64,000 bases of DNA from Modestobacter versicolor (lineage in GTDB: Bacteria; Actinomycetota; Actinomycetes; Mycobacteriales; Geodermatophilaceae), in contig NZ_JACIBU010000001.1 of the NCBI RefSeq assembly GCF_014195485.1, forward strand, positions 3,844,001 through 3,908,000, read 5' to 3'. The notes under the pieces were generated by a model that was not told the DNA's origin, did no database searches, and saw only the letters and a program-made list of their open reading frames with translations. Position numbers and translations under genes: made by a program. Shown here piece by piece: positions 1 to 64,000 of the stretch (position 1 is the stretch's first letter; each line of letters starts with the position of its first letter).

Positions 1-671
<671 letters not shown>

Positions 672-675
<4 letters not shown>

Positions 676-1679
676 GTGCCCTGCCCGGTTCCTTCGAGGG
701 GACGGCGGTGACCGGGCTGGACTCCAGCCCGGTGGAGCCCGCCGCCCCGGACCTGCCGCTGCTGACCGCCCAGCACGAGGCCGAGGCCGCGGAGATCATG
801 GCCCGCTACCCGCAGGCCCGGTCCGCGCTGCTGCCGATGCTGCACCTGGTCCAGTCCGTGCAGGGCTACGTCTCGCCCGAGGGCGTCGGCTTCTGCGCCC
901 GGCTGCTCGGCCTCACCAAGGCCGAGGTGGGCGCGGTCGCGACCTTCTACACGATGTACAAGCGGCACCCCACCGGCCGGCACCTGGTCAGCGTCTGCAC
1001 CAACACGCTCTGTGCCGTCCTCGGCGGGCAGCGCATCTACGACGCCGTCTCCGCCGACCTCGGCGTCGGCCACGACCAGACCGCCGCCGACGGCTCGGTG
1101 ACCCTCGAGCACGCCGAGTGCCTGGCCGCCTGCGACTACGCCCCGGTGGTCACCGTCGACTACGAGTTCTACGACCAGCAGGACGTCGACAGCGCCCGCG
1201 AGCTGGTCGCCGCCCTGCGCCGCGGGGAGAAGCCGCCGCCGACCCGCGGCGCTCCGCTGACCGACTTCCGCGGTGTCTCCCGCCAGCTCGCCGGTCTCTC
1301 CCAGCACGCCGACGCCGCCGCCGAGCGGGCCGCGGTCGACGCACCGTCGGCCGGCGTCCCGACGCTGGTCGGGGTGCGGCTGGCCGCCGAGCGCGGCGAG
1401 GCCGCACCACCCATCGGCCGGGCCCCCGACCCGGGCGCCGACGCCGGCACCCCGGCGCCCGAGGCGCCGTCGTCCGGGGGCACCGGGGCCGAGCGGGCCG
1501 GCGACGCGACCGTCGCGGCGGCCACCAACCCGGCCGAGAAGGCCGGCGCCGAGCAGGTGCACACCGACGCCCCCGAGCCCGCCGGCCGGCGGCCCGCCGA
1601 GCGCGGCGCCGAGGGCACCGACACCCCACCGACCGGCTCCGGGGCCGGGACGAACAGCTCCGTCGAGCGAGAGGTCTGA
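672..1679 (+). CDS. nuoE: NADH-quinone oxidoreductase subunit E with long C-terminal tail
   Basis: This is the 24-kDa [2Fe-2S] thioredoxin-fold subunit of the NADH dehydrogenase module. The four cluster ligands are visible as Cys109 and Cys114 (in SVCTNTLC) and Cys150 and Cys154 (in ECLAAC). At 335 residues it is much longer than a typical NuoE (about 160-240). The extra length is a low-complexity Ala/Pro/Glu/Gly tail from about residue 200 that shows no domain. The start is the ATG overlapping the nuoD stop. The next gene, nuoF, begins 5 nt after the stop. The core assignment is firm; the role of the tail is unknown. Confidence 0.97.
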
Positions 1680-1684
1680 CCGCC

Positions 1685-3013
1685 GTGCCGCTCACCCCCG
1701 TGCTCACCTCGCGGTTCGCCGCGCCCCGCTCCTGGACGCTGGAGACCTACGAACGGCTCGACGGCTACCGCGCGCTCCGCCAGGCGCTGGCGATGACGCC
1801 CGACGAGCTGGTCGGCCTGGTCAAGGACTCCGGCCTGCGCGGCCGCGGCGGCGCCGGGTTCCCGACCGGCATGAAGTGGAGCTTCATCCCGCAGCCCAAG
1901 CCGGGGGAGACCCCGACCGGCCCGGCCGCGGCGCCCAAGTACCTGGTCGTCAACGCCGACGAGGGCGAGCCGGGCACCTGCAAGGACCTGCCGCTGATGA
2001 TGGCCGACCCGCACTCCCTGGTGGAGGGCGTGATCATCTCCGCCTACGCGATCCGCTCGCACTTCGCGGTCATCTACGTCCGCGGCGAGGCGGTGCACGC
2101 CCACCGCCGGCTGGTGGCCGCCGTGCAGGAGGCCTACGCCGCGGGCTACCTCGGCACCGACGTCCTCGGCTCGGGCTACGACCTGGAGCTGGTCGTGCAC
2201 GCCGGGGCCGGCGCCTACATCTGCGGGGAGGAGACGGCGCTGCTCGACTCGCTGGAGGGCTACCGCGGCCAGCCGCGGCTCAAGCCGCCGTTCCCCGCCG
2301 TCGCCGGCCTCTACGGCGCCCCCACCGTGATCAACAACGTCGAGACGCTGGCCAGCGTCCCGTACGTGGTGCGCGGCGGCTCGGCCTGGTTCAAGTCGAT
2401 GGGCCCGGAGAAGTCGCCCGGGCCGAAGATCTACTCGCTGTCCGGGCGGGTGGTCCGGCCGGGCCAGTACGAGGCCCCGATGGGGACGACGATGCGCGAG
2501 CTGCTGGAGATGGCCGGCGGCGTCCGCCCGGGCCACCAGCTCAAGTTCTGGACGCCGGGCGGCTCGTCGACGCCCTACTTCACCCCCGAGCACCTCGACG
2601 TCCCGCTGGACTTCGACTCGGTGGCCGCCGCCGGCTCGATGCTCGGCACCACCGCGCTGATGGTCTTCGACGAGACCGACTCGATCGTCGAGGCGACGCT
2701 GCGGTTCACCGAGTTCTACGCGCACGAGAGCTGCGGCAAGTGCACCCCGTGCCGGGAGGGCACCTACTGGCTGGTCCAGATCCTGGAACGGCTGGTGGAT
2801 GGGCACGGCCGGGCCACCGACCTCGACCTGCTCACCGACACCTGCGACAACATCCTGGGCCGCTCGTTCTGCGCCCTCGGTGACGGCGCGACCAGCTGCA
2901 TCGCCAGCTCGCTGAAGTACTTCAAGGACGACTACGTCGCCCTGCTGCCCGCCGAGGAGCAGGGCCGGCTGGGCCGCTCGCTCCGCCTCGAGCCCGTCGG
3001 AGCCATGTCATGA
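1685..3013 (+). CDS. nuoF: NADH-quinone oxidoreductase subunit F (FMN/NADH site)
   Basis: This is the 51-kDa flavoprotein subunit that binds NADH and FMN and passes electrons to the NuoE and NuoG clusters. The glycine-rich nucleotide motif [11 protein letters not shown] is at residues 52-62, and the FMN region contains [13 protein letters not shown]. The N3 [4Fe-4S] ligands are Cys350, Cys353 and Cys356 ([10 protein letters not shown]) plus Cys396 (SFCALGDG). A GTG at 1685 is chosen as start because it gives the usual 442-residue length and lies 5 nt after the nuoE stop; the frame is open further upstream only as a shadow of nuoE. The stop overlaps nuoG as ATGA. Confidence 0.97.
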
Positions 3014-5475
3014 CCGCGACCCCGACGACGCCGCAGCCGGCGCCGGCCACCCCGCCCGCGGTCCCCGGCCCGCACACCCCGCCGGACGCCGTGCACTGCA
3101 CGATCGACGGCTTCCCGGTGGCGGTGCCCAAGGGCACGCTGATCATCCGGGCGGCCGAGCAGATCGGCGTGCAGATCCCGCGGTTCTGCGACCACCCGCT
3201 GCTCGACCCGATCGGCGCCTGCCGCCAGTGCCTGGTGGAGGTCGAGGGCCAGCGCAAGCCGGTCGCCTCCTGCACCACCCCGGTGACCCCGGACATGGTG
3301 GTGCACACCCAGCTCACCAGCGCGGTCGCCGACAAGGCGCAGCAGGGCACGATGGAGCTGCTGCTGGTCAACCACCCGCTGGACTGCCCGGTCTGCGACA
3401 AGGGCGGCGAGTGCCCGCTGCAGAACCAGGCGATGAGCAACGGGCGCACCGAGACCCGGTTCGTCGAGACCAAGCGCACCTACCCCAAGCCGCTGCCGAT
3501 CAGCTCGCAGGTGCTGCTGGACCGCGAGCGCTGCGTGCTCTGCGCCCGGTGCACCCGGTTCAGCCAGCAGGTGGCCGGCGACCCGTTCATCGAGCTGTTC
3601 GAGCGCGGCGCGCTGGAGCAGGTGGCGATCTACGAGGACGAGCCGTTCGAGTCCTACTTCTCCGGCAACACCACCCAGATCTGCCCGGTCGGCGCGCTGA
3701 CCAGCGCCACCTACCGGTTCCGCTCCCGCCCCTTCGACCTGCGCAGCGAGCCCAGCGTCTGCGAGCACTGCGCCAGCGGCTGCGCCCAGCGCACCGACTA
3801 CCGCCGGGGCACCGTGATGCGCCGGCTGGCCGGTGAGGACCCCGCGGTCAACGAGGAGTGGAACTGCGACAAGGGCCGCTACGGCTTCCGCTACGCCAGC
3901 AGCAACGAGCGGCTGACCACCCCGCTGGTCCGGCGCGACGGCGAGCTGCAGCCGGCCTCGTGGCCGGAGGCGTGGGCCGCGGCCGCGGAGGGCCTGCGCG
4001 CGGCGCAGCAGGCCGGCGGCGTCGGCGTGCTGCCCGGCGGGCGGCTCACCGTCGAGGACGCCTACGCCTACGCCAAGTTCGCCCGGGTCGCGCTCGGCAC
4101 CAACGACGTCGACGCCCGCGCCCGCGCGCACTCGGCCGAGGAGCTGGCCTTCCTCGCCGCGCACGTGGCCGGCACCGCGCCCGGCGCCGGCGCGCTGACC
4201 TACGACGAGCTGACCGCGGCGCCGGTCGTGCTGCTGGTCGGCTTCGAGCCGGAGGAGGAGTCGCCGATCGTCTTCCTGCGGCTGCGCCGGGCGGTCCGGA
4301 CGGCGGGGATGCAGGTCTTCGACGTCGCCCCGTTCGCCACCCGCGCCGCGGAGAAGCTGCGCTCCACCCTGCTGGCCACGATCCCCGGCGACGAGGCCCG
4401 CTCGCTGGCCGCGCTCGCCGCCGGCACCTGGGGCGGCCCGGCCGTCGAGGCACTCCGGCAGCCCGGCGCCGTGGTGCTGGCCGGCGAGCGGCTGGCCGAG
4501 GTCCCCGGTGGGTTCTCCGCCGTCGCCGCGCTCGCCCGGTCCACCGGCGCCCGGGTCGCCTGGGTCCCGCGCCGGGCGGGGGAGCGGGGCGCGGTCGAGG
4601 TCGGCGCGCTGCCCGGGCTGCTGCCCGGCGGGCGCCTGGTCACCGACGCCGACGCCCGCGACCAGGTCGCCCGGCTGTGGGGCGCCCCGGTGCCGCAGAC
4701 CGCCGGCCGCGACCTCACCGGCATCCTGGCCGCCGCCCGGGACGGCGCCCTGGGCGGGCTGCTCGTCGGCGCGGTCGACCCGCACGACCTGCCCGACCCC
4801 GCGCTGGCCGAGGCGGCGCTGTCCGCCGCCGGGTTCGTGGTCAGCCTGGAGCTCTTCCCCTCGGCGGTCACCGCGCACGCCGACGTCGTCCTGCCGGTCG
4901 CCGCGGCGCCGGAGAAGGCCGGCAGCTACCTGGACTGGGAGGGCCGGGTGCGCCCGTTCGACGCGACCCTGCACGGCACCGGCCAGCTCACCGACGGCCG
5001 GGTGCTGCACGGCATCGCCGAGCACCTCGGCGTCCCGCTCGGCCTGCCGACCGTCGTCGAGGCCCGCCGGGAGCTGGTCGAGCTCGGCGGCGCGACGTCG
5101 CGGGCCCCGGTCGGCGGGCTGGACGTCGCCCCCACCCCGACGCCCGCGCTGACCGGCGAGCAGGCGGTGCTCGCCTCCTGGCGGCAGCTGCTCGACGACG
5201 GCACGCTGCAGCGCGACGAGCCGGCGATGGCCGGCACCGCCCGCCCGCCGGTGGCCCGGCTGGGCAAGGACGCCGCCCGCCGGCTCGGGCTGACCGACGG
5301 CGAGCTGCTCACCGTGACCGGCCCCGCCGGCACCGTCACGCTGCCGGTGCAGCTGGTCGAGATGCCCGACCGGGTGGTCTGGCTGCCGATGCGCTCGCCG
5401 GGCAGCGCCGTCCGCGCCGGGCTCGGTGCCGGGCCGGGCACCGTCGTGACGCTGACCGCCGGGGGGACCCGATGA
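3010..5475 (+). CDS. nuoG: NADH-quinone oxidoreductase subunit G (Fe-S electron wire)
   Basis: This is the large peripheral-arm subunit holding several Fe-S clusters. An N-terminal ferredoxin-like [2Fe-2S] site has Cys60, Cys71, Cys74 and Cys88. The His-Cys type motif [15 protein letters not shown] follows, then a ferredoxin pair (CVLCARC and CPVGAL). The molybdopterin-oxidoreductase-like part begins with [10 protein letters not shown], which supplies ligands for the extra N7-type cluster found in many bacterial NuoG proteins. The C-terminal part is the degenerate molybdopterin fold without cofactor chemistry, and the last 100 residues form the formate-dehydrogenase-like C domain. The 821-residue length is normal. 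Both ends overlap neighbours by 4 nt (ATGA). Confidence 0.97.
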
Positions 5476-6932
5476 GCGTGCTCGCCGCACGGGACCAGCC
5501 GACGCTCGAGGACTTCGGGCACGACGTCTGGTGGATCGTGCTGATCAAGATCGTCGGCATCTTCGGCGTGCTGGTCGTGATGACGCTGTTCGCGATCGTC
5601 TTCGAGCGCAAGGTCGTCGCCCGGATGCAGCAGCGGATCGGCCCCAACCGGGTCGGCCCCCGCGGCTACCTGCAGAGCCTCGCCGACGGCCTCAAGCTGG
5701 CGTTCAAGGAGGACATCATGCCGGCGCTGGCCGACCGGCCGGTGTACTTCCTGGCCCCGGTCATCGCCACCATCCCGGCGTTCCTGGCGTTCTCGGTCAT
5801 CCCGCTGGGGCCGACGGTGAGCATCTTCGGCGAGCGCACCCCGCTGCAGCTCACCGACGCCCCGATCGGGGTGCTCATCGTGCTGGCCTGCTCGGCGATG
5901 GGCGTCTACGGCATCGTGCTCGGCGGTTGGGCCTCCGGGTCCACCTACCCGCTGCTGGGCGGGCTGCGCAGCGCCGCCCAGATGGTCAGCTACGAGATCG
6001 CCATGGGGCTGTCGATCGTGGCGGTCTTCCTCTACGCCGGGTCGATGTCGACCTCGGAGATCGTCGCCGCCCAGGCCGACGGCACCGACCTGTCCTTCTT
6101 CGGCGCCGAGTTCACCGGGCCCAGCTGGTACGCGGTGCTGCTGCCGGTCTCCTTCGTCATCTACGTCATCGCCGTGGTCGGCGAGACCAACCGGGCGCCC
6201 TTCGACCTGCCCGAGGCCGAGAGCGAGCTGGTCGGCGGCTTCCACACCGAGTACTCCTCGCTGAAGTTCGCGCTCTTCTTCCTGGCCGAGTACGTCAACA
6301 TGGTCACCGTCTCCGCGCTGGCCGCGACGCTGTTCCTCGGCGGCTGGCGGGCGCCGTGGCCGATCTCGATCTGGGACGGCGCGAACACCGGCTGGTGGCC
6401 GCTGCTGTGGTTCTTCGCCAAGGTCGTCGTCGCGCTGTTCGTCTTCATCTGGCTCCGCGGCACGCTGCCCCGGTTGCGCTACGACCAGTTCATGCGCTTC
6501 GGCTGGAAGGTCCTGGTGCCCACGGCGCTGGTCTGGATCCTGGTCGTCGCCACGATGCGCACCGTCTCCCGGGAGGCCGACCTCGACGGGGGTGAGGTCG
6601 CCGTCTTCGTCGGGGTGCCGATCGCGCTGCTGGTGCTGGCCGGCCTGCTCATCGCCTCGCGGGTCAGCAACCGCGACACCCGGGTCGCCGCCCGGGCGGC
6701 GGCCGCGGGCTCGGTCAACCCGACCGAGCCCGAGGTCCTGCCGCCGACCTCGCGCAGCCGCGACCGGGCCGCCGGCGGGTTCCCGGTGCCGCCGATGGAC
6801 CTGCGCGTCCCGCCGTCCCCCCGGCTGCGCAGCCGCGAGGCGGTCGGGGCCGGCACGGTCGTCGGCACCGGACGGCGCAGCAGCACCCTCACCGAGCCTG
6901 CCCCCGCCCAGCAGGAGGACGACGATGCCTGA
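5472..6932 (+). CDS. nuoH: NADH-quinone oxidoreductase subunit H with C-terminal extension
   Basis: This is the eight-helix membrane subunit that joins the quinone cavity to the proton-pumping arm. Family signatures visible include [19 protein letters not shown] in the first cytoplasmic loop and [18 protein letters not shown], the conserved acidic loop near the quinone site. The predicted 486 residues exceed the approximately 330-440 of many NuoH proteins. The excess is a hydrophilic Arg/Pro/Ser-rich tail from about residue 400. The start ATG overlaps the nuoG stop, and the end overlaps nuoI by 8 nt. Confidence 0.96.
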
Positions 6933-7569
6933 CACCACCCCGGCCCGGCGCGAGGGCGGTGCCGTCGAGCGGCAGGCCGGCGCGCCGCCGACCCCGGCCG
7001 GCAAGCGCGCCAGCTGGCTGCCCGGCCCCGCCCAGGGGTTCGGCGTCACCTTCGCCACCATGTTCAAGAAGGTGACGACGGAGGAGTACCCCGACGTCCC
7101 GAAGCAGACGAAGCCGCGCTACCACGGCCGGCACGTGCTCAACCGGCACCCCGACGGGCTGGAGAAGTGCGTCGGCTGCGAGCTGTGCGCGTGGGCCTGC
7201 CCGGCCGACGCCATCTACGTCGAGGGCGGCGACAACACCGAGGACGCCCGGTACTCCCCGGGTGAGCGGTACGGCCGCGTCTACCAGATCAACTACCTGC
7301 GCTGCATCTTCTGCGGCCTGTGCATCGAGGCCTGCCCGACCCGCTCGCTGACGATGAGCAACGACTTCGAGCTCGCCGACGACGACCGGCAGGCGCTGAT
7401 CTACACCAAGGAGCAGCTGATGGCCCCGCTGCTGCCCGGCATGGAGCAGCCGCCGCACCCGATGCGGCTGGGCGACGACGAGAAGGACTACTACGTCCGC
7501 GACCCGAAGGCGCCGGTCGACGCGCTCGCGCACGCCGCCGCCGAGCCGGTCGTCGAGGAGCGGGTGTGA
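6925..7569 (+). CDS. nuoI: NADH-quinone oxidoreductase subunit I (2[4Fe-4S])
   Basis: This is the ferredoxin-like subunit carrying clusters N6a and N6b, which hand electrons towards NuoB. Two canonical CxxCxxCxxxCP motifs are seen: Cys82, 85, 88, 92 ([12 protein letters not shown]) and Cys127, 130, 133, 137 ([12 protein letters not shown]). The start ATG at 6925 has an AGGAGG Shine-Dalgarno at 6913-6918 and overlaps nuoH by 8 nt. Any earlier in-frame start would lie inside nuoH. The length of 214 residues includes a charged C-terminal tail of about 50 residues. The stop overlaps the nuoJ GTG start (GTGA). Confidence 0.97.
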
Positions 7570-8435
7570 CCCCGGTCGAGATCGGCACCGCGGAGACGAT
7601 CGTCTTCTGGGTGCTCGGGCCCGTCGCGCTGGCCGGCGCGCTGGGCATGGTGCTGTCGAGGAACGCCGTCCACTCGGCGCTCTGGCTGGTCAACACGATG
7701 CTCGCGCTGGGCGTCTTCTACGTCGTCCAGGAGGCGCCGTTCCTCGGCGCGGTGCAGATCATCGTCTACACCGGCGCGATCATGATCCTGTTCCTCTTCG
7801 TCCTCATGCTGGTCGGCCGGGACACCTCCGACTCGGTGGTCGAGACCCTGCGCGGGCAGCGGGTCGCCGGCATCGTGCTCGGCATCGGGTTCGCCGGGCT
7901 GGTCGGCGCCGGCATCGCCGAGGCCACCCGGGACACCCCGGTGACCGGGCTGGAGGGCGTGCAGGGCGGGGCCGGGGGAGCCGCCGACGGCAACGTCCCG
8001 GCCATCGCCGAGCTGCTGTTCACCCGCTACCTGCTGGCCTTCGAGATCACCAGCGCGCTGCTGATCACCGCGGCCGTCGGCGCCATGGTGCTCGCGCACA
8101 CCGAGCGCGAGCCCGGCAGCCGGCAGACGCAGAAGGAGCTGTCCCGGGCCCGGTTCCTCGCCGGTGACCACCCGCAGACGCTCCCCGGCCCCGGCGTCTA
8201 CGCCCGGGCCAACTCGATCGCCGCCCCCGGCCGGCTGCCCGACGGGAGCCCGTCGCCGCGCAGCTTCGCCACCGGCGTCGAGCCCCAGGTCGTCGACGAG
8301 CTGCCGCCCTCGGGGTCCACCGGCGCCGAGCGCGAGGGCCTCGGCCACGCCGGCGGCCCCGACGCCGCGCTGGGCACGCTCGGCGGCGGCACGACCGGTC
8401 CGGTCCCCGGCAGCGGAGAGGGCGCGCCCCGATGA
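7566..8435 (+). CDS. nuoJ: NADH-quinone oxidoreductase subunit J with hydrophilic tail
   Basis: This is a five-helix subunit of the membrane arm. The N-terminal 180 residues are hydrophobic and contain the conserved NuoJ stretch [20 protein letters not shown], with the pi-bulge helix 3 region. The remaining roughly 110 residues form a Gly/Pro/Ser-rich hydrophilic extension with no recognised domain, a common actinobacterial embellishment. Translation starts at a GTG embedded in the nuoI stop (GTGA). The stop overlaps nuoK as ATGA. Confidence 0.95.
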
Positions 8436-8731
8436 ACATCTCGAACTACCTGGTGCTGGCCGCGATCTTGTTCACCATCGGCGCCGTCGGGGTGCTCGTG
8501 CGGCGCAACGCGATCGTCGTGTTCATGTGCGTCGAGCTGATGCTCAACTCGGTGAACCTGACGCTGGTCACCTTCGCCCGCACCACCGGCACCGTCGACG
8601 GCCAGGTCATCGCCTTCTTCGTGATGGTGGTCGCCGCGGCCGAGGTGGTCGTCGGCCTGGCGATCATCATGGGCGTCTACCGGACCCGCCGCTCCGCCTC
8701 GGTCGACGACGTCAACCTCCTGAAGTACTGA
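8432..8731 (+). CDS. nuoK: NADH-quinone oxidoreductase subunit K
   Basis: This is a small three-helix membrane subunit (99 residues, the exact family length), homologous to MrpC. The conserved glutamates of proton transfer are visible in [10 protein letters not shown] (helix 2) and [10 protein letters not shown] (helix 3). The C-terminus VDDVNLLKY resembles the canonical NuoK ending. The ATG overlaps the nuoJ stop, and 13 nt separate it from nuoL. Confidence 0.97.
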
Positions 8732-8744
8732 GCGGAGCCAGCTG

Positions 8745-10649
8745 ATGGAGACGATCCCCGCCACCGGCCTGCTCGGCGCCTCGTGGCTGCTCATCGCGCT
8801 GCCGCTCGCCGGCGCCGCGGTGCTGCTGCTCGGCGGCCGCCGCACCGACCGGTGGGGCCACCTGCTGGCCACCGGCACGGTGACCGCGGCCTTCGTGATC
8901 GGCCTGCTCTGCACGTTCCAGCTGGGCGGCCTGGACGAGCCCTCGGCCAGCGTCGACCTGTTCACCTTCATCCAGACCGGCAACCTCGACGTCGAGGCCG
9001 GCCTGCTGTTCGACCCGCTGTCGGCGGTGTTCGTGCTGCTGATCACCGGGGTCGGTGCGCTGATCCACGTGTACTCGATCGGTTACATGGCGCACGACCC
9101 CGGGCGCCGCCGGTTCTTCGCCTACCTGAACCTGTTCGTCGCCGCGATGCTGCTGCTGGTCCTGGGCAACAGCTACGTGGCGCTCTACGTCGGCTGGGAG
9201 GGCGTCGGGCTGGCGTCCTACCTGCTCATCGCCTTCTGGTACACCCGCCCGGCCGCCGCCACGGCGGCGAAGAAGGCGTTCATCATGAACCGGGTCGGCG
9301 ACGTCGGCCTCGCCCTGGCGATCTTCATCATGTTCGCCCAGCTCGGGACGACGTCCTACGCCGGCGTGTTCGGCGAGGTCGGGCTGCTCGCCGGGGGCAC
9401 CGTCACCGCGCTCGGCCTGCTGCTCCTGCTCGGCGCCTGCGGCAAGTCCGGCCAGTTCCCGCTGCAGGCCTGGCTGCCCGACGCGATGGAGGGCCCGACC
9501 CCGGTCTCCGCGCTGATCCACGCGGCCACCATGGTCACCGCGGGGGTGTACCTCATCGCCCGCAGCGCCCCGGTGTTCGACGAGACGCCGACCGCGCGCA
9601 CCGTCGTCCTGGTGGTCGGCGCGGTGACGCTCATGATCGGCGCGATCGTCGGGTGCGCGTACGACGACATCAAGAAGGTGCTGGCCTACTCCACGGTCAG
9701 CCAGATCGGCTACATGTTCCTGGCCGTCGGGCTGGGCCCGGTCGGCTACGCCGCCGGCATCGCCCACCTGCTCGCCCACGGCTTCTTCAAGGCCGGGCTG
9801 TTCCTGGGCGCCGGTTCGGTCATGCACGCGATGCACGACCAGGTCGACATGCGCCGCTACGGCGGGCTGGCGAAGAAGCTGCCGGTCACCTTCGCCACGT
9901 TCGGGCTGGGCTACCTGGCGCTGATCGGGTTCCCGTTCCTGTCCGGCTACTGGACCAAGGACGCGATCATCGAGGCCGCGTTCGACCGCGGCGGCACGTC
10001 GGGCTGGCTGCTCGGCGGGGTCGCGGTGCTCGGCGCCGGGCTCACCGCGTTCTACATGACCCGGCTGGTGCTGATGACCTTCTTCGGCCGGGCCCGGTGG
10101 GAGGACGGCGTGCACCCGCACGAGTCGCCACCGGTGATGACCGCGCCGATGGTCGTGCTGGCGATCGGGTCGGTGGCCGCCGGGTTCCTCATCGTGGAGG
10201 CCTTCCCGCTCACCGAGTGGCTCGAGCCGGTCTTCGGCGAGCCCGAGGAGGCCGCGCACGTCGTCGCCCCGCTGACGGTGAGCATCGGGCTCACCGTGGT
10301 GATGCTGCTCGGCGTCGCGGCCGCCTGGCTGTTCGTCGGGCGCCGCGAGGTGCCGACGACCGCACCGGCCCGGGTCTCGCCGGTCGTCGTCGCCGCCCGC
10401 CGGGCGCTGTACGCCGACACCGTCAACGAGTCGCTGTTCATGCGGCCCGGGATGTGGCTGACCCGCGCGCTGGTCTGGCTGGACAACCGGGGGGTGGACG
10501 GCGTGGTCAACGGGACGGCGGCGGCGCTGGGCGGCTCGTCGTCCCGGCTCGGCCGCGCGCAGACCGGCTTCGTGCGCAGCTACGCCCTGGGCATGCTCGG
10601 CGGCGCCGTGCTGATCGCCGGCGCGCTGCTCGCGGTGACGACGGCATGA
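8745..10649 (+). CDS. nuoL: NADH-quinone oxidoreductase subunit L (proton-pumping)
   Basis: This is the distal antiporter-like subunit with about 14-16 transmembrane helices, ending in the long lateral helix. The core shows the MrpA-family signatures [15 protein letters not shown] (containing the helix-5 glutamate), [20 protein letters not shown] and [12 protein letters not shown], plus the helix-12 lysine region GYWTKDAI. The 634-residue length is typical. An AGCGGAG-type ribosome site precedes the ATG at 8745. The downstream gap to nuoM (30 nt) carries the nuoM ribosome site. Confidence 0.97.
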
Positions 10650-10679
10650 CCACCTCACCGATGGAGGAGGAGCGGCACC

Positions 10680-12296
10680 GTGGCTGACTTCCCGTTCCTG
10701 CTCGTGATGATCGCCGTGCCGGCCGTGGGTGCCGCCGTCGTCGCCGCGCTGCCCCCGGCGCGGGAGGCGCTGGCCCGCCGGCTCGCGCTCGCCGTCAGCC
10801 TGGTCGTGCTGCTGCTCGCGGTGCTGGCGACCGTCGCCTTCGACGTCGGCGGCGACCGGTTCCAGCTGACCACCTCGGTGGCCTGGATCCCCGACTTCGG
10901 CGTCGACTTCGCGCTCGGCGTCGACGGCATCGCGCTGTCGATGCTGCTGCTGATCGGCGTGCTGGTGCCGGTGGTCGTGGGCGCCTCGTGGCAGGAGACC
11001 GCCGCGGGCACCCGGTCGATGCGCACCTACTGGGCCTGGCTGCTGCTGCTCGAGTCGATGATGGTCGGCGTCTTCGCGGCCACCGACGTCTTCCTGTTCT
11101 ACGTCTTCTTCGAGGCGATGCTGGTCCCGATGTACTTCCTGATCGGGAGCTTCGGCGGCCCGAACCGGCAGTACGCCGCGGTCAAGTTCTTCCTCTACAG
11201 CCTGCTCGGCGGGCTGGTCATGCTCGCCTCGGTCATCGGGCTCTACGTGGTCAGCAACTCCCAGCTGGGCGAGGGCACCTTCGCCTTCGACGCGCTGCGC
11301 CAGCTGGAGATCGACCCCGGCGTGCAGAAGCTGCTGTTCCTGGGCTTCTTCGTCGCCTTCGCGATCAAGGCGCCGCTGGTGCCCTTCCACACCTGGCTGC
11401 CCGACGCCGGTGCCGAGGCGCCCATCGGCAGCGCGGTGCTGCTCGTCGGCGTGCTGGACAAGGTCGGCACGTTCGGCTTCCTGCGCTACTGCCTGCCGCT
11501 GTTCCCCGACGCCGCCCGGGACCTCGCGCCCTGGGTGCTGGTGCTGGCGGTGGTCGGGGTGCTCTACGCCGCCCTGCTGGCGATGGGGCAGAGCGACATG
11601 AAGCGGCTGGTGTCCTACACCTCGATCGCGCACTTCGGCTTCATCGCGCTGGGCATCTTCGCCTTCAGCACCGAGGCGGCCACCGGCGCGGTGCTCTACA
11701 TGGTCAACCACGGCATCGCGACCGGCCTGCTGTTCATCGTGGTCGGGATGGTCATCGTCCGGGGCGGCTCCCGGCAGATCCGCGACTACGGGGGCCTGGC
11801 GGCGAAGGCGCCGCTGCTGGCCGGCGTGTTCCTGCTCGCCGGGCTGGCCTCGCTGGCGCTGCCGGGCACCAACAGCTTCGTCAGCGAGTTCCTGGTGCTC
11901 CTCGGCTCGTTCCCGAGCGAGCCGGTCTTCACGATCATCGCGACCGCCGGCATCGTGCTGGCCGCCCTCTACGTGCTGCTGATGTACCAGCGGGTGTTCC
12001 ACGGCCCGCCGCGCGGCGTGCTGGCACCGCCGGACGACGCCGTCCCGGCCACCGGGGGCGGCGGGAGCACCGCCGTGCTCACCGCGCCCGCGCCGGCCCG
12101 GACGTCGCTGGTGCGCGACCTGTCCCGGCGCGAGCTGGCCGTCGTCGCACCGCTGGTCGCGCTGGTCATCGGCCTGGGCGTGTACCCGCAGCCGCTGATC
12201 GACCTGGTCACCCCGGCGGTGGAGGCGACGATGAGCGACGTCGGCGCCGACCCCGGGGGCAGCACTCCCGCCACGACCGACGAGGGCACCGACTGA
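10680..12296 (+). CDS. nuoM: NADH-quinone oxidoreductase subunit M (proton-pumping)
   Basis: This is the second antiporter-like subunit. The conserved acidic site is in the helix-5 stretch LFYVFFEAMLVPMY, and the motif KAPLVPFHTWLPDAGAEAP marks the helix-7/8 region. The start is GTG at 10680, supported by a strong GGAGGAGGAG purine tract at 10663-10672 with 7-nt spacing. At 538 residues it is of usual length. Its stop overlaps nuoN by one base (TGATG). Confidence 0.97.
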   Translation: MADFPFLLVMIAVPAVGAAVVAALPPAREALARRLALAVSLVVLLLAVLATVAFDVGGDRFQLTTSVAWIPDFGVDFALGVDGIALSMLLLIGVLVPVVVGASWQETAAGTRSMRTYWAWLLLLESMMVGVFAATDVFLFYVFFEAMLVPMYFLIGSFGGPNRQYAAVKFFLYSLLGGLVMLASVIGLYVVSNSQLGEGTFAFDALRQLEIDPGVQKLLFLGFFVAFAIKAPLVPFHTWLPDAGAEAPIGSAVLLVGVLDKVGTFGFLRYCLPLFPDAARDLAPWVLVLAVVGVLYAALLAMGQSDMKRLVSYTSIAHFGFIALGIFAFSTEAATGAVLYMVNHGIATGLLFIVVGMVIVRGGSRQIRDYGGLAAKAPLLAGVFLLAGLASLALPGTNSFVSEFLVLLGSFPSEPVFTIIATAGIVLAALYVLLMYQRVFHGPPRGVLAPPDDAVPATGGGGSTAVLTAPAPARTSLVRDLSRRELAVVAPLVALVIGLGVYPQPLIDLVTPAVEATMSDVGADPGGSTPATTDEGTD

Positions 12297-13843
12297 TGGG
12301 CACCATCGACGCTCCGGACCTGTCCTACGCAGCGCTCGCGCCGCTGCTGTTCGTCTTCGGTGCCGCCTCGGTCGGGGTGCTGGTCGAGGCGTTCGCCCCG
12401 CGCGCCGTCCGGCACCCGGTGCAGGTGGCGATCGCGCTCGTCGGCACCGTGGGCGCGCTGGCCAGCACGCTGCTGCTGGCCGGCCGGGAACCGGAGGTCA
12501 CCGCCGGCGGTGCGCTCGCCGTCGACGGCGCCGCGCTGTTCCTGCAGGCGACGATCGCCGCCCTCGGCGCGCTGTCGATCCTGCTGTTCAGCGAGCGCTC
12601 GCTGGACCCGGCCCGCTCGGCGTTCGTCGCCGCGGCGGCGGTGCCGGCCGGCAGCGTCCGCGACCGCGAGCTGGCCACCTCCGAGCGCGTGCAGACCGAG
12701 GTCTACCCGCTGGCGACGTTCGCCATCGGCGGGATGATGCTGTTCACCGCGTCGAACGACCTGCTGATCATGTTCGTCGCCCTCGAGGTGCTGAGCCTGC
12801 CGCTGTACCTGCTCTCCGGGCTGGCCCGCCGCCGCCGGCTGCTCTCCCAGGAGGCGGCGGTCAAGTACTTCCTGCTCGGCGCCTTCGCCTCGGCGTTCTT
12901 CCTCTACGGGCTCGCGCTGGTCTACGGCGCCACCGGCAGCGTGCGGCTGTCGGCGATCCGGGAGGCGTCGGTCACCGAGGGCGGCGACACCCTGCTCGTG
13001 CTGGGGCTCGGGCTGCTCGTCGTCGGCCTGATGTTCAAGGCCAGCGTCGCGCCCTTCCACACCTGGACGCCGGACGTCTACCAGGGCGCCCCGACCGCGG
13101 TGACCGCCTTCATGGCCGCCGCCACCAAGGTCGCCGCGTTCGGTGCGGTGCTGCGGCTGCTCTACGTCGCCTTCGGCACCGCCGACTGGACCTGGCGGCC
13201 GCTGGTCTACGCGCTGGCGATCGCGTCGATGGTGGTCGGTGCGGTGCTCGGGCTCACCCAGACCGACGTCAAGCGGATGCTGGCCTACTCCTCCATCGCG
13301 CACGCCGGCTTCCTGCTCACCGGCGTCATCGGCCTGGGGCCCGGCGGCACCGGCTACGGGCTGGCCGCGACGATGTTCTACCTGCTGGCCTACGGCCTCA
13401 CCACGCTCGGCGTCTTCGGGCTGGTCACCCTGGTCCGCGACGGCGACGGCGAGGCCACCCACCTGTCGCAGTGGGCAGGCCTCGCGCAGCGGTCACCGGT
13501 CGTCGCGGCGCTGATGAGCTTCTTCCTGCTCGCCCTGGCCGGCATCCCCCTCACCAGCGGGTTCACCGGCAAGTTCGCCGTGTTCCGGGCCGCGATCGAG
13601 GAGGGGGCCTGGCCGCTGGCGCTGGTCGCCCTGGTGGCGAGCGCCGTCGCGGCGTTCTACTACCTGCGGGTCATCGTGCTCATGTACTTCTCCGAGCCCG
13701 CGGCCGACGGGCCCACCGTCGGGGTCCCCGGCCTGCCGACGACCATCGTGCTGGCCGTCACCGCCGCCGCGACTCTCGTGCTCGGCATCGTGCCGGGCTC
13801 GGTGCTCGACCTGGCCGAGTCCGCAGCGGTGCTGGTCGGCTGA
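12296..13843 (+). CDS. nuoN: NADH-quinone oxidoreductase subunit N (proton-pumping)
   Basis: This is the third antiporter-like subunit and the last gene of the nuo operon. Family signatures include FVALEVLSLPLYLLSG (helix-5 glutamate), KASVAPFHTWTPDVYQGAPT and KRMLAYSSIAHAGF. A hydrophilic insertion of about 35 residues follows the third helix (around RSAFVAAAAVPAGSVRDREL). Such an insertion is common in actinobacterial NuoN. The start ATG shares one base with the nuoM stop. The predicted product has 515 residues. No hairpin terminator is seen in the 24 nt before the next gene, so read-through into the polyprenyl synthase is likely. Confidence 0.96.
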   Translation: MGTIDAPDLSYAALAPLLFVFGAASVGVLVEAFAPRAVRHPVQVAIALVGTVGALASTLLLAGREPEVTAGGALAVDGAALFLQATIAALGALSILLFSERSLDPARSAFVAAAAVPAGSVRDRELATSERVQTEVYPLATFAIGGMMLFTASNDLLIMFVALEVLSLPLYLLSGLARRRRLLSQEAAVKYFLLGAFASAFFLYGLALVYGATGSVRLSAIREASVTEGGDTLLVLGLGLLVVGLMFKASVAPFHTWTPDVYQGAPTAVTAFMAAATKVAAFGAVLRLLYVAFGTADWTWRPLVYALAIASMVVGAVLGLTQTDVKRMLAYSSIAHAGFLLTGVIGLGPGGTGYGLAATMFYLLAYGLTTLGVFGLVTLVRDGDGEATHLSQWAGLAQRSPVVAALMSFFLLALAGIPLTSGFTGKFAVFRAAIEEGAWPLALVALVASAVAAFYYLRVIVLMYFSEPAADGPTVGVPGLPTTIVLAVTAAATLVLGIVPGSVLDLAESAAVLVG

Positions 13844-13867
13844 GCAGCCCGCCCTGCGAGGTCGTCG

Positions 13868-14983
13868 ATGAGGGCCCCGGACGACGGGCTGTATCTTCAG
13901 CGGTTGATGAGCGGAGCCGGCACCACCAGCCCACGGCGCGGCGGTAGCGAGACGCAGCAGGAGCCCGACTCGTGGCACCGGCCCTCCACCCCGGCCTCGA
14001 CGATCGGCCCCTGGCTGCCCGACGGTGAACTGGGTGCCGCGCTGGTCGAGGGCCTGGCTCGGGTCGAGGCGGCGCTGACCGTCGCGGTCGCCAGCGACCA
14101 CGCGTTCGTCAGCGAGGCGGCCGGGCACCTGATGGCGGCCGGCGGCAAGCGGGTCCGCCCGATGCTGGCGCTGCTCGCCGCCCAGCTCGGCGACGCGGAC
14201 TCCCCGGAGGTCGTGCAGGCCGCCGTCGTCTGCGAGCTCACCCACCTCGCGACGCTGTACCACGACGACGTGATGGACGAGGCGTCCGTCCGCCGCGGCG
14301 CCCCCAGCGCGAACAGCCGCTGGGGCAACAGCGTGGCCATCCTCACCGGCGACTTCCTCTTCGCCCGGGCGTCGGACCTGCTCGCCGACCTCGGCCCGGA
14401 GGCCGTGCGCGTGCAGGCCCGGACGTTCGAGCGGCTGGTCACCGGGCAGCTGCGGGAGACCGTCGGCGCCCGCCCGGGTGAGGACCCGGTCGACCACTAC
14501 CTCGGGGTGCTCGCCGACAAGACCGGCTCGCTGGTGGCCACCTCGGCCCGCTTCGGCGCCTCCTTCGCCGGCGTCGACGGCGAGCTGGTCGCCGCGCTGG
14601 ACGCCTTCGGGGAGGACTTCGGGGTGGCCTTCCAGCTCTCCGACGACCTGCTCGACATCGTCAGCGAGGGCGGCACGTCCGGGAAGTCACCCGGCACCGA
14701 CCTGCGCGAGGGCATCGCCACCCTGCCGGTGCTCTTCGCCCTGGCCGGCACCGACCCCGCCGAGGCCCGGCTGCGCGAGCTGGTCGCCGGCCCGGTGGTC
14801 GACGAGGTGGAGCACGCCGAGGCGCTGGCGCTGCTGCGCAGCTCCGCGTCGCTGGCGCGGGCCACCGCCGTCCTCGAGGAGTACGCCGACCGGGCCCGCG
14901 CCCGGCTGGACGCCGTCCCCGACGGCCCGGTCCGCGAGGCGCTGTCCGCGCTGTGCACCTTCGTGGTCACCCGCGACTCCTGA
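13868..14983 (+). CDS. Polyprenyl diphosphate synthase (trans, long chain)
   Basis: This is an all-alpha trans-prenyltransferase that condenses isopentenyl diphosphate onto an allylic primer. Both aspartate-rich motifs are present: the first DDVMD at residues 133-137 and the second DDLLD at 259-263. GGKRVRPML (residues 92-100), the substrate-binding region, is also present. Its position directly after nuo suggests it makes the octa- to nonaprenyl tail of menaquinone, the electron acceptor of complex I; that substrate assignment is inference. The first in-frame ATG (13868) is used. A second ATG at 13907 would remove a poorly conserved 13 residues and is equally possible. Confidence 0.9.
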   Translation: MRAPDDGLYLQRLMSGAGTTSPRRGGSETQQEPDSWHRPSTPASTIGPWLPDGELGAALVEGLARVEAALTVAVASDHAFVSEAAGHLMAAGGKRVRPMLALLAAQLGDADSPEVVQAAVVCELTHLATLYHDDVMDEASVRRGAPSANSRWGNSVAILTGDFLFARASDLLADLGPEAVRVQARTFERLVTGQLRETVGARPGEDPVDHYLGVLADKTGSLVATSARFGASFAGVDGELVAALDAFGEDFGVAFQLSDDLLDIVSEGGTSGKSPGTDLREGIATLPVLFALAGTDPAEARLRELVAGPVVDEVEHAEALALLRSSASLARATAVLEEYADRARARLDAVPDGPVREALSALCTFVVTRDS

Positions 14984-15023
14984 GGGCGCGGCGCGACCCC
15001 TCCGCCCAGGGGATGCTGGGGTC

Positions 15024-16244
15024 GTGCCCCGCTGCTCACCGCTGGTCCTGGGTCTGCTGACCGCCGTCCTGGTCGCGGGGTGCAGCAGCGCCCCCGGTGA
15101 GCAGGGGGAGGGGGCGGCCACCGACGTCCCCGACGCCGCCGGGCCCAGCGCGTCGGCCGCCGTCCCGGCGCTGGACGTCGAGGTGCTCGCCGAGGGGCTG
15201 GACCACCCGTGGGACGTCGCCCGGGCGCCGGACGGCGCCCTGCTGCTGGACGAGCGCGGGGGCGGGTTCACGGTCGTGCTCACCGACGGCACCGTGCGCC
15301 CGCTGGACGCCGACCTCGACGACCTCTTCGCCGACGGCGAGACCGGGCTGATGGGCCTCACCCTCGACCCGGGGTTCGCCGGCAACCGGCGCTTCTACAG
15401 CTGCCAGGGCGTCGAGGAGGACGGCGACGCGGAGATCCAGGTGGTCGCCTGGACGGTCGACGAGGCCTGGACGGCGGCCACCCGGGTCGCCGACCCGCTG
15501 CTGGGTGGCATCCCGGTCAACGAGTCCTCCGGCCGGCACGGCGGCTGCCGGCCCCGCTTCGACGCCGAGGGCCAGCTCCTGGTCGGCACCGGCGACAACG
15601 CCGTGGGCAGCTACCCGCAGGACCTGGGCACCCTCGGCGGCAAGGTGCTGCGGATCGACCCGCAGACCGGCGCGCCCTCGGCGGGCAACCCCTTCCTGGA
15701 CGCCGCCGACCCGCTCACCCGGCTGGTCTGGAGCTACGGGCACCGCAACGTGCAGGGCATCGCCGTCCGCCCTGGCAGCGCGCAGGTGTACACCGTCGAG
15801 CAGGGCACCGGCCGCGACGACGAGGTCAACCTGTCCGTGGCCGGCGGCAACTACGGCTACGACCCCGACGGCGCGCCGGACGGCCCGGACGGCGCGTACG
15901 ACGAGAGCGTCCCGATGACCGACCCGGAGATCCCGGGGGCCGTGGCGGCGGTGTGGTCCTCGGGCGACCCGACCATCGCCACCAGCGGGGCCGCCTTCCT
16001 CGACGGCGCGCCGTGGGGCGGCTACGACGGGGTGCTGCTGGTCGGCGTGCAGAAGGACACCGGCGTGCTGGGGCTCCGCCTGGACGACGACGGCCGGCTG
16101 GTCGAGCAGTTCCGGGTGCCCGAGCTGGAGGACTCCTACGGCCGGGTGCGGTCCCCGGTCCTGGGCGAGGACGGCGCGCTGTACCTCACCACCGACAACG
16201 GTGACGGCGAGGACCAGCTGCTCCGGGTGACGCCCCGGGGCTGA
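15024..16244 (+). CDS. PQQ-type glucose/sorbosone dehydrogenase lipoprotein
   Basis: This is a predicted secreted lipoprotein with a six-bladed beta-propeller of the soluble glucose/sorbosone dehydrogenase family. The N-terminus has a short hydrophobic signal and a lipobox ending AGC (Cys20). Family motifs include DHPWDVA near the start of the propeller, GRHGGCR (candidate active-site His) and YGHRNVQGIA. The presumed reaction is oxidation of a sugar or aldehyde with PQQ as cofactor on the outer face of the membrane, but the true substrate cannot be read from sequence. Start GTG 15024 is chosen because it places the signal peptide at the very N-terminus. It converges on korB with a shared terminator. 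Confidence 0.88.
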   Translation: MPRCSPLVLGLLTAVLVAGCSSAPGEQGEGAATDVPDAAGPSASAAVPALDVEVLAEGLDHPWDVARAPDGALLLDERGGGFTVVLTDGTVRPLDADLDDLFADGETGLMGLTLDPGFAGNRRFYSCQGVEEDGDAEIQVVAWTVDEAWTAATRVADPLLGGIPVNESSGRHGGCRPRFDAEGQLLVGTGDNAVGSYPQDLGTLGGKVLRIDPQTGAPSAGNPFLDAADPLTRLVWSYGHRNVQGIAVRPGSAQVYTVEQGTGRDDEVNLSVAGGNYGYDPDGAPDGPDGAYDESVPMTDPEIPGAVAAVWSSGDPTIATSGAAFLDGAPWGGYDGVLLVGVQKDTGVLGLRLDDDGRLVEQFRVPELEDSYGRVRSPVLGEDGALYLTTDNGDGEDQLLRVTPRG

Positions 16245-16251
16245 GACGCCG

Positions 16252-16284
16252 ACCGGCCCGCCCCCGGGTCGGGGACGGGCCGGT
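16252..16284. terminator. Bidirectional terminator between convergent genes
   Basis: ACCGGCCCG at 16252-16260 pairs with CGGGCCGGT at 16276-16284, and the loop contains further C/G complementarity. It lies 7 nt after the sugar dehydrogenase stop and 22 nt from the korB stop on the other strand, so it can serve both transcripts. Confidence 0.75.
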
Positions 16285-16306
16285 GCGGACCTGGAGCGGT
16301 GAGGTC

Positions 16307-17428
16307 CTAGGCGCTGACGGTCCAGCTGTCGCCGCCGGCCAGCAGGGCGTCGAGGTCGGCCGGCTCCTGCGCGGCGGCGTCCTCGAGCTGGTCGGCCATC
16401 ATCCGGTCGTAGCTGGGCTTGGCCACCTTCCGGAAGACGCCCATCGGGGAGTACCGGAGGTCCTGGCTGGACAGCCGGGACAGCGCGAAGGCGTACGACG
16501 GGTCGTCGCGGTGCGCGTCGTGGACGACGATCTGCGACGCGTCGACCTGGTTCGTCTCGGCGATCCGCAGACCACCGAAGTCGTCGCGGACGACGCAGGA
16601 GGCGCCCCCGGGTCCGAAGACCAGCGGCTCGCCGTGCACCAGCGGGATGGTCCACATCGGGCCGGTGTGCGGGTCCTTGAGCAGCTCGAACGCGCCGTCG
16701 TTGAAGATGTTGCAGTTCTGGTAGATCTCCACCAGCGAGGTGCCCTGGTGCTCGGCGGCCTGCCGCAGCACGTCGGTGAGCCCCTTGCGGTCGGAGTCCA
16801 TCGCCCGGCCGACGAACGTGGCGTCGGCGCCCAGGGCCAGCGACACCGGGTTGAACGGGGCGTCGATCGAGCCCATCGGGGTGGACTTGGTGACCTTGCC
16901 GACCTCGGAGGTGGGCGAGTACTGGCCCTTGGTGAGCCCGTAGATCCGGTTGTTGAACAGCAGGATCGTCAGGTTCACGTTGCGGCGCAGGGTGTGGATC
17001 AGGTGGTTGCCGCCGATGGACAGCGCGTCGCCGTCACCGGTGACGACCCACACCGACAGGTCCGGGCGGGACGCGGCGAGGCCGGTCGCGATCGCCGGGG
17101 CCCGGCCGTGGATCGAGTGCATCCCGTAGGTGTTCATGTAGTACGGGAACCGGCTGGAGCACCCGATGCCGGAGATGATGACCATGTCCTCGCGGGCGAT
17201 GCCGAGGCTGGGCAGGAAGCTCTGGACCGCGTTGAGGATGACGTAGTCACCGCACCCCGGGCACCAGCGCACCTCCTGGTCGGTCTTGAGGTCACGGGCC
17301 TTCAGCTCGGTCTGCTTCGGGCCGTTCAGCGCGATCGAGGCGTCGATGGCGCCGGAGATCGTGGTGACGTCCGGGCCCGCGGGCATGCCGAGGTCGTGCA
17401 CGTGGGCGTTGGACTCGATGGCGGTCAC
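16307..17428 (-). CDS. korB: 2-oxoglutarate:ferredoxin oxidoreductase, beta subunit
   Basis: This is the thiamine-diphosphate subunit of a 2-oxoacid:ferredoxin oxidoreductase, which converts 2-oxoglutarate and CoA to succinyl-CoA, CO2 and reduced ferredoxin. The cluster/TPP region shows CPGCGDY near residue 55, a [11 protein letters not shown] segment and the TPP/Mg motif [15 protein letters not shown]. The [16 protein letters not shown] stretch is characteristic of this family and of mycobacterial KorB. The 373-residue product starts at a GTG whose last bases form the korA stop (GTGA), so the two subunits are translationally coupled. The 2-oxoglutarate specificity is inferred from family resemblance. 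Confidence 0.93.
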
Positions 17429-19437
17429 AGGGCCGCTCCCGTCTGTGCAGGGGTGTCGGAGCCGGTGTCGAGGGTGGCGACCGTCCCCGTGGTCCCGTCG
17501 ATGACGTCCTGGAACACGGCCGCCAGCTCGGCGGCGCGGAACGGCAGCCCCCGCACCTGGGTGTGGCTGTGGACGTCGAAGAGGTACTTCGCCCGCAGGA
17601 TCATGGCCAGCTGGCCGAGGTTCATCTCGGGGCAGACCACCCGGTCGTACCGGGCGAGGATCTCGCCCAGGTCGGCCGGCAGCGGGTTGAGGTGGCGCAG
17701 GTGCACCTGGGCGATGGAGCGGCCCGAGGCGCGGATCCGCCGGCAGGCGGCCCCGATCGGGCCGTAGGTGGAGCCCCAGCCGATGACCGCCACCCGGGCG
17801 TCGCCGTCCGGGTCGTCGACCTCGGTGGCCGGGATCGAGGCGGCGATGCCGTCGATCTTGGCCTGCCGGGTGCGGGTCATGAAGTCGTGGTTGGCCGGGT
17901 CGTAGGAGATGTTGCCGGTCTTGTCGGCCTTCTCCAGCCCGCCGATGCGGTGCTGCAGCCCGGCGGTGCCCGGTACGGCCCACGGGCGCGCGAGCGTCTC
18001 GGGGTCGCGCAGGTAGGGCAGGAACTCGCCGTCCTCGCCGTTGGGCGCGGTGGCGAACTCGACCCGCAGGTCGGGCAGCTCGTCGGCGGCCGGGATCGAC
18101 CACGGCTCGGCACCGTTGGCCAGGTAGCCGTCGGACAGCAGGATCACCGGCGTGCGGTAGGTCAGCGCGATCCGCACCGCCTCGAGCGTGGCGTCGAAGC
18201 AGTCGCCGGGGGAGCGCGGGGCGATCACCGGCACCGGCGCCTCGCCGTTGCGGCCGAACAGCGCCTGCAGCAGGTCGCTCTGCTCGGTCTTGGTGGGCAG
18301 CCCGGTGGACGGGCCGCCGCGCTGCACGTCGACGATCAGCAGCGGCAGCTCGGTCATCACGGCCAGGCCGATGGTCTCGGCCTTGAGGGCCACACCCGGG
18401 CCGGACGTCGTCGTCACGCCGAGCGCACCGCCGAACGAGGCGCCCAGGGCGGCCCCGATGCCGGCGATCTCGTCCTCGGCCTGGAACGTGCGGACGCCGA
18501 AGGCCTTGTGCTTGGACAGCTCGTGCAGGATGTCGCTGGCCGGCGTGATCGGGTACGCACCGAGGAAGACCGGCAGGCCCGACCGCTGCCCGGCGGCGAC
18601 GAGCCCGTAGGACAGCGCCTGGTTGCCGGAGATGTGCCGGTACTTGCCCGGGGCCATCGGCGCGGGCTTGACCTCGTAGGAGACCGCGAAGGCCTCCGTC
18701 GTCTCGCCGTAGTTGAAGCCGGCGCGGAAGGCGGCGATGTTGGCCGCGGCGATCTGCGGCTTGCGGCGGAACTGGCGCTCGAGGAAGCGGATCGTGCCCT
18801 CGGTGGGCCGGTGGTACATCCAGCTCAGCAGGCCGAGGGTGAACATGTTCTTGCTCCGCTCGGCCTCCTTCTTGCCCAGGCCCGAGTCGGCGAGCGCGTC
18901 GGTGGTCATCGAGGTCAGCGGCACGCTCACCAGCTGCCACTTCTCCAGCGAGCCGTCCTCGAGCGGGTTGCTGTCGTACCCGACCTTGGCCAGGTTGCGC
19001 GGGGTGAACTCGTCGGAGTCGGCGATGAGCAGGCCGCCGCCGGGGAGGTCGGGGAGGTTGGCCTTCAGCGCCGCCGGGTTCATCACGACCAGGACGTCGG
19101 GCGCGTCACCCGGGGTCATGATGTCGTGGTCGGCGAAGTGCAGCTGGAAGGAGCTGACACCCGGCAGGGTCCCCGTTGGTGCCCGGATCTCGGCGGGGAA
19201 GTTCGGCAGCGTCGACAGGTCGTTGCCGAAGGACGCCGTCTCGCTGGTGAAGCGGCCGCCGGTCAGCTGCATGCCGTCGCCGGAGTCACCGGCCAGCCGG
19301 ATGACGACGCGGTCGAGCTCGACGACGCTCTTGACGAGCCCGCCGGGGGCGGAGCTGTGCGCTGCGCGGTCCATGCCGGTGGCAACACCGCTCGCGGCGG
19401 GGCTGATTCCGGGGTCGGTGCCAGTTCTGCCAGTCAT
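17425..19437 (-). CDS. korA: 2-oxoglutarate:ferredoxin oxidoreductase, alpha (gamma-alpha fusion) subunit
   Basis: This is the large subunit combining the gamma domain (N-terminal, [18 protein letters not shown]) with the alpha pyrimidine-binding domain. Alpha-domain signatures are [36 protein letters not shown] and [18 protein letters not shown]. With KorB it replaces or supplements the 2-oxoglutarate dehydrogenase step of the TCA cycle. The start ATG at 19437 ([10 protein letters not shown]) gives 670 residues. A GGAGGT tract lies about 11 nt upstream, which is rather far. An alternative ATG at 19374 (MDRAAHSS) would still keep the whole gamma domain. The gene diverges from htpX, sharing a 159-bp promoter region. 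Confidence 0.93.
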
Positions 19438-19596
19438 CTGTGTGAGGTACCTCCGACCCGCCAGGTTACGTGCGGGTTGCCGGGGTCGACCCGTCGACGG
19501 GGGAACGTGAGGCAACCCACACAGGGTCGCCTTGCCTTGCCCGGGCGGCCGCGCCGGCCAGGGAACGGCGGCTGCGCCGACCGCGTTCTACCGGGC

Positions 19597-20469
19597 GTGC
19601 AACGGTGGAACAACGGGCTGAAGACGGCCGTCCTGCTCGGCCTCATGGGCGGCGTCATCCTGCTGGTCGGGAGCTTCTTCGGCCGGGGTGGCCTGCTGGT
19701 CGCCCTGGTGCTCGCCCTCGCCGTCAACGGCTGGGCGTACTTCAACTCCGACAAGCTCGCGCTGCGGGCGATGCGGGCCTTCCCGGTCACCGAGACGCAG
19801 GCGCCGCAGCTGTACGCGATCGTGCGCGAGCTGGCCACCGAGGCCCGCCAGCCGATGCCCCGGCTCTACGTCAGCCCGACCAACCAGCCCAACGCCTTCG
19901 CCACCGGCCGCAACCCGCGCAACGCCGCGGTCTGCTGCACCCAGGGGATCCTCGAGCTGCTGGACCGCCGCGAGCTGCGCGGGGTGCTGGCCCACGAGCT
20001 GTCCCACGTCTACAACCGGGACATCCTGATCAGCTCGGTGGCCGGCGCGATGGCCACGGTGATCACCTACCTGGCGCACATGGCGATGTTCGCGTCGCTG
20101 TTCGGCGGTCGCTCGGAGGACCGCGAGGGGGGCGGCATGGTCGGCGGCCTGCTGCTGGTCTTCCTCGGCCCGCTCGCCGCCGGCCTGGTGCAGATGGCGG
20201 TCAGCCGGAGCCGGGAGTACCAGGCCGACGCCTCGGGTGCGCAGCTGTCGCACGACCCGCTCGCCCTGGCCAGCGCGCTGGGCAAGCTCGAGCGCGGGGT
20301 CGCCGCGCGGCCGCTGCCGCAGGACGACCGGCTGGTCACCCAGAGCCACCTGATGATCGCCAACCCGTTCCGCGGGCAGGGCATGGCGTCGATGTTCGCC
20401 ACCCACCCGCCGATGGCCGAGCGGATCGCCCGGCTGCAGCAGATGGCCCGGGAGCAGGGTCAGGCCTGA
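19597..20469 (+). CDS. htpX: HtpX-like membrane zinc metalloprotease (M48)
   Basis: This is an integral-membrane protease of family M48 involved in quality control of membrane proteins. Two N-terminal helices (about residues 8-46) are followed by the catalytic motif HELSH at 133-137. A further hydrophobic hairpin (about 145-195) precedes [11 protein letters not shown], which holds the third zinc ligand Glu. The start GTG at 19597 gives the characteristic N-terminus [15 protein letters not shown] with the RWNNGLKT pattern of actinobacterial HtpX. The product of 290 residues is of normal length. No good Shine-Dalgarno precedes the GTG. Confidence 0.93.
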
Positions 20470-20472
20470 CGG

Positions 20473-20501
20473 TTGGTTGCTCCGCGCACCGTCCCTACGC
20501 T
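20473..20501 (+). promoter_or_regulatory. Sigma-A-type promoter giving a leaderless mRNA
   Basis: A -35 TTGGTT (20473-20478) and a -10 TACGCT (20496-20501) are separated by exactly 17 nt. The expected start point, 6-7 nt after the -10 box, coincides with the GTG at 20508 of the SGNH hydrolase gene. Confidence 0.65.
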
Positions 20502-20507
20502 GAGGGG

Positions 20508-21305
20508 GTGGTGGACGGCGAGGTGCGGTACGCGGCGATCGGCGACAGCTTCACCGAGGGGATGGGCGACGAGCTCCCCGACGGCTCGGTGCGCGGGTGG
20601 GCCGACCTGGTGGCCGCCGGGCTGGCGGCTGCGACGGACGGGCGGGTGCACTACGCGAACACCGCGGTGCGCGGGCGGCTGCTGGCGCCGGTGGTGACCG
20701 ACCAGCTGGAGGCCGTGCTGGCGCTCGACCCGGCACCCACGCTGATCACCCTCAACGGCGGCGGCAACGACATGATGCGGCCGGGCTGCGACGTCGACCG
20801 CCTGGTCGCGCTGACCGAGCGGGCCGTGCTGCGGTGCGCCGGGGCGGGGGTCCAGCTGGTGCTGCTGAGCGGGGCCGACCCCACGGCCCGGCTGCCGTTC
20901 GGCGGCACGATGCACCGGACCGGGGTGGCCCTGACCGCGGCGGTCGCCGACCTGGCCGCGCGGCACGGCCTGCTGTTCGTCGACGCCTTCGGGGACGAGG
21001 AGCTGCGCCGTCCCGGCTACTGGTCCCGCGACCGGCTGCACCTCGGGCCGGCCGGGCACCGCCGCGTCGCCGGCCTGGTGCTGGGCGCCCTCGGGCACCC
21101 GGTCACCGCGCACGCCATCGACCCGGGCCCGGCCGAGCCCCGGCGGCTGTCCGCCGAGGCCCGCTACTACCGCGAGCACGTGCTGCCCTGGGCGCTGCGC
21201 CGGCTGACCCGCCGCTCGTCCGGCGACGGGCGGAGCGGCAAGCACCAGGACTGGGTGGCGGTGCCGGCCGGCCCCGGCGTCCTGGCGGACGAGGCCAGCC
21301 GCTGA
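20508..21305 (+). CDS. SGNH/GDSL-type hydrolase
   Basis: This is a predicted cytoplasmic serine esterase or lipase-like hydrolase of the SGNH fold, 265 residues. Block I is AIGDSFTEG with nucleophile Ser14. The block III Asn87 is in GGGNDM. The catalytic Asp175 and His178 are in DRLHL. No signal peptide is seen. GTG 20508 is chosen because a promoter places the transcription start exactly there; a second in-frame GTG follows at 20511. The physiological substrate is unknown. Family members act on acyl esters of lipids, cell-wall sugars or thioesters. Confidence 0.87.
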   Translation: MVDGEVRYAAIGDSFTEGMGDELPDGSVRGWADLVAAGLAAATDGRVHYANTAVRGRLLAPVVTDQLEAVLALDPAPTLITLNGGGNDMMRPGCDVDRLVALTERAVLRCAGAGVQLVLLSGADPTARLPFGGTMHRTGVALTAAVADLAARHGLLFVDAFGDEELRRPGYWSRDRLHLGPAGHRRVAGLVLGALGHPVTAHAIDPGPAEPRRLSAEARYYREHVLPWALRRLTRRSSGDGRSGKHQDWVAVPAGPGVLADEASR

Positions 21306-21307
21306 GA

Positions 21308-21334
21308 CCCCCGGCCGGTGGCGCCGGCCGGGGG
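21308..21334. terminator. Strong hairpin between convergent SGNH hydrolase and yajQ
   Basis: CCCCCGGCCGG (21308-21318) pairs perfectly with CCGGCCGGGGG (21324-21334) around a 5-nt loop. It lies 2 nt after the hydrolase stop and 7 nt from the yajQ stop on the opposite strand. Confidence 0.85.
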
Positions 21335-21341
21335 ACCGCGC

Positions 21342-21833
21342 TCAGCGGTAGTTGTCGAACTGCAGGGCGATCTCGAAGTCCTTGCTCTTCAGCAGCTGCT
21401 GCACCGCCTGCAGGTCGTCGCGCTTCTTGCCGGTGACCCGCAGCTGGTCGCCCTGGATCTGCGCCTGCACGCCCTTGGGGCCCTCGTCGCGGATGGCCTT
21501 GGCGATCTGCTTGGCCTTGTCCGAGGCGATGCCCTGCTGGATCCGGGCGGTGATCTTGTAGACCTTCCCCGAGGGCTGCGGCTCGTCGGCGTCCAGCGCC
21601 TTCATCGAGATGCCGCGCTTGACCAGCTTCTCCCGGAACACCTCGAGCGCCGCGGCGACCCGCTCCTCGGTGTCGGCCTGCAGGGTCACCCCCTCCTCGC
21701 CGGCCCAGGCGATGGTGGCGTTGACGCCGCGGAAGTCGAACCGCTGGGAGAGCTCCTTGCCCGCCTGGTTCAGCGCGTTGTCGACCTCCTGGCGGTCGAC
21801 CTTGCTCACGACGTCGAAGGACGCATCGGCCAT
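21342..21833 (-). CDS. yajQ: YajQ family nucleotide-binding protein
   Basis: This is a small two-domain RNA-recognition-like protein. The YajQ family (UPF0234) binds nucleic acids and, in some bacteria, cyclic di-GMP. The family N-terminus is visible as [20 protein letters not shown], followed by [11 protein letters not shown], and it ends with the conserved LQFDNYR. The product has 163 residues, the usual length. The start ATG at 21833 has a GAGAGGAGA ribosome site just upstream; a longer open frame to 21911 contains no family sequence. A c-di-GMP link would fit the EAL protein in this window, but that is speculative. Confidence 0.94.
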
Positions 21834-21926
21834 GACTGTCTCCTCTCTCGCGCGACGGACGGGCCGGCCGGGTCCCTGCCCGAGCCGTCGTCCGCCGTCT
21901 TGTAAGCTCATCCGGCACCAGCACGC

Positions 21927-22008
21927 GGCGGGTTGCCCGAGTGGCCAATGGGAGCGGACTGTAAATCCGTCGGCTTAGCCTACGAAGGTTCGAATCCTTC
22001 ACCCGCCA
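21927..22008 (+). tRNA. tRNA-Tyr (anticodon GTA)
   Basis: The acceptor stem GGCGGGT (21927-21933) pairs with ACCCGCC (22001-22007), and the discriminator is A22008. The anticodon GTA is at 21961-21963 in a 7-nt loop on a 5-bp stem. The long variable arm is typical of bacterial class II tRNA-Tyr. No CCA is encoded. A TAAGCT at 21903-21908 is a plausible -10 box. It diverges from yajQ. Confidence 0.96.
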
Positions 22009-22020
22009 CACCCGGTGCGA

Positions 22021-22048
22021 CGGCCCCCGACCTCACGGTCGGGGGCCG
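22021..22048 (+). terminator. Terminator after tRNA-Tyr
   Basis: CGGCCCCCGACC (22021-22032) and GGTCGGGGGCCG (22037-22048) form a perfect 12-bp stem with a TCAC loop, followed by a T/C-rich stretch. Confidence 0.9.
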
Positions 22049-22067
22049 TCGTCTTCCCCGGGCCGGG

Positions 22068-22505
22068 TCACGGGGCCGTCGGGGCCCGGGCGCTGGCGAC
22101 CGCGGTGCGTTCCAGCGGTTGCCCGCCCAGGAACAGCCAGTCGAAGGCGATCTGGACCGACCGGGTGCAGCGCACGGTCACCTCGAGCCCGTCGGTCTCG
22201 GCCGACCACGCGTCCAGCTGCACGCCCGCGTCGGCCAGCTGGTCGGCGACCGCCGCCTCGGCGGCGGCCCGGCCCAGCGGCAGCTGCGCGCCCACCCCCA
22301 GGGAGTAGACGGCGGCCTCGTCGGCGTCGTTCGCCGCGGCGAGGGCCGCGCCGTCGCAGATCGACTGGACCTCCTGCTGCTCCAGGAAGGCGTCCGAGGC
22401 GGCGATGGCCCCGAAGACCATGAGCGCGGCCACCAGCCAGCAGACCAGCACGAACGGCAGCGTCGACCCCTCCTCGGGGTCGGTCGCCTGCCTGCCCGGT
22501 CGCAC
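22068..22505 (-). CDS. TadE/TadG-like pseudopilin or Flp-pilus-associated protein
   Basis: This is a 145-residue protein with one hydrophobic helix (about residues 17-37) preceded by the acidic, glycine-containing segment DPEEGST. Such N-termini are typical of TadE/TadG-type proteins of Flp/Tad pilus systems. The following QQEVQSICDGAALAAAN is the conserved block of actinobacterial Tad-secretion neighbourhood proteins. No tadA-C genes are nearby, so the gene is an orphan here. The start is GTG at 22505. It diverges from the small helical protein gene at 22670. Confidence 0.65.
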   Translation of the reverse strand: MRPGRQATDPEEGSTLPFVLVCWLVAALMVFGAIAASDAFLEQQEVQSICDGAALAAANDADEAAVYSLGVGAQLPLGRAAAEAAVADQLADAGVQLDAWSAETDGLEVTVRCTRSVQIAFDWLFLGGQPLERTAVASARAPTAP

Positions 22506-22544
22506 GCGCGCAGCGTAGAGGGCGCCGGCAGTGGTCGGTCACGG

Positions 22545-22630
22545 TTGTCCACCGCCTGTGGACAGTGCCTGTGGACGGTGTGGACGACGACGCAGCGGTG
22601 GCCCAGCGGCGGCCCCGGGCCTGTGGACGA
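22545..22630. promoter_or_regulatory. Cluster of five DnaA-box-like 9-mers
   Basis: Five matches to the actinobacterial DnaA box TTGTCCACA lie within 86 bp of non-coding DNA. TTGTCCACC is on the plus strand at 22545-22553. On the minus strand, reading the plus sequence, are TGTGGACAG (22557-22565), TGTGGACGG (22570-22578), TGTGGACGA (22579-22587) and TGTGGACGA (22622-22630). Four are 8/9 matches and one is 7/9. They fill the intergenic region between the divergent TadE-like and type VII-target-like genes. Confidence 0.5.
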
Positions 22631-22669
22631 CGCCCGCGCCCCGGCCGCGGGGCCGACAGACTCCACGGC

Positions 22670-22951
22670 ATGGCGATCGAGGTGGTCCCCGAGCAGCTGC
22701 ACGCCCTCGCCGGGGCGCTCGACGCGGCGTCGACCTCGGCCGCCCGGGCCGCTGCCGCGCTGGCCACCGACCCGGTCGGCGGCCCGGTGGGGGAGGCGGT
22801 CGCCGCGTTCTGCGAGGGCACCGGGGCGGCCGGCCGCTGCCTGGCCGGTGAGCTCGGCTGGCTCGGCCGGGCCGTCGCAGCGGCAGCCGACTCGTGGCTG
22901 GGTCTGGACGCCGGGCTGCTCCCCGTGCCGGGCCGGGGCGTCGCCGGGTGA
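22670..22951 (+). CDS. Small helical protein, type VII secretion target-like
   Basis: This is a 93-residue, Ala-rich, helix-turn-helix hairpin protein resembling the EspC/DUF2580 group of type VII (ESX) secretion targets. It starts VVPEQLHALAGALDAAS, has a turn at about 33-40 (TDPVGGPVG) and a second helix with WLG at 64-66. The ATG at 22670 is chosen because upstream codons encode Arg-rich shadow sequence. The stop overlaps the start of the 658-residue downstream gene as GTGA, so the two are coupled. The family call rests on size and pattern only; no ESX ATPase or EccC is in the window. Confidence 0.6.
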   Translation: MAIEVVPEQLHALAGALDAASTSAARAAAALATDPVGGPVGEAVAAFCEGTGAAGRCLAGELGWLGRAVAAAADSWLGLDAGLLPVPGRGVAG

Positions 22952-24924
22952 CGGTCACGCTGAGCCCGCCGCAGCCGCTGCCGCCACCGCCCGGTTCCGT
23001 GGCTGCCCTCGCCGCGGTGCTCGACCAGCTGGCCACCGCCGGCTTCGCTGCCGGGCTGACCACCCACCTGCTGGAGCCGGCGGCGGTGCTGCCGGGGTGG
23101 CAGGGCGCCGACGCGGCGGTCGCGGCGGCCGAGGTCGGGGCCGCGCTCGCCGTCGCCGCCGACCTGCACGACGCCCTCACCGCTGCGCACCTGCGGCTCG
23201 CCGACCACCACGAGCTGTGGTTGGCCGTGGCGGCGCGGGTCGGCGTGCTGGCCGACGAGCAGCGCGCCCGGTTCGCCGACGCCGGTGCCCGGCTGGCCGT
23301 GCTGGTCGGCCCGGCCGTCGACCTGGGCGCGCCGGGCGAGTCGCCGGAGGCGCGCCGGCTGGTCGAGGCGGTGGCCGAGCAGGACGCCGCCGCGGCCGGC
23401 GAGCACCGCGCCCTGCTGCAGGCGCTCACCGACGACGCCGCCGCGGCCGCGGCCGTGCTGGTCGCCGCGACCCGGCCGCTCGGCGGCACCGGCCGGCCCG
23501 GCGACGCGGTCGCGGTCACCGCGCGGCTCGCCGTCCAGCTGCCCGGCTGGGGCGCCGGCGCCCTGGCCGCCCTCGGTCGCCGGGCCGCCGACGAGCTCAC
23601 CGGCCCCGACGCGACGGGCGACCTGGCCGCCGCGGTGGCCAGGTGGCACGAGTGGGCGTCCGTGCCGGGCTTCGCCGACGCCCTGGTCGAGCGGCTCGGC
23701 GCCGACGGCCTCGGGTGGCTGCTCACCGTGCTCGGCGGGCTGGCCGGCACGGGGGAGGAGCAGCAGCTCGCGGGCCTGCTGGCGGGCGCGCTCAGCGGAG
23801 CGGGCGCCCGCACCGGCGAGGTCCTCGCGGCCTTCCGGCTCGACCCGGGTGCGCCCGGCGACGGAGCCGACGGGACGGCGGTGGCGATGGGGCTCGTGCT
23901 GGCCGCTCCCGCCGCGGGGCCCTCGCTGGCGGTGGCCTGGGGGCGCCAGCTGCTGGACCGCGAGGCGGCCCAGGCGGCCCGCGCCGGGGCCGGCTCGACC
24001 GGCGGGGCCCTGCTCGGCGACCCGGTGGAGGCGGCGCTGGCAGCGCTGGCCCGCTCCGGCGACCGCGCGGGGGCGGCGCAGCTGCTGGCCGACCCCGGCG
24101 CGTGGACGACCCTGCTGGCCCGGCCCTGGCCGGGCGGCACCGGGGCCCTCGCCGCGGTGGTCCAGCTCGCCGCCGCCGCGCCGGAGGCCGGCCGGGTCGC
24201 CCGGTCGGCGCTGCTGGCGCTCGGGCAGGGGCTGGCGCCCGGGAGCCCGGCCCGGGTGCTGGACGACCAGGGAGCGCTGGCCCGGCTGCGCCCCGCGGTC
24301 ACCGGCCTCGTCGCCGGCCAGCCGGGCGTCGTCCTGCCGGTGCTGGACGCCGCGGTCACCGGCGCACCGCTGGACGCCGGCGGGGACGCCGCGCTGCGCG
24401 GGCTGGGCTACCTGGTCACCGACGAGGACGCCGCCACGGAGCTGACCGCCGCCGTGCGGGGTGCGCTGCAGACCGGCGCGGCGGGCGGCTTCGCCGGGGA
24501 GGTGGCCGGGGCGCACGTCGCCGTGCTCGAGTACGGCCAGCGGCTGCGGTACGCGCTGGAGTGGAGCCAGGCGCAGAGCTGGGCCGTCGACCTGCAGATG
24601 CCGTGGCAGCTGGCGGTCAGCGCGCCGCTGTCGGCGGTGCCGGGGGTGGCGGGGGAGCTGGCCGGCGCGGTCGAGGGCGTGGCCGCCGACCTGCTGGGTA
24701 CGAACGGGGAGGTGGAGATCGGGCCGGACACCGGCATCGTCCGGACCGGCGTGGACGCGGCCGGGTTCGCGGCCGGCGCGCTCGGTCCGGCGGCGGCCCC
24801 CGCCGCGCGGGCGGGCTTCGACCGTGCGGGCGCGCTGCTCGGCGGGCTCACCGCCCCGCAACCGTCGCTGCTGGACCGGATGACCGACCTGGAGCTGCCC
24901 GACCCCTTCCGCAGGCGTCGGTGA
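22948..24924 (+). CDS. Large Ala-rich protein of unknown function, coupled to a type VII-target-like gene
   Basis: This is a 658-residue protein that is extremely rich in Ala, Gly and Leu. It begins with a short proline tract (SPPQPLPPPPG), followed by a helical region with a WQG motif at residues 51-53 of the WXG kind. It then has long amphipathic helices and ends in a basic DPFRRRR. No transmembrane helix, signal peptide or catalytic motif is evident. Translation starts at GTG within the stop of the preceding gene. The arrangement (small EspC-like protein, then a large protein with an N-terminal WXG-like hairpin) resembles actinobacterial ESX substrate/chaperone pairs or polymorphic-toxin-like cassettes. 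This is inference. An alternative is a structural or scaffolding protein. Confidence 0.55.
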   Translation: MTVTLSPPQPLPPPPGSVAALAAVLDQLATAGFAAGLTTHLLEPAAVLPGWQGADAAVAAAEVGAALAVAADLHDALTAAHLRLADHHELWLAVAARVGVLADEQRARFADAGARLAVLVGPAVDLGAPGESPEARRLVEAVAEQDAAAAGEHRALLQALTDDAAAAAAVLVAATRPLGGTGRPGDAVAVTARLAVQLPGWGAGALAALGRRAADELTGPDATGDLAAAVARWHEWASVPGFADALVERLGADGLGWLLTVLGGLAGTGEEQQLAGLLAGALSGAGARTGEVLAAFRLDPGAPGDGADGTAVAMGLVLAAPAAGPSLAVAWGRQLLDREAAQAARAGAGSTGGALLGDPVEAALAALARSGDRAGAAQLLADPGAWTTLLARPWPGGTGALAAVVQLAAAAPEAGRVARSALLALGQGLAPGSPARVLDDQGALARLRPAVTGLVAGQPGVVLPVLDAAVTGAPLDAGGDAALRGLGYLVTDEDAATELTAAVRGALQTGAAGGFAGEVAGAHVAVLEYGQRLRYALEWSQAQSWAVDLQMPWQLAVSAPLSAVPGVAGELAGAVEGVAADLLGTNGEVEIGPDTGIVRTGVDAAGFAAGALGPAAAPAARAGFDRAGALLGGLTAPQPSLLDRMTDLELPDPFRRRR

Positions 24925-24975
24925 GCGGCGTCACCCTGCGGTGGCGAGTGGTCACCCATTCGATACCGGTCATCT

Positions 24976-25001
24976 TGTCGTCATCACGCACGGTGACGAC
25001 A
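24976..25001. promoter_or_regulatory. Inverted repeat upstream of the 29-residue peptide gene
   Basis: TGTCGTCA (24976-24983) and TGACGACA (24994-25001) form a perfect 8-bp dyad with a 10-bp spacer, the geometry of a dimeric repressor site. A looser, long-range pair GGTCACCC (24950-24957) and GGGTGACC (25047-25054) surrounds it. A possible promoter TTGCCC (25036-25041) and TGCATT (25058-25063), spacing 16, lies downstream. The 226-bp stretch 24925-25150 contains no other supported gene. Confidence 0.35.
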
Positions 25002-25150
25002 CGGCGAAGATCACTTCACCGGGTCGTGTCAATGCTTGCCCCGTGTGGGTGACCCCCTGCATTCTCATGGTTGCGGTCTGTGCCGGACATCGCTCTGCCC
25101 CCGCGTGGGCGGCTGCCGCGATCCGTTCGCCACGTCTCGAGGAGATCCCG

Positions 25151-25240
25151 ATGTCCGCACGCACCTCTGTCACCGTCACCACCGCCGACTCCTCCGCCCG
25201 TGGCTGGAAGTGGGGCCGGGGCTGGAAGTGGGGTCGCTGA
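25151..25240 (+). CDS. 29-residue peptide with duplicated GWKWGR motif
   Basis: This is a tiny gene supported by an AGGAG ribosome site (ending about 7 nt before the ATG), a complete short frame and an independent perfect terminator 18 nt after the stop. The N-terminal 17 residues (MSARTSVTVTTADSSAR) are Ser/Thr-rich. The rest is a tandem repeat, GWKWGR twice, encoded by two nearly identical 18-nt units (25203-25220 and 25221-25238). The C-terminal half is strongly cationic and has four Trp codons. It could be a secreted or modified antimicrobial or signal peptide, a leader-and-core RiPP precursor (no modifying enzyme is adjacent), or a Trp-coding attenuator leader. I do not recognise a family. 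Confidence 0.65.
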   Translation: MSARTSVTVTTADSSARGWKWGRGWKWGR

Positions 25241-25258
25241 CCTCCTGGCTCTGACCTG

Positions 25259-25290
25259 ACGGAGCAGCCCGGCACGACGGGCTGCTCCGT
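25259..25290 (+). terminator. Perfect 13-bp terminator after the peptide gene
   Basis: ACGGAGCAGCCCG (25259-25271) and CGGGCTGCTCCGT (25278-25290) pair without mismatch around a 6-nt loop. It separates the peptide gene from the GGDEF-EAL gene, whose start is 45 nt further on. GGGCTG at 25218-25223 inside the peptide gene could compete for CAGCCC in the left arm, as an antiterminator would. Confidence 0.85.
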
Positions 25291-25335
25291 CCGGGTGAGC
25301 CGCACCCCCACGGTCGCTTCGCACTGTTACCTTCG

Positions 25336-27903
25336 GTGAACGCCGAATCGACAGACAGGCTGACCGTGGCCCAGCTCGCGGCTCCCGCGCAGCCGGGAGC
25401 GTCACTGATCCGACGGCCATGGACCATCGCCGGGCTGGCGATCGTCGTGACCGTTGCCGTAGGCGTGCCCACCTTCCCCTCGGCGTGGACCACCCCGTCA
25501 CCGTGGATGGTCGCGGTCCTGCTCGCCGTGCTGGTGCTCACCGAGTCCGTCCAGCTGGACCTCGAGGTCGGCAAGCAGACGATCTCCCTGTCGCCCACCG
25601 AGATCGCCGTGGTGGTCGGCCTGGTCGAGGTCGGCGGCACGTGGACCGCGATCGCCCGCGTCGTCGCGATCGTCGCGGTGATGTCGTGGCAGGGGTACCC
25701 GGCGGCCAAGCTCGCCTTCAACGCCGCGCTCGGCGTCGCCGAGCTCGCCGCCGCGCTGGCCGTGCTCTCGCTCTTCCCCCCGCTGGACGTCACCGACCCG
25801 ATCACCTGGGTGTCGCTGGCGGTCGCGACGTTCGTCACCCACGTGGTGGGGATGGCCGGCGTCGGGGTGGCGATCACCCTGAGCCAGGGCTTCCCCGGCT
25901 GGTCGTTCTGGGTCGCCGCCCTGCCGAACACCGTGGTCGGGCCGCTGAGCGTCGTCGTCGGCGTGATCGCCATGCTGCTGGTCGAGGAGAACAGCTGGGC
26001 GTGGTCCCTCATCGTCCCGCTGCTGCTCGGCTTCATCGCCATCTTCCGGCTCTCCAGCCGCGCCTCGCGCGAACGGCGGACCGTCCAGCGGGTGTACGAC
26101 TTCGCCCGGCGGGTCGAGCTGGTCAGCCCCGACGACGAGGGCACCCGGGAGATCGTCCGGGCCGTCCGCGAGCTGCTCAACGCCGACCGGGTGGCCCTCT
26201 GGCTGCCGCCCTACCTGGACGAGGGGCCGCAGCTCGTCGTCGACGGCGAGGGCGACCCGCAGTGGTACGAGGGCCCGGGTGACCCCGACGACCTGATCCG
26301 CCGCCGCGCGCTGGTCTCCGACGGTGAGGGCCCGGTGCTCGTCTCCGACGCCCGCGCCGACGAGGCCGAGCTGGCCGCCCTCCGCCGGCGCGGCGCCCGC
26401 GAGGTGCTGGGCGCCCCGGTGACCACCGCCGCCGGCGAGCCGGGCTACCTCGAGGTCTGCGACCGGCGCTCGGACATCGTCAGCTTCACCTCCGGCGACC
26501 GCGGCGCGCTGGAGTCGGTGCTCACCCACGTCAACGCCGCGATCCGGCAGCAGCAGCTGCTGAGCCAGATCCGCCACGACGCCGACCACGACCGGCTGAC
26601 CGGCCTGCCGAACCGCCAGCGCCTGGCCGTCGAGATCGACGCGCTGCTGCTGGCCGAGCCGGCGACCGCCCGGGCCGGCCTGGTCCTCGCCGCGCTCGAC
26701 GGGTACACGAACGTCACCGACACCCTCGGCCACGCGGCCAGCGACGAGCTGCTGCTGGTCACCGCGGGGCTGCTCCGCGAGCACGCGCCGCCGCAGGCCC
26801 TCGTCGCCCGGATGGAGGGCGGCCAGTTCGCCGTCCTGCTGCCCGGCCTGTCGCTGCCGGCGACCGAGCGCGCTGCCCGCCGGCTGCGCGAGGCCGCCTC
26901 CACCCGGGCCCGGGTCGCCGGCCTGGACCTGGAGGTGTCGCTGACCATCGGGGTGGCGGCGGCCCCGGTGCACGGCTCGGACGCCGGCACGCTCATCCAG
27001 CGGGCCGACGTCGCGCTGCTCGCCGCGCACAGCTCCGGTGGGGTGGCCACCTACCACCCGGTGCTCGACCAGCAGAGCCTGCGCCGGCTGCAGCTGGGCA
27101 CCGAGCTGGAGACGGCGATGGCCGAGGGTCAGATCACCGTGGTCTTCCAGCCGATCATCGACACCCGCACCGCCGACATCGTCTCGGTGGAGACGCTGGT
27201 CCGCTGGGCCCACCCGCGCTACGGCGACATCCCGCCGGACGACTTCATCAGCCTCGCCGAGCAGATCGGCCGGATCGGGCCGCTCACCGACCACGTGCTG
27301 GACCGGGCGCTGGACCGCTGCCGGCGCTGGCTGGACCAGGACATCGCGCTCTCGGTCGCGGTCAACCTCTCGGCCCGCTGCCTGGCCGAGCCCGACCTGG
27401 TCGCGCGGGTCCGCAACGCGCTGCGGCACCACGGCGTGCCCGGTGAGCTGCTGACCCTGGAGCTCACCGAGGGCAGCGTCGTCGACGACACCGTGCGCAA
27501 CAGCACGGTGCTGGCCGACCTGCACGCCCTCGGGCTCCGGTTGTCGATGGACGACTTCGGCACCGGCTACTCGTCGCTGTCCCAGCTGCGCCAGCTGCCG
27601 ATCGACGAGCTGAAGATCGACAAGTCCTTCGTGCTGGGCATGTCCACCAGCCAGAACGAGTCCTTCATCGCCCGGTCGATCGTCGAGCTCGCCCACAACC
27701 TCGGCCTGCGGGTGGTGGCCGAGGGCGTCGAGGACGAGGTCACCCGCGACCTGCTGGCCCAGATGGGCTGCGACAAGCTGCAGGGCTTCCTGGTCAGCCG
27801 CCCGCTCCCGGAGGACCGGCTGGAGGGCTGGCTGCTGGCCCGTACCGGCGTCCGCAGCGCGGCCCCCGGGGCCCGGCACCGCCGTCTGTTCGTCCGGACC
27901 TAG
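25336..27903 (+). CDS. Membrane GGDEF-EAL protein, predicted c-di-GMP phosphodiesterase
   Basis: This 855-residue protein has about six to eight transmembrane helices (residues 28-245) and a GAF-like sensor region (about 255-400). A GGDEF domain (about 410-570) and an EAL domain (about 590-840) follow. The GGDEF active site is degenerate, reading EGGQF at 494-498, so no diguanylate cyclase activity is expected. The EAL domain keeps the key residues: Glu619 in ETLVRW, Asn in VNLSARCL, Glu in LELTEG, the DD of MDDFGTGYSS, Lys in LKIDKSF, Glu in AEGVED and Gln in LQGFLVSRP. It should hydrolyse c-di-GMP. The start is GTG 25336 with no Shine-Dalgarno; TGTTAC 5 nt upstream hints at leaderless expression. 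Confidence 0.9.
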   Translation: MNAESTDRLTVAQLAAPAQPGASLIRRPWTIAGLAIVVTVAVGVPTFPSAWTTPSPWMVAVLLAVLVLTESVQLDLEVGKQTISLSPTEIAVVVGLVEVGGTWTAIARVVAIVAVMSWQGYPAAKLAFNAALGVAELAAALAVLSLFPPLDVTDPITWVSLAVATFVTHVVGMAGVGVAITLSQGFPGWSFWVAALPNTVVGPLSVVVGVIAMLLVEENSWAWSLIVPLLLGFIAIFRLSSRASRERRTVQRVYDFARRVELVSPDDEGTREIVRAVRELLNADRVALWLPPYLDEGPQLVVDGEGDPQWYEGPGDPDDLIRRRALVSDGEGPVLVSDARADEAELAALRRRGAREVLGAPVTTAAGEPGYLEVCDRRSDIVSFTSGDRGALESVLTHVNAAIRQQQLLSQIRHDADHDRLTGLPNRQRLAVEIDALLLAEPATARAGLVLAALDGYTNVTDTLGHAASDELLLVTAGLLREHAPPQALVARMEGGQFAVLLPGLSLPATERAARRLREAASTRARVAGLDLEVSLTIGVAAAPVHGSDAGTLIQRADVALLAAHSSGGVATYHPVLDQQSLRRLQLGTELETAMAEGQITVVFQPIIDTRTADIVSVETLVRWAHPRYGDIPPDDFISLAEQIGRIGPLTDHVLDRALDRCRRWLDQDIALSVAVNLSARCLAEPDLVARVRNALRHHGVPGELLTLELTEGSVVDDTVRNSTVLADLHALGLRLSMDDFGTGYSSLSQLRQLPIDELKIDKSFVLGMSTSQNESFIARSIVELAHNLGLRVVAEGVEDEVTRDLLAQMGCDKLQGFLVSRPLPEDRLEGWLLARTGVRSAAPGARHRRLFVRT

Positions 27904-28019
27904 CTGTTAGTGTCTTCCCCGTCGCCCGGACGGTCACGGCGACTCGCACCGGCCCACGCCGACCCCCTGCGCGGGGGGCCACGAGGTCCGAGGTAGAGTC
28001 TCTCCCGCTCCCGAGCAAC

Positions 28020-28092
28020 GCCCCTTTAGCTCAGTCGGCAGAGCGTCTCCATGGTAAGGAGAAGGTCTACGGTTCGATTCCGTAAAGGGGCT
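28020..28092 (+). tRNA. tRNA-Thr (anticodon GGT)
   Basis: The acceptor stem GCCCCTT (28020-28026) pairs with AAGGGGC (28085-28091), the discriminator is T28092, and the anticodon GGT is at 28053-28055. CCA is not encoded. A -10-like TAGAGT at 27994-27999 sits about 20 nt upstream. A C5/G5 hairpin at 27963-27977 may end the preceding GGDEF-EAL transcript. The order tRNA-Thr, tRNA-Met, rpmG is the same as in mycobacteria. Confidence 0.96.
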
Positions 28093-28134
28093 CCGACCAC
28101 CGGTCCAGTCGAGAGACCGGGCCGCAGGTCACCC

Positions 28135-28208
28135 GGCGGTGTAGCTCAGCCTGGTAGAGCAAGCGGCTCATAATCGCTGTGTCACCGGTTCAAGTCCGGT
28201 CACCGCTA
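28135..28208 (+). tRNA. tRNA-Met (anticodon CAT, elongator type)
   Basis: The acceptor stem GGCGGTG (28135-28141) pairs with CACCGCT (28201-28207) including a terminal G-T pair. The anticodon CAT is at 28169-28171. The anticodon stem lacks the three consecutive G-C pairs of initiator tRNA, so it is an elongator (or, less likely, a lysidine-modified Ile tRNA). No CCA is encoded. Confidence 0.94.
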
Positions 28209-28214
28209 CCCCAG

Positions 28215-28238
28215 ACGGACCCCGCTCGCGGGGTCCGT
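28215..28238 (+). terminator. Hairpin between tRNA-Met and rpmG
   Basis: ACGGACCCCG (28215-28224) pairs with CGGGGTCCGT (28229-28238) around a CTCG loop, followed by CGTCGTGTG. It lies 71 nt before the rpmG start. Confidence 0.7.
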
Positions 28239-28308
28239 CGTCGTGTGTGGCACCTGCCGCCCACGAGCACCACCCGAGAACACCGAGAACAAGGCGAGGA
28301 ACGCGCTC

Positions 28309-28473
28309 ATGGCAGCCACAGACGTCCGTCCGAAGATCACCCTGGCCTGCCAGGAGTGCAAGAACCGCAACTACATCACCCGCAAGAACCGGCGGAACGA
28401 CCCCGACCGGATCGAGCTGAAGAAGTACTGCCCGACGGACCGCAAGCACACGCTGCACCGCGAGACCCGCTGA
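28309..28473 (+). CDS. rpmG: 50S ribosomal protein L33
   Basis: This 54-residue protein of the large ribosomal subunit has the typical sequence [20 protein letters not shown] and the ending HTLHRETR. The start ATG at 28309 matches the family N-terminus (MAATDVRPK). Cys14, Cys17 and Cys41 remain from the four-cysteine zinc knuckle of C+ L33. The fourth position is occupied by Asp44 (CPTD instead of CPxC), so zinc binding may be altered. It lies between tRNA-Met and hadA, as in other actinomycetes. Confidence 0.96.
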
Positions 28474-28506
28474 CCTCAGCGGGCAGGCGAGCGAGAGGGC
28501 GGGAGC

Positions 28507-28953
28507 ATGGCGCTGGACGCAGGACTGGTCGGGCGCAGCTACCCGCCCTCTGCCGTGTACGAGGTCGGGCGGGAGAAGATCGCCGAGTTCGCCACGGCGC
28601 TCGGTGACCCCGACCCGGTGTACCGCGACCCGGCCGCCGCCCGCGCCGCCGGGCACCCCGACGTGATCGCCCCGCCGACCTTCGCCATCGTGCTCAGCCT
28701 GGGCGCCGGCAACGTCGTGGTCGAGGACCCTGAGGTCGGGATCGACTACAGCCGGGTGGTGCACGGCGAGCAGCGCTTCACCCACCACCGCCCGGTGCGG
28801 GCCGGCGACCGGCTGGTCGCCACCGCGACCATCGACGCGGTGCGCAGCGTGGCCGGCAACGACATGCTCACCACCCGGGTCGACCTGGCCACCGAGGACG
28901 GCGAGCCGGTCTGCACCACCCGCTCGATGCTCGTGGCCCGGGGCACGGCATGA
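28507..28953 (+). CDS. hadA: HadA/HadC-like MaoC dehydratase subunit (FAS1-like dehydratase domain)
   Basis: This is the stabilising or substrate-binding hot-dog subunit of a (3R)-hydroxyacyl dehydratase. The N-terminal segment REKIAEFATALGDPDPVYRD and the following PDVIAPPTFAIVL are hallmarks of the HadA/HadC family. It lacks the complete catalytic Asp-His motif, which is supplied by the adjacent HadB. It is 148 residues, with its ATG preceded by GAGGGCGGGAG. Its stop overlaps hadB (ATGA). The gene symbol follows synteny with mycobacteria, where the complex acts in fatty-acid elongation for mycolates. Mycolate synthesis is not implied here. Confidence 0.88.
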   Translation: MALDAGLVGRSYPPSAVYEVGREKIAEFATALGDPDPVYRDPAAARAAGHPDVIAPPTFAIVLSLGAGNVVVEDPEVGIDYSRVVHGEQRFTHHRPVRAGDRLVATATIDAVRSVAGNDMLTTRVDLATEDGEPVCTTRSMLVARGTA

Positions 28954-29372
28954 CCCTCCGCCTCGCCGACGTCGAGGTCGGCACCGAGCTGCCCGAGCAG
29001 GTCTCCCGGGTCACCCGCGCGGACCTGGTGCGCTACGCCGGCGCGTCCGGCGACCTGAACGTCATCCACTGGAACGAGCGGGTCGCCCGGGAGGTCGGCC
29101 TGCCCGGCGTCATCGCGCACGGCATGCTCACCGCCGGCATCGCGGTCCGCGCCGTCACCCGGTGGGTCGGTGACCCGGGCGCCGTCGTCGACTACCAGGT
29201 GCGGTTCAGCCGGCCGGTCGTCGTCCCCGACGACGACACCGGCGCCGAGCTCACCGTGCGCGGACGGGTCGCCCAGGTCGGCGAGGACGGCCGGGTCCGC
29301 GTCGACCTGACTGTGACCAGCGGTGGGGAGAAGGTCCTCTCCCTGGCCCGCGCCGTCGTCGCGCTCGGCTGA
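28950..29372 (+). CDS. hadB: HadB-like MaoC (3R)-hydroxyacyl dehydratase, catalytic subunit
   Basis: This 140-residue single hot-dog protein has the hydratase-2 motif YAGASGDLNVIHWN, giving candidate catalytic Asp35 and His40, followed by GVIAHGMLTAG. It should dehydrate (3R)-hydroxyacyl-thioesters in a FAS-II-like or modified fatty-acid pathway as a heterodimer with the preceding HadA. The start overlaps the hadA stop by 4 nt. Unlike mycobacteria, no hadC follows; the next gene is a lipoprotein peptidase. Confidence 0.9.
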   Translation: MTLRLADVEVGTELPEQVSRVTRADLVRYAGASGDLNVIHWNERVAREVGLPGVIAHGMLTAGIAVRAVTRWVGDPGAVVDYQVRFSRPVVVPDDDTGAELTVRGRVAQVGEDGRVRVDLTVTSGGEKVLSLARAVVALG

Positions 29373-29395
29373 CCCGGCGGTCGGGGAGGATCGAC

Positions 29396-30814
29396 GTGCG
29401 CCGTCGTCCCGCCGTCCTGCTCGCACTGCTGCTGACCGCGGGCTGCACCAGCGACACCTCCGGCACGGCCGCCCCGGCGAGCACGGCGCCGGTGCCGTCG
29501 CCGCCCACCGGTGCCACCGGGTGCCCCACCGAGCGCGCCGCCCCCGACCCCGACCGGCCGGTGGTCGACCTGGAGTTCTCCCTCGCCGACGACCTGCGCA
29601 CCGTCACCGGCACCGAGACCGTCGTCTTCACCCCCGACCTGCCCACCGACGAGCTGGTCTTCCGGCTGGTGCCCAACGGCCCCGACGCCACGGCGCTGGG
29701 CAACCAGCTCACCGTCGACTCCGTGCGCGGTGACGACGTCGCGCGCGGCGGGTACGAGGAGGCCGGCGCGACGGCGCCCGGCGGGCTCTACGTCGTGGAG
29801 CTGGCCGACCGGCTGGCGGCGGGGGAGTCCACCGAGGTCGAGCTGGACTTCTCGCTGTCCCTCGGGGGCGGCGGCTTCGAGCGGCTCGGCACCGCGCAGG
29901 ACGTCTCCTGGTTCGCCAGCGGCGCACCGCTGCTGGCGTGGGAGCCGGGCGTCGGCTGGGCCCGCGACCCGTTCGTGGCGCTGACCGGCGAAACGGCCAG
30001 CAGCCCGGTCAGCGACACCACGATCTCCGTCGAGGCCCCGGCCGCGCTGACCGTGCTGATGACCGGTGACCAGGACGAGCCGAGCCGCCCGCGGGACGGC
30101 CGCCGCACCTGGACCTCGCACGAGCCCGTGGCCCGCGACGTCAGCGTCGCCGTGGGCTCCTTCACCACCGCGGAGACCCAGGCAGGCGGCGTCCGCGTGA
30201 CCACCGGCGTGCTGCCCGGCTCCGGCCTCGACCCGGCGCGGCAGGCCCAGGCCACCGGCGAGGCGATCGAGCAGCTCAGCGCCCGCTTCGGCGCGTTCCC
30301 CTACGCGACCCTGACCGTGCCGTGGCTGCCCGACCTCGGCGGCGGCATCGAGTACCCGTCGTCGATCCTGATGGCCACCGACGACGAGGTCGTGCTGGTC
30401 CACGAGGTCGCGCACATGTGGTTCTACGGGATGGTCGGCGACTCCCAGTTCCGCGACCCGTGGCTGGACGAGTCCTTCGCCAGCTACGCCGAGTCGGTCG
30501 CCGGCGACCTGGCGCCGGCCCGGGTGTCCCGGCTGCTCGCGCTCGAGGGCGACGTCGGCGGCTCGATGGCCTCGTTCCCCGACGACCGCAGCTACGTGAC
30601 CACGGTGTACGGCAAGGGCGCCGCCATGCTGCTCACCGCCCGCGAGCAGGCCGGCGCGGAGGCGTTCGACGCGGCGGTGCGGTGCTACGTGGACGCGACG
30701 GCCTGGTCGATCGCCACCCCGGACGACGTCGCGGCGGCGCTGGCCGACCTGCCCGCCGCGCTCGCCGTGCTCCAGCAGGCCGGCGCGCTGGACGCCGACG
30801 ACCTGCCGGACTGA
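29396..30814 (+). CDS. M1-family metallopeptidase, secreted lipoprotein
   Basis: This is a predicted membrane-anchored extracellular aminopeptidase-like protein of 472 residues. A short signal with lipobox TAGC (Cys17) starts the protein. A beta-rich N-terminal domain (about 50-240) precedes the zinc site HEVAH at 336-340, with the third ligand Glu359 in WLDESFASY, giving HEXXH-x18-E. The exopeptidase GxMEN-type motif is represented by GGIEYPS just upstream, a form seen in many bacterial M1-like proteins. A GTG start at 29396 is preceded by GGGGAGG at 6-nt spacing. It lies 23 nt after hadB, so it may share that transcript. Confidence 0.87.
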   Translation: MRRRPAVLLALLLTAGCTSDTSGTAAPASTAPVPSPPTGATGCPTERAAPDPDRPVVDLEFSLADDLRTVTGTETVVFTPDLPTDELVFRLVPNGPDATALGNQLTVDSVRGDDVARGGYEEAGATAPGGLYVVELADRLAAGESTEVELDFSLSLGGGGFERLGTAQDVSWFASGAPLLAWEPGVGWARDPFVALTGETASSPVSDTTISVEAPAALTVLMTGDQDEPSRPRDGRRTWTSHEPVARDVSVAVGSFTTAETQAGGVRVTTGVLPGSGLDPARQAQATGEAIEQLSARFGAFPYATLTVPWLPDLGGGIEYPSSILMATDDEVVLVHEVAHMWFYGMVGDSQFRDPWLDESFASYAESVAGDLAPARVSRLLALEGDVGGSMASFPDDRSYVTTVYGKGAAMLLTAREQAGAEAFDAAVRCYVDATAWSIATPDDVAAALADLPAALAVLQQAGALDADDLPD

Positions 30815-30838
30815 GCCGCCGACCTCGGCCGACCGGGC

Positions 30839-32095
30839 TCAGCCCGCCGAGCCGAGCAGCTGCTGCATCCGGGTGACGCCCTCGACCAGGTCGTCGTCAC
30901 CGAGGGCGTAGGACAGCCGCAGGTATCCCGGGGTACCGAACGCCTCACCCGGGACGACCGCGACCTGCGCCTGCTCCAGCAGCAGCTCGGCGAGCTCCAG
31001 GCTGGTGTGCACGGTGCGCCCGGCGATCGGCCGGCCGAGCAGCGCCCGCACCGAGGGGTAGACGTAGAACGCACCCTGCGGCTCCGGGCAGGCGATCCCC
31101 GGGATCTGCCGCAGCATGCCGACCACGGTCTTCCGCCGGCGGTCGAAGGCCTCGCGCATCACCGCCACCCCGGACTGGTCGCCGGTCAGCGCGGCCACCG
31201 CGGCCGCCTGGGAGACGTTCGCGACGTTGGACGTGGAGTGCGAGTGCAGGGCCGTGGCGGCCGAGACGACGTCCGCCGGGCCGATCAGCCAGCCGACCCG
31301 CCAGCCGGTCATCGCGTAGGTCTTCGCCACCCCGTTGACGACGACGCAGCGCGACTGCAGCTCGGGCACCAGTGCGGGCAGGGACGGGGCCGTGGCGCCG
31401 CCGTAGACGAGGTGCTCGTAGATCTCGTCGGTGAGCACCCACAGCCCGGTCTCCAGCGCCCAGCGGCCGATCTCGGCGACCTCCTCGGCGGGCTGCACCG
31501 CGCCGGTGGGGTTGGCCGGGGAGCAGAACAGCAGCAGCTTGGTACGCGGGGTCCGAGCCGCCTCCAGCTGGCCGACCGAGACCAGGTAGCCGCTGGCCTC
31601 GTCGGCCTCGACCGGCACCGGGACGCCGCCGGCGAGCCGGACGGCCTCCGGGTAGGTGGTCCAGTACGGCGTCGGCAGCAGGACCTCGTCGCCCGGGTCG
31701 AGCAGGGTGGCCAGCGCCTCGTGGACGGCCTGCTTGCCGCCGTTGGTGACCAGCACGTCGGCCGGCCGGACGGAGACCCCGGAGTCGCGCAGCGTCTTGG
31801 CGGCGATGGCCTCCTTGAGCTCCGGCAGCCCGCCCGCGGGGGTGTAGCGGTGGTACCGGGGCTCCAGCGCGGCCGCGCGGGCGGCCTCGACCACGTGCGG
31901 CGCGGTCGGGAAGTCCGGCTCGCCCGCCGCGAAGCCGATCACCGGGGAGCCGGCGGCGCGCAGCTCCTTGGCCCGGGCGTCCACGGCCAGCGTCGCCGAC
32001 GGCGTGATGCCGGCGACGCGCCGGGACACGCGGCGCTCGGCCGGCGGCGGGGCCGGCACCGGCGGGGTGGGCCCCGGGACGGGAGCGGTGGTCAT
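30839..32095 (-). CDS. aspC: Class I PLP aminotransferase, aspartate aminotransferase-like
   Basis: This is a 418-residue fold-type I pyridoxal-phosphate enzyme. The PLP Schiff-base lysine is Lys258 in [16 protein letters not shown]. Other family motifs are [11 protein letters not shown] near the N-terminus, NPTGAVQP and [11 protein letters not shown]. The most likely reaction is aspartate plus 2-oxoglutarate to oxaloacetate plus glutamate, possibly also prephenate transamination in this subgroup. The ATG at 32095 follows a proline-rich start (MTTAPVPGP); an open frame upstream is a shadow. It converges with the M1 peptidase gene and diverges from tRNA-Trp. Confidence 0.9.
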
Positions 32096-32204
32096 GGCGG
32101 CGATCGTGTCAGACCGGGCGTCCCCGGCGGCCCGGCTGCGGCACCTCGCGGGGTGCCCGGCGCAGCGCCCGGGGAGGGGTCGGGACGGCGGTCCACCTGC
32201 CGTG

Positions 32205-32235
32205 TTGGCTCCCGGTCCGGCCGGTCCCGTACACT
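32205..32235 (+). promoter_or_regulatory. Candidate promoter for tRNA-Trp and secE-nusG-rplKA
   Basis: TTGGCT (32205-32210) and TACACT (32230-32235) are separated by 19 nt. The box pair lies about 94 nt before tRNA-Trp in the divergent aspC intergenic region. The spacing is slightly long. Confidence 0.45.
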
Positions 32236-32328
32236 CGACGACCTGGGGCCTGTGGGACCCCGCCACCGGCGTGCCCCGGGGCTCCTCTCGAGGGTCCGGT
32301 CGCGCCGAGGCGCGGCCCGGCGATCCCT

Positions 32329-32404
<76 letters not shown>

Positions 32405-32438
32405 CCACCTGACCGACGACCGAGAAGAGCGAGGCGCT

Positions 32439-32915
32439 GTGAGCGAGAAGGACGGCGAGCCCACCGACGGCGCTCCCGCCGACGACGAGCTGACCGCCGA
32501 GCAGATCGACGCCGAGACGCCGGGCGTCGACGACGCCGCCGAGCTCGAGGCCGCCGAGGCCGAGATCGCCGACGACGCCGCCTCGGACGAGGACAAGGTC
32601 GTCGCCACGCCCACCCGTCGTCGCCGGACCGCCAGCCGCCCGGCCGACAAGCCCACCGGCTCCACCCGGGCCGGTGAGGGCACCCGCACCCGGGCCGCCG
32701 CCGAGCGGGCCCGCGCCGCCGAGCTGCGCGAGAAGCGCAGCATCGGCCGGTTCCTGCGTGAGGTCGTCGCCGAGCTGCGCAAGGTGATCTGGCCCGGTCG
32801 CAAGGAGCTCATCACCTACACCACCGTGGTGATCGTGTTCGTCGCGGTCATGGTGGCGATCGTCGCCGGCCTGGACATCCTCTTCGCCCAGGGCGTGCTC
32901 GCCGTCTTCGGCTGA
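32439..32915 (+). CDS. secE: Preprotein translocase subunit SecE
   Basis: This is the essential small subunit that clamps SecY in the SecYEG channel. The C-terminal 65 residues carry the conserved SecE core: [20 protein letters not shown] followed by a single transmembrane helix ([17 protein letters not shown]). The N-terminal 95 residues form an acidic then basic low-complexity extension typical of actinobacterial SecE. The start is GTG 32439 after a GAGCGAGG-type site. It is followed 43 nt later by nusG. Confidence 0.95.
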
Positions 32916-32958
32916 CCGCCCCCTGCGACTGCACCACACCCGAGAAGGAAGAGACCCT

Positions 32959-33855
32959 GTGACTGACCCCCGCGAGCCCTTCGAGACCGACAGCGCGGTC
33001 GAGGGCATCGACCTCGACGACGCGCGCGCGGACGTGCGCGGCAGCGCCGACCTCGAGACGGGCGCCGGCGAGACCGGGGCCGCCGAGGGCTCGACCGACA
33101 CCGCGGACCAGGACACCGCCTCCGGTACGGCCGACGTCGTCCCGGAGATCGAGTCCGGTGGCCGCGACACGCTCGTCGCCGACCCGCTGGCCGAGCCGGC
33201 CCCCGACCACGACCCGCTGGTGACCGAGACCCTCGAGGCCGCGGCCGAGGCGGACGAGGACCCGGCCGACGCGCTGCGGAAGACGCTGAAGACCCAGTTC
33301 GGCGACTGGTACGTGATCCACTCCTACGCGGGCTACGAGAACAAGGTGAAGACCAACCTCGAGTCCCGGATCACGTCGCTGGACATGGAGGACTACATCT
33401 TCCAGATCGAGGTGCCCACCGAGGAGGTCACCGAGATCAAGAACGGCAAGCGGGTGCAGGTCAACCGGAAGAAGCTGCCCGGCTACCTGCTCGTCCGGAT
33501 GGACCTCAATGACGAGTCGTGGGGCGCGGTGCGCAACACCCCCGGCGTCACCGGCTTCGTCGGGGCCACCTCCCGCCCCTCGCCGCTGAGCATCGACGAG
33601 GTCGTCAACCTCCTGGTGCCGGCGACCACCGCGAAGCCCGCGGCCGCTGCCGAGGCCACCCCGACCGCCGGCCCCAGCACGGTCGTCGAGTTCGAGGTCG
33701 GCGAGAGCATCACCGTCATGGACGGCCCGTTCGCCACGCTGCCGGCCACCATCAACGAGATCAACCCGGAGCAGCAGAAGCTCCAGGTCCTCGTCTCCAT
33801 CTTCGGCCGCGAGACGCCGGTCGAACTGTCGTTCACCCAGGTCGCCAAGATCTGA
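32959..33855 (+). CDS. nusG: Transcription termination/antitermination factor NusG
   Basis: This is the RNA-polymerase-associated factor linking transcription to termination and ribosomes. An acidic N-terminal extension of about 110 residues (common in high-GC Gram-positives) precedes the NGN domain, which begins [20 protein letters not shown]. The C-terminal KOW domain carries [20 protein letters not shown]. It is 298 residues long; the GTG start at 32959 has AGAAGGAAGAG upstream. It belongs to the secE-nusG-rplK-rplA operon. Confidence 0.96.
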
Positions 33856-33901
33856 CCCGGGTGCGCCCGAACCACCACCTGATCAGCAGAAGAAGGAAGT
33901 C

Positions 33902-34330
33902 ATGCCCCCCAGGAAGCGGTTGACCGCGGTCATCAAGCTCCAGATCAACGCCGGTGCGGCCACCCCCGCACCGCCCGTGGGCCCGGCCCTCGGTCAGCAC
34001 GGCGTGAACATCATGGAGTTCTGCAAGGCCTACAACGCGGCGACGGAGTCGCAGCGCGGCAACGTCATCCCCGTCGAGATCTCGGTCTACGAGGACCGGT
34101 CGTTCACCTTCGTCACCAAGACGCCGCCGGCCGCGCGGATGATCCTCAAGGCCGCCGGGGTCGAGAAGGGCTCGGGCGAGCCGCACAAGACCAAGGTCGC
34201 CACGATCACCCGTGACCAGGTCCGCGAGATCGCCACCACCAAGATGGCCGACCTCAACGCCAACGACCTCGACCAGGCCGAGAAGATCATCGCCGGCACC
34301 GCCCGGTCGATGGGCATCACGGTCAAGTGA
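33902..34330 (+). CDS. rplK: 50S ribosomal protein L11
   Basis: This 142-residue protein of the GTPase-associated centre of the ribosome is needed for stringent-response sensing by RelA-type enzymes. The conserved N-terminal proline segment [20 protein letters not shown] and the RNA-binding C-terminal part ending ARSMGITVK are visible. An AGAAGGAAG ribosome site precedes the ATG. Confidence 0.98.
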
Positions 34331-34454
34331 GGGAAGCCGCCGGCTGACGGCGGCGTTCCAGCACGTACCCGCACCACCTGAGCACCACGTGGGAGGGCCT
34401 CGCCAGGCCCGCACACCACACGACCGGGGCACCGCCCCGAGGAGAGGAACCACC

Positions 34455-35174
34455 ATGGCGAAGCACGGCAAGAACTACCGCAAGGTCGCCGAGCTGGTCG
34501 ACGCGGAGGCGCTGTACAGCCCGCTGCAGGCCACCGGTCTGGCCAAGCAGACCTCCACGACCAAGTACGACGCGACGGTTGAGGTCGCCATCCGGCTGGG
34601 TGTCGACCCCCGCAAGGCCGACCAGATGGTCCGCGGCACGGTCAACCTGCCCCACGGCACCGGCAAGACCGCCCGCGTCATCGTCTTCGCGACCGGTGAC
34701 AAGGCCGCCGAGGCCGAGGCCGCCGGCGCCGACGTCGTGGGCGCCGAGGACCTGATCGAGCGCATCCAGGGCGGCTTCCTGGACTTCGACGCCGCGATCG
34801 CCACCCCCGACCAGATGGCCAAGGTCGGCCGGATCGCCCGCATCCTCGGCCCCCGCGGCCTGATGCCGAACCCGAAGACCGGCACCGTGACCCCCGACGT
34901 CACCAAGGCCGTCAACGACATCAAGGGCGGGAAGATCAACTTCCGCGTCGACAAGCAGGCCAACCTGCACCTGGTCATCGGCAAGACCTCCTTCGACCAG
35001 GAGAAGCTGGTGGAGAACTACGCCGCCGCGCTCGACGAGGTGCTCCGCGCGAAGCCGTCGGCCGCCAAGGGCCGGTACCTGCGGAAGGTCACCATCTCCA
35101 CCACCATGGGCCCCGGCATCCCGGTCGACCCGAACCGCACCCGCAACCTGACGGTGGACGAGCCCTCCGCCTGA
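34455..35174 (+). CDS. rplA: 50S ribosomal protein L1
   Basis: This protein forms the mobile L1 stalk and acts as translational repressor of its own operon in many bacteria. The 239-residue sequence has the typical [20 protein letters not shown] segment. The start ATG at 34455 follows GAGGAGAGGAACC. The 124-nt gap after rplK holds a GCCGCC/GGCGGC hairpin (about 34336-34354) that may be part of L1-type autoregulation. A terminator follows the gene. Confidence 0.98.
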
Positions 35175-35244
35175 GGAAGGACCCCGCTGCCCCCCACGCC
35201 TCGCACGCTCGGCGCGGGCCCCTGCAGCGGGGCCGGAGAGCATC

Positions 35245-35276
35245 AACGGCGCCGTCCCTCCGGGGGCGGCGCCGTT
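35245..35276 (+). terminator. Terminator after rplA
   Basis: AACGGCGCCG (35245-35254) pairs with CGGCGCCGTT (35267-35276), a 10-bp stem. It ends the secE-nusG-rplK-rplA transcript before the rplJ leader. Confidence 0.75.
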
Positions 35277-35541
35277 CGCCGTGCGGGGGCATGTACTCTT
35301 GTCCCTGTTCCCCCCAAGACCGCTGGTCGTCGCACGTCCGCGTGCGATCGAAGGTCCCGGAGCAACCGGGCGACCCGCGCAGGTGGACGGTTCGACGAAC
35401 GTGCCGTGGTCCGGTGAGTCCCGGAGCCCGGCCCGCCTCTCGCCCCGTGCGCACTGCGCCGGGGCGTTCCTCGTCTCCGGGCCCCCGATCGTGAGCGCAC
35501 GTGCGCCGGTCGCGGTCGCCCGACACACGAGAGGAGGGCCC
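35277..35541 (+). promoter_or_regulatory. rplJ promoter and L10 leader region
   Basis: This 265-nt stretch without a supported ORF separates rplA from rplJ. TACTCT at 35294-35299 is a candidate -10 box. The following leader of about 230 nt is G+C-rich with several potential stems, as expected for the L10(L12)4-binding leader that autoregulates rplJL in bacteria. I cannot fold it here, so the L10-leader call rests mainly on position and length. Confidence 0.5.
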
Positions 35542-36165
35542 ATGCCCACTCAGGCCAAGAACGCGGCGATCGAGGAGATCAGCCAGCGTTTCCAGGACTC
35601 GAGCGCAGCGGTGCTCACCGAGTACCGCGGGCTGACCGTGGCGCAGCTGACCCAGCTGCGTCGTTCCCTCGGTGCGGGCAGCAGCTACGCCGTCGTCAAG
35701 AACACCCTGACGAAGCGGGCGGCGGACCAGGTCGGTCACTCCGACCTGGCCCCGCTGCTCACCGGCCCCACCGCGATCGCCTTCATCGAGGGCGACCCGG
35801 TCGAGGCCGCCAAGGCCATCCGCGACTTCTCCCGCGCCAACCCGCTGCTCGTCATCAAGGGCGGCGTGGTCGAAGGCCGCACGGTCGACGCTGCCGAGGT
35901 CTCGCGCCTCGCCGACGTCGAGCCCCGTGAGGTCCTGCTGGCCAAGCTGGCCGGCGCGATGAAGGGCAACCTGACCAAGGCCGCCGGGCTGTTCCAGGCC
36001 CCGCTGTCCCAGGTCGCCCGGCTGGCTGCCGCGCTGCAGGAGAAGAAGGAGGCGGCCGGCGAGAGCCTGCCCGCCGCCGAGGCTCCCGCCGACGACACCG
36101 CTGCTGCTGACACCACCCCCGAGACCACCGATGCTGCCGCGGACACCGCGGCCAGCACCGACTGA
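35542..36165 (+). CDS. rplJ: 50S ribosomal protein L10
   Basis: This is the base protein of the L7/L12 stalk. The family N-terminus [20 protein letters not shown] and the segment [16 protein letters not shown] are visible. The predicted 207 residues end in an Ala/Asp/Thr-rich tail longer than in many species. The ATG at 35542 has a GAGAGGAGGG ribosome site; upstream open frame in the same phase is leader sequence. rplL follows after 17 nt. Confidence 0.97.
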
Positions 36166-36182
36166 CCTAGAAGGAGATCAAC

Positions 36183-36572
36183 ATGGCCAAGCTGTCCACT
36201 GACGCCCTGCTCGACGCGTTCAAGGAGATGACCCTCCTGGAGCTGTCGGACTTCGTGAAGCAGTTCGAGGAGACCTTCGAGGTCACCGCCGCTGCGCCCG
36301 TCGCCGTCGCGGCTGCCGGCCCGGCCGGTGGCGGCCCCGCCGCCGAGGCCCCGGCCGAGCAGGACGAGTTCGACGTCATCCTCGAGGCTGCCGGCGACAA
36401 GAAGATCCAGGTCATCAAGGAGGTGCGCGGCCTGACCTCGCTCGGCCTCAAGGAGGCCAAGGACCTGGTCGACAACGCGCCGAAGCCGGTCCTGGAGAAG
36501 GTCGCCAAGGACGCCGCCGAGAAGGCCAAGGCCGCTCTCGAGGGCGCCGGCGCCACCGTCACCGTCAAGTAA
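36183..36572 (+). CDS. rplL: 50S ribosomal protein L7/L12
   Basis: This is the multimeric stalk protein that recruits translational GTPases (EF-Tu and EF-G, both encoded at the end of this window). It has an N-terminal dimerisation segment ([20 protein letters not shown]), an Ala/Gly hinge (about 38-58) and the C-terminal factor-binding domain with [20 protein letters not shown]. It has 129 residues and an AGAAGGAGA ribosome site. Confidence 0.98.
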
Positions 36573-36662
36573 GGACCCCGGCGCCCCCCAGCCCTCGCTC
36601 CGCTCGGGCCGGGACCCTGCGCCAGGGCCGTTCCATCGCGTCACCAGCACCACCGCACTGCA

Positions 36663-36702
36663 CAGCAGGGGCCGTCCTCCTCCGGGAGGGCGGCCTCTGC
36701 TG
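36663..36702 (+). terminator. Terminator after rplJ-rplL
   Basis: CAGCAGGGGCCGTCCTCC (36663-36680) pairs along about 18 bp with GGAGGGCGGCCTCTGCTG (36685-36702) through two G-U wobbles. The stem separates the ribosomal operon from the mce operon. Confidence 0.85.
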
Positions 36703-36730
36703 CGTCGCGCCCGGTGACACCCGGGCGGGC

Positions 36731-36762
36731 GACCCACGTCACGTCCGGCACGTGACCCACGT
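36731..36762. promoter_or_regulatory. Candidate operator upstream of the mce operon
   Basis: A dyad GTCACGT (36738-36744) and ACGTGAC (36750-36756) with a 5-bp spacer is overlapped by a direct repeat, GACCCACGT at 36731-36739 and 36754-36762. It lies about 75-105 bp before the ATPase start. The arrangement suggests a dimeric regulator, for example a TetR- or GntR-type repressor. No regulator gene is adjacent. Confidence 0.45.
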
Positions 36763-36835
36763 AACCTGTCGCGGCCGTGGTCGTTACCCATGAGTACGAC
36801 AGGGCGGCAACGGAGCCGGGGCGGGGGAGGTGGAC

Positions 36836-37969
36836 GTGGGCGTCGCAGTGCACGTCGAGGGGCTGACCAAGTCCTTCGGCAGCCAGAACATCTGGAGCGA
36901 CGTCACCCTGACGCTCCCGCCGGGGGAGATCTCGGTGATGCTCGGCCCGTCGGGCACCGGCAAGTCCGTCTTCCTCAAGTCGCTGGTCGGGCTGCTGAAG
37001 CCCGAGCGCGGGTCGATCGTCATGAGCGACACCGACATCGTCACCTGCAGCGAGCGCGAGCTCTACGACGTCCGCCGGTTGTTCGGCGTGCTGTTCCAGG
37101 ACGGCGCCCTGTTCGGCTCGATGAACCTCTACGACAACGTCGCCTTCCCGCTGCGAGAGCACACCAAGAAGAGCGAGGCCGAGGTCCGGCGCATCGTGCT
37201 GGAGAAGATGGACATGGTCGGCCTGACCGGCACCGAGGGGAAGCTGCCCGGGGAGATCTCCGGCGGCATGCGCAAGCGGGCCGGGATCGCCCGGGCGCTG
37301 GTGCTGGACCCGGAGGTCATCCTCTTCGACGAGCCGGACTCGGGCCTGGACCCGGTCCGCGTCGCCTACCTCAACCAGCTGATCGTCGACCTCAACGCCC
37401 AGATCGACGCCACCTTCCTGATCGTCACCCACGACATCGGGACCGCCCGCACCGTGCCGGACAACCTCGGCCTGCTGTTCCGCCGGCACCTGGCGATGTT
37501 CGGCCCGCGCGAGCAGCTGCTGACCAGCCAGGAGCCGGTGGTCCGGCAGTTCCTCAACGGCCGGCGCGAGGGCCCGATCGGGATGAGCGAGGAGAAGGAC
37601 GTCGCCCAGGTCGAGGCCGAGATGGCCGCCCTGGAGGCCCGCGGCGGCGACCAGCACAACGGCGTCGGCCCCAAGGGCGCCTCCGGCGGGGAGGCCGTGC
37701 CGCCGCAGCTGGAGCCCTCGCCGGGCCTGCCCGAGCGCAAGGCGGTGCGCCGCCGCCAGGAGCGGGTGGCCCGGATGCTGCACACCTTCGACCCGGCCAC
37801 CGCCGAGGCGATCCGCGCCTCGCTGCCGCAGGACCTGCTCGCGCTGGCCGACGCCGGCGTCTACGAGCCCACCGCCGCGACGCCGTCCGGGCGCCACTGG
37901 CGGGCCGAGCCCGGCTCCGAGATCGCCGCCACCGGGGCCGGTGTCCCCGGTCCGCGGGGCGAGCGGTGA
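36836..37969 (+). CDS. mkl: Mce-system ABC transporter ATPase (Mkl/MlaF type)
   Basis: This is the cytoplasmic ATPase energising lipid or sterol import through the YrbE/Mce complex. The Walker A motif is GPSGTGKS, the signature motif ISGGMRKRAGIARAL (with the GMRKR form typical of MlaF/Mkl) and Walker B LFDEPDSGLDP; the switch is in THD. A C-terminal extension of about 120 residues, rich in Glu/Ala/Arg, goes beyond the nucleotide-binding domain, as in mycobacterial Mkl. GTG 36836 is preferred because the GGGGGAGG tract (36823-36830) is then at usual spacing; GTG 36830 overlaps that tract. The stop overlaps yrbEA as GTGA. Confidence 0.92.
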   Translation: MGVAVHVEGLTKSFGSQNIWSDVTLTLPPGEISVMLGPSGTGKSVFLKSLVGLLKPERGSIVMSDTDIVTCSERELYDVRRLFGVLFQDGALFGSMNLYDNVAFPLREHTKKSEAEVRRIVLEKMDMVGLTGTEGKLPGEISGGMRKRAGIARALVLDPEVILFDEPDSGLDPVRVAYLNQLIVDLNAQIDATFLIVTHDIGTARTVPDNLGLLFRRHLAMFGPREQLLTSQEPVVRQFLNGRREGPIGMSEEKDVAQVEAEMAALEARGGDQHNGVGPKGASGGEAVPPQLEPSPGLPERKAVRRRQERVARMLHTFDPATAEAIRASLPQDLLALADAGVYEPTAATPSGRHWRAEPGSEIAATGAGVPGPRGER

Positions 37970-38784
37970 CCGACGCCCCCGACCGCCCGAAGGCCCCCGG
38001 CCTGCTGGACGGCAAGCTCTCCCCGCTGCGCCCGCTCAGGGCCAGCGGCAACCTGTTCGCCTTCGGCCTCGACACCGGGCGGGCCGTCTTCCGCCGGCCC
38101 TTCCAGCTGCGCGAGTTCATCCAGCAGACCTGGTTCGTCGCCAGCGTGACGATCCTGCCGACGGCCCTGGTCGCCATCCCGTTCGGCGCGGTCATCGCGC
38201 TGCAGCTGGGCTCGCTCACCCGGCAGCTCGGTGCCCAGTCCTTCACCGGCTCCGCGTCGGTGCTCGCCGTGCTGCGCGAGGCCAGCCCGATCGTCACCGC
38301 GCTCCTCATCGCCGGCGCCGGGGGATCGGCGATCTGCGCCGACCTCGGGGCGCGGAAGATCCGCGACGAGATCGACGCCATGGAGGTGCTGGGCATCAGC
38401 CCCATCCAGCGGCTGGTCGTGCCCCGGGTGCTCGCCTCGATGGTGGTCGCCGTCCTGCTCAACGGCCTGGTGAGCGTCGTCGGCGTGACCGGCGGCTACT
38501 TCTTCAACGTCATCCTCCAGGGCGGGACGCCGGGGGCCTACCTCGCCTCGTTCAGCGCGCTGGCCCAGGTGCAGGACTTCTGGTCCGGCGAGTTCAAGGC
38601 GCTGGTCTTCGGGCTGATCGCCGGGATCGTGGCCAGCTACAAGGGGCTGCGGGCCGGCGGTGGGCCCAAGGGCGTGGGCGACGCGGTCAACCAGTCCGTC
38701 GTCATCACGTTCTTGCTGCTGTTCGCCGTGAACTTCGTGATCACCGCGATCTACTTCCAGCTCGTCCCGCCGAAGGGCCAGTGA
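37966..38784 (+). CDS. yrbEA: MlaE/YrbE permease, first copy
   Basis: This is an integral membrane permease subunit (272 residues, about five to six helices) that pairs with the second YrbE to form the channel under the Mce ring. MlaE-family signatures include REASPIVTALLIAGAGGSAICADLGARKIRDEIDA, read in parts, with the EIDAMEVLGI coupling helix that contacts the ATPase. The start GTG overlaps the mkl stop and the stop overlaps yrbEB by one base (TGATG). Confidence 0.93.
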   Translation: MTDAPDRPKAPGLLDGKLSPLRPLRASGNLFAFGLDTGRAVFRRPFQLREFIQQTWFVASVTILPTALVAIPFGAVIALQLGSLTRQLGAQSFTGSASVLAVLREASPIVTALLIAGAGGSAICADLGARKIRDEIDAMEVLGISPIQRLVVPRVLASMVVAVLLNGLVSVVGVTGGYFFNVILQGGTPGAYLASFSALAQVQDFWSGEFKALVFGLIAGIVASYKGLRAGGGPKGVGDAVNQSVVITFLLLFAVNFVITAIYFQLVPPKGQ

Positions 38785-39653
38785 TGGCCCTCCTCTCACC
38801 CGTCGACCGGGTCAAGGTGCGCACCCGGCGGATCGTGCGCGCGGTCTACCGCACGCCGCTGTCCACCCTCGACGACCTCGGCGACCAGCTCGCCTTCTAC
38901 GGCCGCGCGCTGGCCTGGACGCCGCGCACGCTGCGCCGCTACAAGCGCGAGACGATGCGGCTGCTGGCCGAGGTCACCTTCGGCACCGGGGCGCTGGCGG
39001 TCATCGGCGGCACGGTGGGCGTCATCGCCTTCCTCTCCTTCTTCACCGGCACCGAGGTCGGCCTGCAGGGCTACGCGGCGCTGGACCAGCTCGGCACGTC
39101 GGCGTTCACCGGGTTCCTCTCCGCGTACTTCAACACCCGTGAGATCGCCCCGCTGGTCGCCGGCCTGGCGCTGTCGGCGACCGTCGGCTGCGGCTTCACC
39201 GCGCAGATCGGCGCGATGCGGATCAACGAGGAGATCGACGCCCTCGAGGTCATGGGCATCCCGTCGTTGCCGTTCCTGGTGACCACCCGGATCATCGCCG
39301 GCTTCATCGCGGTCATCCCGCTCTACGTGATCGGGCTGCTCACCAGCTACTTCGCCACCCGCACCATCAGCACCCAGGTGTACGGCCAGTCCACCGGCAC
39401 CTACGACCACTACTTCAACCTCTTCCTGCCACCGCAGGACGTGCTCTGGTCGTTCCTCAAGGTGCTCGTCTTCGCCGTGGTGATCATCCTGACCCACTGC
39501 TACTACGGCTACCGCGCTGCCGGCGGCCCCGCCGGGGTCGGGCTGGCCGTGGGCCGCGCCGTCCGCTTCTCCATCGTCGCGGTCAACGTCATCGACCTGT
39601 TCCTGTCCCTGGCCATCTGGGGCTCGACGACGACGGTGAGGATCGCCGGATGA
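38784..39653 (+). CDS. yrbEB: MlaE/YrbE permease, second copy
   Basis: This second permease subunit has 289 residues. The coupling helix reads INEEIDALEVMGI, and GCGFTAQIGAMR precedes it, as in mycobacterial YrbE-B proteins. Five to six membrane helices are spread over residues 60-285. ATG 38784 shares a base with the previous stop; a GTG directly before it (38781) is in frame but would overlap more. The end overlaps mceA by 4 nt (ATGA). Confidence 0.93.
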   Translation: MALLSPVDRVKVRTRRIVRAVYRTPLSTLDDLGDQLAFYGRALAWTPRTLRRYKRETMRLLAEVTFGTGALAVIGGTVGVIAFLSFFTGTEVGLQGYAALDQLGTSAFTGFLSAYFNTREIAPLVAGLALSATVGCGFTAQIGAMRINEEIDALEVMGIPSLPFLVTTRIIAGFIAVIPLYVIGLLTSYFATRTISTQVYGQSTGTYDHYFNLFLPPQDVLWSFLKVLVFAVVIILTHCYYGYRAAGGPAGVGLAVGRAVRFSIVAVNVIDLFLSLAIWGSTTTVRIAG

Positions 39654-41026
39654 CCCGCTCGGGCACGGGCGCCGTCGTGCGCCGGCGGCTGCAGGGGCTG
39701 GCGTTCCTCGTCGTCCTGGTGCTGCTGCTCGGCCTGGCCGTGGCCCAGTACCAGAAGGCGTTCAGCGGCGCGGTCACCGTGACGCTGGAGACCGACACCA
39801 TCGGCAACCAGCTGCAGGAGGCCAGCGACGTCAAGATCCGCGGCGTCCTGGTGGGGGAGGTGCGCTCGGTGTCCGCGGACGCCGACGGCGCGACGATCGA
39901 GCTGGCCATCGACCCCGAGCACCTGGCCGACATCCCGGCCGACGTCAGCGCCCGGCTGCTGCCCAAGACGCTGTTCGGCGAGCGGTTCGTCTCGCTGGTG
40001 CCCCCGGAGCAGCCGGGCAGCGAGCGGCTGGCCGAGGGCGACGTCATCGGCCAGGACCGCAGCGAGAACGCCATCGAGCTGCAGCAGGTCGTCGACGACC
40101 TGCTGCCGCTGCTGCAGGCGGTCTCCCCGCAGGACCTGAGCTACACCCTCGGCGCGGTCGCCGACGCGCTGCGCGGCCGCGGCGACCGGCTGGGGGAGAA
40201 CCTGGCCTCGCTGGGCAGCTACGTCGGTGAGGTGAACACGGTCCTGCCGCAGCTGCAGGCCGACATCACCCGGCTCGCCGACGTCGCCGACACCTACGAC
40301 TCGGCCGCCGACGACCTGCTCGCGGTGCTGGACAACCTGTCGGTGACCAGCAGCACCCTGGTCGACCAGGCCGAGCAGCTGCGCCGCACCTTCACCGTGG
40401 TCGACGCCTCGTCGGCCACGGCCACCGACTTCCTCACCCGCAACGAGCAGTCGCTGATCTCGCTGGCGGAGAGCTCCCGGCCGGTGCTGGGGCTGCTGGC
40501 CGAGTACTCGCCGGAGTACCCCTGCCTGCTCGACGGGCTGGCGCGGTACAAGCCGCTGATCACCGAGGCGTTCGGCGGGGACGGCGACCCGGCGCTGAAC
40601 CTGAACATCACCGTGCAGTTCCCGCCGCGCAACCCCTACGCCCCGAACGACCAGCCGGAGTACCTGGACACCAGCGGCCCGTCCTGCGGCGGGCTCGACG
40701 ACATCGACGCGATCATCGCCAACGCCCAGGCCGGGTCGTACTACTGCCCCGAGCCGCCGGCCGACGGCATCGAGTCCGACGAGGACGCGGTCGACGGCCC
40801 GCGCTGCCTGAACGGCACCCCGGGGTCCTCGGACCCGGCGCCGGCCGGCGGGGCGGGCACGGTGGGCAACTCGCTGCCGGTCGAGCTGGCCGGGTCGACG
40901 GCCGAGCTGGACTTCGTCCGCGGCCTGCTGGCCTACCAGACCGGGGTCGACCCGTCCGAGGTCTCGGACCTGTCGGCGGCCCAGCTGGCGCCCGTGCTGC
41001 GGGGGACGGAGGTGGTGGTCCCGTGA
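39650..41026 (+). CDS. mceA: Mce protein, MceA position
   Basis: This is the first of six MCE-domain proteins that assemble into the periplasm-spanning lipid tunnel. An N-terminal signal anchor (about residues 15-33) is followed by the MCE domain (about 38-115; pattern VTVTLETDTIGNQLQEASDV then KIRGVLVGEV). A long helical region to about 300 follows, then a Cys-containing, Pro/Gly-rich C-terminus. The length is 458 residues. It overlaps both neighbours by 4 nt. Confidence 0.9.
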   Translation: MTRSGTGAVVRRRLQGLAFLVVLVLLLGLAVAQYQKAFSGAVTVTLETDTIGNQLQEASDVKIRGVLVGEVRSVSADADGATIELAIDPEHLADIPADVSARLLPKTLFGERFVSLVPPEQPGSERLAEGDVIGQDRSENAIELQQVVDDLLPLLQAVSPQDLSYTLGAVADALRGRGDRLGENLASLGSYVGEVNTVLPQLQADITRLADVADTYDSAADDLLAVLDNLSVTSSTLVDQAEQLRRTFTVVDASSATATDFLTRNEQSLISLAESSRPVLGLLAEYSPEYPCLLDGLARYKPLITEAFGGDGDPALNLNITVQFPPRNPYAPNDQPEYLDTSGPSCGGLDDIDAIIANAQAGSYYCPEPPADGIESDEDAVDGPRCLNGTPGSSDPAPAGGAGTVGNSLPVELAGSTAELDFVRGLLAYQTGVDPSEVSDLSAAQLAPVLRGTEVVVP

Positions 41027-42063
41027 GGGGACTGGCCGCACCGATCGTCAAGCTGGTCGTCTTCGCGCTGGTGACGATCCTGGCCAGCTACGTGCTGATC
41101 GCCACCATCACCAACGCCGGCTACGGCGACCAGACCGCCTACCGGGCCCAGTTCACCGACGTGGCCGGGCTGGTCACCGGCGACGAGGTGCGGATCGCCG
41201 GCGTGCGCGTGGGTCAGGTGACCGAGATCCGCATCGCCCGGGACGGCTCGGCCACCGTCGCCGAGGTCGGGCTGGAGGTCTCCTCCGACGTCCGCCTGCC
41301 GGCCGGGGTGCAGGCGACCATCCGCTACCGCAACCTGGTCGGCCAGCGGTACGTGGCCCTGACCGAGGGCGACGGGTCCGCCGGCGCGACGCTGGCCGCC
41401 GACGACGTCATCCCGCTGTCCCGCACCACGCCCGCGCTGGACCTCACCACGCTGTTCGGTGGGTTCCAGCCGCTGTTCCAGGCCCTCTCGCCGGACGACG
41501 TGAACCGGCTGTCCTACGAGCTGATCCAGGTGTTCCAGGGCGAGGGCGGCACGATCGAGAGCCTGCTCGGGCACGTGGCCTCGCTGACCTCCTCGCTCGC
41601 CGACAAGGACGCCGTCATCGGCAGCGTGATCGACAACCTCAACACCGTGGTCGGCACCGTCGCCGCCCGCGACCAGCAGCTGTCGGACCTCGTGGTGTCG
41701 CTGCAGCAGTTCGTCAGCGGGCTCGCCGCCGACCGGGACGCGATCTTCGACTCGCTGCAGACCATCGACGGCCTCGCCGTCGCCACCACCGACCTGCTCG
41801 AGCAGGCGAGGGCGCCGCTGGCCGCCGACATCCAGGCCCTCGGGGACCTGTCGACCAACATCGCCGACACCGGCGACGTGCTGGAGGACTTCCTGCAGCT
41901 CACCCCGACCAAGCTGGACCTGATCACCCGGACGGCGGTCAACGGCAGCTGGTTCAACTTCTACCTCTGCGGGGCCAGCGGCTACGTCGTCCTGCCCGGA
42001 CAGTCGACCGGCGTCAACCTGCCGGCCGGCGGGGCCAGCAGCGGTGCCGAGGGGTGCAGCTGA
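41023..42063 (+). CDS. mceB: Mce protein, MceB position
   Basis: This is a 346-residue MCE-domain protein with an N-terminal membrane anchor (about 5-25). The MCE domain is visible as YRAQFTDVAGLVTGDEVRIA followed by GVRVGQVTEI, with the later segment ATIRYRNLVGQRYVAL. The helical region contains LTTLFGGFQPLFQALSPDDV, a marker of MceB proteins. The GTG start overlaps the mceA stop (GTGA). Confidence 0.9.
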   Translation: MRGLAAPIVKLVVFALVTILASYVLIATITNAGYGDQTAYRAQFTDVAGLVTGDEVRIAGVRVGQVTEIRIARDGSATVAEVGLEVSSDVRLPAGVQATIRYRNLVGQRYVALTEGDGSAGATLAADDVIPLSRTTPALDLTTLFGGFQPLFQALSPDDVNRLSYELIQVFQGEGGTIESLLGHVASLTSSLADKDAVIGSVIDNLNTVVGTVAARDQQLSDLVVSLQQFVSGLAADRDAIFDSLQTIDGLAVATTDLLEQARAPLAADIQALGDLSTNIADTGDVLEDFLQLTPTKLDLITRTAVNGSWFNFYLCGASGYVVLPGQSTGVNLPAGGASSGAEGCS

Positions 42064-43097
42064 TGGCCCGGCAGAGCAAGCCGTTCCGCGACCGCGACCC
42101 GGCGGTGATCGGCGGGATCAGCCTCGCGGTGATCCTGACCCTGGTGGTGCTGGCCTTCAACACCGCGTCGCTGCCGGTCATCGGCGGCGGCACGGTCTAC
42201 CGCGCCCAGTTCAGCGAGGCCGCCGGGCTGAAGACCGACGACCCGGTGCGGGTGGCCGGGGTGAAGGTCGGCCAGGTGGAGAGCCTGCAGCTGGAGGACG
42301 GCGCGGTCACCGTCGAGTTCCGGGTCCGCGACGCGTTCGTCGGCGACCGCAGCGAGGCGGCCATCAAGATCGAGACGGTGCTGGGTGCGAAGTACGTCGC
42401 CCTGGTGCCGCGCGGCGAGGCCGAGCTGGACCCCGACGAGGCGATCCCGCTGGAGCGCACCGCCGCGCCCTACGACGTCGTCGAGGCGTTCGCCGGGCTG
42501 TCCAGCACCGTCGACCGGATCGACACCGGCCAGCTCGCGGCGTCGTTCGAGACGTTGTCGGAGACGCTGTCCGGCACGCCGGACGAGGTGCGCACCTCGC
42601 TGGACGGGCTGGCCCGGCTCTCCCAGACGATCGCCTCCCGCGACGAGCAGCTGCAGCAGCTGCTCTCGGCGACCCGCGACGTGACCCAGGTGCTCGCCGA
42701 CCGCAACGGCGAGTTCACCCAGCTGATCGTCGACTCCAACACCCTGCTCACCGAGGTGCAGGAGCGGCGCGAGCTGATCGACTCGATCCTCACCAGCACC
42801 CAGACGCTGTCCCAGCAGCTGGCCGGGCTGGTGCAGGACAACACCGAGGCGCTGACCCCGGCGCTCACCCAGCTGTCCACGGTCACCGACATCCTGTCCC
42901 GCAACCGGCAGCAGCTCGGCGAGACCGTGGCTGACCTGGCCCCCTTCGTCCGGGTGTTCACCAACACCCTGGGCAACGGCCGCTGGTTCGACAGCTTCGT
43001 CGACAACCTGGTCCCCGGTGTCGTCGGCGCCGCCCTCTGCGGCGGCAGCCCGGCGCTCGGCGGACCCCCGACCTGTTCCCCGGAGGCCGGCGGATGA
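42063..43097 (+). CDS. mceC: Mce protein, MceC position
   Basis: This is a 344-residue MCE-domain protein. The N-terminal anchor is IGGISLAVILTLVVLAF. The MCE domain shows YRAQFSEAAGLKTDDPVRVA and GVKVGQVESL. Helical segments with regular Gln/Leu spacing follow, consistent with the tunnel needle. ATG 42063 sharing a base with the mceB stop is preferred over a GTG at 42054 that would overlap mceB further. Confidence 0.9.
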   Translation: MARQSKPFRDRDPAVIGGISLAVILTLVVLAFNTASLPVIGGGTVYRAQFSEAAGLKTDDPVRVAGVKVGQVESLQLEDGAVTVEFRVRDAFVGDRSEAAIKIETVLGAKYVALVPRGEAELDPDEAIPLERTAAPYDVVEAFAGLSSTVDRIDTGQLAASFETLSETLSGTPDEVRTSLDGLARLSQTIASRDEQLQQLLSATRDVTQVLADRNGEFTQLIVDSNTLLTEVQERRELIDSILTSTQTLSQQLAGLVQDNTEALTPALTQLSTVTDILSRNRQQLGETVADLAPFVRVFTNTLGNGRWFDSFVDNLVPGVVGAALCGGSPALGGPPTCSPEAGG

Positions 43098-44326
43098 CGG
43101 GCAGGCTGCAGCGCACCGTGGCGCTCCTCGCGGCGGTGGTCCTGGTGGGGGCGGTCGGCTGGGCGGTGCTCCGCCCGGCCGGGCAGATGCGGGTCACGGC
43201 GTGGTTCGACGCCGCCGTGGGCCTCTACCCGAACTCCGACGTCCGGGTGCTGGGCATCGCGGTCGGCACGGTCACCGAGGTGGTGCCGCAGGGCGACCGG
43301 GTGCGCGTGGAGATGCTGGTCGACGAGGACTACGACATCCCCGCCGACGCCGGGGCGGTGGTCCTGGCGCCGTCCCTGGTCTCCGACCGGTACGTCCAGT
43401 TCGCGCCGGTCTACAGCGGCGGCCCGACCATGCGCGACGGCGCCGAGGTGCCTCTGGAGCGCACCGCCACCCCGGTCGAGCTGGACGCCGTCTACGGCGC
43501 GCTCGACGACCTGTCGGTGGCGCTCGGCCCGACCGGTGCCAACGCCGACGGCGCCCTGCAGGACCTGCTGGCCACCGGCGCGGACAACCTCGAGGGCAAC
43601 GGCGAGGCGCTCAACCAGACGCTGACCGGCTTCTCCCAGGCGGTGCGCACCCTCTCCGAGGGCCGCGACGACCTGTTCGGCTCGGTCGAGAACCTGCAGG
43701 TGTTCACCACCGCGCTGGCCACCGTCGACGCGCAGGTCGGTCAGTTCAACGCCAACCTGGCCGCGGTGGCCGACCAGCTGGCCGGCGAGCGGGACGACCT
43801 CGCCGCGGCGATCGCCCTGCTCTCCTCGGCGCTGGGGCAGGTCGCCACCTTCGTCCAGCAGAACACCGCGCTGCTGACCACCAACGTCGACCGGCTGGCC
43901 GACGTCACGCTGACCCTGGTCCAGCAGCGCAGCGCGCTCGCCGAGGTGCTCGACGTCGCCCCGGCGGCGCTGAGCAACGTCGCCCGCGCCTACAACCCCG
44001 ACACCGGCACGCTCGACACCCGGGACAACTCGCTGGGCTCGGCGAACGCCGAGGTGGTGGTCTGCCAGCTGCTGGCCACCGCGGGCCGCCTCCAGCTGGC
44101 CGGCGTGGACGTCGACGACGTCACCCAGCTGCTCGGGCTGCCGCCGACGGAGCAGATCTGCGCGCGGCTGCTGTCCGGCGACCCGAACGCCGACGGCGCG
44201 CTGGACGACCTCAACGGCAACGGCGTGCCCGACCTGCAGGAGCTGCTCACCGGCATCTTCGGCGGCGCCGACGGCGGTGGCGGCGGACCGATCTCGCTGC
44301 CCGGCCTCCCGGCGGTGACCCGGTGA
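43094..44326 (+). CDS. mceD: Mce protein, MceD position
   Basis: This is a 410-residue MCE-domain protein with an N-terminal anchor (TVALLAAVVLVGAVGWAVL). The MCE domain has VTAWFDAAVGLYPNSDVRVL then GIAVGTVTEV, typical of MceD. The C-terminal part is Gly/Asp/Asn-rich, including a DPNADGALDDLNGNGVPD segment with an Asp/Asn spacing like a dockerin or calcium loop. The ATG overlaps the mceC stop. Confidence 0.9.
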   Translation: MTGRLQRTVALLAAVVLVGAVGWAVLRPAGQMRVTAWFDAAVGLYPNSDVRVLGIAVGTVTEVVPQGDRVRVEMLVDEDYDIPADAGAVVLAPSLVSDRYVQFAPVYSGGPTMRDGAEVPLERTATPVELDAVYGALDDLSVALGPTGANADGALQDLLATGADNLEGNGEALNQTLTGFSQAVRTLSEGRDDLFGSVENLQVFTTALATVDAQVGQFNANLAAVADQLAGERDDLAAAIALLSSALGQVATFVQQNTALLTTNVDRLADVTLTLVQQRSALAEVLDVAPAALSNVARAYNPDTGTLDTRDNSLGSANAEVVVCQLLATAGRLQLAGVDVDDVTQLLGLPPTEQICARLLSGDPNADGALDDLNGNGVPDLQELLTGIFGGADGGGGGPISLPGLPAVTR

Positions 44327-45588
44327 GCCGCACCCGGCGCGCGGGCGCCCTGGTCGCCGCCGTCCTGCTGCTGACCGGCTGCGGGTTCCGCGGCGCCTAC
44401 TCCTTCGACCTCCCCGGTGGCGCGGACGTCGGCGCGGACCCCTACCGGGTGCAGATCGAGTTCGCCGACGTGCTGGACCTGGTGCCGCAGTCCGGTGTCC
44501 GGGTCGCCGACGTCCCGGTGGGCCGGGTCGAGGAGATCACCCTGGCCGACGACTGGACGGCGGTGGTGACCGTCGAGGTGGCCGGGGACGTCGACCTGCC
44601 GGCCAACGCCGTGGCGATGATCGGCCAGTCGTCGCTGCTGGGGGAGAAGTACGTCGAGCTCGCCGCACCCGGCACCGAGCCGCCCACCGGCGAGCTCGCC
44701 GACGGCGGCCGGATCCCGCTGGACCGCACCAACCGCAACGTGGAGGTCGAGGAGCTGCTCGGGGCGCTGTCGCTGGTGCTCAACGGCGGCGGGCTGGCGC
44801 AGCTGCAGACGATCAGCTCCGAGCTCGGCCAGGCGCTCGAGGGCCGCGAGGACGCCGTCCGGGACACGCTCACCCAGCTGGACACCTTCATCGGCGGCCT
44901 GGACCAGCAGAAGACCGAGATCAACCGGGCGCTGGACAGCGTCGACGCGCTGGCCACCACGCTCGCCGCCGGCACCGGCACGCTGACCACCGCGCTGGAC
45001 ACCATCGGGCCCGGGCTGGACGTGGTGGAGCAGCAGCGGGACCTGCTGGTCGGGATGCTGGAGAGCCTCGCCCGGCTCGGCGACGTCGGCACCCGGGTGA
45101 TCAACCAGGCCGGCGCGAACACCGTCGAGGACCTCCGGCTGCTGCAGCCGGTGCTCTCCCAGCTGGCCGCGGCCGGCCCGGACCTCACCGAGGCGCTGGA
45201 CCTGCTGCTCACCTACCCCTTCCCGGCCAGCTCGCTGTCGACCCTGCACACCCGGCAGGACCTGCGCACCGGGGGCTACGCGCTCTTCACGAACATGACG
45301 GCGACCCTCGACCTGGACCTGAGCGAGCTGCTCTGCCGGTACGTCATCGACCCGCTCACCGGGGCGTTGCGGGTCGTCGACCTCGCCGACCCGGCCGCCC
45401 GGGCGTGCACCGCCGCGTCGGCCGCCACCCAGGGCGGTGGCGGCCCGCCGGCGACCGGCGGCTCCGGCACGGGCACCGCGCCGACCTTCAGCCTGCCGAC
45501 CCTGCCCGACCTGACCGGCGTCGTCCCCGACCTCACCGGGCCCACCGGCGGCCTGCCCGGGCTGCCCCGGATCGGGGGCACGCCGTGA
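44323..45588 (+). CDS. mceE: Mce lipoprotein, MceE (LprK-like) position
   Basis: This is the lipidated member of the Mce ring. A short signal ends in the lipobox LTGC (Cys20). The MCE domain includes YRVQIEFADVLDLVPQSGVR and VADVPVGRVEEI, and the SSLLGEKYVEL block is characteristic of MceE. The 421 residues end in a Pro/Gly/Thr-rich tail. The start GTG overlaps the mceD stop (GTGA). Confidence 0.92.
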   Translation: MSRTRRAGALVAAVLLLTGCGFRGAYSFDLPGGADVGADPYRVQIEFADVLDLVPQSGVRVADVPVGRVEEITLADDWTAVVTVEVAGDVDLPANAVAMIGQSSLLGEKYVELAAPGTEPPTGELADGGRIPLDRTNRNVEVEELLGALSLVLNGGGLAQLQTISSELGQALEGREDAVRDTLTQLDTFIGGLDQQKTEINRALDSVDALATTLAAGTGTLTTALDTIGPGLDVVEQQRDLLVGMLESLARLGDVGTRVINQAGANTVEDLRLLQPVLSQLAAAGPDLTEALDLLLTYPFPASSLSTLHTRQDLRTGGYALFTNMTATLDLDLSELLCRYVIDPLTGALRVVDLADPAARACTAASAATQGGGGPPATGGSGTGTAPTFSLPTLPDLTGVVPDLTGPTGGLPGLPRIGGTP

Positions 45589-46856
45589 TCACCCGCACGG
45601 TGCGCCTGCAGCTGCTCGCCTTCCTGGCGGTCGCGCTGCTGGGCATCTCCTACGTCAGCTTCGAGTACGTGGGGCTGGACCGGCTGCTGCTCGGCGACGG
45701 CTTCGACGTGGCCGCCGACTTCACCGACTCCGGCGGCATCTTCGTCAACGCCGAGGTCACCTACCGGGGCGTGGGGGTGGGCCGGGTCAGCGACATGGCG
45801 CTGACCGAGGACGGCGTCCGGGTCACCCTGACCCTCGACCCCGGCGCACCGGACGTCCCGGCCGACACCGACGCGGTCGTGGCCAACCGCAGCGCCGTGG
45901 GGGAGCAGTACGTCGACCTCCGCCCGGCCGACGACGACGGCCCCTACCTCACCGAGGGGTCGGTGATCCCGGTCGACCGCACCGCCATCCCGATCCCGGT
46001 CGAGCAGCTGCTGCTCGACGTCGACGAGCTGGTCGGCTCCATCGACACCGACGACCTGCGGGTGGTCGTCGACGAGCTGGGCACCGCGTTCGCCGGCGCC
46101 GGCGACGACCTTGCCCGGCTGCTGGACAACGGCGACCTGCTGCTGGCCCGCGCCGAGCAGTCGCTGCCGCAGACGCTGCAGCTGATCACCGACGGGCAGA
46201 CGGTGCTGGACACCCAGGCGGGGTCCCGGTCGGCCATCGAGTCGTGGGCCCGCGACCTGCGCGCGCTGTCGGACACCCTGGTCAGCAGCGACGCCGACCT
46301 GCGCTCGCTGCTGGTCGACGCCCCGGACGCCGGCGCCGCGCTGCAGACGCTGGTGCAGGACGCCGGTCCGAGCCTGGGGCCGCTGGTGCGCTACCTCGAC
46401 GTGCTCAACGACGTGACCAACCCGCGGCTGGCCGGGGTCGAGCAGATGCTGGCCACCTACCCCGACGCGGTCAGCGGCGCGTTCAGCGTCGTCCGCAACG
46501 ACGGCGGCACCATGCGGGCGCACTTCGGCTTCGTGGTGAACTCCGGCGACCCGCAGCCGTGCACCACCGGCTACCTGTCCAGCGCGACGGCGCAGTCGCC
46601 CGGTGCGGTGGTCAGCGAGGACGTCACCGGCGTCAGCTGCGACGTCGTCGACGGCGTCGACCCGGGGGGCGACGCGGTCGACGAGAGCGGCTCCAACATC
46701 CGCGGGGCGCAGAACATCGGCTCCTCCGGCGGGGTCGGTTCGCCGGGCCCGGGCGCGGCGCTCGGCGGCGCCGTCCTCGCCCCGGTCGAGGACCTGCTGG
46801 GCGGCCTGCTCGGTGGGCTGCTGCACGCCAGCCCGTTCGCCACCACGGTCGGCTGA
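45585..46856 (+). CDS. mceF: Mce protein, MceF position
   Basis: This sixth MCE-domain protein has 423 residues with an N-terminal anchor (LLAFLAVALLGISYVSF). The MCE domain is seen as VAADFTDSGGIFVNAEVTYR and GVGVGRVSDM. The central helical region contains VEQLLLDVDELVGSIDTDDL, typical of MceF. The C-terminus has a Gly-rich stretch. The start GTG overlaps the mceE stop. A 22-nt palindrome follows the stop. Confidence 0.91.
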   Translation: MITRTVRLQLLAFLAVALLGISYVSFEYVGLDRLLLGDGFDVAADFTDSGGIFVNAEVTYRGVGVGRVSDMALTEDGVRVTLTLDPGAPDVPADTDAVVANRSAVGEQYVDLRPADDDGPYLTEGSVIPVDRTAIPIPVEQLLLDVDELVGSIDTDDLRVVVDELGTAFAGAGDDLARLLDNGDLLLARAEQSLPQTLQLITDGQTVLDTQAGSRSAIESWARDLRALSDTLVSSDADLRSLLVDAPDAGAALQTLVQDAGPSLGPLVRYLDVLNDVTNPRLAGVEQMLATYPDAVSGAFSVVRNDGGTMRAHFGFVVNSGDPQPCTTGYLSSATAQSPGAVVSEDVTGVSCDVVDGVDPGGDAVDESGSNIRGAQNIGSSGGVGSPGPGAALGGAVLAPVEDLLGGLLGGLLHASPFATTVG

Positions 46857-46864
46857 CCCGGCGC

Positions 46865-46886
46865 GGCCGGGCGCCGGCGCCCGGCC
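46865..46886 (+). terminator. Palindromic hairpin between mceF and the Mce-associated genes
   Basis: A perfect 22-nt palindrome with arm GGCCGGGCGCC lies 8 nt after the mceF stop. There is no T-tract, so partial termination or RNA stabilisation is as likely as full termination. Confidence 0.45.
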
Positions 46887-46981
46887 GGTCCGGCTACCGT
46901 GACCGCCGCCCCCGCGCCGGGCGCCCCGGCACCCCCGACCCCGACCACCACCCGACCCCGCCCGACCGAGAGGAGACCGGC

Positions 46982-47560
46982 GTGCCCGACGACACCGGAA
47001 CCGCGACCGAGGTCGAGGACGTGCCGACGACGGAGCCCGCCGCCGACGAGCAGCACGACGACGACGCCGCCCCCGCGCGCGGGCTGTCGCTGCCGCTCGT
47101 GCCGGTGCTCGCCGTGCTGCTGGTGCTGCTGGTCGCCGGCTGCGCCGCGCTGTGGGTCACCCGGCCCGAGGGGTCCGCCGTCCGCACCGGTGACTACGTC
47201 GGCGCGCTGCAGGCCGCCCGGGCCGGCATCGTCGACGTGACCTCCTTCGACCACGTCACCCTCGACGACGACATCGAGCAGATCCGCACCGTCACCACCG
47301 GCGACCTGCAGCAGGAGTCGATCGAGCAGCTCGACCGGAGCCGGCAGCAGATCACCGACGCCCAGGCGGTGGTCAGCACCACCGTGGTCGGTGCCGCCGT
47401 GGGCGCGGCCGACGACGACCGGGCGACGGTGTTCGCGGTCATCCAGTCCACCCAGCAGACCAGCGCGTCGCCGCAGGCGCAGGTGCAGCGCTTCCGGGTC
47501 GAGATCGCCCTCGAGCGGGTCGACGGCCGGTGGCTGCTGTCCGGGATCACAGGACGGTGA
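46982..47560 (+). CDS. Mce-associated membrane protein, first copy
   Basis: This is a 192-residue protein with an acidic cytoplasmic N-terminus (about 35 residues), a single transmembrane helix (LSLPLVPVLAVLLVLLVAGC) and an extracytoplasmic domain. The latter resembles the VirB8-like fold of mycobacterial Mam/Orphaned Mam proteins and ends VERVDGRWLLSGI-like. Such proteins stabilise Mce complexes. The start is GTG 46982 after GAGAGGAGACC. It lies 125 nt after mceF and 7 nt before the second copy. Confidence 0.83.
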   Translation: MPDDTGTATEVEDVPTTEPAADEQHDDDAAPARGLSLPLVPVLAVLLVLLVAGCAALWVTRPEGSAVRTGDYVGALQAARAGIVDVTSFDHVTLDDDIEQIRTVTTGDLQQESIEQLDRSRQQITDAQAVVSTTVVGAAVGAADDDRATVFAVIQSTQQTSASPQAQVQRFRVEIALERVDGRWLLSGITGR

Positions 47561-47567
47561 GCCGACG

Positions 47568-48431
47568 ATGAGCGAGCAGGACCGGCCCGGCGACGGGTCC
47601 GACGAGCGGTCCCGCCGGCCCGCCCCCCGGCCGCGCCCGACCCCCGGTACGCGCCCCGCCGCCGCGCGGCCCAGCCCCCGTCCCCGGGTGGCCGGCAGCC
47701 GGCGCGAGCGGGAGGACGACGAGCCGGTCGCCGCCCCCGCCGCCGCTCCCGCCGCGGTCGCGCCCGCACCGGCGCCCCCTCGCGCCTCCCGCCGCGCGAC
47801 CGCGGCACCACCGGAGCCCGAGCGCGCCGGCGCCGCCGCGCGGCGGACGGGCACCCGGCCCCCGGCACCGGCCGGCCCGGCGGAGCGCGCGCCCCGCCGG
47901 CCTGGCCGGCTGACCGCCCTGGTGCTCGCCGCGCTGTGCCTGCTGGCCGCGGCCGGCGGCGGCTGGCTGCTGTGGGAGCGGCAGCACCCGGCCCACGTCG
48001 ACCCGTCGGTGTTCAGCGCGGCCCGGTCGGGGGTGGAGGCCCTCTACGCCTTCGACCACACCGACGCCGAGGGCAGCGTGCAGCGCAAGCTCGACGTCCT
48101 CACCGGCGACCTGCGCGAGCAGTACCGCGAGGACCTGTCGACCGGCGGGATCATCGACACCTACGAGCAGGTGTCGGCGACCACCCGCTACGACGTGGCC
48201 GAGGTCGGGCTGCAGCAGGTCGACGAGGACCAGGACCGGGCGACCGTCGTCGTCTTCGGCCAGTACGTGGTCGAGTCGGTGAACTCCGGCACCCAGGAGG
48301 CGCCGACCGGCTCGGAGTGCACGGTGACCGCGGAGGGCGCGCAGGCCTGCACCCAGACCGTGCAGATGACCATGACCCGGGTCGACGGGGACTGGAAGAT
48401 CAGCGAGCTGACGCTGCTCACCTCGAGCTGA
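47568..48431 (+). CDS. Mce-associated membrane protein, second copy
   Basis: This 287-residue protein has a long Arg/Pro/Ala-rich cytoplasmic region (about 1-110), one transmembrane helix (LTALVLAALCLLAAAGGGWL) and an extracytoplasmic VirB8-like domain. The domain shows ARSGVEALYAFDHTDAEGSV and ends MTRVDGDWKISEL. It has the same layout as the preceding protein, so the two are likely paralogous partners of the Mce machine. The ATG at 47568 follows the previous stop by 7 nt. It is the last gene of the mce operon. Confidence 0.83.
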   Translation: MSEQDRPGDGSDERSRRPAPRPRPTPGTRPAAARPSPRPRVAGSRREREDDEPVAAPAAAPAAVAPAPAPPRASRRATAAPPEPERAGAAARRTGTRPPAPAGPAERAPRRPGRLTALVLAALCLLAAAGGGWLLWERQHPAHVDPSVFSAARSGVEALYAFDHTDAEGSVQRKLDVLTGDLREQYREDLSTGGIIDTYEQVSATTRYDVAEVGLQQVDEDQDRATVVVFGQYVVESVNSGTQEAPTGSECTVTAEGAQACTQTVQMTMTRVDGDWKISELTLLTSS

Positions 48432-48562
48432 AGCGTCCACAGCCCCCGGCGTGGCGGCCCCGGCACAGCCGGTGCACTGGCATCATCTGGGAGCGAGTCA
48501 CCCCGCTCGTCTGCCCCGGGCACCCGCACGGGTGTGTCCCCGGCCGCTCCGGCGGCCCGGCG

Positions 48563-48591
48563 TGGACACCGGCGCAGAGCAGGGGTAGGGT
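48563..48591 (+). promoter_or_regulatory. rpoBC promoter
   Basis: TGGACA (48563-48568) and TAGGGT (48586-48591) are separated by 17 nt, a good actinobacterial housekeeping promoter. The rest of the 353-nt gap 48432-48784 holds no supported ORF. Confidence 0.6.
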
Positions 48592-48784
48592 CTCCTGTTG
48601 CGCTGCCCTCTGACTGCCAACCCGCCGACACGGGTCACCAGGGGTGCCCGGGAACGGTCCCGGGTCACCTCGTGTTGATGCCCACGGCGGGGCAGGCATC
48701 CGCGGACAGCCTCGCCGATACCGACGACGACCCAGGACGAAAAGCACCCGCCCGCACGTCGTGAGGTCCTTGGAAGGACGCATC
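48592..48784 (+). promoter_or_regulatory. rpoB 5' leader with hairpin and direct repeat
   Basis: The roughly 190-nt leader contains the hairpin CCCGGGA/TCCCGGG (48647-48653 and 48658-48664, ACGG loop) flanked by the direct repeat CGGGTCACC (48631-48639 and 48661-48669). It ends with GGAAGGA, the rpoB ribosome site. Confidence 0.45.
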
Positions 48785-52294
<3,510 letters not shown>

Positions 52295-52300
52295 TCGGCC

Positions 52301-52334
52301 GCCGGCCGGCCCTGCTGACGCAGGGCCGGCCGGC
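52301..52334 (+). terminator. Strong hairpin between rpoB and rpoC
   Basis: GCCGGCCGGCCCTG (52301-52314) pairs perfectly over 14 bp with CAGGGCCGGCCGGC (52321-52334). No T-tract follows and rpoC must be expressed, so it is more likely a processing, pausing or attenuation element than a full terminator. Confidence 0.55.
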
Positions 52335-52387
52335 CCCCCACCTTTCGAAAAGAAGCGAAGAACTAGCCCCGGAAAGGGGTACATCGA

Positions 52388-56287
<3,900 letters not shown>

Positions 56288-56305
56288 TGCGCTGAGTGAG
56301 TGAGG

Positions 56306-56339
56306 GAGGGCCCCGGGAGCAGCTGCTCCCGGGGCCCTC
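56306..56339 (+). terminator. Terminator of the rpoBC operon
   Basis: A perfect 34-nt palindrome centred between 56322 and 56323 (17-bp arms starting GAGGGCCCCGGGAGCAG) lies 18 nt after the rpoC stop and is followed by TTCTCG. Confidence 0.9.
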
Positions 56340-56398
56340 TTCTCGTCCGTCGGCCGTCACGTGACGGAAGGGCCCGGGTGAGCGGCGCCCCGCGGAGG

Positions 56399-57439
56399 TC
56401 AGCCGGCCAGGCGGCGCATGGTCTCCACCGTGCGCAGGCGCCCCTCGCGGCTGTCGTCGAGGGGCTGCAGGTTGATCGTGGTGACCCCGGCCTCGCGGAA
56501 GGCGGCGATCCGCTCCGCCACGTAGGACTGCGGGCCGATCAGCGACGTCGCCCGCACCAGGTCCTCGGGGACCGCGGCCGCCGCCTCGTCCTTGCGCCCG
56601 GCCAGGTAGAGGTCCTGGATAGTCTCGGCCTCCTGCTCGTAGCCGTACCGGCGAGCCAGGTCGTTGTAGAAGTTCTTGCCCTTGGCACCCATCCCGCCCA
56701 CGTAGAGCGCGATCCCGGGGCGCACGGCCTGGACCAGGTGGTCGACGTCCTCGCCGACGGCCACCGGCACCCCGACGACGACGTCCAGCTCGCCGAGGGC
56801 GGGGTCGCGCTTGGCCTTACCGGCCTCGAGCGAGGCGCCCCACACGTCGGCGGCCTTCTCGGGGTGGAAGAAGATCGGCTCCCACTTCTCGGCGATCTCG
56901 GCGGCCAGCTCGACGTTCTTCGGGCCGAGCGCGGCCAGCAGCACCGGCACCCGCTCGCGCACCGGGGTGTTGATCAGCTTGAGCGGCTTGCCCAGGCCGG
57001 TGCCCTGCTCGGCCGGCAGCGGCACGGTGTACTTCTTGCCCTCGTGGACCAGCCGCTCGCGGCGCCACACCTGGCGGCAGATCTCCACGATCTCCCGGGT
57101 GCGCTGCAGCGGGGCGTCGTAGGGCAGCCCGTGCCACCCCTCGATCACCTGCGGCCCGGAGGCGCCCAGGCCGAGGGTGAACCGGCCGTCGGAGACGAAG
57201 TCCAGCCCGGCGGCGGTCATCGCGATCAGCGCCGGGGTGCGGCTGTAGATGGGGAAGATGCCGCTCATCAGCTCGACCCGCTCGGTCACCGCCGCCAGGT
57301 AGCCGAGCTGGCTCACCGCGTCGAAGGTGTAGACCTCGGCGACCATCGCGACGTCGAGCCCGGCGGCCTCCAGGTCGCGGATCTCGTCCGCCGTCTGCTT
57401 GAAGTCCCCGCTGTAGCTGGCCTGGATCCCGATGCGCAT
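56399..57439 (-). CDS. LLM-class F420-dependent oxidoreductase
   Basis: This is a 346-residue TIM-barrel protein of the luciferase-like monooxygenase family, in the subgroup that uses coenzyme F420. The sequence starts with MRIGIQASYSG, continues with a VAEVYTFDAVSQLGYLA segment, then GLGASGPQVIEGWHG and PVLLAALGPKNVELA, the F420-LLM hallmarks. The substrate is unknown; members reduce or oxidise secondary metabolites, lipids or xenobiotics. The start is ATG 57439, without a Shine-Dalgarno but with a -10-like TAGCCT 6 nt upstream. It lies downstream of the protease pair on the same strand but has its own probable promoter. Confidence 0.88.
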   Translation of the reverse strand: MRIGIQASYSGDFKQTADEIRDLEAAGLDVAMVAEVYTFDAVSQLGYLAAVTERVELMSGIFPIYSRTPALIAMTAAGLDFVSDGRFTLGLGASGPQVIEGWHGLPYDAPLQRTREIVEICRQVWRRERLVHEGKKYTVPLPAEQGTGLGKPLKLINTPVRERVPVLLAALGPKNVELAAEIAEKWEPIFFHPEKAADVWGASLEAGKAKRDPALGELDVVVGVPVAVGEDVDHLVQAVRPGIALYVGGMGAKGKNFYNDLARRYGYEQEAETIQDLYLAGRKDEAAAAVPEDLVRATSLIGPQSYVAERIAAFREAGVTTINLQPLDDSREGRLRTVETMRRLAG

Positions 57440-57445
57440 CCGCGG

Positions 57446-57451
57446 AGGCTA
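57446..57451 (-). promoter_or_regulatory. -10 box for leaderless LLM oxidoreductase transcript
   Basis: TAGCCT on the minus strand is followed by exactly six bases and then the ATG at 57439, the geometry of a leaderless actinobacterial mRNA. No convincing -35 box is seen. Confidence 0.45.
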
Positions 57452-57496
57452 CCGTCACAGGACCCGCTGCCCCCACCCGCTCGCAGGCTCGCGGCG

Positions 57497-57513
57497 GGCC
57501 CCAGCAGGGGGCC
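57497..57513 (-). terminator. Short hairpin after the 71-residue protein gene
   Basis: GGCCCC (57497-57502) pairs with GGGGCC (57508-57513), immediately after the stop codon on the minus strand. It is short but well placed. Confidence 0.45.
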
Positions 57514-57729
57514 TCAGAGCGGGCGGACGGTGCCGATCACGTGGGTGACGACGCGGACGCCGTCGACGTGGTGGGGCACCCGCGCGCCCGCTCCGGCGTC
57601 GGTCAGGTCGACCCGGACGACGTACTCCGCGTCCTGGCGGGACAGGCCCACCGCGGCCACCCCGGGGTCGGTGGCGAAGCGGGCGGCCAGTGCGCTCTTG
57701 GCGGCCCGGGCGGAGGCGCGGTCGGTCAT
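57514..57729 (-). CDS. 71-residue protein resembling the protease N-terminal domain
   Basis: This small soluble protein has no signal or membrane segment. Its second half, GVAAVGLSRQDAEYVVRVDL followed by VDGVRVVTHVIGTVRPL, parallels the N-terminal region of the neighbouring protease (GVALGLAPVGPGQVHLAIRL and VDVRVIGPVRPF). It therefore looks like a stand-alone copy of that domain. The protease gene lies 66 nt upstream on the same strand, suggesting co-expression. It might be a trans-acting inhibitor or folding helper; this is inference from pairwise comparison by eye. The start is ATG 57729. Confidence 0.65.
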   Translation of the reverse strand: MTDRASARAAKSALAARFATDPGVAAVGLSRQDAEYVVRVDLTDAGAGARVPHHVDGVRVVTHVIGTVRPL

Positions 57730-57795
57730 GGCCCCATGGTGCCCCCGTCGACCGCGCCTGCCCAGGACCGCGGCCCCCGGCGTCCTCCCGGGGGG

Positions 57796-58779
57796 CTACC
57801 GGGTGGAGAGCCACTCCACGCCGAGGGTGCGCAGCACGGTCGCCAGCGGGTTGGCGAAGGTGACCCCGCCGCCGGCGCTGCCGCCCTCGGTCGAGCCGGC
57901 GAAGAGCAGGCCCAGCGGCGCCCGGTCGCGGCTGCGCCAGATCACCGAGCCGCTGTCGCCACCGGCGCTGAAGGCCCCGGTCAGCCCCTCGACCTCGACC
58001 TGGTCGTCGAAGGTGTGGACCCCGTCGTCGTACTGCACGCCGACGCCGTCGACCTCCACGGCGGTGATCCGGCCGCGGGTGTGCCCGGTCGTGCGGCCGA
58101 CCTTCTCCACCAGCTCGTCGGGGTCGACGTCGTCGGCCGCCGCCACCGCAGCGGCCAGCGCGCCGCCGGGGTAGGCGGTGGGGTCGGCCTCGATGCCGGG
58201 GTCCAGGGCGGCCACCGCGGCGTCGACCAGGTTGCCGGAGTCGGTGAACCGGACGAAGCCGCTCAACGTGCCCACCCGGTCGGTCGGGGTGCCGCCGTCG
58301 GCCACCCCCGGCTGCAGCGCCAGGTCGCCCTCGACCGCCGCGTCGCTGTTGGCCAGCACGTGGTTGTTGGACAGCACCAGCAGCCCGTCGGAGCCCGGGC
58401 GGCGGACGAACCCGCCGAGCGTGCCGGCGGTGACGTCGGGGTGGCTGACCGACAGCCCCGGCCGCAGCGGCCGGACCCGGCGCTGCAGCTCGGCGGGTGA
58501 CCAGCCGGTGGGGGAGGAGAACGGGCGCACCGGCCCTATCACCCGGACGTCGACCTCCTCCTTGGCCGCGTCGTCCAGGCCGGCGAGGACGACGTCGGCG
58601 TCGGACTGGTCGATCAGCCGGATGGCCAGGTGCACCTGGCCGGGGCCGACCGGGGCCAGCCCCAGCGCCACCCCGCTCCAGCGGGTCGGGACGCCGAGCG
58701 CGCTCGCGGCGGTGCCGGGTGCCTCGCTCAGCCGCTGGGACAGCCGGGCCTTCAGTTCGCGGGCGGAGTCGGGGAGCAC
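57796..58779 (-). CDS. Trypsin-like serine protease with N-terminal accessory domain
   Basis: This is a 327-residue chymotrypsin-fold protein. The predicted catalytic triad is His140 (LSNNHVLAN), Asp186 (LVDAAVAAL) and Ser276 (GGDSGSV). Residues 1-100 form a separate alpha/beta domain ending VDVRVIGPVRPF. No signal peptide is seen, so it may be cytoplasmic or exported by another route. The GTG at 58779 is chosen because GGAGG sits 7 nt upstream; a much longer open frame to 59583 runs over the rpsL leader and is not supported. Substrates are unknown. Confidence 0.8.
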   Translation of the reverse strand: MLPDSARELKARLSQRLSEAPGTAASALGVPTRWSGVALGLAPVGPGQVHLAIRLIDQSDADVVLAGLDDAAKEEVDVRVIGPVRPFSSPTGWSPAELQRRVRPLRPGLSVSHPDVTAGTLGGFVRRPGSDGLLVLSNNHVLANSDAAVEGDLALQPGVADGGTPTDRVGTLSGFVRFTDSGNLVDAAVAALDPGIEADPTAYPGGALAAAVAAADDVDPDELVEKVGRTTGHTRGRITAVEVDGVGVQYDDGVHTFDDQVEVEGLTGAFSAGGDSGSVIWRSRDRAPLGLLFAGSTEGGSAGGGVTFANPLATVLRTLGVEWLSTR

Positions 58780-59047
58780 GGCGGTACCTCCGGGGGGAGC
58801 GGGTGGTGAGCGGTTCGCCACCGACCGTAGGGCCGGGGGGTGACAGGAGCGACGCGAACGGAGCCCCGCGGAGGGCGCACCGCCGACGTGCGCGGGGTCC
58901 TCCCCAGCGCGGTCGTCCTCCGGTACCGTCGCCGCACACATCCCCCCGGGCGCGCGGCGACGCTCCCCGGGAATGGCCCACCGCCGTCCGCGGTTGGTAC
59001 CGAGCAGACCGGCTGGCCCGGCTCTCGGACCACATGTCGACCCGGCT
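58780..59047. other. Intergenic region between protease and rpsL promoter
   Basis: This 268-nt stretch lies between divergent genes. It holds the protease ribosome site (minus strand) and a possible minus-strand -10 TACGGT (58829 to 58824). I see no supported gene; the long frames crossing it lack any recognisable sequence. Confidence 0.5.
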
Positions 59048-59076
59048 TTGACCGGGTCGAGAGGGCCGGGTACTGT
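59048..59076 (+). promoter_or_regulatory. Promoter of the str operon
   Basis: TTGACC (59048-59053) and TACTGT (59071-59076) with a 17-nt spacer make the best consensus promoter in the window. It gives a start point near 59083 and a leader of about 320 nt before rpsL. Confidence 0.8.
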
Positions 59077-59082
59077 GGTCAG

Positions 59083-59401
59083 CTGTGCCCAGGGTGTCCT
59101 GGGCCTGCTCCCGTTCGTGGTGCACCTGGGTGTCCTCCGGTCCTCTGGACCGGGTGGCGGACCAGGGGTCACTCCCGCCTCCGGCGGGGCCTGCCGCAAG
59201 GCCGGGTGACCGCGCCGAGTGGCGAGGGGCGACGAGTCCGGCCCGACCAGCTGGCCGGTTCTCGCGAAGGGCGACACGCCCGAACGCGGGGGCCGGACGG
59301 TGCGATACGGCCAGAATCGGACGGGCCGGGCGACCGGGCACACCACAGCACGCACCACATCCACAGCACGACCCAGCGCAGGTAGGAGATCCAGGCCACC
59401 C
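59083..59401 (+). promoter_or_regulatory. Structured 5' leader of rpsL
   Basis: Three consecutive perfect small hairpins occur. CCCAGG/CCTGGG is at 59088-59103 (GTGT loop), CCGGTCC/GGACCGG at 59137-59153 (TCT loop) and CCCGCC/GGCGGG at 59174-59188 (TCC loop). A less structured, A-richer part follows, ending with the ribosome site GGTAGGAG. No coding frame in it is supported. Confidence 0.5.
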
Positions 59402-59776
59402 ATGCCCACGATCAACCAGCTGGTCCGCAAGGGCCGCGAGGACAAGGTCGAGAAGACCAAGACCCCGGCGCTGAAGGGTTCCCCCCAGCGCCGCGGGGTG
59501 TGCACTCGCGTGTACACCACGACGCCGAAGAAGCCGAACTCGGCGCTGCGCAAGGTCGCCCGCGTCCGGCTCACCAGCGGCATCGAGGTGACCGCCTACA
59601 TCCCGGGCGTCGGTCACAACCTGCAGGAGCACTCCATGGTGCTCGTGCGCGGCGGCCGTGTGAAGGACCTCCCCGGCGTGCGCTACAAGATCATCCGCGG
59701 TTCGCTGGACACCCAGGGCGTCCGCGGTCGCAAGCAGGCTCGCAGCCGGTACGGCGCGAAGAAGGAGAAGAGCTAA
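59402..59776 (+). CDS. rpsL: 30S ribosomal protein S12
   Basis: This is the decoding-centre protein of 124 residues. The N-terminus is [15 protein letters not shown]. The streptomycin-determining lysines are wild type: Lys43 in [13 protein letters not shown] and Lys88 in [13 protein letters not shown]. The ATG at 59402 follows GGTAGGAG. Its stop overlaps rpsG by one base (TAATG). Confidence 0.98.
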
Positions 59777-60246
59777 TGCCGCGCAAGGGCCCCGCGCCGA
59801 AGCGTCCGCTCGTCGCCGACCCGGTGTACCAGTCCCAGCTGGTGACCCAGCTGGTGAACAAGGTCCTCGTCGACGGCAAGCGCTCGATCGCCGAGGCGAT
59901 CGTCTACGGCGCCCTCGAGGGCGTCCGGGCGAAGAACGACACCGACCCGGTCGTCACGCTCAAGCGCGCGCTGGACAACGTGAAGCCGGCCCTCGAGGTC
60001 CGCAGCCGCCGCGTGGGTGGTGCGACCTACCAGGTGCCGATCGAGGTCCGCGCCTCCCGCAGCACGACCCTCGGCCTGCGCTGGCTGATCCAGTACAGCC
60101 GGGCCCGTCGCGAGAAGACGATGACCGAGCGCCTCATGAACGAGCTGCTGGACGCCAGCAACGGTCTGGGTGCCGCGGTCAAGCGCCGCGAGGACACCCA
60201 CAAGATGGCCGAGTCGAACAAGGCCTTCGCGCACTACCGCTGGTGA
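59776..60246 (+). CDS. rpsG: 30S ribosomal protein S7
   Basis: This is a primary 16S rRNA-binding protein of the small-subunit head, 156 residues. The N-terminus is [20 protein letters not shown] and the C-terminus [15 protein letters not shown], as in other actinobacteria. It is coupled to rpsL by a one-base stop/start overlap. S7 is the usual autoregulator of the str operon. An 88-nt gap to fusA contains a CGCGGTG/CACCGCG stem. Confidence 0.98.
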
Positions 60247-60334
60247 CGTCAGTCCACCAGCAGCCGCTGCCCGCGGTGACCCCGGGCGATCCCCGGGCAC
60301 CGCGCACGGACGAGAAGGAAGAGGAGTAAGGGAC

Positions 60335-62434
<2,100 letters not shown>

Positions 62435-62443
62435 CCAGTCGGT

Positions 62444-62469
62444 CGGCCGCGGGTGACCACCCGCGGCCG
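62444..62469 (+). terminator. Hairpin between fusA and tuf
   Basis: CGGCCGCGGGTG (62444-62455) pairs with CACCCGCGGCCG (62458-62469). The stem is strong but the loop is very small and no T-tract follows, so partial termination or mRNA processing is possible. Confidence 0.5.
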
Positions 62470-62531
62470 GCGAGCACCGCCCGCACCCCCAGACACGCGC
62501 ACGACTGCGAAGACACGGAGAGAGGATCCCA

Positions 62532-63725
62532 GTGGCCAAGGCCAAGTTCGAGCGGACCAAGCCGCACGTCAACATCGGCACCATCGGGCACATCGACCAC
62601 GGCAAGACGACGCTGACCGCGGCGATCACCAAGGTCCTGCACGACAAGTACCCGAACCTCAACGAGGCGTCTGCGTTCGACCAGATCGACAAGGCGCCCG
62701 AGGAGAAGGCCCGCGGCATCACGATCTCGATCGCTCACGTCGAGTACCAGACCGAGAACCGCCACTACGCGCACGTCGACTGCCCCGGGCACGCCGACTA
62801 CATCAAGAACATGATCACCGGTGCCGCGCAGATGGACGGCGCGATCCTGGTGGTCGCCGCGACCGACGGCCCGATGCCGCAGACCAAGGAGCACGTGCTC
62901 CTGGCCCGCCAGGTCGGTGTCCCCTACATCGTCGTGGCGCTCAACAAGGCCGACATGGTCGACGACGAGGAGATCCTCGAGCTCGTCGAGCTGGAGGTCC
63001 GCGAGCTGCTGTCCGAGTACGAGTTCCCGGGCGACGACGTCCCCGTGGTCCGCGTCTCGGCGCTGAAGGCCCTCGAGGGCGACGCCGAGTGGGGCGACAA
63101 GCTCATGGAGCTCATGGACGCCGTCGACTCGGCGATCCCCGAGCCCGAGCGTGAGATCGACAAGCCGTTCCTCATGCCCGTCGAGGACGTCTTCACCATC
63201 ACCGGTCGCGGCACCGTCGTCACCGGTCGCGTGGAGCGCGGCATCGTCAAGGTCTCCGAGGAGATCGAGATCGTCGGCATCCGCCCGACCTCGTCGAAGA
63301 CCACGGTCACCGGCGTCGAGATGTTCCGCAAGCTGCTCGACCAGGGCCAGGCCGGTGACAACGTCGGTCTGCTGCTGCGCGGCATCAAGCGCGAGGACGT
63401 CGAGCGCGGCCAGGTCGTCGTGAAGCCGGGTTCCATCACCCCGCACACGAACTTCGAGGGCTCGGTCTACATCCTCTCGAAGGACGAGGGCGGCCGGCAC
63501 ACGCCGTTCTTCAACAACTACCGCCCGCAGTTCTACTTCCGCACCACGGACGTCACCGGCGTCGTCACGCTGCCCGCGGGCACCGAGATGGTCATGCCGG
63601 GCGACAACACCGAGATGACGGTGGAGCTCATCCAGCCCATCGCCATGGAGGAAGGCCTGCGCTTCGCGATCCGTGAGGGTGGCCGCACCGTCGGCGCCGG
63701 CCGGGTCGTCAAGATCAACAAGTGA
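62532..63725 (+). CDS. tuf: Elongation factor Tu
   Basis: This GTPase delivers aminoacyl-tRNA and has 397 residues. G1 is GHIDHGKT at 19-26, the switch reads [14 protein letters not shown]3 is DCPGHADY and G4 is NKAD. The C-terminus ends [10 protein letters not shown]. The start is GTG at 62532 with AGAGAGGATCCC upstream. A strong terminator follows, closing the str operon. Confidence 0.98.
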
Positions 63726-63730
63726 CACCC

Positions 63731-63765
63731 TGACGGGCGGCGGCCGGATCGGCCGCCGCCCGTCA
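63731..63765 (+). terminator. Terminator after tuf
   Basis: TGACGGGCGGCGGCC (63731-63745) pairs perfectly over 15 bp with GGCCGCCGCCCGTCA (63751-63765), with a GGATC loop. Confidence 0.88.
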
Positions 63766-63843
63766 GCCGGGTCGGGAGACCCGACCCAGGGTCAGCAGAC
63801 CCACTTGAACTTTCACAACCGATCGGCAGGAGCAAAGACACCG

Positions 63844-64000
63844 ATGGCGGGACAGAAGATCCGCATCCGGCTGAAGGCCTATGACCACGAGGCGATCGAT
63901 GCCTCGGCGCGGCGCATCGTGGACACGGTGACCAAGACCGGAGCGCGCGTCGTCGGCCCGGTGCCGCTGCCGACGGAGAAGAACGTCTACTGCGTCATCC
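63844..64000 (+). CDS. rpsJ: 30S ribosomal protein S10, 5' part
   Basis: This is the first gene of the S10 ribosomal operon, cut by the window end after 52 codons. The N-terminus [20 protein letters not shown] and the following [15 protein letters not shown] are unmistakable S10 sequence. The start ATG is preceded by GGCAGGAGC. A separate promoter is expected in the 78 nt after the tuf terminator. Confidence 0.97.

Follow-up and report, generated by a model that had tools for sequence, protein, structure and literature searches.

A small open reading frame (25151-25240, plus strand) in the 64,000-nucleotide stretch of Modestobacter versicolor DNA analysed here (the window) is probably, at roughly 0.6, a minimal multi-copy precursor of a tryptophan pentapeptide signal; the gene behind it would encode the receptor, a c-di-GMP phosphodiesterase. 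Each repeat unit would consist of a pentapeptide core, mostly G-x-[KR]-W-z (here GWKWG), between single arginines. Because single Arg residues bound the cores, cleavage at Arg would free identical pentapeptides. The peptide would be exported and would be bound by the membrane domain of the neighbouring protein, which has the predicted fold of the vitamin-binding ECF S-components; its state would be passed through a GAF and a degenerate GGDEF domain to an EAL phosphodiesterase. As the motifs of the EAL domain are intact, it presumably lowers c-di-GMP. In other actinobacteria, this type of putative receptor often stands behind a subtilisin-like protease with C-terminal cores or behind a small secreted precursor.

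The frame translates to MSARTSVTVTTADSSARGWKWGRGWKWGR (29 amino acids) and is preceded by a Shine-Dalgarno sequence, AGGAG (25140-25144); a ribosome-binding-like sequence is found ahead of the start in 27 loci. Repeat unit 1 (25202-25219) consists of the core GWKWG (25202-25216) and an Arg, and follows Arg17; repeat unit 2 (25220-25237) consists of the same core (25220-25234) and an Arg. Both GWKWGR units are recovered as an 18-nt direct repeat. The first-pass annotation had listed the AGGAG site, the 30-codon frame and the two units, and all of these are confirmed; the GGGCTG sequence that it placed at 25218-25223 is present but lies at 25219-25224, one base off. It had also judged so compact a unit to be no accident. 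This holds: the frame and the repeat design are conserved across the family, which puts the feature far beyond chance, and the small gene is real.

Further upstream, TTGCCC (25036-25041) and CATTCT (25060-25065) are separated by 18 nt and form a promoter-like element (25036-25065, plus strand), the block being conserved in an alignment of 19 same-genus loci; from its sequence, it is a putative promoter. GTGAC/TCAC-like sequences near it (about 24990-25065, and in orthologs) resemble binding sites of the c-di-GMP-dependent regulator BldD. A 676-aa ORF at 22894-24924 has no Pfam or NCBIfam match; its homologs are found at 20 of 56 named loci and at 13 of the 32 loci with at least 2.5 kb of upstream sequence. 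On the other side, the c-di-GMP gene is followed by tRNA-Thr, tRNA-Met, L33, tRNA-Trp, NusG and L1 (28020-35174). The tRNA-Trp gene stands among translation genes and probably has nothing to do with the Trp repeats.

A GWKWGR-type repeat, to be expected in relatives if the first-pass annotation was right about the peptide, is found in 22 of 23 same-genus genomes (protein search and upstream-DNA search combined) and in all of the 101 family genomes (of 112) that carry the leader described below. The one same-genus genome without the ORF (G019) is 70% complete. The 101 genomes yield 102 parsed orthologous ORFs, since the draft genome G415 has two. The peptide loci are labelled Modestobacter, Blastococcus, Geodermatophilus, Klenkia and Goekera, with one "Bacillus sp. 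AZ43" and one Geodermatophilaceae (56 loci in 61 stretches). The 102 peptides are 18-42 aa long and have one to five copies of the unit: one copy in 1, two in 35, three in 42, four in 21 and five in 3. Residues 1-17, formerly proposed as a leader, differ in both length and sequence between species, and no conserved leader is found there. Cysteine is absent from the window peptide and occurs in only 8 of the 102 orthologs. No signal peptide is recognisable in the 102 family peptides by hydropathy, a measure distinct from a signal-peptide predictor; their maximum over 12 residues is 1.07, against 2.3-3.1 in five distant relatives judged to be secreted.

Variants of the locus are found outside the leader-bearing genera. 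Genome G428 (genus g6) has two receptor genes with a repeat peptide before each (cores NGRWG and AGRWG); the two loci may be from different organisms, as this draft is 82% complete and 5% contaminated. Genera g8 (three genomes) and g10 (one genome) also have Trp repeats ahead of the receptor. In G431 and G031, the repeats (GVSWN or GVSWG) lie at the end of a small protein whose N-terminus is hydrophobic and resembles a signal peptide; the contigs of G430 and G432 break off within the Trp repeats. Upstream of eight divergent family paralogs, one of which has only 216 nt of upstream sequence, a search with the hexad-repeat pattern found none.

Unit positions were scored on one consensus unit per gene in the 102 peptides. 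Position 4 is Trp in every one (102/102), position 3 is Lys or Arg in 97, position 5 is Gly, Ser, Thr or Asn in 98, and 77 have Gly at position 1; at position 2, 14 different residues occur over the 102 genes. Position 6 is Arg in 100 of 101. An Arg stands ahead of the first unit in 93 of the 102 orthologs, and in 27 the peptide ends directly after position 5. From these counts, what is conserved is a pentapeptide, x-x-[KR]-W-z, flanked by Arg, mostly G-x-[KR]-W-z. Two irregular members (G433 and G371) keep the core with broken spacing.

Adjacent units of the same gene (194 pairs) differ by 272 synonymous changes over 769 sites and by 33 nonsynonymous changes over 2645 sites, giving pS 0.354, pN 0.012 and pN/pS 0.035; 35 of the pairs are identical in DNA. 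The pN count includes false nonsynonymous differences from G014, whose first unit has decayed to PWKSGR and which the unit finder mis-phased. Eight of the 110 parsed loci, being second leader copies or chance model matches without a repeat peptide, were excluded. Substitutions neutral with respect to codon position had been named as evidence against a peptide gene; the pS and pN values show the opposite, and the identical cores are under selection at the amino-acid level. Core residues x and z vary among species, yet they are near-identical within a gene, and Lys-Arg switches use AAG and CGC codons. The copies are old, yet nearly identical even at positions that are free to differ between species. 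This is predicted by several copies of one product and not by classical attenuation or slippage.

The gene is preceded by a highly conserved 48-nt 5' leader (25073-25120, plus strand) with the core GCTCTGCCCCCGC (25092-25104). The covariance model R1, built on the leader together with the start region, matches 101 of 112 family genomes, and 92 of the 96 that are of good quality; the receptor domain, too, is missing from six of the 11 leaderless family genomes. Among 397 genomes sampled from the order, the leader model has three weak matches outside the family, none followed by a repeat peptide. A search of Rfam with the leader found no family above chance, only weak miRNA matches that were taken as chance. 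The leader was also considered as a structured riboswitch and rejected as such; of 12 predicted pairs, just one has changed on both sides, and shuffles show nearly as much covariation. It is not required for the peptide to exist, as one peptide-receptor locus of G428 has more than 800 nt of upstream sequence without it (the second locus is cut by a contig end). Two Geodermatophilus genomes carry a second leader copy near the peptide locus (L077, near 7245-7310 on the minus strand, and L208, from G327b). These copies precede a different small protein, the C-terminal half of which is hydrophobic.

The downstream gene (25366-27903, plus strand) encodes a protein with an S-component-like membrane domain followed by GAF, GGDEF and EAL domains (the last three by Pfam), and is the proposed peptide receptor and c-di-GMP phosphodiesterase. 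The first-pass annotation had already called it a c-di-GMP phosphodiesterase, a role that the intact EAL motifs make likely. These motifs are intact in 38 of 39 family proteins, whereas the GGDEF site is degenerate in all 39. The membrane domain (25366-26115) is the proposed peptide-binding part and evolves fast: mean domain distances among the 39 proteins are 0.58 for the membrane domain, 0.26 for GAF, 0.14 for GGDEF and 0.12 for EAL. A structure model gives it the fold of an ECF S-component. Among 14 members of the alignment, PF07694 is not one of the families matched at E up to 1, and PF12822 has a weak match in two (best E 0.001). Behind 101 of the 102 peptides lies the receptor membrane domain, in an open frame that starts at most 191 nt past the stop; the single miss is a contig edge. 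The link to c-di-GMP turnover that had been suggested stands in the form of this conserved gene pair, but not by way of attenuation. However, tRNA-Thr and tRNA-Met also follow in 37 of 37 loci; the gene order around the locus is stable, so that adjacency within the family says little alone and the wider recurrence carries the argument.

Peptide core and receptor change together. At class-level loci with a core (n=35), receptor and core distances are correlated (0.33; 0 of 2000 permutations). Receptor pairs from different genomes share their core in all of the seven closest cases (distance at most 0.21), although these pairs are not independent and three are from one genome trio. The two members share their core in 8 of 18 cross-genome pairs with a distance below 0.5, in none of 556 farther pairs, and in one of 21 within-genome paralog pairs. 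Within the receptor, peptide distance follows the membrane domain when GAF, GGDEF and EAL are controlled for (partial correlation 0.263; 0 of 1000 permutations), which is not proof of coevolution, since no other part of the protein is so fast a clock. The corresponding permutation counts for the other domains are 76 of 1000 for GAF (0.095), 757 of 1000 for GGDEF and 512 of 1000 for EAL. The membrane domain is therefore the only one that clearly tracks the peptide after controls. The upstream neighbour gene, as an independent rate control, gave 10 usable loci only. The tracking of the core by the membrane domain fits a ligand-receptor pair, and a membrane part that changes with the peptide suggests a peptide signal and receptor that have not been described.

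The alignment of the membrane domain was used to search samples of the class (296 genomes) and of the phylum (396 genomes), which overlap; the receptor domain is found in 35 and 52 genomes, respectively. Leaving out upstream stretches shorter than 100 nt, 64 class-level receptors were used. At least four Trp at a period of 5 or 6 occur within 1.5 kb upstream of 27 of these on the sense strand and of none on the antisense strand, and 35 of the 64 have a repeated xxxWx 5-mer in an ORF that ends at most 450 nt upstream. The criterion for the phylum was fixed on the class data before new loci were examined. The phylum set comprises 26 new loci, each the best of its genome among the loci returned from 52 matching genomes; one with 9 nt upstream (L398) was skipped. 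A repeated Trp 5-mer is found upstream of 14 of the remaining 25 in sense and of none in antisense. Conversely, no repeated Trp 5-mer is found upstream of 29 of the 64 class-level and 11 of the 25 phylum-level receptors. Possible chance matches are G442c (STAWC twice), G1034 and G839.

The search was also run in reverse, from the pattern of Trp codons. Only the 20 returned loci of the five-fold TGG pattern were used because the pattern is too noisy to count: 231 of 296 genomes matched, and matches to the reversed control were also widespread. A receptor-domain gene lies behind four of the five loci with at least nine periodic Trp (E 3e-39, 7e-12, 5e-8 and 9e-5), one of which (L362) was already in the receptor set; L355 has nine periodic Trp and no receptor gene behind. 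None of the 15 remaining loci has a receptor-domain gene behind it, and a run of Trp at period 5 is present in at least one frame of 16 of the 20.

Many of the upstream ORFs resemble the C-terminal tails of subtilases, with repeats of GLRWN, GSSWR or GASWT (mostly judged by eye); two tails that were tested match Peptidase_S8 in Pfam (E 7.7e-40 and 3.3e-41). Such tails carry up to 22 copies, and the long ones look structural as much as signal-like. Others are small precursors with a hydrophobic N-terminus, seen by eye and with hydropathy computed for four of the six (cores GATWN, GSGWH, SNGWQ, SHTWE, GTSWH and GTRWG); the small precursor with GTGWH lacks a hydrophobic N-terminus. The four copies of SNGWQ use the serine codons TCC, TCG, AGC and TCT, with 14 synonymous and no nonsynonymous differences over six pairs. 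Of the seven distant small precursors, the cores of which were picked by eye, five have synonymous core differences and two have DNA-identical cores; a core has changed only in G440b (AATWN). The spacers of G487, G460b, G471e and G499 vary in length or sequence, those of G440b are partly repeated and those of G474 are the same; G456 has just one spacer. Four genomes (G471, G485, G489 and G496) have up to five receptor genes each, with mostly different cores upstream, and each of these sets is a repertoire of pairs.

The first-pass annotation had set a Trp-sensing leader peptide against a peptide product, with a transcription attenuator that would control the c-di-GMP gene. The four Trp codons suit this idea, as does the hairpin that follows 14-18 nt after the stop: a terminator-like inverted repeat without a U tract (25255-25294, plus strand; arms 25255-25271 and 25278-25294), correctly noted before, with 14 uninterrupted pairs when G-U is allowed. 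A stem of at least 10 pairs within 75 nt past the stop is present at 64 of 101 orthologous loci (G406 is omitted from this and the following counts for its contig end), against 4% of mononucleotide shuffles; a run of four U follows the hairpin at one of the 101. Attenuation is nevertheless very improbable. As an antiterminator, the repeats pair with their own terminator arm no better than with the terminators of other genomes put in its place (mean percentile 0.51). The downstream gene has a promoter-like motif of its own, TGTTACCTT (25325-25333, plus strand), a probable extended -10; a motif of this type occurs within 260 nt past the stop at 100 of 101 loci, against 3% in shuffles. The non-Trp residues are kept identical between copies, and all unit positions are conserved, beyond the control codons. 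In many members a unit contains one Trp, and the whole peptide of G030 has a single one. A neutral slippage repeat or chance ORF, to which the 18-nt unit and its variable copy number might point, has next to no probability left and was rejected on the pN/pS of 0.035, the Lys-Arg codon switches and the conservation across the family. What is supported is a real small gene for a peptide that has a terminator-like hairpin of its own, and of the functions that had been offered for it, a signal-like one fits best.

Other readings accept a peptide product and differ in what it does. Multi-core RiPP precursors have variable copy numbers and conserved spacing. The variable copy number, the conserved Trp-x-Arg spacing and the cationic, Trp-rich composition would thus agree with a modified natural product or antimicrobial peptide in which the repeats are multiple cores. 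This is improbable, as there is no conserved leader, the constant partner is a c-di-GMP enzyme and neither a maturase nor a transporter, and a Pfam search of 12 neighbouring ORFs (several of which are perhaps not genes) found no modifying enzyme or maturase. We give equally little weight to an adhesive or matrix polypeptide produced under joint regulation with c-di-GMP: relatives do have long low-complexity tails of up to 22 copies, but family peptides have just 18-42 aa and one to five copies, and neither the species-specific identity of the units nor the core-receptor linkage is expected of a matrix protein. A reading in which sensing is cell-autonomous fares better, though it is still unlikely. 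The Trp repeats would be an extracellular tail or substrate that is read by the membrane neighbour in the same cell, with no diffusible signal; their presence, cleavage or attachment might report, for example, protease activity or the state of the envelope. The repeats of many relatives lie at the end of a subtilase-like ORF, and the core-receptor linkage fits this equally. On the other hand, a released peptide agrees better with the small precursors that stand alone and have identical cores set apart by spacers, and with the 29-aa form found here, which has no protease.

Several known systems resemble the proposed signal precursor and receptor in part. RRNPPA receptors are cytoplasmic TPR proteins; the partner here is instead a membrane S-component-like GGDEF-EAL protein. 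In yeast alpha-factor, Trp is present in the peptide, cleavage is at basic residues and the receptor is a GPCR. AgrD-type signals are cyclic thiolactone peptides which contain Cys and have AgrB and AgrC adjacent, unlike the window peptide, which lacks Cys and has neither as its neighbour.

As outlined in one account, the Phr/RRNPPA propeptides yield a linear pheromone of 5-10 aa, are encoded beside the receptor gene and hold one to four identical or slightly altered copies (PMC11343458). The same outline gives propeptides of 50-120 aa, Sec export, Opp import, and receptors that act on DNA or protein targets (PMC11343458). To that extent, a short peptide encoded beside its receptor, tandem copies and pair-specific recognition would be common to both systems (PMC11343458). 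By the lengths given there, the family peptides (18-42 aa, 29 aa in the window, without a strongly hydrophobic stretch) differ from propeptides of 50-120 aa with a Sec signal; secreted precursor forms are found only at the more distant loci. The conserved core here is 5 aa in one to five copies, compared with the 5-10 aa and one to four copies outlined for the pheromones. The alpha-factor precursor MFalpha1 is described as containing several peptide repeats, with copy numbers that differ among close relatives (PMC5850478); on that description it is alike in carrying signal repeats in one precursor, but it is eukaryotic and has no sequence relation. Receptors of the 5TMR-LYT type are described as having an S-component-like membrane domain fused to GAF, GGDEF or EAL; the passages on them mention neither a peptide ligand nor a linked peptide gene (PMC11109136). 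The domain combination so described is like the one here, which has no PF07694 match. Known c-di-GMP stimuli act through sensors that control c-di-GMP enzymes, as the proposed receptor would. In the main text of a review on these stimuli, a word search found none of six terms, among them pheromone, oligopeptide, autoinducing peptide and peptide signal (PMC8846402). A limited search of the open-access literature, which is weak evidence of absence, found no match to this system, and no peptide signal with direct action on a GGDEF/EAL protein.

That a peptide may be encoded beside its receptor is already known in general. The present system does not have the full set of features of any known family. 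Membership in the Phr/RRNPPA, alpha-factor or 5TMR-LYT families is not claimed; tandem Phr propeptides and yeast alpha-factor may serve as the best functional analogies. A broader proposal, to which we give slightly less than even odds, is that of a widespread form of actinobacterial cell-cell signalling. Membrane domains resembling ECF S-components would recognise linear Trp-centred pentapeptides from multi-copy precursors (stand-alone, secreted, or self-processed subtilase tails) and would gate a c-di-GMP phosphodiesterase directly; one genome would hold several paralogous peptide-receptor pairs that differ in specificity. For many c-di-GMP enzymes we know of no ligand. If the proposal is true, it would supply many ligand-receptor pairs for testing, the ligand of each being evident from the DNA adjoining the receptor. 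It would also give the S-component fold a use as a receptor, and core positions 2 and 5 would hold a natural specificity code.
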